Origin: Oscillospiraceae bacterium
GTDB taxonomy: Bacteria > Bacillota > Clostridia > Oscillospirales > Acutalibacteraceae
NCBI GenBank assembly: GCA_015066635.1
Contig: SVOA01000012.1
Location: 1 to 41,338, forward strand
Length of the DNA: 41,338 bases
Direction: 5' to 3'
The notes below the pieces were generated by a model. The model saw only the letters and a list, made by a program, of their open reading frames with translations. It searched no databases and was not told the origin of the DNA. This document shows positions 1-41,338 of the stretch, one piece after another; positions within the stretch are counted from its first letter, which is position 1, and each line of letters starts with the position of its first letter. Made by a program: the position numbers and the translations under genes.

Positions 1-2
1 GC

Positions 3-71
3 ACGGCTGTCAGAGCACAGATAGCTTCGATAATTATGCGTATGGACCAGAACGGTATGTTTAACGCATAA
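3..71 (+). CDS. C-terminal end of a probable SLH-domain surface protein (partial)
   Basis: The window opens inside a gene. The frame starting at base 3 reads 22 residues to a TAA at 69-71, ending TAVRAQIASIIMRMD followed by a short tail. The pattern T-x-x-R-A-Q-x-A-x-I-I-M-R matches the close of an S-layer homology (SLH) repeat, typically TRAQ(V/I)A(T/A)(I/M)LMRF. SLH modules attach exported proteins to secondary cell-wall polymer. Only the tail is visible, so the enzyme or adhesin part is unknown. A strong terminator follows, which supports this being a true 3' end. The short length limits confidence. Confidence 0.55.
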   Translation, partial: TAVRAQIASIIMRMDQNGMFNA

Positions 72-86
72 GTAAAATTACAATAA

Positions 87-119
87 AAAAGAACCCTCTT
101 GAAAAAGAGGGTTCTTTTT
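87..119 (+). terminator. Rho-independent terminator of the SLH-like gene
   Basis: A perfect 12-bp stem, AAGAACCCTCTT / AAGAGGGTTCTT, with a GAAA tetraloop is followed by a T run. It lies 16 bases after the stop codon at 69-71. Confidence 0.9.
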
Positions 120-130
120 GCATGGGCTGA

Positions 131-161
131 AAATAACAGGGGCGACCGTTGGCCACCCCTG
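131..161 (-). terminator. Hairpin downstream of dusB, possible terminator
   Basis: CAGGGG at 137-142 pairs with CCCCTG at 156-161 around a GC-rich loop, 6 bases beyond the dusB stop codon. On the minus strand it is followed by TTATTTT, a weak U-tract. A similar GGGGCG-type hairpin ends the ger operon at 9432, so this may be a small dispersed hairpin that serves as terminator. Confidence 0.5.
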
Positions 162-167
162 AATTTT

Positions 168-1133
168 TTATTCATTTTCCTTACATATTTCAAATGCGAT
201 TTCCTCGAGCTGCTCGATGCTTTCAAGCGTACCTGCGCGTCTTCGGAATTCCGCGCCGCCGCGTATTCCTTTCATATACCACGCCGCGTGTTTTCTTGCT
301 TCTCTTATGCCGACTCTGTCTCCTTTGTATTCACAGATAAGCTTGATATGCTTTACCATAACTCTCATTCTTTCGCTGACGGGCGGTTCGGGAATTATCC
401 TTCCGTCGGAAAGATACGCGTTAATCTGCGAAAAGACCCACGGTCTGCCGAGCGCGCCTCTGCCGACAAGCAGAAAATCGCAGTTTGTCTTTTCACGCAT
501 AAGTGCGGCACTCTGACCGTCGGTAATATCTCCGTTTGCTATTACGGGAATTGATATACTTTTTTTGATTTCGGCAATTATATCCGTATTGACGGGAGGA
601 GCGTACATCTGCGCCCTTGTCCTGCCGTGAACGGTAACTGCCGCCGCGCCGAATTTCTCAGCCGCTTTGGAAAGACTCAGCGCATTTATGCTTTCACTGT
701 CCCAGCCCGAGCGCATTTTTACGGTTACGGGAACGGAACTTGCCATAGTGACAGCGCGTATGATGTCACCCGCCTTCGGTATATCTCTCATAAGCGACGC
801 ACCGCCGCCGTTGCCTGCAATTTTAGGCGCAGGACATCCCATATTTATATCAATAAAATCGGGATTCGTTTCGCTTACCGCTTTGACGCTGCCTGCCATA
901 ATGACGGGGTCTGCGCCGAAAATCTGCACTCCGCACGGTCTTTCGACGTCTGTAAGCTTCATAAGTTCTTTTGACTTTCTGTCTCCCATGGTAAGCCCTT
1001 TTGAACTGACCATTTCGGAAACAGTATAAGCCGCACCGTATTCACGGCACAGCTGACGGAATGCTCTGTCCGCCACTCCCGCCATGGGAGCGAGTCCTGC
1101 AAAGCCTTCAATTTTCAGATTACCTAACTGCAT
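168..1133 (-). CDS. dusB: tRNA-dihydrouridine synthase (DusB-like)
   Basis: FMN-dependent enzyme that reduces uridine to dihydrouridine in the D-loop of tRNA using NADPH. At 321 residues it has the usual Dus length. Visible signatures are the N-terminal LAPMAGVADRAFR segment (about residues 14-26), the catalytic-cysteine motif NMGCPAPK (Cys100), HGRTRAQMY (about 170-178) and the flavin-phosphate loop GRGALGRPW. The stretch after the cysteine reads GNGGGASLMR where most family members have a GxGxALL/M-type segment, so it is ordinary. The ATG at 1133 is chosen because AAGGA lies 7 bases upstream and the MQLGNLKI opening aligns with DusB. Transcribed divergently from polA. Many Firmicutes keep a single dusB-type gene; the exact U position modified cannot be read from sequence. 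Confidence 0.95.
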   Translation of the reverse strand: MQLGNLKIEGFAGLAPMAGVADRAFRQLCREYGAAYTVSEMVSSKGLTMGDRKSKELMKLTDVERPCGVQIFGADPVIMAGSVKAVSETNPDFIDINMGCPAPKIAGNGGGASLMRDIPKAGDIIRAVTMASSVPVTVKMRSGWDSESINALSLSKAAEKFGAAAVTVHGRTRAQMYAPPVNTDIIAEIKKSISIPVIANGDITDGQSAALMREKTNCDFLLVGRGALGRPWVFSQINAYLSDGRIIPEPPVSERMRVMVKHIKLICEYKGDRVGIREARKHAAWYMKGIRGGAEFRRRAGTLESIEQLEEIAFEICKENE

Positions 1134-1160
1134 AGAATTTCCTTGAAATAATTTTTTACT

Positions 1161-1189
1161 ATTTTATCATATTTTTTTATCCCGCACAA
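1161..1189 (-). promoter_or_regulatory. Predicted sigma-A promoter of dusB
   Basis: On the minus strand, TTGTGC, 17 bases, then TAAAAT. This gives a leader of roughly 20-25 bases before the dusB ATG at 1133. Pattern match only. Confidence 0.5.
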
Positions 1190-1196
1190 CAAAATA

Positions 1197-1225
1197 GTGC
1201 AAAACTTCAAAAAATGTGTTACAAT
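1197..1225 (+). promoter_or_regulatory. Predicted promoter of polA-rimI
   Basis: GTGCAA, 17 bases, then TACAAT, about 33 bases upstream of the polA ATG at 1258. The -35 is weak, so the call is moderate. Confidence 0.4.
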
Positions 1226-1257
1226 AATTCCATAATAATTTGTTTGGAGTAATACTG

Positions 1258-3831
1258 ATGAAACTTTTAGTTCTTGACGGAAACAGCATTTTAAACCGTG
1301 CTTTTTACGGAATTAAGCTTCTTACAACCAAAGAGGGCAGATACACCAACGCTATTTACGGCTTTATGAATATCCTGCTTAAACTTGAGGAGGACGTTAA
1401 GCCCGACAGCGTTGCGGTAACCTTTGACCTGCGCGCGCCGACCTTCAGACATAAAATGTACGACGGTTATAAGGCAAACAGAAAGCCCATGCCCGCAGAG
1501 CTTGCCGAGCAGATGCCCGTATTAAAGGAACTGCTCACTTATCTCGGCTATAAAACAGTAACTATGGAGGGCTATGAGGCGGACGATATCATCGGAACGC
1601 TTGCAACCCATATCAAGGACGGCGATGAGTGTTATATTGCAACGGGGGACAGAGACAGCCTTCAGCTTGTAAGCGAAAATGTCAGCGTTCTGCTTGCCGC
1701 TACCAAGATGGGCAAACCGCAGACCACCGTATATGACACGGATAAGGTAAAGGAAGATTACTCCGTAACTCCTCCTCAGTTAAAGGATATAAAGGCGCTT
1801 ATGGGCGACAGCTCGGATAATATACCGGGCGTTGCAGGAGTAGGGCAGAAAACGGCTGAGGAACTTATAGTCAGGTACGGCTCAGTTGACAATATCTATG
1901 AGAATATCGACTCTCTCGACATACGCGATAATCTTAAAAACAAGCTTAAAAATGACGAGGAAATGGCAAAGCTCAGTTACAAACTCGGCACCATCTTTAC
2001 GGATGTGCCCGTAAACACGGACATTTCGGCATATAAAAAGAGCGCGCCCGATGTAAGTAACGCGACAAAGCTTCTTGTTTCGCTTGAGATGTTCAAGACT
2101 CTGGAAAAACTCGGGCTTAACGCCTCGGCGGTACACACCGAGTCGGAAAAGGCAGAGGCAAAGTGTTATGAAGTCAAAGAAAACGCATATTCCGAGCTTG
2201 AAAAAGCGGTAAAAAACAGCGGTAAACTGTATTTTCTTACGGAATTTGAAAACGGGGAAATAGCCTCCGTGTGTGCTTTAGATAAAAATTATCTATTTAC
2301 AATTACCGACAAATCTCTGATTTTGAAATTTGCAGAGCTGTTAAGCGATAAAAGTGTTAAAAAGTACACTCACAACTCAAAACCGATATATTCCTATTAC
2401 CTCGGAAAGGGAATCGACCTGCCTGATTTTGACTTTGACTCAATGCTTGCGGGCTATCTGCTGAATCCCTCGGAAAAGGAATATTCATTGGCAAGACTCT
2501 TTGCCGAGTTTTCCGTACCTGTAAACGAATATGACAGCGCTCTTGCAGGCAATACGGCATCATTCGCTGTACTGTGCGACAAGCTTTTGAGCGAACTTGA
2601 AAGACTTGACGAGTTAAAGCTTTTTCAACAAATCGAAATGCCTCTCGCAAAGGTACTGTCCTCAATGGAAACGGAGGGCATGCAGGTTGACAGAGACGGC
2701 ATAGTGGAGTTTGACAAACGCATCACCGCCGAAATTGCCGTACTTCAGCAGAGGATTTACAAGCTTGCAGGTGAGCAGTTTAACATCAACTCTCCAAAAC
2801 AGTTAGGAGAAATTCTCTTTGAAAAGCTCGGCATACCGACAAAGAAAAAAACAAAGACAGGTTATTCAACCAATGCAGACGTGCTTGAGGGACTTGCCGC
2901 CGAGCATGAAATCGTAAGGGATATATTGAAATACCGTACCTATGCAAAGCTCAAATCTACCTACTGCGACGGGCTTCTGAAGGAAATTGCCGACGACGGC
3001 AGAATTCACTCGAGCTTTAATCAGACCGAAACGAGAACGGGCAGAATTTCCTCGGCTGAACCGAATTTGCAGAATATTCCCGTCAGGACAGAGCTCGGCA
3101 GGGAAATGAGAAAATTCTTTGTCGCTAAGGACGGCTATACCTTTGTTGATGCAGACTACTCTCAGATAGAATTGCGCGTTCTTGCCGATATAGCGGACGA
3201 CCGCAATATGATAGATGCCTTTAACAGCAACGTAGATATTCACACGGTAACTGCTTCGCAGGTTTTCAATATGCCTCTTGAAATGGTAACTCCGCTTATG
3301 AGAACGAGGGCAAAAGCGGTAAACTTCGGTATAGTTTACGGTATCGGTGCCTTTTCTCTGGGCAGGGATATAGGCGTTTCGAGAGCAGAGGCGGACAGGT
3401 ATATAAAGGACTATCTGCACCACTATTCGGGCGTTGATATGTATATGAAAAATGTCGTTTCAAAGGCAAAGGAAGACGGCTATGTAACCACGCTTTTCGG
3501 CAGAAGAAGGTATCTGCCCGAGCTTGCCTCGTCAAACGGAATGATTCGTTCATTCGGCGAGAGAGTGGCGAGAAATATGCCTATTCAGGGAACTGCCGCC
3601 GACATCATCAAAATTGCTATGATACGCGTTTACCGCAGACTTAAAGAGGAGAAGCTTGATGCAAAGCTCATCTTACAGGTTCACGACGAAATAATTGTCG
3701 AGGTACTGGAAAACGAAGCGGAAACAGTTAAAAATCTCGTCAGAGAAGAAATGGAAAACGCCTGCAAAATGAAGGTGCGTCTTGTAAGTGATGCCAATGT
3801 GGGCAAAACATGGTATCTTGCAAAGGGATAA
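1258..3831 (+). CDS. polA: DNA polymerase I (5'-3' exonuclease and polymerase; proofreading site degenerate)
   Basis: Fills gaps and removes RNA primers during lagging-strand synthesis and excision repair. 857 residues from the ATG at 1258, chosen because GGAG lies 8 bases upstream; a TTG 18 bases earlier has no ribosome binding site. Residues 1-290 form the 5'-3' exonuclease (GYEADDIIGTLA, ATGDRDSLQL, GDSSDNIPGV). Residues 300-460 are the 3'-5' exonuclease-like domain. Residues 480-857 are the polymerase, with motif A DADYSQIELR (catalytic Asp633), motif B RTRAKAVNFGIVYG (from 682) and motif C QVHDE (Asp810). The proofreading acids look lost: E. coli FDTE reads FLTE and the NLKYD aspartate is Ile, as in other Firmicutes PolA. 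rimI starts one base after the stop. Confidence 0.97.
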   Translation: MKLLVLDGNSILNRAFYGIKLLTTKEGRYTNAIYGFMNILLKLEEDVKPDSVAVTFDLRAPTFRHKMYDGYKANRKPMPAELAEQMPVLKELLTYLGYKTVTMEGYEADDIIGTLATHIKDGDECYIATGDRDSLQLVSENVSVLLAATKMGKPQTTVYDTDKVKEDYSVTPPQLKDIKALMGDSSDNIPGVAGVGQKTAEELIVRYGSVDNIYENIDSLDIRDNLKNKLKNDEEMAKLSYKLGTIFTDVPVNTDISAYKKSAPDVSNATKLLVSLEMFKTLEKLGLNASAVHTESEKAEAKCYEVKENAYSELEKAVKNSGKLYFLTEFENGEIASVCALDKNYLFTITDKSLILKFAELLSDKSVKKYTHNSKPIYSYYLGKGIDLPDFDFDSMLAGYLLNPSEKEYSLARLFAEFSVPVNEYDSALAGNTASFAVLCDKLLSELERLDELKLFQQIEMPLAKVLSSMETEGMQVDRDGIVEFDKRITAEIAVLQQRIYKLAGEQFNINSPKQLGEILFEKLGIPTKKKTKTGYSTNADVLEGLAAEHEIVRDILKYRTYAKLKSTYCDGLLKEIADDGRIHSSFNQTETRTGRISSAEPNLQNIPVRTELGREMRKFFVAKDGYTFVDADYSQIELRVLADIADDRNMIDAFNSNVDIHTVTASQVFNMPLEMVTPLMRTRAKAVNFGIVYGIGAFSLGRDIGVSRAEADRYIKDYLHHYSGVDMYMKNVVSKAKEDGYVTTLFGRRRYLPELASSNGMIRSFGERVARNMPIQGTAADIIKIAMIRVYRRLKEEKLDAKLILQVHDEIIVEVLENEAETVKNLVREEMENACKMKVRLVSDANVGKTWYLAKG

Positions 3832-3832
3832 T

Positions 3833-4279
3833 ATGGAAAAAATAACTGTCGGTAAAACCGAATACAGCGACATAGAGAGCATAGCCCTGACAGAGAAGGA
3901 GTGCTTTTCTTCCCCGTGGAGCGAAACCTCACTAAGGGAAGCTCTTGACAATCCGCATCACAGATTCTTTACCGCCCGTCTTGACGGCGAAATCATAGGA
4001 TATATAGGCGCATATAACGTGCTCGGAGAGGTTTCGGTTACTAATATTGCGGTCAAAAAAGAATACCGCAAAAGGGGAGCGGGCAGTATGCTCCTTGAGA
4101 AGCTTATTACGTCCTCGGCAGACGAAGGCGCAGACTTTATTACCCTTGAGGTAAGACCGTCAAACGAAAGCGCCGTAAACCTCTATACAAAATACGGCTT
4201 TCTCAAAGCAGGACTTCGCAGGGACTTTTATTCAGCGCCGAAAGAGGACGCCCTGCTTATGACGAAGCGGTTAAAATAA
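3833..4279 (+). CDS. rimI: GNAT N-acetyltransferase, RimI-like (ribosomal protein S18 alanine acetyltransferase)
   Basis: 148 residues, the normal length for RimI, which acetylates the N-terminal alanine of ribosomal protein S18 using acetyl-CoA. The GNAT fold shows the acetyl-CoA loop in VTNIAVKKEYRKRGAGSMLL (Q/RxxGxG/A type) and the late LEVRPSNESAVNLYTKYGF motif typical of RimI. The start is the ATG at 3833, one base after the polA stop; its ribosome binding site AAAGGG lies inside the polA end, so translation is probably coupled. In many Firmicutes rimI sits with tsaB/tsaD; that context is absent here, so substrate assignment is by family resemblance. The gene converges on the DUF4363 gene with only 3 bases between stop codons and no terminator. 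Confidence 0.85.
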   Translation: MEKITVGKTEYSDIESIALTEKECFSSPWSETSLREALDNPHHRFFTARLDGEIIGYIGAYNVLGEVSVTNIAVKKEYRKRGAGSMLLEKLITSSADEGADFITLEVRPSNESAVNLYTKYGFLKAGLRRDFYSAPKEDALLMTKRLK

Positions 4280-4282
4280 ATG

Positions 4283-4660
4283 TCAGAAAACCTCTTTTAA
4301 ATCGGGGGTCTGACTGTCGGATATTATTTCAAGCTGTGCTTTGATTTCGGAGCACAGCTTTTTTATTTCCGAGGTATCCTTATTACGGACGCAGTAGTCA
4401 AGTCGGGCAAAGCTTTTATCAAGCTTGTCTGTTCGGTCGTGCGTTACAAAAAAACTCAGTATGATTTTTTTGCTCTGCCACTCTTTGGTTACAAGAGAGG
4501 CATTTTTTAATGCCATATCGGTGCTTTTGTCCGCGGAGTATTCGGTTTGCGACAAACTGCCGTAAAGTCCGTTACAGACGTTTTTAACGCAGAAATACGA
4601 GGAAACGGAAACGGTAAACGAAATTACGATAAAAATTATTCCAATAATCAGTCTTTTCAT
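4283..4660 (-). CDS. DUF4363-like membrane-anchored protein
   Basis: 125 residues with one N-terminal hydrophobic segment (about 4-26, LIIGIIFIVISFTVSVSSYF) and a charged helical remainder, predicted to face the outside or the intermembrane/spore space. Length, topology and position after a DUF421 gene match the DUF4363 family, which in Clostridia is commonly the second gene of a DUF421-DUF4363 pair. The ATG overlaps the DUF421 stop by 4 bases (ATGA), indicating translational coupling. No biochemical function is established; a role with the upstream DUF421 protein is inferred. The 3' end abuts rimI tail-to-tail. Confidence 0.7.
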   Translation of the reverse strand: MKRLIIGIIFIVISFTVSVSSYFCVKNVCNGLYGSLSQTEYSADKSTDMALKNASLVTKEWQSKKIILSFFVTHDRTDKLDKSFARLDYCVRNKDTSEIKKLCSEIKAQLEIISDSQTPDLKEVF

Positions 4661-5331
4661 TTTTTCGCTTCTTTCTTTATGATGTAACAGTTCTTTTCCT
4701 TATCAAGCGTCATAATAAACACTTCGTTTACGCTTAAACCCTGAGCGGACAGGATTTTGGCGATTTCGTCCTTGTCGGAGCCGCAGCTTTCAAGACCGTC
4801 CTTTACGGCTTCTCCGTCGGAAACCACAACGTAGGGCGTTAAGACCTGCTTTGTAATATTCATATCCGAAACCGTGGGAAGGGAGCTTGCTCCGTTTAGC
4901 ATAACGCTCAGAGTTCCGTCGGTTTCCACTACGGCGTATTCCACCTCGGATATATCAAAGACGTCCTTCTTCCTGAGCGCTTCCATAAGGTCGTCAACCG
5001 TAAAACGCAGGTCGCGAAGACGTTTTTCGTTAAGAATACCGTTTTCGATAATTGCAACGGAATTTCCCTGCACAAGCGAACGGAATTTTCCGCTTTTAAG
5101 ACTCAGAACGGACACGAGAATTTCACATCCTACAAGCAGCAGAATAGGCACAAACATCTGAAACAGCGGAATATCAAGATTTTCAAGCGGGATGGAAAGC
5201 ACCTGTGAAACAATTATCGTGATAACAAGCTCAGCAGGCTGAAGCTCTCCTATCTGGCGCTTTCCGAGTATTCTCATAATAAATATTATTGCAATATAAA
5301 TAATTAGAGTCCGTATCAGAACAATAAGCAT
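4657..5331 (-). CDS. DUF421 (YetF-like) membrane protein
   Basis: 224 residues: three N-terminal membrane helices (about 3-20, 33-52, 56-78) followed by a soluble C-terminal half. RILGKRQIGELQPAELVITI is the diagnostic DUF421 stretch, and GNSVAIIENG...FTVDDLMEALRKKDVFDISEVEYAVVETDG matches the YetF C-terminal domain. DUF421 proteins include YetF of Bacillus and the 2Duf protein linked to spore membrane properties and wet-heat resistance, so proximity to the ger operon (80 bases away, divergent) suggests spore expression; that is inference. Ribosome binding site AAGGTGAT lies 5 bases before the ATG at 5331. Confidence 0.88.
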   Translation of the reverse strand: MLIVLIRTLIIYIAIIFIMRILGKRQIGELQPAELVITIIVSQVLSIPLENLDIPLFQMFVPILLLVGCEILVSVLSLKSGKFRSLVQGNSVAIIENGILNEKRLRDLRFTVDDLMEALRKKDVFDISEVEYAVVETDGTLSVMLNGASSLPTVSDMNITKQVLTPYVVVSDGEAVKDGLESCGSDKDEIAKILSAQGLSVNEVFIMTLDKEKNCYIIKKEAKK

Positions 5332-5411
5332 TTAATCACCTTGCTTTATCATTTGCTGCTTTGTACGGAATAATACATCTGTTTCGGGCAATAACAAATA
5401 AAGGTGATGGT

Positions 5412-6914
5412 ATGGCTGATAATTTTAACGCAAAATTCAGCAGAGTAACTGCCGAAAACATAAATGACGGTTTCAGACAAAAAATATCTAAAAGCGTTTT
5501 GAAAAATTTTGAGGTATTCGGGAATATTTTTAAAAACTGTTCGGATGTATTGATTGAACGCTCTGAGGTCGGCGGTTTTGAGGCGCTTTTTATTATGACT
5601 GACGGGATGTGCAATAATCTGCTTGTCAGCGAACAGATATTAAACCCTATTCTTACAAGCGATAATTCAAGTCTGAAAGCCGACAGAATGATGCGTCTTA
5701 TCTGTGAAAACACAGTTGCGGGAATTGACCGTAAAATTAAAGCCGAATACGGAGAAATTGCCGAAGCCGTACTGTCGGGGTGCTTTGCAGTTATGCTTGA
5801 CGGCGTAGATTACTGCGCGCTTTTCGGAGCGCAGGGCTTTCCCAAGAGGAGCATATCCGACGCTCTTACCGAGGTGGATGAAAGATCGTCGCACGAGGCG
5901 TTCTGCGAGAGCTTCAAGGATAATGTTGCGCTTATGAGGAAACGGCTTCATACACCGCTTTTCAAAACGGAGAATATGGTGCTCGGAGACGTCAGCCGTA
6001 CTACCGTGTGTATATGCTATATCGAAAATACGGCAAAACCCGAAACGCTTGCAAAAATAAAGGAAAGACTTGAGAGCGTAAATTTCAATACCGTACTCGG
6101 CTCAGGATATGTTTCCGAGCTTTTAGACAATAATCATCTATCGTTTTTTTCTTCCGTAGGTACTACAGAAAGACCCGATATAGCCTGCGCCGAAATGGCA
6201 GAGGGCAGGGTAGCGGTTATCGTTGACGGCACGCCCTATGCCGTGATAGTTCCGTTTCTTTTTCTTGAGAATTTTCAGACGGCAGACGATTACAGCTTCC
6301 GTCCTTTTTATTCTTTATTTGCCCGTCTTATCAAGCTTACCGCATTTTTTACGGCGGTGCTTCTGCCCGCCTTTTATATAGCGGTATGCACATTTCATCA
6401 GGAGGCCTTGCCCGTCGCGATGTTATACGATATGGCGGTGCAGGAGAGCATAACTCCGTTTCCCGTGCTTATTGAAACTCTTTTTATTCACTTTGTTTAC
6501 GAAATCGTCAGGGAAGCGGGTCTGCGTATGCCGCGCGCTGTCGGCTCTGCCGTGAGCATAGTCGGCGGTCTTGTTATAGGGGAAGCCGCGGTTTCTGCGG
6601 GACTTATCGCTTCGCCTATGCTTATAGTTGTCGCTTTTTCGGCTATTACTTCGTTTGTGATACCGAATCTGTATCAGCCAATCTCCCTGCTCAGATTTAT
6701 GTTTATGCTTTTGTCCGGATTTTTTGGTTTTTACGGTATCACGGTCGGTTTTACCGTGCTTGTTTTAAATATGACGGTAACGGGCGATTATTCTGTTTCG
6801 CAAACGGCACCTTTGATGCCGTTTTCACTTGAAGCTATGAGGGATACATTTGTAAGACTGAACTGGAGAAAACTCGGCAGACGTCATTTTCTTATAAACA
6901 GGATGGAACGGTAA
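5412..6914 (+). CDS. gerA: Spore germinant receptor A subunit (GerA family)
   Basis: A subunit of a Ger nutrient receptor in the inner spore membrane. 500 residues: a hydrophilic N-terminal half (1-300), a membrane half with several helices (about 300-460), and a short basic tail (RLNWRKLGRRHFLINRMER). Family hallmarks include QESITPFPVLIETLFIHFVYEIVREAGLRMPRAVG (about 350-390) and SIVGGLVIGEAAVSAGLIASPMLIVVA. The ATG at 5412 follows AAAGGTGAT by 4 bases; upstream TTG starts lack a binding site. First gene of gerA-gerB-gerC-MGMT, each overlapping the next. Such operons are normally under sigma-G; no convincing sigma-G box could be seen in the 80-bp divergent region. The germinant cannot be predicted. 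Confidence 0.95.
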   Translation: MADNFNAKFSRVTAENINDGFRQKISKSVLKNFEVFGNIFKNCSDVLIERSEVGGFEALFIMTDGMCNNLLVSEQILNPILTSDNSSLKADRMMRLICENTVAGIDRKIKAEYGEIAEAVLSGCFAVMLDGVDYCALFGAQGFPKRSISDALTEVDERSSHEAFCESFKDNVALMRKRLHTPLFKTENMVLGDVSRTTVCICYIENTAKPETLAKIKERLESVNFNTVLGSGYVSELLDNNHLSFFSSVGTTERPDIACAEMAEGRVAVIVDGTPYAVIVPFLFLENFQTADDYSFRPFYSLFARLIKLTAFFTAVLLPAFYIAVCTFHQEALPVAMLYDMAVQESITPFPVLIETLFIHFVYEIVREAGLRMPRAVGSAVSIVGGLVIGEAAVSAGLIASPMLIVVAFSAITSFVIPNLYQPISLLRFMFMLLSGFFGFYGITVGFTVLVLNMTVTGDYSVSQTAPLMPFSLEAMRDTFVRLNWRKLGRRHFLINRMER

Positions 6915-7972
6915 TGACAAAGGAAAAAATATCTGCAAAACAGCTTTTTGCGTTGCTTTTCGTGTCAAGAATTCTCTCAACGCTGACCTTTACGCCTTCA
7001 CAAAATTCGGACGCGGGACTCTCCGATTATATACTGGCGGCGTTTGTCGGCGGTATTGCGGAAGTGATATTCTTTATCCCTGCGATTATTCTTTCCGAAA
7101 GGGGAAAGAGTCTGCAGGAGTTTGCAGGTCAAATATCACAGAAACTCGGCAAAACGGTTTCGCTTATATATGCGCTGTATTTTCTGTATCTGATGGCATT
7201 TACGTTTTCAAGACTTGTCTTTTTTGTGTCGTCGGTAATGTTTTGCAACGCGCCTGTCCTGCCCATCGTTCTTATTACCGCTGCAGCCGCGGTTTATGCC
7301 GTTTCAAACGGTATTGAAAGCATAGGTAGAACAGGGGCTTTCGGCGCATTTGTGCTGACGGTAGCGCTTGTGATTATATTGGTTTCTCTGTCGTCAAAGC
7401 TTGATACTGATAATCTGACTCCGCTTTTTTACAGCGGAACAAAACCCTTCTTTCTGCTTAGCTTAACGGTTATAATGAGAACGTCGGAGCCGGTTTTTAT
7501 CTATACTCTGATACCGAAAACATCCGGAAATATAAAAAGGGAATTTACGGTGTGGTGGATAATTCTGACACTTTTTGTAACAGTGCTTACCTTCTTTTTG
7601 ATGTGCTCTCTCGGAGAACTTTGCACAGTATCGATGTTTCCGTATCACGCGATGGCTGAACTGTCGGAATTCAGTGTCATAGAGCGTATGGACTCACTTC
7701 TGACGGGTGTGTGGATACTGTCGGCGTTTGTCAGAATCAGCCTTTGTGCCTATTGCTTCAAAGACTGTGCTTCGGGCGTGAATAAACAAACGGGGACAAT
7801 GACGGTAAGCTTGATAATCTTCGCTGTTTCGGCGGTTACGGCGGCAGCGTCAAATAAAAACCTGATGCTTTACGAGGCTTTCAGCAGTCTTGAAATACGG
7901 CTTGTTCTGTTTGTGGTTTTTGTTGTTGTGATACCCGTTTTGTTACTGTGCGTAAGGAGAAAAAAAGCATGA
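6914..7972 (+). CDS. gerB: Spore germinant receptor B subunit (GerAB/ArcD/ProY-type permease)
   Basis: 352 residues with about ten predicted membrane helices, the normal size and topology of GerB subunits, which belong to the APC amino-acid transporter superfamily and bind the germinant. The opening ISAKQLFALLFVSRILSTLTFTP and central KLDTDNLTPLF fit the family. The ATG shares its first base with the last base of the gerA TAA, and the end overlaps gerC by 4 bases. Partner subunits are encoded on both sides, so assignment rests on both sequence and context. Confidence 0.93.
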   Translation: MTKEKISAKQLFALLFVSRILSTLTFTPSQNSDAGLSDYILAAFVGGIAEVIFFIPAIILSERGKSLQEFAGQISQKLGKTVSLIYALYFLYLMAFTFSRLVFFVSSVMFCNAPVLPIVLITAAAAVYAVSNGIESIGRTGAFGAFVLTVALVIILVSLSSKLDTDNLTPLFYSGTKPFFLLSLTVIMRTSEPVFIYTLIPKTSGNIKREFTVWWIILTLFVTVLTFFLMCSLGELCTVSMFPYHAMAELSEFSVIERMDSLLTGVWILSAFVRISLCAYCFKDCASGVNKQTGTMTVSLIIFAVSAVTAAASNKNLMLYEAFSSLEIRLVLFVVFVVVIPVLLLCVRRKKA

Positions 7973-9114
7973 AAAAAGCGGTTTGCTTTGCGGTACTTTT
8001 TGTAACATTATTGAGCTTTACGTCCTGCTCGGGGAACACAAAAAGCCGTGAAATTAAAAACAGAGTAATAATTCAGGGCATAGGATTTGACACGGCGGAG
8101 AACGGCAAACTGCTCATCAGCTTTCAGACGCTTAATACCGATGTCTCGACAAATTCCTCGTCTGACAGTTCGCCTGACAGTCTGGTGAAATGTTATAAAA
8201 CCGAGGCGCTCTCTTTAAGTGAAGCGCTTAAAAATCTCGCATCCGCCACGGGCAAAATGCCTCTCGTTTCACAAAACAGAATTGTGATTTTCGGCAGTAA
8301 TTTTGCACGAGTTGGGATAACTTACTGCCTTGACGAATTCATACGCGATGCCGAAAACCGATTTACAGTTATTTCTGCTGTTTCGCAGAGCAGGGCAGAG
8401 GACATTGTCTTTGCCGCTCTTGGCGAAAATGTCATTCCCGCGCGAATTTGTGAAAAAGTCCTTAAGCAGAGCGCTTCAAAGCCAGAAAACTGTGCGACGG
8501 AGCTGTATGAGGTAATCAATTCCGTGCTTACCGACAGGGCGTTTGTCCTGCCTGTAATAGCTGTAAACGACAGAGAAGAAACCGAATTCCTGACGGTTAC
8601 GGGCGCAGGTCTTTTTAAGGACGGAAAACTTGTAAATATACTGAATCCCGATGTTTTTAAAGGCATCGGCTTCCTTAAAAACAGGGTGCGCGACGGCTCA
8701 CTCGGAATTATGAGTGACGGGGGCGTTCTGAGTGTTAATATTATAAAGAGCAAAACCGAAATCAATTTTGAAAACACCGATAAAATCAGGACGCATGTCA
8801 GAATTCGGACAACCTGCAGTCTTGCCGAAAACAACCGTGATTTTCTAAAACCCGCAGATACAGAATTTATAAAGAAAACAGAAGAGTTAACTTCCGCAGA
8901 AACGACAAAACTTGTTGAAACTTCGCTCAGAGAGTGTATAATAAATAACAGCGCTGATGTTTTCGGAATTACCGAAAGGATAAAGAGAAAATATCCCTCG
9001 GCTTTTAAAAACGGGGATATTGATATAAAGGATATTGAGTTTTCTGTTTATACCGAATCCAAAATAGAAAAAACGGGCGATTTCGCCGTCAGAGTGTCGG
9101 GGAGAGAAAAATGA
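7969..9114 (+). CDS. gerC: Spore germinant receptor C subunit (Ger(x)C lipoprotein)
   Basis: 381 residues. The N-terminus MKKAVCFAVLFVTLLSFTSC is a lipoprotein signal with Cys20 as the probable acylated residue. Conserved Ger(x)C features follow: RVIIQGIGFDTAENGKLLISFQTLN (about 30-55), SLSEALKNLASATGKMPLVSQNRIVIFG, and a C-terminal segment DVFGITERIKRKYPSAFKNG. The protein is the outer-face lipoprotein of the Ger receptor. The ATG at 7969 forms ATGA with the gerB stop and is preceded by AAGGAG 9 bases upstream; a start 21 bases earlier was rejected because it would overlap gerB further without its own binding site. Its stop overlaps the next gene (ATGA). Confidence 0.94.
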   Translation: MKKAVCFAVLFVTLLSFTSCSGNTKSREIKNRVIIQGIGFDTAENGKLLISFQTLNTDVSTNSSSDSSPDSLVKCYKTEALSLSEALKNLASATGKMPLVSQNRIVIFGSNFARVGITYCLDEFIRDAENRFTVISAVSQSRAEDIVFAALGENVIPARICEKVLKQSASKPENCATELYEVINSVLTDRAFVLPVIAVNDREETEFLTVTGAGLFKDGKLVNILNPDVFKGIGFLKNRVRDGSLGIMSDGGVLSVNIIKSKTEINFENTDKIRTHVRIRTTCSLAENNRDFLKPADTEFIKKTEELTSAETTKLVETSLRECIINNSADVFGITERIKRKYPSAFKNGDIDIKDIEFSVYTESKIEKTGDFAVRVSGREK

Positions 9115-9419
9115 ATACTTTTGAAATAATTTACGAAACAGTTCGCGGAATACCCAAAGGTAAGGTCGCAACCTACGGGCAGATAGCTCTTTTGTCGGGC
9201 AACCCGCGTCTTGCAAGGGTTGTCGGCTATGCTCTGCACGTCAATCCCGAGCCGGGAAAGATTCCCTGCCATCGGGTAGTCAACCGTTTCGGCAGGGTTT
9301 CCGAGGCGTTTGCCTTCGGAGGTAAGAATGCGCAGACAGACCTGCTGAGAAATGAGGGAGTCGAGGTAAGCGACGACGGAACAGTTGATTTAAAGAGATT
9401 TCTCTGGGACGGGAAGTAG
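9111..9419 (+). CDS. Short MGMT-family methylated-DNA--protein-cysteine methyltransferase
   Basis: 102 residues corresponding only to the C-terminal DNA-binding and active-site domain of O6-alkylguanine-DNA alkyltransferases. The acceptor motif PCHRV is intact (Cys53); in alkyltransferase-like (ATL) proteins this cysteine is normally replaced, usually by Trp, so the protein could be catalytically competent. VRGIPKGKVATYGQIA is the recognition-helix region; the Asn-hinge equivalent and VVNRFGRVSEAFAFGG follow. The ATG overlaps the gerC stop by 4 bases, so the gene is translated with the germinant-receptor operon, implying forespore expression and possible repair of DNA alkylation on germination (inference). 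A terminator follows at 9432. Confidence 0.85.
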   Translation: MNTFEIIYETVRGIPKGKVATYGQIALLSGNPRLARVVGYALHVNPEPGKIPCHRVVNRFGRVSEAFAFGGKNAQTDLLRNEGVEVSDDGTVDLKRFLWDGK

Positions 9420-9431
9420 TTTTATTTGCAG

Positions 9432-9458
9432 GGGCGCTCTTCAGGCGCCCGATTTTTT
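9432..9458 (+). terminator. Terminator of the ger-MGMT operon
   Basis: GGGCGC at 9432-9437 pairs with GCGCCC at 9445-9450, followed by T6. Located 12 bases after the MGMT stop codon. Confidence 0.85.
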
Positions 9459-9471
9459 CTTACGCAAAAGA

Positions 9472-9497
9472 CGGACGGTAGGTTCGAATCCTATCCG
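9472..9497 (+). other. Orphan tRNA T-arm relic
   Basis: GTAGG-TTCGAAT-CCTAT at 9478-9494 is a complete T-arm (5-bp stem with TTCGAAT loop) in plus orientation, but no D-arm or anticodon arm precedes it. The 15-mer GTAGGTTCGAATCCT at 9478-9492 is identical to the T-arm of tRNA-Gln at 9552-9566, which lies on the opposite strand, so the two form an inverted repeat. It may be the tail of a lost tRNA gene or a scar left by a tRNA-targeting element. Confidence 0.5.
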
Positions 9498-9533
9498 AAA
9501 AAAACGAAAGACAAAGATAAACTCTGTCTTTCG
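9498..9533 (-). terminator. Terminator of tRNA-Gln
   Basis: On the minus strand, CGAAAGACA pairs with TGTCTTTCG (9525-9533 and 9505-9513), then a T7 run at 9498-9504. It begins 6 bases beyond the CCA end of tRNA-Gln. Confidence 0.85.
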
Positions 9534-9538
9534 TTTCT

Positions 9539-9613
9539 TGGCTGGGGTGGCAGGATTCGAACCTACGAATGCAGCAGTCAAAGTGCTGTGTCTTACCGCT
9601 TGACGACACCCCA
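9539..9613 (-). tRNA. tRNA-Gln(UUG)
   Basis: Cloverleaf on the minus strand: acceptor TGGGGTG/CACCCCA, D-arm with CAAGCGGTAAG, anticodon loop ACTTTGACT giving anticodon UUG, T-loop GGTTCGAATCC, discriminator G and an encoded CCA at 9539-9541. The tRNA body is 9542-9613. Confidence 0.95.
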
Positions 9614-9639
9614 GGGTATATATGAATATAATGATATTA

Positions 9640-9670
9640 AAAAAGACCTTTTTTAGAGGTCTCTTTTTTA
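9640..9670 (-). terminator. Bidirectional terminator between tRNA-His and tRNA-Gln
   Basis: AGACCT at 9644-9649 pairs with AGGTCT at 9657-9662, with A/T runs on both sides, so it can end transcription in either direction. It would end the Arg-His transcript, leaving tRNA-Gln dependent on read-through or a weak promoter in 9614-9640. Confidence 0.7.
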
Positions 9671-9675
9671 TGAAG

Positions 9676-9753
9676 TGGGGTGGATAGTCGGATTCGAACC
9701 GACGGTCTCCAGTGCCACAAACTGGCGCTTTAACCAACTAAGCTATACCCACC
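9676..9753 (-). tRNA. tRNA-His(GUG)
   Basis: Cloverleaf on the minus strand with acceptor GTGGGTA/TATCCAC, anticodon stem CCAGT/ACTGG and loop TTGTGGC (anticodon GUG). The histidine-specific extra G(-1) at 9753 is encoded and pairs with discriminator C73; CCA is encoded at 9676-9678. Confidence 0.96.
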
Positions 9754-9758
9754 GTATA

Positions 9759-9835
9759 TGGCGCGCTGAGAGGGACTCGAACCCCCGACCCTCTGCTTAG
9801 AAGGCAGATGCTCTATCCAGCTGAGCTATCAGCGC
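9759..9835 (-). tRNA. tRNA-Arg(UCU)
   Basis: Cloverleaf on the minus strand with acceptor GCGCTGA/TCAGCGC, D-arm GCTCAGCTGGATAGAGC, anticodon stem TCTGC/GCAGA with loop CTTCTAA (anticodon UCU), T-loop GGTTCGAGTCC and encoded CCA at 9759-9761. First gene of the cluster, 5 bases before tRNA-His. Confidence 0.96.
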
Positions 9836-9853
9836 ATTTGCTAATGCCAAATT

Positions 9854-9882
9854 ATTATATATGCAAGGGGAGAATTTGTCAA
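9854..9882 (-). promoter_or_regulatory. Sigma-A promoter of the tRNA cluster
   Basis: Near-consensus TTGACA, 17 bases, TATAAT on the minus strand, about 12 bases upstream of the probable start and 19 bases before tRNA-Arg. A strong match, as expected for stable RNA genes. Confidence 0.85.
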
Positions 9883-10066
9883 GATTATATTTGAAAAAAG
9901 TGCTTTTTTGTGAGGAGGGTTTAATTTGTTTCAAGGCTATGTATAAAAATTCGAAACCGCTGAATATTTATGCAAAATATACAAATCACTCTCATTCTTT
10001 ATGTACAATATACAAAAAGTTAAAATATTAACGAGAAAAAACCGTGAAAAAATCAATAAAAAACAG

Positions 10067-10095
10067 TTGATTGTTGTTTTGCAATATGATATACT
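10067..10095 (+). promoter_or_regulatory. Predicted promoter of the dockerin protein gene
   Basis: TTGATT, 17 bases, TATACT, leaving an AT-rich leader of about 70 bases before the ATG at 10173. The rest of the 337-base gap 9836-10172 holds only AT-rich sequence and no gene that I can support. Confidence 0.5.
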
Positions 10096-10172
10096 GACTT
10101 TCGGCAATATTGTATTATATATAATATTTATCGAATTAAGTAAAAACCATTTTGTTTTGGGAGGACAGATTT

Positions 10173-13100
10173 ATGAGAATGAAAAACTATTCAAGGAAGG
10201 CAATAAGCATTTTGCTTTCCGTACTCTTGGTGGCGACTATGCTTCCTATGTCGATATTCGTTTCGACTGCGGCAACCGCCCCTGTTGTAAGCTCCGGCGA
10301 GTGGAACTTTCGCTCAAAGGAAACACCTGAAGACAAGTATTATTCAAGATTTAAGAATAACTATTCCGCACTTGATCTTCAGGGTCCCGAGTATGTTACC
10401 ATGGTCGTTGCGGGAACCAATTTCTTCTTTATGCAGACTGAGGACAATCAGGAAATGAGCTACACCACTCATTTCTACGCTCAGAAGAACAACCGTTTTA
10501 ACGGCGCAAGGATTAACTACGTTAATACCAACTATAACAATGATACGGTTTATTCATCTGTCGTAACTAACGAGACATGGACGCATGTCAGCGGTAAAGT
10601 TGATAATGAAAACTCCAACGGTTCTCCTGACGGCATAGGACTGTACGGTTACGCTTTAGCTGCCGCTCAGATTGCTCATTACAGCTTTAAGGTTGACTTT
10701 ACGGCAAACGGTTCAGCTGTTTATACCCCCGAGTGGGAAATAAACTTCAACAGCGGCGCTGCAAGTACTGACGGCGGTCCGTGGACCACATCAAACTTCA
10801 ATGTTGATAGTGTTGCAATCAACGAAAACCCTGTTTTCACTATCACTGTTATTGACCTTCGTGAAATTCGTCAGCTAATTACAATAGCAAACAATATCAA
10901 TGAGGATGTTTCCGATATTGTCGGCACAAGAGATTTCTCGGGCGCAACATATTATTCGCAGTCGGAAATTGACACTCTTACCGCCCAGCTTCGCGCAAGA
11001 CTTCTCTGTGATTACACAGACCTTGACGCACAGCTCGCGAGAGCTGCTGCAATAGAGGATAATATTAACGGCGGACTCAGCGGACATCTTTACGATGAGA
11101 CGCTTTACAATGTATTCAGCACAGCGTACAGCGATGCGGCAGCCGTTGACCGTTTCCTTATGGAGGACGGAACCGGAGATAACCAGGATACTATTGACAG
11201 CGCTGCTTTGACTTTACAGACAGCTATTGACAATCTTCTTCCTTCCAGAATGTATCTTATAAATTATTATTCGGACGGTGTTCTCTATGCACAGAATACC
11301 GTTGACCCCTCAAAGGGTTATAATTTCCACGATGCTACCGATAAGTTCATAGCCGAACCCACCCTTGCAAGATATGAATTTGACGGCTGGACCGATTCTC
11401 TCGGTAACTATATCGATGATGATTATCCCGTTACCGGAGATATGAATGTCTATGCGGGTTACGCAGTTGCTCTTAACGGTATCGGCCCCGTTTCTTCATC
11501 GGGCAGATGGGACCATATTCCGTCAGCCGATAATAATGACGGACGCGGCGAACACTATGTTACAATGTGGGTTAAGGATACAACCTTTAACTTTGTTCAG
11601 ATAGCCGATGACGAAACCTTCTCCTTCTATACCGATTTGTCAGGCTTCAAAAACAGCGGTACTAATTATGCCGTTATCCATGAGCTCTATTTTATGGATG
11701 ATACCGATACACAGGCTTTTACGGCTCTTCTGCCGCAGACCGGCTATCTTGAGTCTTACTGCACAACCGGCAACGCAGGCGATTTCCCGTCAGGCGATCC
11801 CGACGGAGCTTTCCCCGGCGAGAACCACGGTACAGACGATGACTTTGTATATCAGAGCATTACAAACGTTGTAAACTGGAGATTTGTCTATACCTTTAAC
11901 GCTGACGGTGCGGCAACATATCATCCCAAGTGGGATATGAAATATGAAACCGGCGGCGTCAAGATTTTGGGCATGGGTACGGGAACATATTATCTTTCCA
12001 ATGATAACGAGCCCATAGAGTTCACAATAAACGTAACCGACCTTCGTGAGCTTATCAACGAGGTTAACAAGGCTGAAAGCGTTTATAACAACAGTAATTC
12101 GGGCTTCTCGCAGAGTCAGCTTGATGATTTGAGAACAATACTCGATAATATTGAAAACAACTATGTCCTTGACGGTACCGAATACTATGAGCAGAGCGAA
12201 ATAGACGCTCTTGTAGCACAGATAAAGGCTATCATACCCAATGGAATGCAGATTCCCTGCGACTACACCGAGCTTGATGCAGCTATTGCTCTTGCAAACC
12301 AGAAAAAGACAGAGTACAACAATAATGCAGACAGCCACTTCATAACCGAAGTTTGGACTAATTTTGAGACAGCATACGCAGCGGCAACATCAATTGACCG
12401 CAACCTTTATATTGTAGATACAAATGAAAATCAGACTTTGATAGACCGTACAACGGCTGATCTTCTCAAAGCTATTGATTCGCTTCTGTATCAGACTCAT
12501 GTCAACGAGCCCTGCGACACAGTGTCTGCAAATGATGTTATGGATGAAGCCAACGCAATTAACAATGACAACGGTAAGTATGACGATGATGCTTATCAGG
12601 ATTTCCTTGATGCTAAGGACGCTCTTGAGGACCTCCTTGACCAGGGACTATATGATGATGAGAACGGCACAAACCAGCAGGCTATTGATGATGCGGTTCA
12701 GGCTCTTGAGGATGCAATAGCAGCTCTCAACGATGCACAGAATCAGAATCCTCCCTGCGACTATACAGCGCTTAACGAGGCCATTGCAGCAGCTTCTTCA
12801 ATTACAGACAGCGATTTGTTCACACCTGATACCTATCAGGCTCTTCAGGATGCTTTGACTGCTGCCGGGAATGTACCTGCAGGTCTTTACGATAACGGTA
12901 CAAATCAGGGCATAATTGATGATGCAACAGATGATTTGATAGATGCTATCAACAATCTTCTCAGTGATGTAATTGCAAATTCAAATAATGTTTCCACAGA
13001 CGGAATGACATCTGCTTCCAAAACCGCATTTACAGATGCCGTAGCTGCAGCAGAGCAGGTAACCAGCAATCCCAATGCAACAGCACAGGATAAGGCTGAC

Positions 13101-15125
13101 GCCATCAACGGTATAGTTTCTGCAACTGACGCTCTTACTCCCGACAAGACAGAACTTGGAGAAATAATAAATCTTGCCGAGGCTATTGATACAACAATTA
13201 TTGACCCCGCAGTTGTTCAGGTGCTCCAGGATGCCATTGCAGACGGTCAGTCAGTATATGATAATGATGCTGCAACCGTTCAGGATATAAATGATGCAAT
13301 TCAGACTCTTAAGGATGCAATAGACGATGTTCTTCAGAGCATAGTAAACGATGCAAATAATATTGATGCAACTGCAATGACTCCGATAACACAGACAAAT
13401 TTTGAAGATGCACTTGATGATGCTCAGAATCTTATAGATAACGGCGGTTCTGATCAGGAAAAGGCAGATGCGATAAATGCTCTTGTAATGGCCATTGATA
13501 ATCTCACTCCCGACAAGACAGAGCTTGAGGAAGCCATCACGGCAGCACAGGGTGTTGACACAACCGACATTCCGCAGACTCTTGCAGAAGCGCTTGAGGA
13601 TGCGATAACCGACGGTCAGACAGTTAATGACGATACCGACGCAACGGTTCAGGAAATTGCCGATGCAGTTGACGCTATCAACAACGCTCTTGACAATATA
13701 CTTGAATATGTCAAGGAGCAAGCGGAGAATACCGATACAACCGGCATGACTCCCGACAGTATTCAGGACCTTGAGGATGCAATTCAGGCGGCAGAGGACG
13801 TACTGAACGATCCGACATCAACTTCTGCAGAAAAAGCTCAGGCTATTGAGAACCTTCAGGATGCCACAGACGGTCTTACCCCCGATAAGACGGAACTTAC
13901 AGAAGCAATTGCCGCAGGTCAGTCGGTTGACACGACAGACCTTCCGCAGACTCTTGCAGAAGCGCTTGAGGATGCGATAACCGACGGTCAGACAGTTAAT
14001 GCCGATACCGACGCAACGGTTCAGGAAATTGCCGATGCAGTTGACGTTATCAACGACGCTCTTGACAATATACTTGAATATGTCAAGGAGCAAGCGGAGA
14101 ATACCGATACAACGGGTATGACTCCCGACAGTATTCAGGACCTTGAGGATATTATCCAGATAGCCGATGACCTTCTCAATGACCCTGATGCCACGGCAGA
14201 AGAAAAAGCTCAGGCAATTGAAGATATTAAGAATGCAGTTGATAATCTTACCGTTGATAAGTCTTCACTCTCTGATTTAATCGATCAGGCAGAGGCAATC
14301 GATCAGGATGATTATACAGGCGATTCCGCAACAGCTCTTCAAAATGAAATAGATGACGCGTATGTTGTTCTTTATGATGACAACGCTACGGCTTCCGACG
14401 TTGCTCAGGCAATTACAGAGCTTCAGAATGCCATAGATAACCTTATTGACAGAACTGCTCTCGCTCAGGCTATTGCTGATGCACAGGCTGTTGAGACATT
14501 AGGTTACACACCCGACAGCATAAGAGATCTTCTCGATGCAATAGATGCAGGTCAGACGGTTTATGACGATTCAGCAGCAACGGCTGCCGAAATCGCTCAG
14601 GCTATTGCTGATATTGAAGCAGCGGTCAACGGACTTACCTATATGAATATCATTACTAAGGATACACATTCGCTTAGAGTATTCAGAGATACAACGGCTA
14701 ACTATATGGTAGGTATTGATCCTACGGCAAATACGGTAGCCGACATCAAGGCGGGTCTTGTAAATGACGCAAGAACAATTATCATCTTAAAAGCTGACGG
14801 AGTTACCGAGCTGACGGAAACTGAAAAGGCAGGTACGGGTTACCTTATCAGATGCGTAAACGCGGATAATCATAATACGGTTTATGATGAAGCAACCATT
14901 ATCCTTTACGGCGACGTTGACGGAGACGCAGACGTTGACAGCGATGATCACGACATCCTCAAAGATTCTGCATTCTTTGACGGAATAGGTATAACCGCTG
15001 ACACGGTTTACTTCTATGCAGCCGACCTCGACGGCGATAAGGTGCTTGACGGCTTTGACTACTATTATCAGGATGTCATTATGACAACGCCCGATAGCTT
15101 TAATCAGTCGGTAGTAATTTTCTGA
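10173..15125 (+). CDS. Giant secreted FIVAR-repeat protein with C-terminal dockerin
   Basis: 1650 residues, very acidic. Order: basic signal peptide (1 to about 33, cleavage near STAA); domain A1 (about 37-230, opening VVSSGEWNF, with YVTMVV..TNFFFMQ); a FIVAR-like helical repeat (about 270-355); an InlB/Flg_new-like beta module (360-435, ARYEFDGW); domain A2 (from about 438, VSSSGRWDH, YVTMWVKDTTFNFVQ), a second copy of A1; about ten FIVAR-like repeats (about 620-1510) marked by LTPDKTEL and IQDLEDAI; a short beta region; and a dockerin (1580-1635) with two calcium loops, DVDGDADVDSDDHD and DLDGDKVLDGFD. Dockerins bind cohesins, so this protein probably docks to a scaffoldin or the cell surface. 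No catalytic domain is visible; A1/A2 is not recognised. The ATG follows GGGAGGA by 7 bases. Terminator at 15277. Confidence 0.88.
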   Translation: MRMKNYSRKAISILLSVLLVATMLPMSIFVSTAATAPVVSSGEWNFRSKETPEDKYYSRFKNNYSALDLQGPEYVTMVVAGTNFFFMQTEDNQEMSYTTHFYAQKNNRFNGARINYVNTNYNNDTVYSSVVTNETWTHVSGKVDNENSNGSPDGIGLYGYALAAAQIAHYSFKVDFTANGSAVYTPEWEINFNSGAASTDGGPWTTSNFNVDSVAINENPVFTITVIDLREIRQLITIANNINEDVSDIVGTRDFSGATYYSQSEIDTLTAQLRARLLCDYTDLDAQLARAAAIEDNINGGLSGHLYDETLYNVFSTAYSDAAAVDRFLMEDGTGDNQDTIDSAALTLQTAIDNLLPSRMYLINYYSDGVLYAQNTVDPSKGYNFHDATDKFIAEPTLARYEFDGWTDSLGNYIDDDYPVTGDMNVYAGYAVALNGIGPVSSSGRWDHIPSADNNDGRGEHYVTMWVKDTTFNFVQIADDETFSFYTDLSGFKNSGTNYAVIHELYFMDDTDTQAFTALLPQTGYLESYCTTGNAGDFPSGDPDGAFPGENHGTDDDFVYQSITNVVNWRFVYTFNADGAATYHPKWDMKYETGGVKILGMGTGTYYLSNDNEPIEFTINVTDLRELINEVNKAESVYNNSNSGFSQSQLDDLRTILDNIENNYVLDGTEYYEQSEIDALVAQIKAIIPNGMQIPCDYTELDAAIALANQKKTEYNNNADSHFITEVWTNFETAYAAATSIDRNLYIVDTNENQTLIDRTTADLLKAIDSLLYQTHVNEPCDTVSANDVMDEANAINNDNGKYDDDAYQDFLDAKDALEDLLDQGLYDDENGTNQQAIDDAVQALEDAIAALNDAQNQNPPCDYTALNEAIAAASSITDSDLFTPDTYQALQDALTAAGNVPAGLYDNGTNQGIIDDATDDLIDAINNLLSDVIANSNNVSTDGMTSASKTAFTDAVAAAEQVTSNPNATAQDKADAINGIVSATDALTPDKTELGEIINLAEAIDTTIIDPAVVQVLQDAIADGQSVYDNDAATVQDINDAIQTLKDAIDDVLQSIVNDANNIDATAMTPITQTNFEDALDDAQNLIDNGGSDQEKADAINALVMAIDNLTPDKTELEEAITAAQGVDTTDIPQTLAEALEDAITDGQTVNDDTDATVQEIADAVDAINNALDNILEYVKEQAENTDTTGMTPDSIQDLEDAIQAAEDVLNDPTSTSAEKAQAIENLQDATDGLTPDKTELTEAIAAGQSVDTTDLPQTLAEALEDAITDGQTVNADTDATVQEIADAVDVINDALDNILEYVKEQAENTDTTGMTPDSIQDLEDIIQIADDLLNDPDATAEEKAQAIEDIKNAVDNLTVDKSSLSDLIDQAEAIDQDDYTGDSATALQNEIDDAYVVLYDDNATASDVAQAITELQNAIDNLIDRTALAQAIADAQAVETLGYTPDSIRDLLDAIDAGQTVYDDSAATAAEIAQAIADIEAAVNGLTYMNIITKDTHSLRVFRDTTANYMVGIDPTANTVADIKAGLVNDARTIIILKADGVTELTETEKAGTGYLIRCVNADNHNTVYDEATIILYGDVDGDADVDSDDHDILKDSAFFDGIGITADTVYFYAADLDGDKVLDGFDYYYQDVIMTTPDSFNQSVVIF
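13572..13778 (+). repeat. 207-bp internal repeat, copy 1
   Basis: Near-identical at the DNA level to 13944-14150 (only about six differences seen by eye), with a period of 372 bases or 124 codons. Encodes residues 1134-1202 of the dockerin protein. The low divergence marks a recent in-frame duplication. Confidence 0.92.
13944..14150 (+). repeat. 207-bp internal repeat, copy 2
   Basis: Second copy of the 207-bp unit, encoding residues 1258-1326. The sequence between the copies (13779-13943) is related to other FIVAR units but much more divergent. Confidence 0.92.
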
Positions 15126-15137
15126 TAAACAATTTTT

Positions 15138-15264
15138 AAAGAGCTGAGTTTTACGGGTAAGTGGATATTTTTGGAGTTTTAAAATAATTCAAATATTTAT
15201 AGTGGATTATTTTGGTGTTTAATAATTAGCATTTTTATAATTCAATTTGGATTATTTTGGTGTT
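15138..15264 (+). repeat. Left inverted end with three iterated 17-bp motifs
   Basis: The terminal block is 15138-15182. Motif copies start at 15162 (TGGATATTTTTGGAGTT), 15203 and 15248 (both exactly TGGATTATTTTGGTGTT). Steps are 41 and 45 bases. The block lies 12 bases after the dockerin-gene stop and before its terminator hairpin. Confidence 0.85.
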
Positions 15265-15276
15265 GAGCAAAATTTA

Positions 15277-15312
15277 AATCCTGTCGAAAAATTTTTTCGG
15301 CAGGATTTTTTA
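15277..15312 (+). terminator. Terminator downstream of the dockerin gene
   Basis: AATCCTGTCGAAAAA pairs with TTTTTTCGGCAGGATT, followed by T5. It lies 150 bases after the stop codon, with the iterated repeats in between. Confidence 0.8.
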
Positions 15313-15332
15313 TTTATAAAATTTTTTGTGAA

Positions 15333-15368
15333 CAAAGAAAAATACCCTCCATTTCGAAATGGAGGGTA
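15333..15368 (-). terminator. Terminator of the hsdR remnant
   Basis: The perfect 13-bp palindromic stem TACCCTCCATTTC/GAAATGGAGGGTA (15343-15368) is followed on the minus strand by TTTTTCTTT, 6 bases after the hsdR stop codon. Confidence 0.88.
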
Positions 15369-15374
15369 AAATAT

Positions 15375-18098
15375 TTATACTCCGAAGAATTTCTCGAAGA
15401 ACGATTGAAGCTTTTCGATAACCGTTTCCTTCTTTTCTTCACGGTCACCGCCGCCGAAGCGTGAAATCTTAGGCATGATTCTGTCGATATCCGTTCCGGT
15501 GGTTTTAACAGCACCGTCTCTGAATGCACCTTCGATGTACTTCCTTGTTTCGGCTTCGTTAAGGTTTTCTTCTTTGATGATTCTCTGAAGTTCTTCTTCC
15601 TTTTTCTCAACAACGAATGAACGCCATTCTGTCAGAACGTCGTCAACATCATTGATACCGGCAATAAAGTTCTCGATAAGGTCCTTCTTGCTGCGGAGTT
15701 CAGGGCTTGCATCAACGGCCTTGCGGATGGAAATAAGAACTTCCTTATCGCTGCAATGCGAATCGTGATATTTAGCAACCAGCAGAAGGATATAGTCAAT
15801 ATTAACCTCAATCTGCTTAATGAGCTCAACCTCAAATACGATGTCATCATTGACATCTTCAAGCTGGCCCTTCTTACGCTTTTCTTTCCATTCATCACGA
15901 AGGTCCTGATACTTGGACAGATAATCCTGAAGGTCTCTTTCCGAGAACAAATCTTTACCTTCGAATTCGTCGAAGCTTATAAGTACATTACGAAGGCGGA
16001 GAATAGCACCGAACTGCGAAATGAAGTCTTTCTGATTCTGCTCGCCGATAATCTGCGGAATATCAACGGGGAACTTCTCAATAAAAGCCTCAACCATATT
16101 AACATATCCGACTTCAGACTTATCGTTTAAATCTTTGGCTTCGTAGCCGTAATAGTAATCGTTGAAGCTCTTGAGAACAACGATACCGCCTGCTTCTTTG
16201 TCGCCGAACAGCGAAATCGCATCATCAACACGCTTCTGGAGATTTCTGAAGCAAACAATATTACCGAAAGTCTTTATGGAATTCAGAATTCTGTTCGTTC
16301 TTGAGAACGCCTGAATCAAGCCGTGCATCTTGAGGTTTTTGTCAACCCACAAGGTGTTAAGCGTTGTCGCATCAAAGCCGGTCAGGAACATATTGACAAC
16401 TATAAGCATATCAAGCTCCTTGTTCTTCATACGAAGCGATACATCTTTATAGTAATTTTGGAACCTGTCGCCGTCAGTGCTGTAAGATGTCTTAAACATC
16501 TTGTTATAGTCCTGAATTGCTTCTTCGAGGAAATCTCTTGATGTCTTATCAAGAGCACTTGTATCCTCGGGATTCTCCTCGTCGATTATGCCGTCTGCCT
16601 CTTCTTCATTGGCGGCATAGCTATAAATGACAGCAATCTTCAACGCCTTTTCAGGATTGGCTGCCATCTGCTTTTTGAATTCTTCATAATACAGCTTTGC
16701 TGCAGGCACAGATGAAACTGCAAAGATTGAGTTAAAGCCGTTTATGCGTTGCTTTTCACGGATTTCCTGTACCTTGTTTTTACCGCTTGCAACATCGGAA
16801 ATATTCTGCAAAGCGTTGAATGTAAAGGTCTGATTATTGCGATAAGTTTTCTGGTCGAAATGGTTGAGAATATATTCCGTAATAAGCTCAATGCGCTTTG
16901 GAGCGAGAAATGCTTTTTCACGGTCAATATCCCATACCTGCTCGTCAATAATTTCCTCATCCATTTCCATTGTCTTGATGTAATCGACACGGAACGGCAG
17001 AACATTGTGGTCATTGATAGCGTCAACGATTGTGTATGAATGCAGCTGCTGACCGAAGGTCTGTTCGGTCGTGAAGAAGTGCGGATTCTTAACATGTCCC
17101 GCATTTGCCGAGAATATCGGCGTGCCGGTGAATCCGAACAGGTGGTATTTTTTGAAGTTCTTAACAATAGCCGTATGCATATCGCCGAACTGCGAACGGT
17201 GGCACTCATCGAATATAATTACGATGTGCTTGTTAAACACTTCATGTCCCTTGTTACCGTTAACAAAGGTTGAGAGCTTTTGAATTGTTGTAATAATTAT
17301 ATGGCAGTTATCGTCTTCAAGCTGCTTTTTGAGAATAGCCGTTGAGGTGTTGCTGTTGGCGGCACCTTTCTCGAAACGGTCATATTCCTTCATTGTCTGG
17401 TAGTCAAGGTCCTTACGGTCAACGACAAAAAGCACCTTGTCAATATACGGCAGAGCTGAAGCCAGACGGGCAGTTTTAAAGGATGTCAGCGTCTTGCCCG
17501 AGCCGGTAGTATGCCAGATATATCCGCCGCCCTGAACGGTGCCGTACTGCTTGTAGTTATTGGCGATTTCAATTTTGTTAAGTATTCTTTCAGTAGCAAC
17601 AATCTGATACGGGCGCATAACGAGCAGAAGATTTTCCGCCGTTAATACGCAGTATTTTGTAAGTATATTGAGAATAGTGTGCTTCGCAAAGAAAGTCCTT
17701 GTAAAATCAACAAGGTCGGGAATAATCTTGTTGTTTGCATCTGCCCAGAAAGAAGTAAATTCAAAGCTGTTGGATGTCTTTGATTTCTTCGCTTTCGCAC
17801 CCGTCATATCCTTGATATGATTGAAACGGGTGGTGTTGCTGTAATATTTCGTATTTGTGCCGTTTGATATAACGAAAATCTGAACATATTCGAACAAGCC
17901 CGCAGATGCCCAGAAGCTGTCACGCTGATAGCGTTCAATCTGGTTAAATGCTTCTTTAATTGCAACGCCTCTACGCTTTAATTCAATATGCACAAGCGGA
18001 AGTCCGTTGACAAGGATTGTTACATCATAACGGGTTTTGTGAGTGCCTTCATCTTCTTTATACTGATTTATCACCTGAAGGGTATACTTTCCTGTTCT
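15375..18098 (-). pseudogene. hsdR: Type I restriction enzyme R subunit, 5'-truncated
   Basis: HsdR translocates DNA with ATP and cuts it. The frame begins abruptly at GKYTLQVINQYKED; the first available start is a GTG at 18074 giving 899 residues, whereas HsdR is usually 1000-1100, so roughly 100-150 N-terminal residues are missing. Remaining parts (numbered from the GTG) are the nuclease motif D17...E31-x-K33 (YDVTILVNGLPLVHIELK), Walker A HTTGSGKTLTS (188-198), DECH (289-292), FGFTGTP, the second RecA lobe (QAFSRTNRI) and an intact C-terminal helical domain. The fragment continues directly from an hsdS remnant in another frame, so a deletion has joined them. No hsdM is present. The reading frame stays open for 2.7 kb, so decay is recent or the product is retained. 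Confidence 0.85.
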
Positions 18099-18370
18099 TT
18101 AATGGGAGGAACGGGAATAACAAGTTGTTCAATTGCTGTTCTCGGTAAGCGTGGGATACTTGATTTTCTTACCTGAGATAATATTTTAGATTGTTGAGAC
18201 ATTAAGACAAAGTACAAATATCTGTTGTTAAGGTCAGGCGGACAATCGAAAGTATAACAATCATCAGCTGCCCAAAAGTCAATATAACTATATCCGATTT
18301 CTCCTGCAGCACCGGCACCTATAACATAGGCGGTATTATCCTTTCTGTTACTATAATATTTTAAGATTTT
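18071..18370 (-). pseudogene. hsdS: Type I restriction specificity subunit remnant (hsdS)
   Basis: About 100 residues of one target-recognition domain: YSNRKDNTAYVIGAGAAGEIGY, then FWAADDCYTF, LNNRYLYFVLMSQQ, and the terminal signature SSIPRLPRTAIEQLVIPVPPIKEQ. The N-terminal part is missing exactly where the right inverted end begins. After PPIKEQ the frame runs into a TGA at 18071 while the hsdR sequence continues in another frame, so the conserved helical spacer, any second recognition domain and the hsdR N-terminus are deleted. It cannot form a working specificity subunit (a full HsdS is about 400 residues). Confidence 0.8.
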
Positions 18371-18371
18371 G

Positions 18372-18512
18372 AACACCAAAAAGCACCACCAAATATTTAG
18401 GCAAAAAAAATAATTGGCGTTAATTTCTAACACCAATTATTTGTAAAAATCAAAGTATTAAAATTTCCTTAACTCCAAATTAATCCACTTACCCGTTTTA
18501 CTCAGCTCTTTT
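18372..18512 (-). repeat. Right inverted end with iterated motifs
   Basis: On the minus strand, AAAGAGCTGAGTAAAACGGG opens the block at 18512. Motif-like copies start near 18488 (TGGATTAATTTGGAGTT), 18445 (ending TTGGTGTT) and 18402 (TTTGGTGGT), i.e. 43-base steps; a further TTTTTGGTGTT lies at 18372-18382. The hsdS remnant begins right at the inner edge. Confidence 0.8.
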
Positions 18513-18521
18513 TATTTTTAT

Positions 18522-18564
18522 AATAAAAAAATATCCGTCCCGTTTAACCGTGGGACGGATATTT
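18522..18564 (-). terminator. Terminator of the ara operon
   Basis: The 13-bp stem AAATATCCGTCCC/GGGACGGATATTT (18529-18541 with 18552-18564) is followed by a T7 run on the minus strand. It is just downstream of araD and just outside the right inverted end. Confidence 0.92.
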
Positions 18565-18575
18565 ACCTTATTGCT

Positions 18576-19280
18576 TTATTTTTGACCGTAATAGGCGTTT
18601 TTACCGTGCTTACGCTGATAGTGCTTGTCAAGGAGATAGTCCTCAATTCCGGGCTGTTTTTTGCCGTGTTCCGCGATTTGCTCGGTACGGTATGCCATCT
18701 TTGCAACCTCTTCGAGTATAAGGGCATTTTCAACTGCTTTTTCGGCGCTTTTGCCCCAGCAGAAAGGACCGTGTCTGTGGATAAGCACAGCAGGGCAGTC
18801 TGACGGGTTTATTCTGTTATTATTGAAGCATTCCACGATAACTTTGCCCGTGTTAAGCTCATAGTCGGTTGCCACTTCGTCTTTTGTAAGTCCTCTTGTG
18901 CAGGGAATTGCACGGTTGGCAAAGTCTGCGTGAGTTGTGCCGTATGCCTTAATTTCCCTGCCTGCCTGTGCAAAGCTTGTTGCCCACGGGGAATGTGTAT
19001 GCACAACTGCCTTTATGTCCTTAAACTGACGGTAAAGCTCCAAATGTGTCGGGGTGTCGGAGGAGGGGTTGAGCTTTCCCTCGACAACGTTGCCGTCAAG
19101 GTCAACAACAACCATATCCTCAGCCTTCATTGTGTCGTACGATACTCCCGAGGGCTTTATTACGAACAGACCCGATTCACGGTCTATTGCAGATACATTG
19201 CCCCATGTAAGTACAACGAGCCCGTATTCCTTAAGCAGAAGATTTGCTCTGAACACTTCCTGCTTTAACTGTTCAAGCAT
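18576..19280 (-). CDS. araD: L-ribulose-5-phosphate 4-epimerase
   Basis: Converts L-ribulose 5-phosphate to D-xylulose 5-phosphate, the last step of L-arabinose entry into the pentose phosphate pathway. 234 residues, class II aldolase/epimerase fold: [23 protein letters not shown] near the N-terminus binds the phosphate, and the zinc ligands sit in [15 protein letters not shown] and [10 protein letters not shown]. The ATG at 19280 is chosen because GGAGG lies 9 bases upstream, inside the end of araA; the ATG shares one base with the araA TAA, so the two are coupled. A TTG start 15 bases earlier lacks its own binding site. No ribulokinase (araB) is in the window. Confidence 0.94.
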
Positions 19281-20749
19281 TATTTGTTCCTCCAAATCAC
19301 ATCATTATATTCAAGTTCTTTACGGAATTCGTTAATCTTTGTGTCTTTGTTTATATGGACGAATTCAATTCCCATTATTTCTGCAAAATCACGCATATGC
19401 TCGGCGGTAAGGTCGTACGAAAGCACGGAATGATGAGCGCCGCCTGCATATATCCATGCAGTTGCCGAGGTTTTAAGGTCGGGCATCGGTTTCCACAGAA
19501 CACCCGCAACGGGTAATTTAGGCATATCGTTTATCTGCTCCTGACACTCGATGTCATTGACTATCATCCTGAAACGGTCGCCCATATCAATAAGCGAAAC
19601 GACAATAGCGGGACCTTTCTTTGCCTTGAATACCGCTCTTGCAGGATCCTCTCTGTCGCCTATGCCGAGGGGATGTACCTGAATTTTCGGCTTTTCCGAG
19701 GCGAGCGAAGGACATACCTCAAGCATATGAGCACCGAGTATCATTTCGTTGCCCTTTTCAAGATGGTAGGTGTAGTCCTCCATAAATGCGGTGCCTTTGC
19801 CGATTCCCTGTGCCATAACCTTCATAATTCTTGTCATGGCGGCAACCTTCCAGTCGCCCTCTGCGCCGAAACCGTAGCCCTTCAGCATCAAGTCCTGTGA
19901 GGCAAGTCCGGGAAGCTGGCGAAGTCCCTGCAAATCTTCAAAATTGGTATGGAAGGCCTTGAAATTGCCTCTGTCAAGGAATTTTCTGAGCGCAACTTCT
20001 TCTCGTGCCTGATAGCGTACTGCTTCGGTGTTATCGGTGTCCATTATGTAGTTTTCTTTATATTCAGACATTTGTGCGTCGATTTCAGCTTCGCTTACCG
20101 CCTCAACCTCGCGGATAATATCGCCTACGCCGTAGTGGTCAACTGACCAGCCTAATTTGATAAGAGCTTCAACCTTGTCGCCTTCGGTAACGGCAACGTT
20201 GCGCATATTGTCCGAGATGCGCAGTACGCGAAGCTGTCTTGATTCCTTTGCGCCGACAGCAGCGCGCATCCATACGCCGATTTCGGAGGTAAACTCCGCA
20301 TCCTTCCAGTAACCTGCGATAACCTTACGGTTAAGACGTAGTCTTGCCGCAATATAACCGTGCTCGCGGTCGCCGTGCGCAGACTGGTTAAGATTCATAA
20401 AGTCCATATCTATTTCATCCCACGGAATTTCGCGGTTGTACTGAGTGTTGAGATGAAGATACGGCTTACGCAGCGCGGTAAGTCCCTTAACCCACATTTT
20501 GGAAGGGGAGAAGGTATGCATCCATGTAATGACGCCTGCGCAGTTATCGTCATTGTTCGCCTCGTTCATTATCGAGTAAATTTCCTCGCTTGTCTTGACG
20601 CAGGGAAACCATTTGACCGTGCAGGGAATATTGCTGTCGGCATTGAAACCGTCAACCATTTCCTTAGAGTGTCTGTCAATTTCGACAAGAGTTTCCTCGC
20701 CGTAAAGGAACTGTGAACCTACTACAAAATAAAAAACATTTTCTTTCAT
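19280..20749 (-). CDS. araA: L-arabinose isomerase
   Basis: Manganese-dependent isomerisation of L-arabinose to L-ribulose in the cytoplasm. 489 residues, close to the usual 490-500. Characteristic stretches are [15 protein letters not shown] (about 75-90), [61 protein letters not shown] and the C-terminal [14 protein letters not shown], which together hold the Glu and His metal ligands. The ATG at 20749 is preceded by AAAGGCGG. First gene of araA-araD. A palindrome overlapping its predicted promoter suggests repression by a LacI/GntR-type regulator, but no regulator gene is nearby. Confidence 0.96.
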
Positions 20750-20774
20750 GTCTATACCGCCTTTATAAATTGTT

Positions 20775-20794
20775 ATGTAATTATAATATTACAT
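20775..20794. promoter_or_regulatory. Operator-like inverted repeat at the araA promoter
   Basis: ATGTAAT, 6 bases, ATTACAT: a perfect 7-bp inverted repeat that covers the predicted -10 element and ends 25 bases before the araA start. A candidate operator for an arabinose-responsive repressor; no sequence match to a known box is claimed. Confidence 0.45.
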
Positions 20795-20811
20795 TTAAAA
20801 GGAATTTTCAA
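20783..20811 (-). promoter_or_regulatory. Predicted promoter of araA-araD
   Basis: TTGAAA, 17 bases, TATTAT on the minus strand, about 33 bases before the araA ATG. Confidence 0.5.
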
Positions 20812-20845
20812 TATAAAAAATACAGCCCTCCTGCGAGAGCTGTAT
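20810..20845 (-). terminator. Terminator after the small membrane-protein gene
   Basis: ATACAGC-CTC pairs with GAG-GCTGTAT around CTGC, with one bulged or mismatched base on each side, then TTTTTTA on the minus strand. Almost identical to the hairpin at 21442-21467. Confidence 0.8.
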
Positions 20846-20852
20846 GATAGTT

Positions 20853-20978
20853 TTAACTTAGAGGTTTTGCATTGATTATTATTAAAGTCTGACCGGGATT
20901 GATTTCATCGGGGATAATTGAGGATATCTTTTCGGAATGCTTTTTTTCTATCATCTCTTTTATAGCTGTACCGTTATT
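20853..20978 (-). other. In-frame coding-like extension beyond the stop of the 142-residue gene
   Basis: After the TAA at 20979-20981 the same frame stays open for 41 more codons (NNGTAIKEMIEKKHSEKISS and on to a TAA at 20853-20855) and ends just before the terminator hairpin. Charged and hydrophobic residues alternate as in real protein. Either the gene carries a nonsense mutation and once encoded about 184 residues, or there is stop-codon read-through, or the similarity to coding sequence is chance. Confidence 0.45.
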
Positions 20979-21407
20979 TTATCCGTGTATGGCAGATAGA
21001 TATACAACATCTTTATTACAAGCTTTTATAAGCCTGTTATACAAACTTCCTGCCTGACTGACTGTAAGATTATGAAAATCAACGGTTATTGAAATGCGAT
21101 CGTCAAATTCACCGATGTTTTGAATCCTTATTCTTTCTTCCTGACGAAGAAGGATATTAAGATTTTTGACGTAATTAGAATAAAATCGGTTTTGAGTACC
21201 GAGGTATCCTGTGAGAATATAGCGCTTGTTTCTGACTTCATCAGCTGTATAACCGAGCGAAGTTGTTTGTCTTTTTCTGTTCTGAGTAGACTTAGCTTTT
21301 TTATAAGAATCAGTATTACTTTTCTTTTCCTTAAAAACCAGTAATATAAAGATTGTTGCAACAATCAAAACTGAGAAAAGAATTATCAAAATTGTCTGAG
21401 TTGTCAA
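20979..21407 (-). CDS. Small single-pass membrane protein of unknown function
   Basis: 142 residues. One N-terminal membrane helix (about 4-26, TILIILFSVLIVATIFILLVF) is followed by a basic, low-complexity linker (27-55) and a soluble domain (56-142, YTADEVRNKRYILTGYLGTQNRFYSNYVKNLNILLRQEERI...). No family recognised. The only usable start is a TTG at 21407 with GGGAAGG 7 bases upstream; the frame is closed by TGA just before. The stop at 20979 is followed by 41 open codons in the same frame, so the protein may be truncated. It follows rpsI on the same strand, separated by a terminator-like hairpin. Confidence 0.6.
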   Translation of the reverse strand: MTTQTILIILFSVLIVATIFILLVFKEKKSNTDSYKKAKSTQNRKRQTTSLGYTADEVRNKRYILTGYLGTQNRFYSNYVKNLNILLRQEERIRIQNIGEFDDRISITVDFHNLTVSQAGSLYNRLIKACNKDVVYLSAIHG

Positions 21408-21431
21408 AGCAGAACCTTCCCTTCATATTGT

Positions 21432-21467
21432 TGAAGAAATAATACAGCCCTCTTTCGAGAGCTGTAT
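21432..21467 (-). terminator. Terminator of rplM-rpsI
   Basis: ATACAGC-CTC/GAG-GCTGTAT hairpin (21442-21467) around TTTC, followed on the minus strand by TATTTCTTC. 17 bases after the rpsI stop; nearly the same stem as at 20820-20845. Confidence 0.75.
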
Positions 21468-21483
21468 GCATTGGATAATGAAA

Positions 21484-21882
21484 TTATCTCTTTGAGAACT
21501 GAGGTGCACGGCGTGCGCCTTTGAGTCCGTATTTCTTTCTTTCCTTCATTCTCGGGTCTCTTGTTAAGAATCCTGCCTTCTTGAGCTGAACACGAAGGTT
21601 CTCATCATAGAGAAGGAGAGCTCTTGAGAGGCCGTGACGGATAGCGCCTGCCTGACCTGTAACTCCGCCGCCTGCAACTGTGCAGACGATGTCGAACTTG
21701 TCTGTAAGTCCTGTAAGAGTGAGAGGCTGACGTACAACGAGCTTTAATGTCTCAAGACCGAAATAATCGTCAATATCTCTGCCGTTGATTGTGATTTTGC
21801 CCGAACCGGCATAAACACGAACACGCGCTACTGATTTCTTTCTTCTGCCTGTACCGTAAAAATAAGGTGTTGTTTCGTACAT
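21484..21882 (-). CDS. rpsI: 30S ribosomal protein S9
   Basis: 132 residues; binds 16S rRNA in the head of the small subunit, with its C-terminal tail reaching the P-site tRNA. Diagnostic features are the early [27 protein letters not shown], the central [20 protein letters not shown] and the invariant end [17 protein letters not shown]. Second gene of the classic rplM-rpsI operon, 18 bases after rplM. Confidence 0.98.
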
Positions 21883-21900
21883 TTAATCTGCCTCCCTTTC

Positions 21901-22329
21901 TTAAAATTCTCTTACCTTAGGCTGCTGTGCCGCATGCGGATGGTCGGGACCTGCATAGACGTGAAGTCTTGTAAGAGATTTTGCTCCGATTGAGTTTGAG
22001 GGGAGCATACCCTTAACTGCCTTTGTCATAACGAACTCGGGCTTCTCAGCCATAAGAGTCTTGTACTTGATCTCTTTCAGGTTTCCGATGTAGCCTGTGT
22101 GATGGTAATACATTTTCTTCTCAAGCTTGTTGCCTGTAAGAACGATTTTTTCGCAGTTAGTGATAATTACGAAGTCGCCGCAGTCAGCGTGAGGTGTAAA
22201 GGTGGGTTTATGTTTACCGCGCAGAAGTGTAGCAGCTTCAACAGCAACGCTGCCGAGAGTCTTGCCCTCTGCGTCAATAACATACCAGTCACGGCTGATG
22301 TCTGAGGCCTTAGGCATATAAGTTGACAT
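21901..22329 (-). CDS. rplM: 50S ribosomal protein L13
   Basis: 142 residues, typical length; early-assembling 23S rRNA binding protein. Recognisable parts are RDWYVIDAEGKTLGSVAVEAATLLRGKHKPTFTPHADCGDFVIITNC near the N-terminus and KGMLPSNSIGAKSLTRLHVYAGPDHPHAAQQP near the end. The ATG at 22329 follows GGAGG; an upstream start 45 bases earlier was rejected because it would precede this binding site. A sigma-A promoter at 22365-22393 leaves a short leader, so there is no room for the structured L13 leader known in Bacillus. Confidence 0.98.
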   Translation of the reverse strand: MSTYMPKASDISRDWYVIDAEGKTLGSVAVEAATLLRGKHKPTFTPHADCGDFVIITNCEKIVLTGNKLEKKMYYHHTGYIGNLKEIKYKTLMAEKPEFVMTKAVKGMLPSNSIGAKSLTRLHVYAGPDHPHAAQQPKVREF

Positions 22330-22364
22330 AACTTTACCTCCAAATAATTTTTTGATGCTCCAAT

Positions 22365-22393
22365 ATATTACCACCCGAAAAACTCAAAGTCAA
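22365..22393 (-). promoter_or_regulatory. Sigma-A promoter of rplM-rpsI
   Basis: TTGACT, 17 bases, TAATAT on the minus strand, about 28 bases from the likely start site to the rplM ATG. Confidence 0.75.
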
Positions 22394-22499
22394 CAATTAT
22401 TTTTAAATTTTTAACCGTCAACGGTCAAATCTCGCGTTTTCTCTGTTTTTCTCACGAATTCATATAATTTACTTATTTATTATTTTTGCAAAAAACGCA

Positions 22500-22536
22500 G
22501 AAAAACACCCGACAGACAGAGGATTTGTCTGTCGGG
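22500..22536 (-). terminator. Terminator of the alpha/beta hydrolase gene
   Basis: The perfect 11-bp stem CCCGACAGACA/TGTCTGTCGGG (22508-22518 with 22526-22536) is followed by TGTTTTT on the minus strand, 5 bases after the stop. Confidence 0.9.
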
Positions 22537-22541
22537 ATATG

Positions 22542-23429
22542 TTATTTGTTTGCCGTAAGGTATTTAAGCATATCGTTATTAACCTCTGCCGAAACCGGTG
22601 CAAACGGGTCGGTAATGCAGAAAACGTGCATAAGCTTCTTGTCGGGAAGGTATTTTAACTTGCACTTGACTCCCGCGTCCTCAAGGTCCTCATACGCCTT
22701 GAAGGTTGCCTTTCTTGCAGGCATATCGCCGCCGCAGGTAATGAGATAGGTAGGGGGCATTGAACTCTCCTTTAACGCTCTGTCAAGGTTGACATATGCG
22801 GCGTACTTTTTGTTTTTATAGTCCCTGCCGAGCATCTGACGGGTGTAAATTCCCGTAAAATCGGACGGGTCCATGTAACATACGGGGCAGGTCAGCGCAA
22901 CGCCTCTGATATTCAAGTCGGGCGAGACCGTGCCGAAAACCTCGCGAAGCTGCTCCGAATTATTTAGCATAGTCGTAAACGCCGCAAGGAAACCGCCTGC
23001 GGAATCTCCCGTAACGTATAATTCCTTTAAGTCGCCGTTATACTTTTTTGCGTTCTTCTTTATCCACTCAAAGGAGTGCATACAGTCCTGAAGCTGCTCA
23101 GCAATATCGCAGTCGGGGACAAGGCGGTAGTTGATGCTGAAAACAACATAACCCTTGTCGGCGAGCGTCATATTGTAGTACTGATTTATTCTCTTTGTGC
23201 CGTACATCCAGCCGCCGCCGTGAATATCTATAATTACGGGCAGAACTTCGGTATTGCCCCTGGGTGCATAAACATCAAGCAGGTGCTCCCATCTGCCGTC
23301 ATCAATATACGGGATATCGGCAAAGACCTCGACGTTTTCGGGAGGCGTCTGAGAGTTGATTCGCTTTTCGTCGTTACCCCCGACGCACACATCCCAGTAT
23401 TTTTTGAATAAAGGCATTAAGTTAATCAT
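22542..23429 (-). CDS. Alpha/beta-hydrolase (HSL/carboxylesterase-like)
   Basis: 295 residues, no signal peptide, so probably cytoplasmic. The hormone-sensitive-lipase-type oxyanion motif HGGGW is at 70-74 and the nucleophile elbow GDSAGG has Ser143. An acidic residue in CGGDMP and a His in KLMHVF near the C-terminus complete a plausible triad. Such enzymes hydrolyse short-chain esters or deacetylate sugars; the substrate cannot be told. The ATG at 23429 has GGGGGTGG upstream. Monocistronic, with its own promoter and terminator, divergent from a TtcA-like gene. Confidence 0.85.
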   Translation of the reverse strand: MINLMPLFKKYWDVCVGGNDEKRINSQTPPENVEVFADIPYIDDGRWEHLLDVYAPRGNTEVLPVIIDIHGGGWMYGTKRINQYYNMTLADKGYVVFSINYRLVPDCDIAEQLQDCMHSFEWIKKNAKKYNGDLKELYVTGDSAGGFLAAFTTMLNNSEQLREVFGTVSPDLNIRGVALTCPVCYMDPSDFTGIYTRQMLGRDYKNKKYAAYVNLDRALKESSMPPTYLITCGGDMPARKATFKAYEDLEDAGVKCKLKYLPDKKLMHVFCITDPFAPVSAEVNNDMLKYLTANK

Positions 23430-23457
23430 TTTGCCACCCCCAAAACTTTATAATTTA

Positions 23458-23486
23458 ATTATATATTCAAAATCATTTATTGTAAA
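23458..23486 (-). promoter_or_regulatory. Predicted promoter of the hydrolase gene
   Basis: TTTACA, 17 bases, TATAAT on the minus strand, upstream of the ATG at 23429. Confidence 0.7.
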
Positions 23487-23498
23487 GAAAATTATAAG

Positions 23499-23527
23499 TT
23501 TACATTGTAAGGAATTTAAGGTAAAAT
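23499..23527 (+). promoter_or_regulatory. Predicted promoter of the TtcA-like gene
   Basis: TTTACA, 17 bases, TAAAAT; back to back with the hydrolase promoter and 20 bases upstream of the ATG at 23547. Confidence 0.65.
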
Positions 23528-23546
23528 AAACCTCGGAGGACGTAAT

Positions 23547-24266
23547 ATGAAAAAACTGTTAAGTCTGTGCCGCGCGGCGGTTGACAAATACAATATGATA
23601 GATGAGGGCGACAGAATTGCCGTCGGAGTATCGGGAGGTAAGGACTCCGTTGCCCTGCTTACGGCTCTTGCAAGACTGCGTGAATTCTACCCGAAATCTT
23701 TTGAAATTGAGGCAGTAACGCTCGATTATAATTTCTACGGGGAAAAGGGCGATTTTACTGAAATAAAGGCGCTTTGCGACAGCTTAAAGGTAAACTACAC
23801 CGTAAAGAGTACTGAGCTTTACAGCGTTATATTTGAACAGAGAAAAGAGAAAAACCCCTGCGCTCTGTGCGCCAAGATGAGACGGGGAATACTCCACGAT
23901 ACCGCAAAGGAACTCGGCTGCAATAAAATAGCGCTCGGACACCACCTTGACGACGCCGCCGAAACCTTTATGATGAATCTGCTTGACGGCGGTCAAATCG
24001 GCTGTTTCTCTCCCGTTTCGTATCTGTCGGTAAAAGATTTGTATCTCATCAGACCTCTGATTTTCCTTTACGAAAAGGATATAGAAAAAACCGTAAAAAA
24101 TGAAAACCTGCCTGTGGTAAAGAGCAAATGCCCTGCCGACAGAGTTACCGAAAGGCAGAGGGTAAAGGAACTGCTGAAAAATCTTGAAAAAGATTATCCC
24201 GCGCTTCGGGAAAAGATTATCGGCGCCCTGCAGTCGGGCGATATAAGCGGCTGGGGAATTGAATAA
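23547..24266 (+). CDS. TtcA-family tRNA 2-thiocytidine biosynthesis ATPase
   Basis: 239 residues of the PP-loop N-type ATP pyrophosphatase family. SGGKDS at 29-34 binds ATP; NPCALCAKMRRG gives the CxxC pair Cys105/Cys108, and Cys195 (KSKCP) is a plausible third iron-sulfur ligand as in TtcA. GHHLDDAAETFMMN (131-144) is also typical. TtcA thiolates cytidine 32 of certain tRNAs using a 4Fe-4S cluster. The protein is shorter than E. coli TtcA (about 310), as is common for the Firmicutes members, whose substrate is less well established. The ATG follows GGAGGA. Ends at a bidirectional terminator. Confidence 0.85.
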   Translation: MKKLLSLCRAAVDKYNMIDEGDRIAVGVSGGKDSVALLTALARLREFYPKSFEIEAVTLDYNFYGEKGDFTEIKALCDSLKVNYTVKSTELYSVIFEQRKEKNPCALCAKMRRGILHDTAKELGCNKIALGHHLDDAAETFMMNLLDGGQIGCFSPVSYLSVKDLYLIRPLIFLYEKDIEKTVKNENLPVVKSKCPADRVTERQRVKELLKNLEKDYPALREKIIGALQSGDISGWGIE

Positions 24267-24271
24267 AAAGA

Positions 24272-24300
24272 AAAAGGACTTACCTCGGTAAGTCCTTTAA
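24272..24300. terminator. Bidirectional terminator between the TtcA-like gene and oadB
   Basis: AAGGACTTAC-CTCG-GTAAGTCCTT with A/T-rich flanks on both sides; lies between two convergent genes 45 bases apart. Confidence 0.88.
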
Positions 24301-24311
24301 ATTATACCTTA

Positions 24312-25505
24312 TTATCCAAACACCGACAGCAGGAAGCCCGCAGCGACTGCCGAGCCGATAACTCCCGCGACGTTAGGTCCCATTGCGTGCATCAGCAGGA
24401 AATTCGAGGGGTTGTATTTTCTGCCCTCAACCTGCGAAACTCTTGCCGCCATAGGTACGGCGGAAACGCCTGCCGAGCCGATAAGCGGGTTGACTCTGCC
24501 TTTTGTGACAACATTCATCAGCTTGCCGAAAAGCACTCCGCCTGCTGTTGAGAAGCAGAAGGCGAGAAGTCCTATTACGATAACAAGTATAGTCTTTAAT
24601 GCAAGGAAGGTTTTGCCCTCGGCTGTTGCACCGACGGTAACGCCGAGCATTATCGTAACAATATTGCAAAGTGCGTTCTGAGCCGTTTCCGAGAGTCTCT
24701 CCGTAACGCCCGATTCCTTAAAGAGATTTCCGAGCATCAGCATACCGATAAGCGGAGCCGTTGACGGTATAAAGAGTACGCACAGTACGGTAACAACGAT
24801 TGGGAAAATAATTTTTTCCGCCTTGCTGACCTTGCGCATCTGGTCCATTTTGATTTCTCTTTCCTTCTTTGTGGTAAGCGCCTTCATAATCGGCGGCTGA
24901 ATCAGAGGGATAAGAGCCATATACGAATATGCCGCGACGGCTATGGGTCCCAAAAGCTGCGGCGCAAGCTTGCCTGTGGTGTAAATTGCCGTAGGTCCGT
25001 CGGCGCCGCCTATGATAGCTATTGAAGCCGCTTCCTGAGGAGTGAAACCCTCAAAACCGGGGATAAGACCTACCGAAATAGCGATAAGGAACGCGACATA
25101 AATTCCCAACTGCGCCGCCGCGCCGAGAAGCAGGCTTGACGGGTTGGCAAGCAGGGGGCCGAAGTCCGTCATGGCACCTACGCCAAGGAAGATAAGGCAG
25201 GGGAATATACTCGATTTCACACCTGCATATATAAGTCTTAAAACTCCTGCGTCGTACCAGTGCGCGCCCTCGACTATTTCGCCCGAATACGACGACATCA
25301 TAAGCGGGTCGTACATAATGTCGGGATAGATGTTTGCCAGCAGCATTCCGAAGGCTATCGGCACAAGCAGAAGCGGTTCGAATTTTTTAACTATTGCGAG
25401 GAAGAAAAGAATAAATGAAATTAGAATCATTACATAATTCTGCCACGCAAGGGTTGCAAAGCCCGAGCTTTGCAATAATTCCGAAATTGCGTTTATAAGT
25501 GACAT
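24312..25505 (-). CDS. oadB: Na+-translocating decarboxylase beta subunit (oxaloacetate decarboxylase type)
   Basis: 397 residues, about nine membrane helices. Decarboxylates carboxybiotin and exports Na+ in the process. The signature GGADGPTAIYTTGKLAPQLLGPIAVAAYSYMALIPLIQPP carries the essential aspartate (Asp203 of Klebsiella OadB), and FLLMHAMGPNVAGVIGSAVAAG the conserved Asn region. Last gene of oadA-oadG-biotin carrier-oadB, 15 bases after the carrier gene, with GGAGGAAG before the ATG at 25505. The beta subunit alone does not distinguish oxaloacetate from methylmalonyl- or glutaconyl-CoA decarboxylase; the upstream alpha subunit does. Confidence 0.94.
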   Translation of the reverse strand: MSLINAISELLQSSGFATLAWQNYVMILISFILFFLAIVKKFEPLLLVPIAFGMLLANIYPDIMYDPLMMSSYSGEIVEGAHWYDAGVLRLIYAGVKSSIFPCLIFLGVGAMTDFGPLLANPSSLLLGAAAQLGIYVAFLIAISVGLIPGFEGFTPQEAASIAIIGGADGPTAIYTTGKLAPQLLGPIAVAAYSYMALIPLIQPPIMKALTTKKEREIKMDQMRKVSKAEKIIFPIVVTVLCVLFIPSTAPLIGMLMLGNLFKESGVTERLSETAQNALCNIVTIMLGVTVGATAEGKTFLALKTILVIVIGLLAFCFSTAGGVLFGKLMNVVTKGRVNPLIGSAGVSAVPMAARVSQVEGRKYNPSNFLLMHAMGPNVAGVIGSAVAAGFLLSVFG

Positions 25506-25520
25506 TTTTTCTTCCTCCGT

Positions 25521-25895
25521 TTATCCGATAAAGGCGAGTATATCGTCGGTTGCGGCGCTTGTGCCTTTGGAGGCGACAAGCTTCGTTACCGTTCCGCTTA
25601 CGGGAGAAACGATTTCGTTTTCCATTTTCATTGCCTCAAGGATAAAGAGCACGTCGCCCTCGTTGACCTTCTGATTTTCCTCGACGTTGACCTTGAGTAT
25701 GGTACCGGGCATGGGTGCTTTTACCGGTGTTCCTTCGCCCGAAACCTCTGCCTTCGGCTTTTCTGCAGGTGCTGAAGCGGCGGCGGGAGCAGGAGTGTTC
25801 TGCCTTGCCTCGCTGACGTTTGTAACTATTGCCTCGTCAAGCTCGGTAACGTCAACCTCATAATCTTTTCCGTTCAAAGTAACTATATATTTCAT
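25521..25895 (-). CDS. Biotin carrier protein of the Na+-pumping decarboxylase
   Basis: 124 residues. An N-terminal segment ([16 protein letters not shown]) like that of PycB/GcdC carriers is followed by an Ala/Pro-rich flexible linker (35-60) and a biotinyl domain (about 57-124). EAMKMENEI holds the lysine to which biotin is attached; [11 protein letters not shown] and SPVSGTV are the flanking beta turns. The carrier shuttles the carboxyl group between OadA and OadB. Here it is a separate polypeptide, matching an OadA that lacks its own biotinyl domain. Confidence 0.92.
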
Positions 25896-25907
25896 CGTCT
25901 TTCTCCC

Positions 25908-26273
25908 TTATTTCTCTATAAGCTTTATCGAGTTGAATTTAAGTCTGTTCAGAGGAATACCGCTTTCGTCTGAAACTATTGCCATAATAACGGCGGCGGT
26001 CTTTTCGTCCGTCTTGTATAAATCAAGCTGTCCTTCGGAATCGGTATCGGGAAGCGTAACCGTATTAACGGGCTTTTCCGTATTTACGGGAGTTTTTATT
26101 TCGGGTGCTTTTTGCTCCTTTTTTGCCATGCTCTCGGCAAAGCGTACTCCCTTTGACAGCAGTACCACGAGAACCGCAAGAACTGCGAGCATAAGCATAA
26201 CAACGAGAATTCCCGTAAGAGAGATATTCAGCGCCTCGGGAATACTTATGCCGTTTTCATACTTCAATAACAC
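25908..26273 (-). CDS. oadG: OadG-family gamma/delta subunit of the decarboxylase
   Basis: 121 residues. One membrane helix near the N-terminus (about 17-40, NISLTGILVVMLMLAVLAVLVVLL) is preceded by a short outer segment, then a polar Pro/Thr linker (50-85) and a C-terminal cytoplasmic part (AAVIMAIVSDESGIPLNRLKFNSIKLIEK). Gamma subunits anchor the complex and bind the alpha subunit. The start is a GTG at 26273 with AAGGGGG 8 bases upstream; the upstream oadA stop is 13 bases away. Assignment relies on topology and operon position because this family is poorly conserved. Confidence 0.8.
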   Translation of the reverse strand: MLLKYENGISIPEALNISLTGILVVMLMLAVLAVLVVLLSKGVRFAESMAKKEQKAPEIKTPVNTEKPVNTVTLPDTDSEGQLDLYKTDEKTAAVIMAIVSDESGIPLNRLKFNSIKLIEK

Positions 26274-26286
26274 TGTAAATACCCCC

Positions 26287-27666
26287 TTAATCTATGCGCC
26301 TTATTGAATATTTAAAGGTGTTTTTCTCTTTTTGCTCGCGCTTCCGGAAGAAGGCTTCCGCCTGAGTCGGGAAAGCGATGTAAGAAAGCACGTCCTCATC
26401 GGATTTTGCTCTGTCGCCGAGCTCCGCCTTTGCCTTATCGAACTGCGGTTCAAGGGTGTCTGCAAAACGGCAGGTTAAGGGTTCGGCATCTCCGAGCACC
26501 TTCTTTTGAAGCTCGGGATTGATTTCTCCCGGCGCCTTGCCGTATTCGCCGGCTATATATGCCTTTATTTCCTTTGAAATATTCTTATATCTTTCGCCTG
26601 CAAGTACATTTGCCGTCGCCTGAACGCCTACCATCTGGCTCATCGGCGTTACAAGGGGAGGATAGCCGAGGTCTTTTCTTACTCTCGGGGTTTCAAGCAG
26701 AACTTCCTCAAATTTATCCATCTTGTTCTGTGCGGTCAGCTGAGCGACAAGGTTAGAGAGCATTCCGCCGGGTATCTGATAACTCAGCGCGTCCGTGTCG
26801 GTTGAGAGCACAACAGGGTTAAGCATTCCGCTTTTTACGAATTCGTCCTTTACGGGTCTGAAGAAATCGTTTATCTGTTTTAATACTTTTGTATCAAGTC
26901 CCGTTTCGTAGCCCTCCTGCTCAAGAGCGTAAGCCACGGTCTCCGTGGGCGCCTGTGATGTGCCGCCCGAGAAGGAGGATATTGCGGTGTCGATTATGTC
27001 GCAGCCTGCCTCGACCGCCTTTTGAAGCGAGAGCATCGCAAGTCCCGTAGTCGAGTGGGTATGAAGCGCTATGGGAACCTTTACGTTTTCTTTGAGCGCT
27101 TTGACAAGGTCATAGCTTTCTTTAGGGCCGATAATACCTGCCATATCCTTTATACATATAGTCTGACAGCCCATATTCTCCATATCCTTGGCGAGTTTTA
27201 CATAGGACTCAAGATTGTGAATAGGGCTTTTTGTATAGCTTATCGCGCCTGAGGCGACAGCGCCGTTTTTAAGCGTTTCGTCAACAGCCGTCTGAATATT
27301 TCTCACATCATTGAGCGCGTCGAAAATTCTTATTATGTCAATGCCGTTTTCAACGCTCTTTTTTACAAACATCCTGACAACGTCGTCGGGATAGTGCTTA
27401 TATCCGAGAAGATTCTGTCCGCGCAGAAGCATCTGAAGCTTTGTACCCGGACATTTCTTTTTGATTTTTCTGAGTCTTTCCCACGGGTCCTCGTCAAGAT
27501 AGCGAAGGCAGGAATCAAAGGTTGCGCCTCCCCAGCACTCAATAGAGTAGTAGCCCGCTTTGTCCATAGTTTCGAGTATTCCCTCAAAGCTCTCTATGGG
27601 AAGTCTTGTGGCGATAAGGGACTGATTTGCGTCCCTGAGTACGGTTTCCGTAAAATTTACTTTCAT
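26287..27666 (-). CDS. oadA: Oxaloacetate decarboxylase alpha subunit (carboxyltransferase)
   Basis: 459 residues. Transfers the carboxyl of oxaloacetate to biotin, giving pyruvate. TIM-barrel signatures: TETVLRDANQSLIATRL, ECWGGATFD, LQMLLRGQNLLGYKHYPDDVV, RIFDALND, CIKDMAG and the metal-binding ALHTHSTTG. The PYC/OADA conserved C-terminal domain follows to the end, but the biotinyl domain found in ~590-residue OadA is absent and is encoded two genes downstream. The ATG at 27666 has CAGGAGG 9 bases upstream. First gene of the operon; with oadB it makes a primary Na+ pump that conserves energy from oxaloacetate. The same barrel occurs in PycB, but no biotin carboxylase is nearby. Confidence 0.92.
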   Translation of the reverse strand: MKVNFTETVLRDANQSLIATRLPIESFEGILETMDKAGYYSIECWGGATFDSCLRYLDEDPWERLRKIKKKCPGTKLQMLLRGQNLLGYKHYPDDVVRMFVKKSVENGIDIIRIFDALNDVRNIQTAVDETLKNGAVASGAISYTKSPIHNLESYVKLAKDMENMGCQTICIKDMAGIIGPKESYDLVKALKENVKVPIALHTHSTTGLAMLSLQKAVEAGCDIIDTAISSFSGGTSQAPTETVAYALEQEGYETGLDTKVLKQINDFFRPVKDEFVKSGMLNPVVLSTDTDALSYQIPGGMLSNLVAQLTAQNKMDKFEEVLLETPRVRKDLGYPPLVTPMSQMVGVQATANVLAGERYKNISKEIKAYIAGEYGKAPGEINPELQKKVLGDAEPLTCRFADTLEPQFDKAKAELGDRAKSDEDVLSYIAFPTQAEAFFRKREQKEKNTFKYSIRRID

Positions 27667-27739
27667 ATTTCGTACCTCCTGTACGGGTTTGTATAAGGTA
27701 AAGAAAACTCAATTTCTCCCCATTATATAATTCCGTGAA

Positions 27740-27768
27740 ATTATACCACATATTGTTGTGTCTTTCAA
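27740..27768 (-). promoter_or_regulatory. Sigma-A promoter of the oad operon
   Basis: TTGAAA, 17 bases, TATAAT on the minus strand; leader of about 65-70 bases with no recognisable riboswitch. Confidence 0.7.
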
Positions 27769-27796
27769 GCCAAAATTACATATTTTGTTGTTAAAG

Positions 27797-27835
27797 GTAA
27801 AAAAACGGGACGCCCCGTTTTTTCGGAGCGTCCGT
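27797..27835 (-). terminator. Terminator of the 193-residue membrane-protein gene
   Basis: On the minus strand the GC-rich stem GGACGCTCCG pairs with CGGGGCGTCC around A6, followed by a T7 run. It lies 23 bases after the stop. Confidence 0.85.
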
Positions 27836-27857
27836 AAATGAATTATTTGCCGTTTAA

Positions 27858-28439
27858 TTATTCCTTTTCTTTTAAAACAGCGTCTCTGTTTGCGTGGAAT
27901 TCCGAATATATCCATACAAAGGTAAGTCCCCACGCGAGGAAAAGAGCGATGAAAAAGTCAATTCTCCCCATCGGGAAAACGGCTACTATCGAAAAGAACA
28001 GAGATGCCTCGATTCCTTTGAGAATAAAGTACCACTCAAAGACTATCACAAGTCTCGCGATGGGCATAGCCGTGCTCACGGCAAAACAAAGACAGGCAAC
28101 CTGAGGCGACCAGTACTTCGGCAGCCGCCACATACCGATATTGACCTTTTCGGGGTCTCCGTAGGTTATATCCGAAAGATAGCGTCTGACATCCTGCGTT
28201 TCAGCCGACTTCGGAGATTTGTATTTTATATACGAATAATACGCCATTACAAAATACAATGTATAGGTCAGTATGTTTACCGCTATAAGACCGAACCAGT
28301 CCATACCGAAGCCGCGGACGAGAGGATTTCCCTCAAGTTCCAGGTCGGGAGTTGCAATAAAGGTCAGCAAAAGGTCGCAGACGGTAAGCAAAAAATATGA
28401 AATTGTAAGAATAAGGAACGCGGCTTTTTTCTTACTCAT
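27858..28439 (-). CDS. Four-helix membrane protein, DUF5658-like
   Basis: 193 residues with four predicted membrane helices (about 7-27, 47-68, 110-130, 150-180). The pattern D-x3-T-x5-D-x-E-x-E-x-NP-x-VR between the first two helices resembles the DUF5658 family, whose function is unknown; I am not certain of the match. The ATG at 28439 (MSKKKAAFLI) is chosen because GAGGT is properly placed upstream; longer starts run into the promoter region. Monocistronic, with its own terminator. Confidence 0.6.
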   Translation of the reverse strand: MSKKKAAFLILTISYFLLTVCDLLLTFIATPDLELEGNPLVRGFGMDWFGLIAVNILTYTLYFVMAYYSYIKYKSPKSAETQDVRRYLSDITYGDPEKVNIGMWRLPKYWSPQVACLCFAVSTAMPIARLVIVFEWYFILKGIEASLFFSIVAVFPMGRIDFFIALFLAWGLTFVWIYSEFHANRDAVLKEKE

Positions 28440-28468
28440 ATTATATACCTCGGATTTATTATAAATAT

Positions 28469-28498
28469 ATTTTACCATAAAAACTTTTTTATGCGCAA
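28469..28498 (-). promoter_or_regulatory. Predicted promoter of the four-helix membrane-protein gene
   Basis: TTGCGC, 18 bases, TAAAAT on the minus strand, 30 bases before the ATG at 28439. Confidence 0.5.
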
Positions 28499-28534
28499 CC
28501 AAAAAATGTAACGGTAGGGGATACGGCGCGGAAT

Positions 28535-28563
28535 TTGACATATTTGCTCATAAAGTATATAAT
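28535..28563 (+). promoter_or_regulatory. Sigma-A promoter of the PH-domain-like gene
   Basis: Perfect TTGACA, 17 bases, TATAAT; about 30 bases before the ATG at 28593. Confidence 0.85.
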
Positions 28564-28592
28564 TATTTATATTGTTATCGGGAGGTAATGCT

Positions 28593-29237
28593 ATGCAGTT
28601 AAAATTTCAGTCGGCAGTCAGCGGATGGCTCAAACTTTTTGTTGTGCTTTTTAACATTGTTGCGGCGGCTCTTTTTATTGCGAGAATTTTTATCGACAGT
28701 AATATTACCTTGAAACTCGGCGCGGCGTTTATTGCGGTTGATATTATTTTTATCATTCCGCTTATAATGCTTACTTACTATAAGTTCTGCGACGATTATC
28801 TGCTTATCCACGATTTCCCGATAAGAAGCTTCAAGATTAAATATACCGACATTGTTGACGTTGAGGACGGCGACTTTGAAACCAGGGACAAGAGCATTGT
28901 CGCGCTTTCGCTTGACAGAGTTGCTATCTGCTATAACCGTAAGGTAAAGGGAGAAAAAACCGAAAAGCATTACATCTTTATTTCTCCTCGCGAAATGAGT
29001 CTTTTCCTTATCAGACTCAGTGCAAGACTTCAGCAGAATAAGGTCGATATTGAGGAGAAGGCAAGGGAACTCAGTCTCAAACAAAAAGAGCACGAGCTCA
29101 AAAAGAAACTCGCTGACGAGAAGCGCAAAAAGGAAAAGGAGGCAAAAGCCCCCGAAATCATCAAGGTCAGCGGTAACAAGCTCGGCAAATTCAAAACCGA
29201 GGAAGTTGACGGGGAGCAGGAGCAGACAAAGGAATAA
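28593..29237 (+). CDS. Two-helix membrane protein with a bacterial PH-like domain and coiled coil
   Basis: 214 residues. Two membrane helices (about 12-32 and 40-62) are followed by a domain with the pattern CDDYLLIHDFPIRSFKIKYTDIVDVED...ISPREMSLFLIRLSARL (68-150), which resembles bacterial PH (bPH) domains where a short beta stretch reads out the membrane-proximal sequence. A highly charged Lys/Glu coiled coil (152-190) and an acidic tail end the protein. Function unknown. The ATG follows GGGAGG by 7 bases. Single gene with its own promoter and terminator. Confidence 0.65.
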   Translation: MQLKFQSAVSGWLKLFVVLFNIVAAALFIARIFIDSNITLKLGAAFIAVDIIFIIPLIMLTYYKFCDDYLLIHDFPIRSFKIKYTDIVDVEDGDFETRDKSIVALSLDRVAICYNRKVKGEKTEKHYIFISPREMSLFLIRLSARLQQNKVDIEEKARELSLKQKEHELKKKLADEKRKKEKEAKAPEIIKVSGNKLGKFKTEEVDGEQEQTKE

Positions 29238-29248
29238 ACCGATAATTA

Positions 29249-29278
29249 AAAAGCACTGTTCATTTGAACAGTGCTTTT
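29249..29278. terminator. Bidirectional terminator
   Basis: AAAAGCACTGTTC/GAACAGTGCTTTT with a 4-base loop, lying between the convergent PH-domain-like gene and dnaI, 11 bases and 6 bases from their stops. Confidence 0.92.
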
Positions 29279-29283
29279 ATTAT

Positions 29284-30255
29284 TTAATCGTCAAGATCTT
29301 TCTTAATCTGTCTTATATCGTCTCCGACAAAATTGAGCGAATAGTAGTCGTTCATAATCCTTGACGCTAATCTGATGTTGTATTTTTTTTCGATGTCGTC
29401 ATAAGAAAAATTGGACGTTATTATTGTCGGCAGACTCTTTGAAATCCTTGAATCAACTATATTATATAACTCTGCTACTGAGAACTGCGTAATAAACTCC
29501 GAGCCGAGGTCATCGATTATAAGCAAATCACAGTTGATGAGCCTTGCTTCGGTTGTCCCGTCAGCTTCTTCACTGCGTCCGAAATGCTCTCTTTCAAGCA
29601 GGTTAAAGAAATTGTAAGCCGAGCCGTAAATAACGTTGTAGCCCTTTTTTATTACCTCGCCCGCAATGGCAAGCGAGAGATGCGTTTTGCCGAGTCCGGT
29701 TTCTCCGAACATATAAATACTCGGACAGGATAAATCAAATTGGGACGCATATTCTTTGCAGTAGTTAAGAATATCTGACATTGTCTTTCTGTCATTGGGG
29801 TTTTTGTATAATGATAAATCAAAATCGTCAAATTCAGAAAGAGCTAAACTTGTCTTTTTTGATAATAATTCGTAATTATATTTGTTTAAGAGTTCTTTAT
29901 AGCAACTGCATACAATACCGTTAACATAACCTGTGTCTTTACACTTCGGGCAGGTATAATGTATATCCAGATAATCTTCTGCAAAACCTTGGCTTTCAAG
30001 CAGGTCTTTTTTTGCTTTTTGAAACTCAAGGCTTTTTTTCTTTAAGTCATTAATCATTTCTTTGGGATTATGATCGGTACTTATTGCCTTAATTGCTTCA
30101 AGTCCTATTTCAGACATGCTTCTTTCAATGATTTCAATTTCAGGGCACTTTTCTGTAAAAGACTTGCGTCTTTTATCTGCATCAAGTATAGCGCTTTCTC
30201 TTCTGATACGAAGAGTGTCTAAAGCTCTGTCCACAACAACCTTGCTGTATTTCAA
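29284..30255 (-). CDS. dnaI: Helicase-loader ATPase (DnaI/DnaC-like)
   Basis: 323 residues. The N-terminal helical region (1-95) is the helicase-interacting part; a zinc-binding CPKCKDTGYVNGIVCSC motif (Cys102, 105, 116, 118) links to an AAA+ domain with Walker A GETGLGKTH (184-192), Walker B LLIIDDLG (244-251) and sensor ITSN. DnaI/DnaC proteins load the replicative helicase at the origin and at restarted forks. The start codon is TTG at 30255, overlapping the dnaD TGA by 4 bases, with AGGGGTGA just upstream inside dnaD, so translation is coupled. Last gene of xre-nth-dnaD-dnaI. Plasmid or phage loaders look similar, but context suggests the chromosomal one. Confidence 0.88.
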   Translation of the reverse strand: MKYSKVVVDRALDTLRIRRESAILDADKRRKSFTEKCPEIEIIERSMSEIGLEAIKAISTDHNPKEMINDLKKKSLEFQKAKKDLLESQGFAEDYLDIHYTCPKCKDTGYVNGIVCSCYKELLNKYNYELLSKKTSLALSEFDDFDLSLYKNPNDRKTMSDILNYCKEYASQFDLSCPSIYMFGETGLGKTHLSLAIAGEVIKKGYNVIYGSAYNFFNLLEREHFGRSEEADGTTEARLINCDLLIIDDLGSEFITQFSVAELYNIVDSRISKSLPTIITSNFSYDDIEKKYNIRLASRIMNDYYSLNFVGDDIRQIKKDLDD

Positions 30256-31280
30256 TTATTTTCACCCCTCTTTTTCTTCTTCTTAAAGACGATTTCTCTA
30301 GTTTCTAAGTCCTTTTTAGCCTTGTCTATATCATAGGAACGCTTTGACGCGTCCTCTTTTTCCTTTACCTTTTTAAAACTGTCCCTGCCTTTTTCGACAT
30401 CCTCGGGAGTTTTGAAGCCTTGCCTGTTCCAGTTCTCAAGCACCGTATCGGCATACCTGAAGGCGGGCAGAGCAGTCTTTCCTGTATAGTCAACCGCTTC
30501 GTTATAGGCAAGTACCATCATCTGCACCGTAAAGCCCATTTTATTCCACTTGACAAAGAATTCCTCCTGATTGGGGGTGGGCTTTGAAGCGCTTAATCCT
30601 ACATCCATGGCGAACGCCGCGTAAACCGAGTCTATGTCCTTGTGCTCCGTTACATATCTGTTTGCGTCGTCGAGAGTCAGTATATCATCCTTGTGCCAGC
30701 GTTCCGCAATGGATTTGATATATGAATCGGATGTCTTTTTACGGTCGATACAGAACTGAATTAAAGTACAAATGGCGCCTTCGTCAATTCCGTAAACATC
30801 ATACATCATCAGCAATACAACGCCGAGATTATGTCCTACGCTTCTGCCGAGCATAATCTGAACCTGATTGACAAGTCCCGAGAAATTTTTGTCCTCATCC
30901 GTTCTCGTACTGAAATCTTTATAGGTAGGAAGCTTGAGCTTGATTTTGTCAGCGGTTTTTTCCGTTTCTTTAACGGGCTGTTTGACGTCTTCTTTTTTAA
31001 GATGGGAGTCGCTGACAACAGGGGAGGCGGCGTCTGCGCCTTTGTCTGTATCAATAAGCAGACCTTCGTTTACCCAATAGTCAAGCGCCTCTTTTGTGTC
31101 GGCGGCGGACGAGCCGATACCTGCGGCTATTTCCTCGCAGGTAAAACTGCCGCCCTGATTTTTGTATATCCAGAGCAGCGACTTGACCGCGCAGAACGAA
31201 GCCATCTTTAGATACCTGTCAACCACGGCGACGGGAATTGCAAAGCCCGAGCCGAAATTCGCAAAGTTTACCGTAAACAT
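30252..31280 (-). CDS. DnaD-domain replication-initiation protein
   Basis: 342 residues. An N-terminal winged-helix region (about 20-85: MASFCAVKSLLWIYKNQGGSFTCEEIAAGI...EALDYWVNEGLL) is followed by a charged linker (90-130) and two DnaD/DnaB_2-type helical units (about 135-205 and 215-300); the last has the hallmark YNEAVDYTGK...FRYADTVLENWNRQG, i.e. YxxxIxxxW type. DnaD/DnaB proteins of Firmicutes remodel DNA and recruit the DnaI-helicase complex. It lies directly upstream of dnaI (4-base overlap) and downstream of nth, as dnaD and nth also neighbour each other in Bacillus. The ribosome binding site before the ATG is weak (AGGT). Confidence 0.85.
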   Translation of the reverse strand: MFTVNFANFGSGFAIPVAVVDRYLKMASFCAVKSLLWIYKNQGGSFTCEEIAAGIGSSAADTKEALDYWVNEGLLIDTDKGADAASPVVSDSHLKKEDVKQPVKETEKTADKIKLKLPTYKDFSTRTDEDKNFSGLVNQVQIMLGRSVGHNLGVVLLMMYDVYGIDEGAICTLIQFCIDRKKTSDSYIKSIAERWHKDDILTLDDANRYVTEHKDIDSVYAAFAMDVGLSASKPTPNQEEFFVKWNKMGFTVQMMVLAYNEAVDYTGKTALPAFRYADTVLENWNRQGFKTPEDVEKGRDSFKKVKEKEDASKRSYDIDKAKKDLETREIVFKKKKKRGENN

Positions 31281-31292
31281 ATTTATACCTGA

Positions 31293-31925
31293 TTATTTAA
31301 GATTCTTTTTACAGAAGGAATCAAGAGAACACTTTTCGCAGTCTGCCTTTCTCGCCGTGCATACGGCTCTGCCGTGAAGAACACAGCGGTGGCAGAAGTC
31401 GTTGCTCTCATCGGGCGGCAGAAGCTTTCTGAGTTCGTCCTCAACCTTCCGCGGGTCTTTTGTGTTAACAAGACCTATTCTGTTTGCTATCCTTATTAAA
31501 TGTGTGTCGGTAACGACAGAGGAGGGAGCGCCGAAAACATCTCCCATAATCAGATTTGCGGTTTTTCTGCCGACTCCGGGCAGAGATGTCAGTTTCTCAA
31601 TGCTGTCCGGAACCTTACCGCCGAAATCCGACTTGATTTTCTGCGCAATTCCGATAATGTCCCTGCTTTTGCCGTGATAAAAACCGCAGGAGTGAATTAT
31701 CGTTTCAATATCCTTAACATCCGCGTTACAGTAGTCATCAAGAGTTCTGTACTTAGAAAAAAGCGCGGGAGTAACTAAATTAACTCTCGCATCCGTACAC
31801 TGTGCCGAAAGCCGTGTCGCTATAAGTAACTCCAGAGGGTTCTCATAATCAAGCGAACATATGGCTTCGGGATAACTCTGTTTTAAAGCCTCTACTGATT
31901 TAAGGGCAAGTTCTTTTTTAGTCAT
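31293..31925 (-). CDS. nth: Endonuclease III
   Basis: 210 residues; DNA glycosylase/AP lyase that removes oxidised pyrimidines. Helix-hairpin-helix LPGVGRKTAN carries the catalytic Lys121, and VVTDTHLIRIANR the catalytic Asp140. The C-terminal 4Fe-4S cluster ligands are complete (Cys189-x6-Cys196-x2-Cys199-x5-Cys205). The ATG at 31925 overlaps the end of the upstream regulator gene by 8 bases, with AAAGG just before it; a longer start would extend 39 residues into the regulator and has no support. Gene order nth-dnaD is reminiscent of Bacillus. Confidence 0.95.
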   Translation of the reverse strand: MTKKELALKSVEALKQSYPEAICSLDYENPLELLIATRLSAQCTDARVNLVTPALFSKYRTLDDYCNADVKDIETIIHSCGFYHGKSRDIIGIAQKIKSDFGGKVPDSIEKLTSLPGVGRKTANLIMGDVFGAPSSVVTDTHLIRIANRIGLVNTKDPRKVEDELRKLLPPDESNDFCHRCVLHGRAVCTARKADCEKCSLDSFCKKNLK

Positions 31926-32151
31926 TGCCTTTGATATAGGGAAGCGTTTCCGGCAAATCGAGCAGAGCGTCCGCCGAAACGTTAAAATACATACATATTG
32001 CCTTAATGTCGTCAAGCGACGGCTCTGTAACACCTGTTTCAAGGAACGAAATCTTACGCTGCGTCATACCCAGAACATTTGCTAAATCTGTCTGAGTAAG
32101 AGGCGGCAGTTTCGATTGTCTGAGCCTTTTCAGGTTTGCATTAAACGGCAT
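31918..32151 (-). CDS. Small XRE-family helix-turn-helix regulator
   Basis: 77 residues, essentially one Cro/CI-type HTH: LTQTDLANVLGMTQRKISFLETGVTEPSLDDIKAICMYFNVSADALLDL (18-66). The short tail suggests no separate effector domain. The ATG at 32151 follows AGGGGAT by 7 bases. First gene of a regulator-nth-dnaD-dnaI operon; its last 8 bases are the start of nth. Likely DNA-binding, possibly autoregulatory, but no operator palindrome is obvious in its promoter. Confidence 0.85.
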   Translation of the reverse strand: MPFNANLKRLRQSKLPPLTQTDLANVLGMTQRKISFLETGVTEPSLDDIKAICMYFNVSADALLDLPETLPYIKGND

Positions 32152-32185
32152 ATCAGTTATCCCCTAAGTAATCAATAGTGAAGTT

Positions 32186-32214
32186 ATTTTAGCACAAAAA
32201 AAATCGTCTTGCAA
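32186..32214 (-). promoter_or_regulatory. Predicted promoter of xre-nth-dnaD-dnaI
   Basis: TTGCAA, 17 bases, TAAAAT on the minus strand, 35 bases before the ATG at 32151. Confidence 0.6.
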
Positions 32215-32330
32215 CAACAAAAAACGAGCAAAAAGATAAAAATTATCTATAAAAATTTGTGCAACTTTATTTTTCTACAAAATATTGTGGATAAGATTGT
32301 AAATGCTATCAAAATATGACTTTTTCCCTA

Positions 32331-32359
32331 TTGTAAAATTTTTATTTTTTTGATATAAT
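32331..32359 (+). promoter_or_regulatory. Predicted promoter of the GDPD-like membrane-protein gene
   Basis: TTGTAA, 17 bases, TATAAT, 32 bases before the ATG at 32392. Confidence 0.6.
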
Positions 32360-32391
32360 TATTGAAAATTTATGTTGTCAGGAGAGTCTTG

Positions 32392-33489
32392 ATGAGAATT
32401 AAGTCCCCAAAAAGAACAATAACCGTACTTCTTGCGGTGCTTTTGGTGCTCTTGCTGTCGGTCGGCTCTTTTGCCGAAAGTACAGGAGCGGCTAAATTCA
32501 CGGGTCAGAAATCAGAGCTTGTTTGTATTGCAAGGTGCGATACGCAGCAGGATATTGACCTTGCAAATGAATTCGGTACGGATGCCGTGCTTATTAAATA
32601 CGGCGGAGAAATTTCGCTTGAGGATGCGCTCGGCAGATACCCTCACACGCTTATCATAATTGACTGCGAGTGGGCGGACCGTGATGAAGTATATAGTATT
32701 ATAACCGAAAAGAACCTCATTGAGAACTGTATTATAATTGCCCGTGCAAAAAAAGGCGAGGTTTCGGAATGGCTTCGCACCTTGCAGAGAGAACCTATGA
32801 TAATTCAGGTTTATTCGGGCAACGTAATCTGGAATCTTATACCGAATATCAAATCGGCAATAAACAATGAAGCTCAGGGCATACTTCTTTCGAGCGGCAA
32901 CCCGTATTCGGTAGCTTTCAGCAAAAACATAATTTCCCGTTATACGGGCAAAATCAGATTTGTTGCTGATATGACAAAGGCAAAGACTGCAGGTAAAAGA
33001 AGCGATACTGCGATTTACTGGGATGATATAACCTCGAGGGGCTTTTCCGCAATAATAACCGACGACGTAAGGGCATTCAACGAATATAAGCAAAGACTTT
33101 CAATATCAAGAGAAAAACTCGGCGCTCTGATTTCGGAAGCGGAAGAAACGGACAGGTCGATGCTTTCCTCAAAATCTGCACTTCATCTTGAGAATGAAAT
33201 CAAAAAGGCAAATCAGGCGCTTTCGTATTCAGTCAGCGCCAAGGAAGCGGATGAGGCGTATATCAGACTGTCGGGCGTACTCTCAAAGCTTTCCGACGGC
33301 AAATTTGTCAATTCCGGCGAGCTTACACTTACAGCGGGCAGAATTATCGCGGCGGTCATTATTACTGCGGTGTTTATTGCCTCCGAACTGTTTATAAACC
33401 ATATGCGTAAAAAACGCACCGAATACCGCAGAAACGGTCTTGACAAAAAGGGCAGACCTATAATAAAGGAAAAAGAGGATAATAATTAA
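32392..33489 (+). CDS. Membrane-anchored protein with a degenerate GDPD-like barrel and FIVAR-like segment
   Basis: 365 residues. A signal or anchor helix (about 10-30, TVLLAVLLVLLLSVGSFA) is followed by a domain (50-240) whose beta-alpha pattern (SELVCIARCDT..., GTDAVLIKYGGEISLEDAL, TLIIIDCEW, GFSAIITDDVRAFNEY) resembles glycerophosphodiester phosphodiesterases. The usual HRG and E-x-D metal-binding residues are not there (ARC and LIK instead), so catalysis is doubtful. A helical FIVAR-like stretch (245-310), a membrane helix (316-337) and a basic tail (KKRTEYRRNGLDKKGRP) follow, placing the bulk outside the cell. The ATG has CAGGAG 8 bases upstream. The family match is inferred from pattern only. 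Confidence 0.6.
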   Translation: MRIKSPKRTITVLLAVLLVLLLSVGSFAESTGAAKFTGQKSELVCIARCDTQQDIDLANEFGTDAVLIKYGGEISLEDALGRYPHTLIIIDCEWADRDEVYSIITEKNLIENCIIIARAKKGEVSEWLRTLQREPMIIQVYSGNVIWNLIPNIKSAINNEAQGILLSSGNPYSVAFSKNIISRYTGKIRFVADMTKAKTAGKRSDTAIYWDDITSRGFSAIITDDVRAFNEYKQRLSISREKLGALISEAEETDRSMLSSKSALHLENEIKKANQALSYSVSAKEADEAYIRLSGVLSKLSDGKFVNSGELTLTAGRIIAAVIITAVFIASELFINHMRKKRTEYRRNGLDKKGRPIIKEKEDNN

Positions 33490-33498
33490 AATATTCAG

Positions 33499-33527
33499 TT
33501 GAAAAATCAGCTGTATTTTGATACAAT
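33499..33527 (+). promoter_or_regulatory. Predicted promoter of the MFS transporter gene
   Basis: TTGAAA, 17 bases, TACAAT, 34 bases before the ATG at 33562. Confidence 0.6.
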
Positions 33528-33561
33528 TATAAAGTAATCTTTCAAAAAGGAGAGAAGGTAA

Positions 33562-35088
33562 ATGTCAAGCAAATATTTTTGCGCCAAGGATAACGGAAAG
33601 CTTCATTATCCCCACACCATACTTACGGGCTTCGGCTTTCTTGCGTCCTCAATCGCATGGGCAATCTATGACCCTTACATTACAAAAATACTTAACAGAC
33701 TGTTAAATGACAGCGTACTTGTTACTCAGTGGAGTACAAAGCTTAATCAGATGTTCCCCGCACTTGCCAAGTTTGCGGCAGCCAACGGCGAGGAAGTTGC
33801 AACCGCAGCCGGCGGAATTACGCTTGTACCGTTGTTTATCGGTATTATAATGACCTTTGATAATATTTTCGGAGTCATTTTCCAGCCGACCTTCGGCAAG
33901 CTTTCCGATAACACACATTCACGTTTCGGCAAACGCCGTCCCTATGTTATTTACGGCGCTCCGATTTCGGCTTTGCTGTTTGCAATTATTCCGATAATCG
34001 CCATCAAACTCGGCTCGCTTCCGCTGACAATGGTATTCATTATACTGTTCGTTTTTGTTATGTCGCTGTGGCGTGCTCCCGTTGTTGCTCTTATGCCCGA
34101 CTTAACTCCCAATGAGCTTCGTTCCGAAGGAAACGCCATTATCAACCTTATGGGCGGCGTAGGCGGCGCAATAGGACTCTTTGCCGGTACTATCGTTACG
34201 GCTCTTTACTGTGCTGCAACGGGTGCGGATTCAAAGGCTGACAGCTGGGATGAGTTTGTAACCTTCCCCTATGTTTTCCTGCTCGGCGGAATTGTTATGA
34301 TAATCGGTATGCTGGTTGTTCTTTTCTTTGTAAAGGAACCCGACAGCCGTATCAAGATTCAGTCTGAGAATAATCAGATAGTTGATGAAGCTGCCAGAAG
34401 AAAGGCAGAGAAGGAAGCTGCAAAGGCTGAAAAGGAAGCCAGAAAAGCAGAGAAACTTGCTCCCGGCGAGAGAAGAAGTCTTATCTTTATGCTTATGGGA
34501 CTTTTCTTCCTGTTCTGCGGTACAAATGCAGTTACCACATTCTTCGCTCTGTTTGCGGCTGAAATTCTTAATAAGACCACTGCTCAGGCAACCATTATGA
34601 CCACTGCATTTGCGGCCGCAAGCGCTGTTGCGGCAATTCCCGCAGGCTGGCTCGGTAAAAAATTCGGACGCAAAAAGACCATACTTGCAGGTCTTGTTAT
34701 CTTTATTCTAGCCTTCAGCGCATACCTTGTAACACAAAAGATGGGCATTGATTCAATGAGCGGAATTCTTATCTGGGTTGCTCTTATTGTCGGCGGTGCT
34801 GCAAATATGTTTATTACCGTTAACACGCTTCCGCTTGTTCTTGAAATCGGCGGACTTGATAAGGTCGGAACCTTCACGGGTTATTATTACACGGCAACCT
34901 TCTCGGCACAGATAGCGACACCGATAATCTACGGTATCGTAAGAATGTTCACGGGAACATATATGTCGCTGTTCTACTATTGCCCGATAGCCTTTATTCT
35001 CTCACTCATCTGCATTCTCATCGTTAAGCACGGCGAGGCAATTCCGCAGGAGGTTATTGATAAGGTTAAGGAAGAAAACGAAGACTGA
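33562..35088 (+). CDS. MFS sugar transporter, SLC45/GPH-like
   Basis: 508 residues with about 12 membrane helices in two halves. The loop between helices 2 and 3 reads GKLSDNTHSRFGKRRPYVIYGA, the SLC45/GPH-type signature (D-x-T-x-S-R-F-G-K/R-R-R-P); the equivalent GWLGKKFGRKKT occurs in the second half. Relatives carry sucrose, maltose or other glycosides with cations, so a sugar is likely but the substrate is unknown. The central cytoplasmic loop (about 270-305) is an unusual, highly regular Ala/Lys/Glu helix (RRKAEKEAAKAEKEARKAEK). The ATG at 33562 follows AGGAGAGAAGG. Monocistronic with terminator. Confidence 0.82.
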   Translation: MSSKYFCAKDNGKLHYPHTILTGFGFLASSIAWAIYDPYITKILNRLLNDSVLVTQWSTKLNQMFPALAKFAAANGEEVATAAGGITLVPLFIGIIMTFDNIFGVIFQPTFGKLSDNTHSRFGKRRPYVIYGAPISALLFAIIPIIAIKLGSLPLTMVFIILFVFVMSLWRAPVVALMPDLTPNELRSEGNAIINLMGGVGGAIGLFAGTIVTALYCAATGADSKADSWDEFVTFPYVFLLGGIVMIIGMLVVLFFVKEPDSRIKIQSENNQIVDEAARRKAEKEAAKAEKEARKAEKLAPGERRSLIFMLMGLFFLFCGTNAVTTFFALFAAEILNKTTAQATIMTTAFAAASAVAAIPAGWLGKKFGRKKTILAGLVIFILAFSAYLVTQKMGIDSMSGILIWVALIVGGAANMFITVNTLPLVLEIGGLDKVGTFTGYYYTATFSAQIATPIIYGIVRMFTGTYMSLFYYCPIAFILSLICILIVKHGEAIPQEVIDKVKEENED

Positions 35089-35100
35089 TAAATTAAAACC

Positions 35101-35132
35101 AAAGGGAAGCGCAAAAACGCTTCCCTTTTTTT
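35101..35132 (+). terminator. Terminator of the MFS gene
   Basis: AAAGGGAAGCG/CGCTTCCCTTT with a CAAAAA-type loop and T7, 12 bases after the stop. Confidence 0.93.
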
Positions 35133-35241
35133 CGTGCAAAAGCATTTTGTAAGAAGGCTGTTCTGAGAGCAAAAATGCTACCGTCTTCTGCTTATTGCCT
35201 GTTTGCACCTCTATCAGTTTATGCAGATAAAGGGCAAAGTT

Positions 35242-35277
35242 GCAAAAAATAAACGGCAGACTTTCAAGTCTGCCGTT
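35242..35277 (-). terminator. Terminator of metK
   Basis: AACGGCAGACTT/AAGTCTGCCGTT (35252-35277), followed on the minus strand by TATTTTTT, 13 bases after the metK stop. The 110 bases between this and the MFS terminator hold nothing I can identify. Confidence 0.92.
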
Positions 35278-35290
35278 ATATTATGTACTG

Positions 35291-36478
35291 TCAGATACCT
35301 GCGCGTTTTCTGAGCTCGTCCGCCTTATCGGTCTTTTCCCATTTGACGCCGAGGTCCTCTCTGCCCATATGTCCGTATGCGGCAAGCTGACGGTAAATCG
35401 GCTTTTTAAGGTCGAGATAGTCAATTATTGCGGCGGGACGGAGGTCAAAGGTCTCTTTTACGATTTTTTCAAGTACATCGTCTGCAAGTACGCCTGTGCC
35501 GAAGGTGTCAACCATTACCGAAACGGGATGGGCAACGCCTATCGCGTATGCGAGCTGAATTTCGCATTTTTTTGCAAGTCCTGCCGCAACAACATTTTTG
35601 GCAACGTATCTTGCCGCGTAAGCTGCTGAACGGTCAACCTTTGTCGGATCCTTGCCCGAGAAAGCGCCGCCGCCGTGTCTGCCGATTCCGCCGTATGTAT
35701 CGACGATAATCTTTCTGCCGGTAAGTCCCGAGTCGCCTGCCGGTCCGCCCGTAACGAATCTTCCCGTGGGGTTTACATAGATAATCGTATGGTCGTCAAA
35801 CAGTTCGTGAGGAATTACGGGCTTGATAACGTACTGCATAATATCTTTTCTGATTTGGTCAAGCTCGACATCGTCTCTGTGCTGAGAGGAAACAACAACC
35901 GTGTTTACTCTTACGGGCTCGTTGTTCTCGTCATATTCAACGGTAACCTGAGTTTTGCCGTCGGGACGGAGATAGGGGAGAGTGCCGTCTTTTCTGACCT
36001 TTGTAAGCTGTTTTGCGAGCTTATGGCTGAGTGAAATCGGCAGGGGCATAAGCTCGTCGGTCTCATCGCACGCATAACCGAACATCATACCCTGGTCGCC
36101 TGCACCGTGCAGGTTATAGTCCTCATCCTGACCTTCTTTTAATTCATAGGACTTGTCAACGCCCATAGCAATATCGCCTGATTGCTTGTCTATAATAGTA
36201 AGCACGTTGCAGGTGTTTGCGTTGAAGCCTTTGTCGTCGCTGTCATAGCCTATGCTGCATACAACCTCACGGGCAATTTTCTCGATGTCGACCTTTGCCG
36301 TGGTGGTAATCTCGCCCATAACTATAATCTGATTTGTGATGCACATACTTTCGCAGGCAACTCTGCCATCGGGGTCCTGCCTGAGGATTTCGTCAAGTAC
36401 GGCATCTGAAATCTTGTCGCAGATTTTATCGGGATGTCCCTCTGTAACAGATTCCGAAGTAAAAAGATGCTTTGCCAT
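35291..36478 (-). CDS. metK: S-adenosylmethionine synthetase
   Basis: 395 residues; makes SAM from methionine and ATP, cytoplasmic tetramer. Signatures: [20 protein letters not shown] (9-28), [16 protein letters not shown] (about 120-135) and the P-loop-like [33 protein letters not shown] (about 270-300), with full-length C-terminus. The ATG follows TAGGAG. Expression is controlled by the SAM-I riboswitch directly upstream, so transcription ends early when SAM is plentiful. Own promoter at 36662-36690. Confidence 0.98.
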
Positions 36479-36502
36479 TTTTTTATTCTCCTAAAAATTA
36501 TT

Positions 36503-36532
36503 AACATAAAAATAAGCACCCCGAAAGGTGCT
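36503..36532 (-). terminator. Attenuator hairpin of the metK leader
   Basis: AGCACC pairs with GGTGCT (36515-36520 with 36527-36532), followed by TATTTTTAT on the minus strand. The alternative pairing AAGGTG/CACCTT within 36525-36543 is the antiterminator and uses the 3' side of the aptamer P1 stem, which is the standard SAM-I switching logic. Confidence 0.85.
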
Positions 36533-36540
36533 TTGAAACA

Positions 36541-36635
36541 CCTTATCTTTCGGTAAAAACCGCAGGATTTAGCACCTTGCGAATGCAGGTTGCCGTAACA
36601 TCAGTGGGCCTGTCCCTCCGTTACTCTCTATAAGG
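36541..36635 (-). ncRNA. SAM-I (S-box) riboswitch
   Basis: On the minus strand, P1 CCTTAT/ATAAGG closes the aptamer. Conserved core elements are AGAG near the 5' side, GGAGGGACAGGCCC, ACGGCAACC, and AAGGTGCTAAATCCTGC, all matching the S-box consensus. It is followed by the antiterminator/terminator pair and then metK. Confidence 0.96.
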
Positions 36636-36661
36636 AGATGTTTATTTTCTTGTCGCATAGA

Positions 36662-36690
36662 ATTATACTGCTTAATATATCTTTTGTCAA
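36662..36690 (-). promoter_or_regulatory. Sigma-A promoter of the SAM riboswitch-metK transcript
   Basis: Perfect TTGACA, 17 bases, TATAAT on the minus strand. The -35 lies in one arm of the inverted repeat ATCTTTTGT...ACAAAAGAT (about 36680-36704), which may also act as a weak ribU terminator. Confidence 0.9.
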
Positions 36691-36718
36691 CCGAACAAAA
36701 GATAAATTCACATATTAT

Positions 36719-37321
36719 TTAACTTTTGCCTTTCAGAATATGGGACAAGGGTTTATAGATAAGCATTGTAAACAGAACGTCGATAAGTCCTTTGCAGAGT
36801 GTAAACGGGATATTAAAGATAATCAGCGCCGAAACCATATTCTTTACCGAAGGCAGAATTGACTGATACATTTCGAGCACAGCCGCCTCGGGGAAACCGA
36901 GAAGATTATAGTAAAGCGGATAAATAACGAAATAGTTAAGCGGAAGCGAAACCGCTGCCATACATACAGCGGCGCAGATACCTGCTGCAAGAGCAGTCTT
37001 TTTTGTCTTGTGCTTTTTGTAAATGATACCCGCCGTAAATGCGAATACCGCTCCGAGTATAAAGTTGGAAAGTTCGCCGACAAAGCCCGACTGGCTGACA
37101 GCCATGTGAATTATGTTTTTTACAAGCGCTATAATTACGCCTGCAAGAGGGCCGTAAGCAAACGCGCCTATAATCTCGGGCAAATCGGAGAAATCAAGCT
37201 TGATAAACGGGGGAATAAGCATAGGCAGGGGAAACTCGAGATACTGAAGCACAACCGCGACAGCCGTAAGCACTCCGCACCCTGCTATTACCCTTGTTTT
37301 GTTGAGCGATTTGTTTGACAT
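36719..37321 (-). CDS. ribU: Riboflavin ECF transporter S component
   Basis: 200 residues, about six membrane helices; the substrate-binding S component of an energy-coupling-factor transporter. MLIPPFIKLDFSDLPEIIGAFAYGPLAGVIIALVKNIIHM is the typical RibU motif region (loop 1 and helix 3), and the end KGLIDVLFTMLIYKPLSHIL fits. The ATG at 37321 follows AAAAGGATGAT; the longer frame would run through the riboswitch terminator. An FMN riboswitch immediately upstream confirms flavin uptake as its role. The shared EcfA/A'/T module is not in the window. Confidence 0.94.
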   Translation of the reverse strand: MSNKSLNKTRVIAGCGVLTAVAVVLQYLEFPLPMLIPPFIKLDFSDLPEIIGAFAYGPLAGVIIALVKNIIHMAVSQSGFVGELSNFILGAVFAFTAGIIYKKHKTKKTALAAGICAAVCMAAVSLPLNYFVIYPLYYNLLGFPEAAVLEMYQSILPSVKNMVSALIIFNIPFTLCKGLIDVLFTMLIYKPLSHILKGKS

Positions 37322-37361
37322 AAAAATCATCCTTTTAAAAATATTTAAAAGCTGTCGGACA

Positions 37362-37389
37362 GAAAAAAGCTCCGAAATATCTTCGGAGC
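37362..37389 (-). terminator. Attenuator of the ribU leader
   Basis: GCTCCGAA/TTCGGAGC (37369-37389) followed by T6 on the minus strand, placed between the FMN aptamer and the ribU start, so FMN binding would stop transcription. Confidence 0.92.
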
Positions 37390-37409
37390 ATAAAATCAAA
37401 AGAAATGAA

Positions 37410-37511
37410 TCTTCTCTCATCCGGACTATACCGTCGGTTTCGGAATTTCACCGAATCAGCTAACGCTCGCAGACTTTACTGCCGGTGGGGACTTGCACCC
37501 CGCCCTGAAGA
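37410..37511 (-). ncRNA. FMN riboswitch (RFN element)
   Basis: On the minus strand P1 TCTTC/GAAGA encloses TTCAGGGCGGGGTGCAAGTC, CCCCACCGGC, the AGTCTGCGAGCG and GATTCGGTGAAATTCCG hairpins, CCGACGGTATAGTCCGGATG and AGAGAAGA, all diagnostic of the RFN element. The aptamer is full length. Confidence 0.97.
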
Positions 37512-37527
37512 CAACTTTTATATTTAT

Positions 37528-37555
37528 ATTATATAGCATAACGCCGATATGTCAA
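37528..37555 (-). promoter_or_regulatory. Promoter of the FMN riboswitch-ribU transcript
   Basis: TTGACA, 16 bases, TATAAT on the minus strand. The -35 begins only 4 bases after the manA stop codon, so manA read-through may also feed this leader. Confidence 0.75.
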
Positions 37556-37558
37556 TAC

Positions 37559-38518
37559 CTATACCGAGGTTTTGATGATTTCGGCATTTCCCGACAGCGA
37601 TATTCTGCCTGAACCTGCACTGATAAAGAAGCTGTCGCCCTTTTTAAATGCCAGCGTTTCGTCAGCGTTTTCGATTTTTCCTTCTCCGTCAAGCACGAGA
37701 AGGGAAACGAAAGATTCGTTACCGCAATCAAAGTGCATTTCGCCGCTCAGCGCCAGTCTTGCCGCCTTGAACAAATCGCAGCTGACAAGCTCTCTGAAGC
37801 TTCCGCCGTCGGTCTTAATCTCTTTTCCCGAGGGCTTTGTGCCGTATTTCGGCATTTCGCATTTTGTAACCTCGGCAGCTTTCTCGATATGAAGCGGACG
37901 GGTATTGCCGTCCTTATCCTTTCGGTTATAGTCGTAAACACGGTAGGTGGTGTTGGAATTCTGCTGAATTTCACACAGAAGTATGCCCTTGCCGATAGCG
38001 TGCAGAGTACCTGCTTCAATAAAGAATAAATCTCCCTTATGCACCTTGACGCGGTTTACGGCGTCAAGGAAGGTGTTGTCCTTTATCTTTTTGACAAACT
38101 CGTCCTTTGTAAGTTCTCTTTTAAAGCCGTAGATAAGCTCCGCATTTTCCTCACAGTCGATTATGTACCAGCACTCTGTTTTGCCGTATTCTCCCTCAAC
38201 GCGCAGAGCGTAGTCGTTGTCGGGATGTACCTGTATCGAGAGGTTGTCCTTTGCGTCAATCAGCTTTATTAAAATAGGGAAAAAATCAAATCTCCGACCG
38301 TTCTTTCCGAGTATTTCCCGTCCGCAGATTTCAATTACTTCATTGAGCGTTTTGCCCTCAAATCCGCCGTTCTCGACGGTGTTTTCCCCGTCCTTATGAC
38401 ACGAGAGCATCCAGCCCTCCGCAGTTTTGTCGAGACCTGTGTCAAAACCGAAATCGGTCTTTAATTTATTTCCGCCCCAGATATAGTCCTTAAATACGGG
38501 TTTGAGTTTTAAAATCAT
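37559..38518 (-). CDS. manA: Mannose-6-phosphate isomerase, class I
   Basis: 319 residues; zinc enzyme interconverting mannose 6-phosphate and fructose 6-phosphate. Firmicutes-type short form: KPVFKDYIWGGNKL at the N-terminus, IKLIDAKDNLSIQVHPDNDYA and KTECWYII with the metal-binding Gln/His/Glu, GTLHAIGKGILLCEIQQNSNTTYRVYDYNR with the fourth ligand and catalytic Arg. The cupin C-terminal part is present. The ATG follows GAGGTG. Own promoter; no terminator separates it from the FMN leader downstream. Confidence 0.94.
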   Translation of the reverse strand: MILKLKPVFKDYIWGGNKLKTDFGFDTGLDKTAEGWMLSCHKDGENTVENGGFEGKTLNEVIEICGREILGKNGRRFDFFPILIKLIDAKDNLSIQVHPDNDYALRVEGEYGKTECWYIIDCEENAELIYGFKRELTKDEFVKKIKDNTFLDAVNRVKVHKGDLFFIEAGTLHAIGKGILLCEIQQNSNTTYRVYDYNRKDKDGNTRPLHIEKAAEVTKCEMPKYGTKPSGKEIKTDGGSFRELVSCDLFKAARLALSGEMHFDCGNESFVSLLVLDGEGKIENADETLAFKKGDSFFISAGSGRISLSGNAEIIKTSV

Positions 38519-38537
38519 ATTTCAACACCTCGCTGAT

Positions 38538-38566
38538 ATTATACACCGTTTTTTTAATATTGTAAA
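38538..38566 (-). promoter_or_regulatory. Sigma-A promoter of manA
   Basis: TTTACA, 17 bases, TATAAT on the minus strand, 20 bases before the ATG at 38518. Confidence 0.75.
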
Positions 38567-38663
38567 TTGAGGTTTTATTTTATCTAAAATGCACTAAAAC
38601 CATATATTATATTTGGACTAATTGTTATAAAACTAAAATTTTTGCAAGAATTATAAACATATA

Positions 38664-38692
38664 TTGCAAAAATGCATAAAATGTATTAAAAT
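38664..38692 (+). promoter_or_regulatory. Predicted promoter of the aminotransferase gene
   Basis: TTGCAA, 17 bases, TAAAAT, 44 bases before the ATG at 38737. Confidence 0.6.
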
Positions 38693-38736
38693 ATTAACTG
38701 TTATTTTGCAAATTTTAAATTTCGGAGTGAAAATAA

Positions 38737-40002
38737 ATGCAATTTTCGGAAATGAGCCGTGAAGAACTGCTCGCAATGTATTCGGAGCTTAAAACCGAGT
38801 ATGAGCAGATAAAAGCGGAAAATCTTAAACTTGATATGTCAAGGGGCAAGCCTGCGGCTGACCAGCTTGATATTTCGATGGATATGCTCAAAGAGGTAGT
38901 AGGCGTTTACGACTGCAAAGCGGAAAGCGGACTTGACTGCCGCAACTACGGTGTGCTTGACGGCATTCCCGAGTGCAAGCGCCTTTTTGCAGAAATGCTT
39001 GAGGTTAAACCCGAGAATATAATTCTCGGCGGTACTTCAAGTCTTGCACTTATGTTTGATTTTATAACTCAGTGTATGCTCAAGGGAGCGGGCGGCAAGC
39101 CGTGGAGCGAGCAAGGGGAGATTAAATTTATCTGTCCCGTGCCGGGATATGACAGACATTTCGGTATATGTGAATTTTACGGAATAAAGATGATAAACGT
39201 GCCTCTCGGGGCGGACGGTCCCGATATGGAGGCAGTCAATGAGCTTATCAAAGACCCGAGCGTAAAGGGTATGTTCTGCGTGCCTAAGTATTCAAACCCC
39301 ACGGGGATAACCTATTCCGACGAGAAGGTGCGCGCTCTTGCCGCCATGAAACCTGCGGCAAAGGACTTCCGTGTTATCTGGGATAATGCCTATGCGGTCC
39401 ACGACCTCAACGCAACGCCCGACAGACTCCTCAATATCTTTGACGCGTGCAGTGAATTCGGTACCGAGGATTATTTCGTTGAGTTTACCTCAACTGCCAA
39501 AATCAGTTTCCCGGGCGGCGGAGTTTCGTGCATAGCGGCGAGCGACAACAATATAAAAATGATAATTGACAGATTAAAATATCAGACTATTTGTTATGAT
39601 AAGTTAAACCAGTTAAGACACGCAAAATATTTCAGAGACCTGCAGGGCATTAAACTGCATATGAAAAAGCACGCAATGCTCATAGCTCCCAAGTTTGAGA
39701 TAGTTCTCGAAGCGTTCAGAAACGAACTCGGCGAGTACGGACTTGCAGAGTGGACAGAGCCTAACGGCGGATACTTTATCAGTCTCAATACGACAACCTG
39801 CTCGGCAAAAAGAGTGGGCGACCTCTGCCGTTCGCTCGGCGTAGTTCTTACAAAGGTCGGAGCAACCTATCCTTACGGAATTGACCCCGAGGACAGTAAC
39901 ATCAGAATTGCACCGACTTTCCCGACAGTTCCCGAGCTTAAAAAGGCTGCCGAGGTGCTTTGTCTTTGCATTAAACTTGCAAGTATTGAAAATTTAGTGT
40001 AA
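38737..40002 (+). CDS. PLP-dependent class I/II aminotransferase (aspartate aminotransferase, subgroup Ic type)
   Basis: 421 residues. The opening SREELLAMYSELKTEYEQIKAENLKLDMSRGKPAADQLDIS, the segment DCRNYGVLDGIPECKRLFAEMLEV, and PKYSNPTGITYSDEKV plus WDNAYAVHDL (PLP O3' contacts) follow the fold-type I pattern; the Schiff-base lysine lies in FTSTAKISFPGGG. The same order of motifs marks the Asp aminotransferase Ic group (Aminotran_MocR-like Pfam family), shown in Corynebacterium to be an aspartate aminotransferase. No DNA-binding domain is fused. The ATG follows GGAGTG. The exact amino donor is inferred from family. Confidence 0.82.
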   Translation: MQFSEMSREELLAMYSELKTEYEQIKAENLKLDMSRGKPAADQLDISMDMLKEVVGVYDCKAESGLDCRNYGVLDGIPECKRLFAEMLEVKPENIILGGTSSLALMFDFITQCMLKGAGGKPWSEQGEIKFICPVPGYDRHFGICEFYGIKMINVPLGADGPDMEAVNELIKDPSVKGMFCVPKYSNPTGITYSDEKVRALAAMKPAAKDFRVIWDNAYAVHDLNATPDRLLNIFDACSEFGTEDYFVEFTSTAKISFPGGGVSCIAASDNNIKMIIDRLKYQTICYDKLNQLRHAKYFRDLQGIKLHMKKHAMLIAPKFEIVLEAFRNELGEYGLAEWTEPNGGYFISLNTTTCSAKRVGDLCRSLGVVLTKVGATYPYGIDPEDSNIRIAPTFPTVPELKKAAEVLCLCIKLASIENLV

Positions 40003-40049
40003 TATATCATTGTAGGAAAAAACTGCCCATAAGATATAAGGGTGATACA

Positions 40050-40784
40050 ATGAGCATTTTAAATCATAATACAGATACCGGCAGGGGAAGCTATCCGTTT
40101 GTAACGGCTATAGTTGTCGCCGCAGGTAATTCAACAAGGATGAACGGCATCAATAAGCAGTTTCTGCTGATTGATGGCGTTCCTGTGCTTATCAGGACGC
40201 TCAGAGCGTTTTCCGAGTGCTCGCTGATAAACGAAATTATTGTCGCCGCGCGTGAGGAGGACATACCCAAAATGCACTCAATGCTCAGAGATTACGGAGT
40301 GCTCAAGGTTAAAGAAATCGTTACGGGAGGCGCAACCCGTCAGCAAAGCGTTTACAATGCGTTTTGCCGATGCTCTCCGTTGAGCGAATTTATTGCGATT
40401 CACGACGGAGCGAGAGCCCTTGTAACGCCTGACATTATCACGGACACTCTTATTGCCGCCTTTGAAACGGGCGCTGCGGCGACGGGCGTAAGGGTTAAGG
40501 ACACTATAAAGGTTGTGGATGAGAATTCGGTAATTGTGTCAACTCCGCCCAGAGAAAATCTATGGGCTGTCCAGACGCCTCAGGTCTTTTCAAGGCGGCT
40601 TTACCTTAATGCCATTGATTCGGTAAAGTCGGCGGAGAATTTTACAGATGACTGCCGTCTCATTGAGGAATACGGTCATCAGATTACGATGGTAGAGGGC
40701 AGTTATGACAATATAAAGATTACCACGCCCGAGGACATAACGCTTGCAGAGGCGATTATAAGAAAGAGAGAACAAAATGATTAG
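40050..40784 (+). CDS. ispD: 2-C-methyl-D-erythritol 4-phosphate cytidylyltransferase
   Basis: 244 residues; third step of the MEP isoprenoid pathway (CTP + MEP to CDP-ME). The nucleotide-binding motif [28 protein letters not shown] (20-47), [28 protein letters not shown] and the late [27 protein letters not shown] are all present. The N-terminus has about 15 extra residues before the core; the ATG at 40050 is supported by AAGGGTGAT. ispF follows with an 8-base overlap, the usual order in the pathway. Confidence 0.95.
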
Positions 40785-41253
40785 AATAGGTCACGGATAC
40801 GACGTACATAAATTTGCTGAGGGCAGAAAGTGCATCATAGGCGGCACCGAAATACCAAACGGCGGTATCGGACTGCTCGGTCATTCTGACGCAGATGTCC
40901 TGCTTCACGCCGTTTCCGATGCCCTGCTCGGTGCAGCAGCCCTCGGAGATATAGGGAAGCATTTTCCCGATACCGACCCTGAGTACAGCGGAGCAGACAG
41001 CCTTGAATTGCTTAAAAATGTTGCTTCGCTTATAGCCGAAAAGGGATATAACGCCGTTAATATTGACGCTACAATAATTGCACAGGCACCCAAAATGGCG
41101 CCGTATATCGACACAATGAGAGAGAATATCGCTTTGGCTCTCGGAATTGACAGGGACTGCGTCAATGTCAAAGCCACCACCGAAGAGGGACTCGGCTTTA
41201 CGGGGACAAAACAAGGAATAGCGGCACATTGTGTATGCCTTATAGAAAAATAA
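40777..41253 (+). CDS. ispF: 2-C-methyl-D-erythritol 2,4-cyclodiphosphate synthase
   Basis: 158 residues, standard length; fifth step of the MEP pathway. [10 protein letters not shown] (Asp8 and His10 metal ligands), [41 protein letters not shown] (His, Asp and the substrate loop), and [28 protein letters not shown] complete the signature. Overlaps ispD by 8 bases. The intermediate-step gene ispE is not in the window. The final bases of the window follow after 85 bases. Confidence 0.97.
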
Positions 41254-41261
41254 AAAGCAGG

Positions 41262-41299
41262 TTTTAGGGCACTGTTCATAAGGATGATTAGCCCTAAAA
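41262..41299. repeat. Inverted repeat downstream of ispF
   Basis: TTTTAGGGC and GCCCTAAAA (9 bp, perfect) are separated by 20 bases. There is no clear T run, so termination is uncertain. On the minus strand the frame ending at about 41297 reads NPDFKAVIAEKRRF then TAG and could be the tail of a gene running in from outside; not enough is visible to call it. Confidence 0.4.
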
Positions 41300-41338
41300 T
41301 CGCCTCTTTTCCGCTATAACTGCCTTAAAATCGGGGTT

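Follow-up and report, generated by a model that had tools for sequence, protein, structure and literature searches.

A 3.4-kb segment of contig SVOA01000012.1 of an Oscillospiraceae bacterium, lying in a window of 41,338 nucleotides (the whole stretch of DNA that was analysed), is framed by inverted sequences that contain copies of a 17-bp motif, and an earlier note had proposed that it is a non-autonomous or decayed mobile element. The locus raises the question of where such an element begins and ends, what it entered, what it carries and what could have moved it. The answer that we consider likely is a non-autonomous, internally deleted transposon of 3342 bp and of an unassigned family, probably moved by a DDE-type transposase, which was inserted at the dyad axis of the terminator of a FIVAR-repeat gene and whose parent probably carried hsdMSR cargo.

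Inverted ends, flanking repeat and probable split terminator

The features at and around the two ends are as follows.
10152..15125, + strand: host gene with the split terminator, encoding a FIVAR-repeat protein
15138..15148, + strand: putative left arm of the host gene's split intrinsic terminator, AAAGAGCTGAG
15149..15153, + strand: left copy of the target duplication TTTTA (flanking-repeat scan)
15154..18495, no strand assigned: element between its tips, 3342 bp, terminal inverted repeat 22/25 with an exact 5-bp flanking repeat
15154..15178, + strand: left terminal inverted repeat, tip CGGGTAAG plus site 1 (15162-15178)
18471..18495, - strand: right terminal inverted repeat, tip CGGGTAAG plus site 1 (18471-18487)
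18496..18500, + strand: right copy of the target duplication TTTTA (flanking-repeat scan)
18501..18520, + strand: putative right arm of the split terminator plus T-rich tract, CTCAGCTCTTT
18576..19295, - strand: host gene on the opposite side, class II aldolase/AraD-like, adjoining araA

The terminal inverted repeats are 25 bp long, match at 22 of 25 positions and start with CGGGTAAG, and the perfect inverted part of the tips is 13 bp. The longer inverted match described in the earlier note is present (34/40 when 15138-15177 is compared with the right arm, starting at 18511 and going inward, and 35/41 when extended to 15178), but its right-hand coordinates were one base off: 15138-15182 against 18468-18512 agrees at 16 of 45 positions, and at 35 of 45 when the right side is taken one base lower. 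From outside to inside, the agreement is 11/11 in the outer segment, only 2/5 in the five letters separating arm and tip, 22/25 in the inner 25 bases and 11/25 in the next 25, which is noise. The two five-letter stretches that separate arm and tip are reverse complements of each other, which a target duplication would produce and a longer terminal repeat would not. The duplication that the earlier note had suggested looking for is found as a 5-bp TTTTA on both sides of the element; a 3-bp duplication TTT with tips ACGGG is equivalent and gives the identical empty site.

Between the 500-bp stretches around both ends, the best 25-base inverted match was 22, a value reached by none of 500 dinucleotide shuffles (maximum 21). 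In a scan for terminal repeats together with flanking repeats, in which this element served as the positive control, the 22/25 pair with the exact 5-bp repeat ranked first, and 22/25 ties with shorter flanking repeats stood below it. Two points weigh against our reading or weaken its evidence: 22/25 by itself also arises by chance in long scans, as it did at 1 of 18 control loci (L104, a pair between two coding sequences), and a lone 5-bp A/T repeat is weak evidence in flanks that are A/T-rich.

When the flanks are joined, a 12-bp stem with a 3-nt loop (-16.8 kcal/mol) is restored, followed by a T-rich tract. The arms are complementary at 11 of 11 positions (none of 200,000 random flank pairs exceeded 8) and, once joined, begin 12 nt past the stop codon. 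The preferred interpretation of AAAGAGCTGAG and CTCAGCTCTTT is that each supplies one arm of the intrinsic terminator of the upstream gene. Inverted ends do exist; their outermost 11 bases on either side, however, are best assigned to the host terminator arms and not to the element, and the bounds 15138-18512 of the earlier note are replaced by 15154-18495. A split terminator can mimic the outer part of a transposon inverted repeat, which makes it a trap for automated end-finding.

It is very unlikely that the terminal inverted repeat of the element extends over all 41 bp, GAGCTGAGT included, and resembles a terminator by chance, in which case GAGCTGAG would belong to the element and the boundaries would be close to those first proposed. 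The inverted match is almost continuous over these 41 bp, and in the same scan tips further out (15139/18510) likewise matched at 22/25 with a 4-bp direct repeat TTTA, a result that counts against our reading. However, this TTTA sits in T-rich flanks, the mismatched inner letters of one end are the exact reverse complement of those at the other, and the T-rich tract follows the joined arms just past the stop codon, where the hairpin of a related genome, G009, also sits.

In G009, which belongs to the same genus, the same two convergent genes lie 107 nt apart with the element absent, and the hairpin at the corresponding place (-15.4 kcal/mol) is the terminator beside the homolog of the FIVAR-repeat gene. 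The empty site that the earlier note had suggested looking for is provided by G009; it is a genus-level and not a strain-level one, which counts against our reading. The view of the earlier note that a non-autonomous mobile element with multi-site ends was inserted here is supported, as are the empty site and a short flanking duplication. That the segment is an invertible one, with its inverted repeats serving as recombinase sites, is hardly credible: inverted repeats of recombinase-site size do surround a gene, but the empty site, the flanking direct repeat and the split terminator all speak against inversion, and there is no recombinase among the long interior frames.

In the one event available, the element sits at the terminator's axis of dyad symmetry, and the duplicated bases are the loop plus one adjoining pair. 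Among the open-access texts listed by literature searches, none was seen to report that a transposon had duplicated the loop of a terminator. IS1397 and ISKpn1 insert in the loop of REP sequences with a 3-bp duplication. These IS3-family elements resemble ours in inserting specifically inside palindromic REP sequences (PMC1525189) and differ from it in that the target is a repeated REP sequence and that they carry their own transposase. We regard as unlikely a stem-loop-directed transposase of the IS1182/IS1272 kind, which would act on a hairpin or cruciform and, by joining to the 5' side of each loop, would duplicate the loop only. The palindromic target and the make-up of the duplicated bases fit such an enzyme; the available part of the IS1272 paper gives inverted-repeat or potential stem-loop targets and a loop-only duplication, drawn by Wan et al. 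2017 as hypothetical pathway c (PMC5678879), and IS1182 relatives are said, in the part of a further source that is available, to act on target structure with or without duplication (PMC12056078). Yet IS1272 itself is described in its own paper as replacing the stem-loop and leaving no duplication, whereas our element keeps both arms and has the loop duplicated in its 5-bp flanking repeat, and multi-site arrays are unmentioned in the same part of the IS1272 account (PMC5678879).

Arrays of 17-bp sites in both ends

Besides the outermost site of each end, the following sites were recognised.
15203..15219, + strand: left-end site 2, TGGATTATTTTGGTGTT
15248..15264, + strand: left-end site 3, TGGATTATTTTGGTGTT
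18429..18445, - strand: weak site of the right end, element position 51, PWM 6.4, alone not above background
18372..18388, - strand: right-end site at element position 108, TGGTGCTTTTTGGTGTT, PWM 14.0, 2 mismatches

The sites start at element positions 9, 50 and 95 on the left (15162, 15203 and 15248; steps 41 and 45) and at 9 and 108 on the right, with the weak one at 51. Arrays at both ends, the multi-site architecture that the earlier note had recognised, are thereby present, with three exact sites on the left, and on the right one exact site (the outermost only, 18471-18487), one with two mismatches and one weak. Its further claim of two more copies inward at 41-45-bp steps holds for the left end but not for the right, where the steps are 42 (to the weak site) and then 57. 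The PWM score of the 18372-18388 site was reached in 5 of 2000 mononucleotide shuffles of the right end, and one unrelated window position scored 14.6; the degenerate right-end array counts against our reading. Across the whole genome, TGGATNNNTTTGGNGTT occurs four times without mismatch, all in the element, and never with one mismatch; at two mismatches it occurs 28 times, one of them within the right end, against 40 for the reversed control pattern. Exact copies are confined to the element, and the single copies scattered through the genome that the earlier note had set against its own proposal were not found.

A Tn916/Tn1549-like tyrosine recombinase, for which the 13-bp perfect tips would be core sites, TTTTA the crossover segment and the inner 17-mers arm sites, appears an improbable agent. 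By analogy, perfect inverted tips around a 5-bp A/T segment with site arrays inside would suit it, but the outermost 17-mer forms part of the terminal repeat, a trait of multi-site ends of the DDE kind, and the long interior frames include no recombinase. Both flanking 5-mers are moreover identical, whereas the coupling sequences of Tn916/Tn1549-like elements need not be.

A fused type I restriction remnant as cargo

Gene content was judged from the long interior frames, which are hsdR and an hsdS fragment; they are given here with the terminator-like hairpins inside the element.
15375..18080, - strand: remnant of hsdR, encoding the endonuclease subunit of a type I restriction system from about residue 133 onward; 899 codons in the open frame 15375-18074
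18083..18334, - strand: hsdS fragment, part of one target-recognition domain, outer limit approximate, frame different from that of hsdR
15276..15308, + strand: inward-facing terminator-like hairpin in the left end (terminator scan, weak alone)
18408..18442, - strand: inward-facing terminator-like hairpin in the right end (terminator scan, weak alone)
15343..15368, - strand: terminator-like hairpin after hsdR (terminator scan, + strand scored too)

The earlier note is further corrected in that the element carries a type I restriction remnant. The hsdR product shows the Pfam domains HSDR_N (from profile position 115), SWI2_SNF2, T1R_D3-like and EcoR124_C, and the hsdS fragment covers positions 60-145 of the Methylase_S profile, with 30% identity to the HsdS of locus L102 by blastx. 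The fragment is fused to an hsdR without its first ~132 codons, the join falling at HsdR residue 133. Judged from its sequence, the interior is a deletion-fused remnant: it resembles EcoR124-like type I systems in its HsdR domains and HsdS recognition-domain fragment, and differs from them in the absence of hsdM and in an hsdS and an hsdR that are truncated and fused. A frame open across 899 codons is odd for long-dead cargo and counts against our reading. The region 15000-18700 holds five terminator-like sites (shuffles: mean 3.5, sd 1.9), and an Rfam search returned six matches, none reaching the gathering score.

The hsd genes were also considered as a mobile unit in their own right. In the order sample, the ten nearest HsdR relatives of near-full length show 75-79% identity, and in L099-L102 hsdM and hsdS adjoin hsdR (read by eye). 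Matches to hsdR were found in 18 of 394 order genomes at E<=1e-200 and in 17 of 246 relatives at E<=1e-60, own genome included in both counts; protein searches of plasmids gave 2395 records, with none of the 12 listed matches above 65% identity, and those of phages 20 records, all below 60%. Eighteen relative hsd regions were scanned for bounding repeats (nine also by self-blastn), L079 with its 3026 bases being too short for much, and none of the 18 is bounded by comparable ends; the hsd unit was rejected as the mobile entity. The best matches in the other 17 were 18-22/25; the sole 22/25, at L104, joins two coding sequences with a 3-bp flanking repeat, and among the rows listed, flanking repeats of 4-6 bp accompany matches of 18-20/25.

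Search for a transposase and comparison with Tn7-like elements

No transposase was seen among the long frames inside the element, in agreement with the earlier note, and in particular no rve-fold transposase of the TnsB/TniA/MuA type. At E<=0.01, PF00665 (rve) gave no match in the own genome (control genomes positive, 7/14); an rve-fold transposase could be lost from a non-autonomous derivative. PF09299 likewise had no match in the own genome (controls positive, 0/14) and was found at 18 places in 15 of 398 family genomes. All 18 regions were examined, several of them ended by contig ends, and none has the 17-bp sites of the element in arrays. A scan of these regions for TGT tips with 5-bp repeats gave 397 candidate pairs; among the best 14, two were judged convincing, L175 and L186, Tn7-like elements of the same bacterial family with TGT tips and non-palindromic targets, so that 2 of the 18 places could be delimited.

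Tn7 makes a 5-bp target duplication, and the tips of Tn7-like, Mu and Tn5053 elements read 5'-TGT...ACA. The element has the former in TTTTA on both sides (the 3-bp reading being equivalent) and not the latter: its tips are CGGG...CCCG, which counts against our reading; the earlier note, too, had reported ends without TGT/ACA. Tn3-family and IS21 ends were set aside on account of the element tips. The available part of a Tn7-like survey describes arrays of ~20-bp sites at both ends, with the outermost near the tip at a median offset of 12 bp, and restriction-modification as the commonest defence cargo of the elements surveyed (PMC8649781). The element is like Tn7-like, Tn5053 and Tn552 elements in its end arrays, outermost site near the tip, restriction cargo and 5-bp duplication; it is unlike them in its CGGGTAAG tips in place of TGT, its terminator-dyad target, and the absence of tnsB/tniA from the long interior frames and of PF00665 from the genome. 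A MITE-like derivative would have the ends of an autonomous parent and lack its transposase; the long interior frames hold no transposase, but neither the 398 family genomes nor the 39 genus genomes, nor exact patterns in two collections, yielded a recognisable parent.

Search for second copies

The pattern CGGGTAAGTGGATNNNTTTGGNGTT was searched with up to 3 mismatches. No recognisable second copy was found in the 398 family genomes, where it matched nine places in seven genomes, the own pair plus seven others in six genomes and never two per contig (12 matches for the pattern read backwards). None of these seven places, when read, has an array at 40-60-bp steps. One, in G047:C38 (L115), has the full 17-mer core 28 bases from the contig end, after an rpsI-like frame (by eye), and its inward side is missing; another, in G126 (L111), resembles what we take to be mraZ promoter repeats. 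Among the 39 genus genomes, matches occurred in two, the own pair and one within a coding sequence of G038, again with no second copy, and blastn of each end gave short matches only, own ends apart. Exact patterns in the genome-contig collection gave 0 and 12 matches, all 12 of which were read and none has arrays. In the viral-contig collection, patterns gave 0, 0, 0, 5, 17 and 10 matches; all 32 were read and no second copy was recognised, and in the last 27, four have two loose sites (0-3 mismatches) within 60 bp, none with a CGGGTAAG tip beside an array. Left-end blastn against plasmids and phages covered at most 36%, in A/T-rich sequence, and whole-element blastn against plasmids gave 1050 records, none covering 80%, the matches listed lying over the hsd part. 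With a single copy, neither the tips nor the length of the duplication nor the target is replicated, which counts against our reading.

Proposed origin and significance

In the history that we favour, a DDE-type transposase would bind the 17-bp TGGATNNNTTTGGNGTT sites arrayed in each end, the outermost starting 9 bp from the tip CGGGTAAG. It would pair the ends and join them with a 5-bp stagger at the terminator dyad axis of the FIVAR-repeat gene, by which the loop TTTTA would be duplicated and the terminator arms would be parted by the insert. An hsdMSR system was probably the cargo of the parent, and deletions may then have taken away hsdM, the greater part of hsdS, the beginning of hsdR and any transposition genes.

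With one insertion only, terminator seeking cannot be told from chance landing. We raise tentatively, and hold to be doubtful, the possibility of an undescribed family of transposons whose members have multi-site ends with CGGGTAAG tips, choose the dyad axis of intrinsic terminators and duplicate the loop. An element without a recognisable second copy in the collections searched has now been delimited, and its flanking duplication and an empty site have been described. If the terminator loop is the rule as target, the element would be a natural example for the IS1272-type loop-duplication route and would represent a structure-guided safe-harbour strategy. Hairpin-guided choice would, if true, allow landing just past genes almost anywhere, with the genes unbroken and defence cargo carried along, and the inward-facing terminators in both ends would replace the one destroyed by insertion.

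Boundaries of the element and the insertion site

The genes and features that frame the element in the window are as follows.

10152-15125, plus strand: FIVAR-repeat protein gene
15154-18495: the element (3342 bp)
15375-18074, minus strand: hsdR frame within the element, open over 899 codons
18576-19295, minus strand: class II aldolase/AraD-like gene

The earlier note had set the limits at 15138 and 18512, with inverted ends matching at about 34 of 40 positions. This agreement was borne out for the outer bases in the correct register (34/40 and 35/41). Within the 500-bp stretches around both ends, the best 25-base inverted match was 22, which none of 500 dinucleotide shuffles reached; in multi-kb scans 22 was also attained by chance at 1 of 18 control loci (L104, an hsdR-relative locus, where the pair joins two coding sequences). 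On both sides, the outer 11 and the inner 25 bases of the repeat are separated by TTTTA (plus strand). The two copies form a direct duplication and disagree only if read as part of an inverted repeat. We take TTTTA as the target duplication that the earlier note had proposed looking for, which places the tips at 15154 and 18495. This pair of tips ranked first in a scan that combined terminal with flanking repeats, and was followed by pairs with an equal 22/25 and shorter flanking repeats. Among the latter is the pair 15139/18510 with the 4-bp repeat TTTA, which would fit the earlier limits if the outer bases belonged to the element's own terminal repeat, but this is very improbable: joined around a single TTTTA, AAAGAGCTGAG and CTCAGCTCTTT form an intrinsic terminator (12 paired bases, 3-nt loop, -16.8 kcal/mol) that begins 12 nt past the upstream gene's stop codon and is followed by TTATTTTTAT. 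Its arms give 11 consecutive pairs, the maximum that the test counts, whereas 0 of 200000 random flank pairs gave more than 8. The outer bases are thus read as a split terminator. The site can equally be read as a TTT duplication of 3 bp with ACGGG tips, which gives an identical empty site. A/T-rich loops and terminators lying between convergent genes are common landing places, and the hairpin as a target signal cannot be inferred from this single insertion event.

An element-free arrangement, for which a search had also been suggested, is present at the genus level. In the same-genus genome G009, the FIVAR-repeat and AraD-like genes are convergent and 107 nt apart with two hairpins between them, the first of which (-15.4 kcal/mol) lies past the FIVAR stop, as the split terminator demands. 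Five other members (G021, G007, G035, G028 and G034) keep araD at this place with a different coding sequence alongside, and no FIVAR match was found beside araD in these five; in G022 the araD match is truncated and sits at the end of a contig.

The Pfam scan of the FIVAR-repeat protein gave FIVAR only; by eye, its C-terminal end resembles dockerin-type EF-hand repeats (GDVDGDADVDSDDHDIL ... DLDGDKVLDGFDYY), and the G009 homolog (L097 10215-14756) has a similar tail. Elsewhere in the window, a run of three genes (5361-9114) resembles, on visual inspection, a gerA-type spore germination receptor operon.

Sites at the ends

The 17-mer TGGATNNNTTTGGNGTT occurs exactly four times in the 1.73-Mb assembly, every time at the element's ends, and 0 times with one mismatch; with two mismatches there are 28 sites (one in the right end), fewer than the 40 of the reversed control, the pattern read backwards. 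Therefore, the arrays are the element's own and not repeats scattered singly, as the earlier note had considered.

Sites at the two ends (element positions, in bp from the tip)
Left end: 9, 50 and 95, with a terminator-like hairpin that faces inward lying further in
Right end: 9 and 108, with a weak site at 51 overlapped by an inward-facing hairpin

Iterated motifs had been claimed for both ends; the left array holds, while the right one is weaker than claimed. With a weight matrix derived from the four exact sites, the right site at 108 scored 14.0, sixth in the window, where one unrelated position reached 14.6. The terminator scan found 5, barely higher than the shuffle mean of 3.5. The inward hairpins would protect the interior from transcription that enters from beyond the element, such as read-through from the gene whose terminator was destroyed.

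A restriction remnant as probable cargo

The minus strand of the element encodes an hsdS fragment, then hsdR; hsdM is absent. HsdR starts at about residue 133 of its relatives, immediately past the hsdS words VPPIKEQES and in a different frame, so the junction is a deletion join. The ATPase, domain-3 and C-terminal matches are present. In an order-wide sample, the ten closest near-full-length HsdR relatives share 75-79% identity; two other members of the genus, G011 and G024, gave matches of only 35-40%. Ends of the element's kind bounded hsdR relatives at 0 of 18 loci scanned (L079 over 3 kb only). Given this and the missing parts, the restriction genes appear to be wrecked cargo, not a restriction system working as it stands. 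The long open frame, together with the RYD...ELK residues kept by the truncated HsdR, which resemble the nuclease motif, is unusual for dead cargo, and the deletion may be recent.

Search for further copies

The search for full-length relatives that had been proposed returned no recognisable second copy of the 25-bp end (≤3 mismatches) among 398 family and 39 genus genomes. Of the other matches (seven among the family genomes, one among the genus genomes), all but one, near the end of a contig, stand in surroundings free of arrays, and the reversed pattern gave 12 in the family set, more than the seven. The exception (G047:C38:28-52, locus L115) has three mismatches and a perfect 17-mer core; it lies 28 bases from where its contig stops, a short way past an rpsI-like frame, and the sequence where an array would follow is beyond view. 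None of the matches from exact-pattern searches in the genome and viral collections had such arrays. Within the reach of all these searches, the element is an orphan. A near-match that is due to chance (L111 near 1500, in family genome G126) lies among GTGGAG-type repeats, which we take to resemble the mraZ promoter.

Comparison with known transposons

TGT tips are the rule for Tn7-like ends, and the element is without them, as the earlier note had seen. Shared with Tn7 and Mu are the multi-site ends, the outermost site near the tip and the 5-bp duplication. PF09299 matched 18 places in 15 of the 398 family genomes, all examined, and two elements could be delimited:

L175 3964-12256: Tn7-like element, TGT tips, 5-bp flanking repeat ACAAC
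L186 7061-13638: Tn7-like element, TGT tips, 5-bp flanking repeat GATAA

Their first sites lie 8-10 bp from the tip; unlike our element, these two from the same bacterial family have TGT tips, sites of their own, and non-palindromic targets without dyad symmetry. In our element's own assembly (97% complete) no PF00665 match was found, nor any to PF09299, for which 0 of 14 control genomes had a match either. Multi-site ends with the outermost site beginning 9 bp inside the tip, together with a 5-bp duplication, make up the geometry of RNase-H-fold transposases of the Tn7/Mu kind. A transposase of this kind, with RNase-H-fold chemistry, would most likely act on the ends. In a published survey, the median distance between the boundary and the outermost site is 12 bp, and restriction-modification is the commonest defence cargo (PMC8649781).

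According to the IS1272 report, IS1272 targets hairpins and replaces them, leaving no duplication, whereas our element leaves 5 bp; the outcome at this insertion corresponds to the hypothetical alternative drawn by the same authors, with joining at the loops and only the loop duplicated (PMC5678879).

The observation is better explained once the terminator is separated from the inverted repeat. The element most likely works like a Tn7-like transposon and may or may not be one, and a novel class is possible though unproven. The duplication and the G009 empty site support the earlier claim of a mobile element, and the best explanation, which we consider probable, is a non-autonomous multi-site-end transposon with a restriction relic, inserted in a terminator loop.
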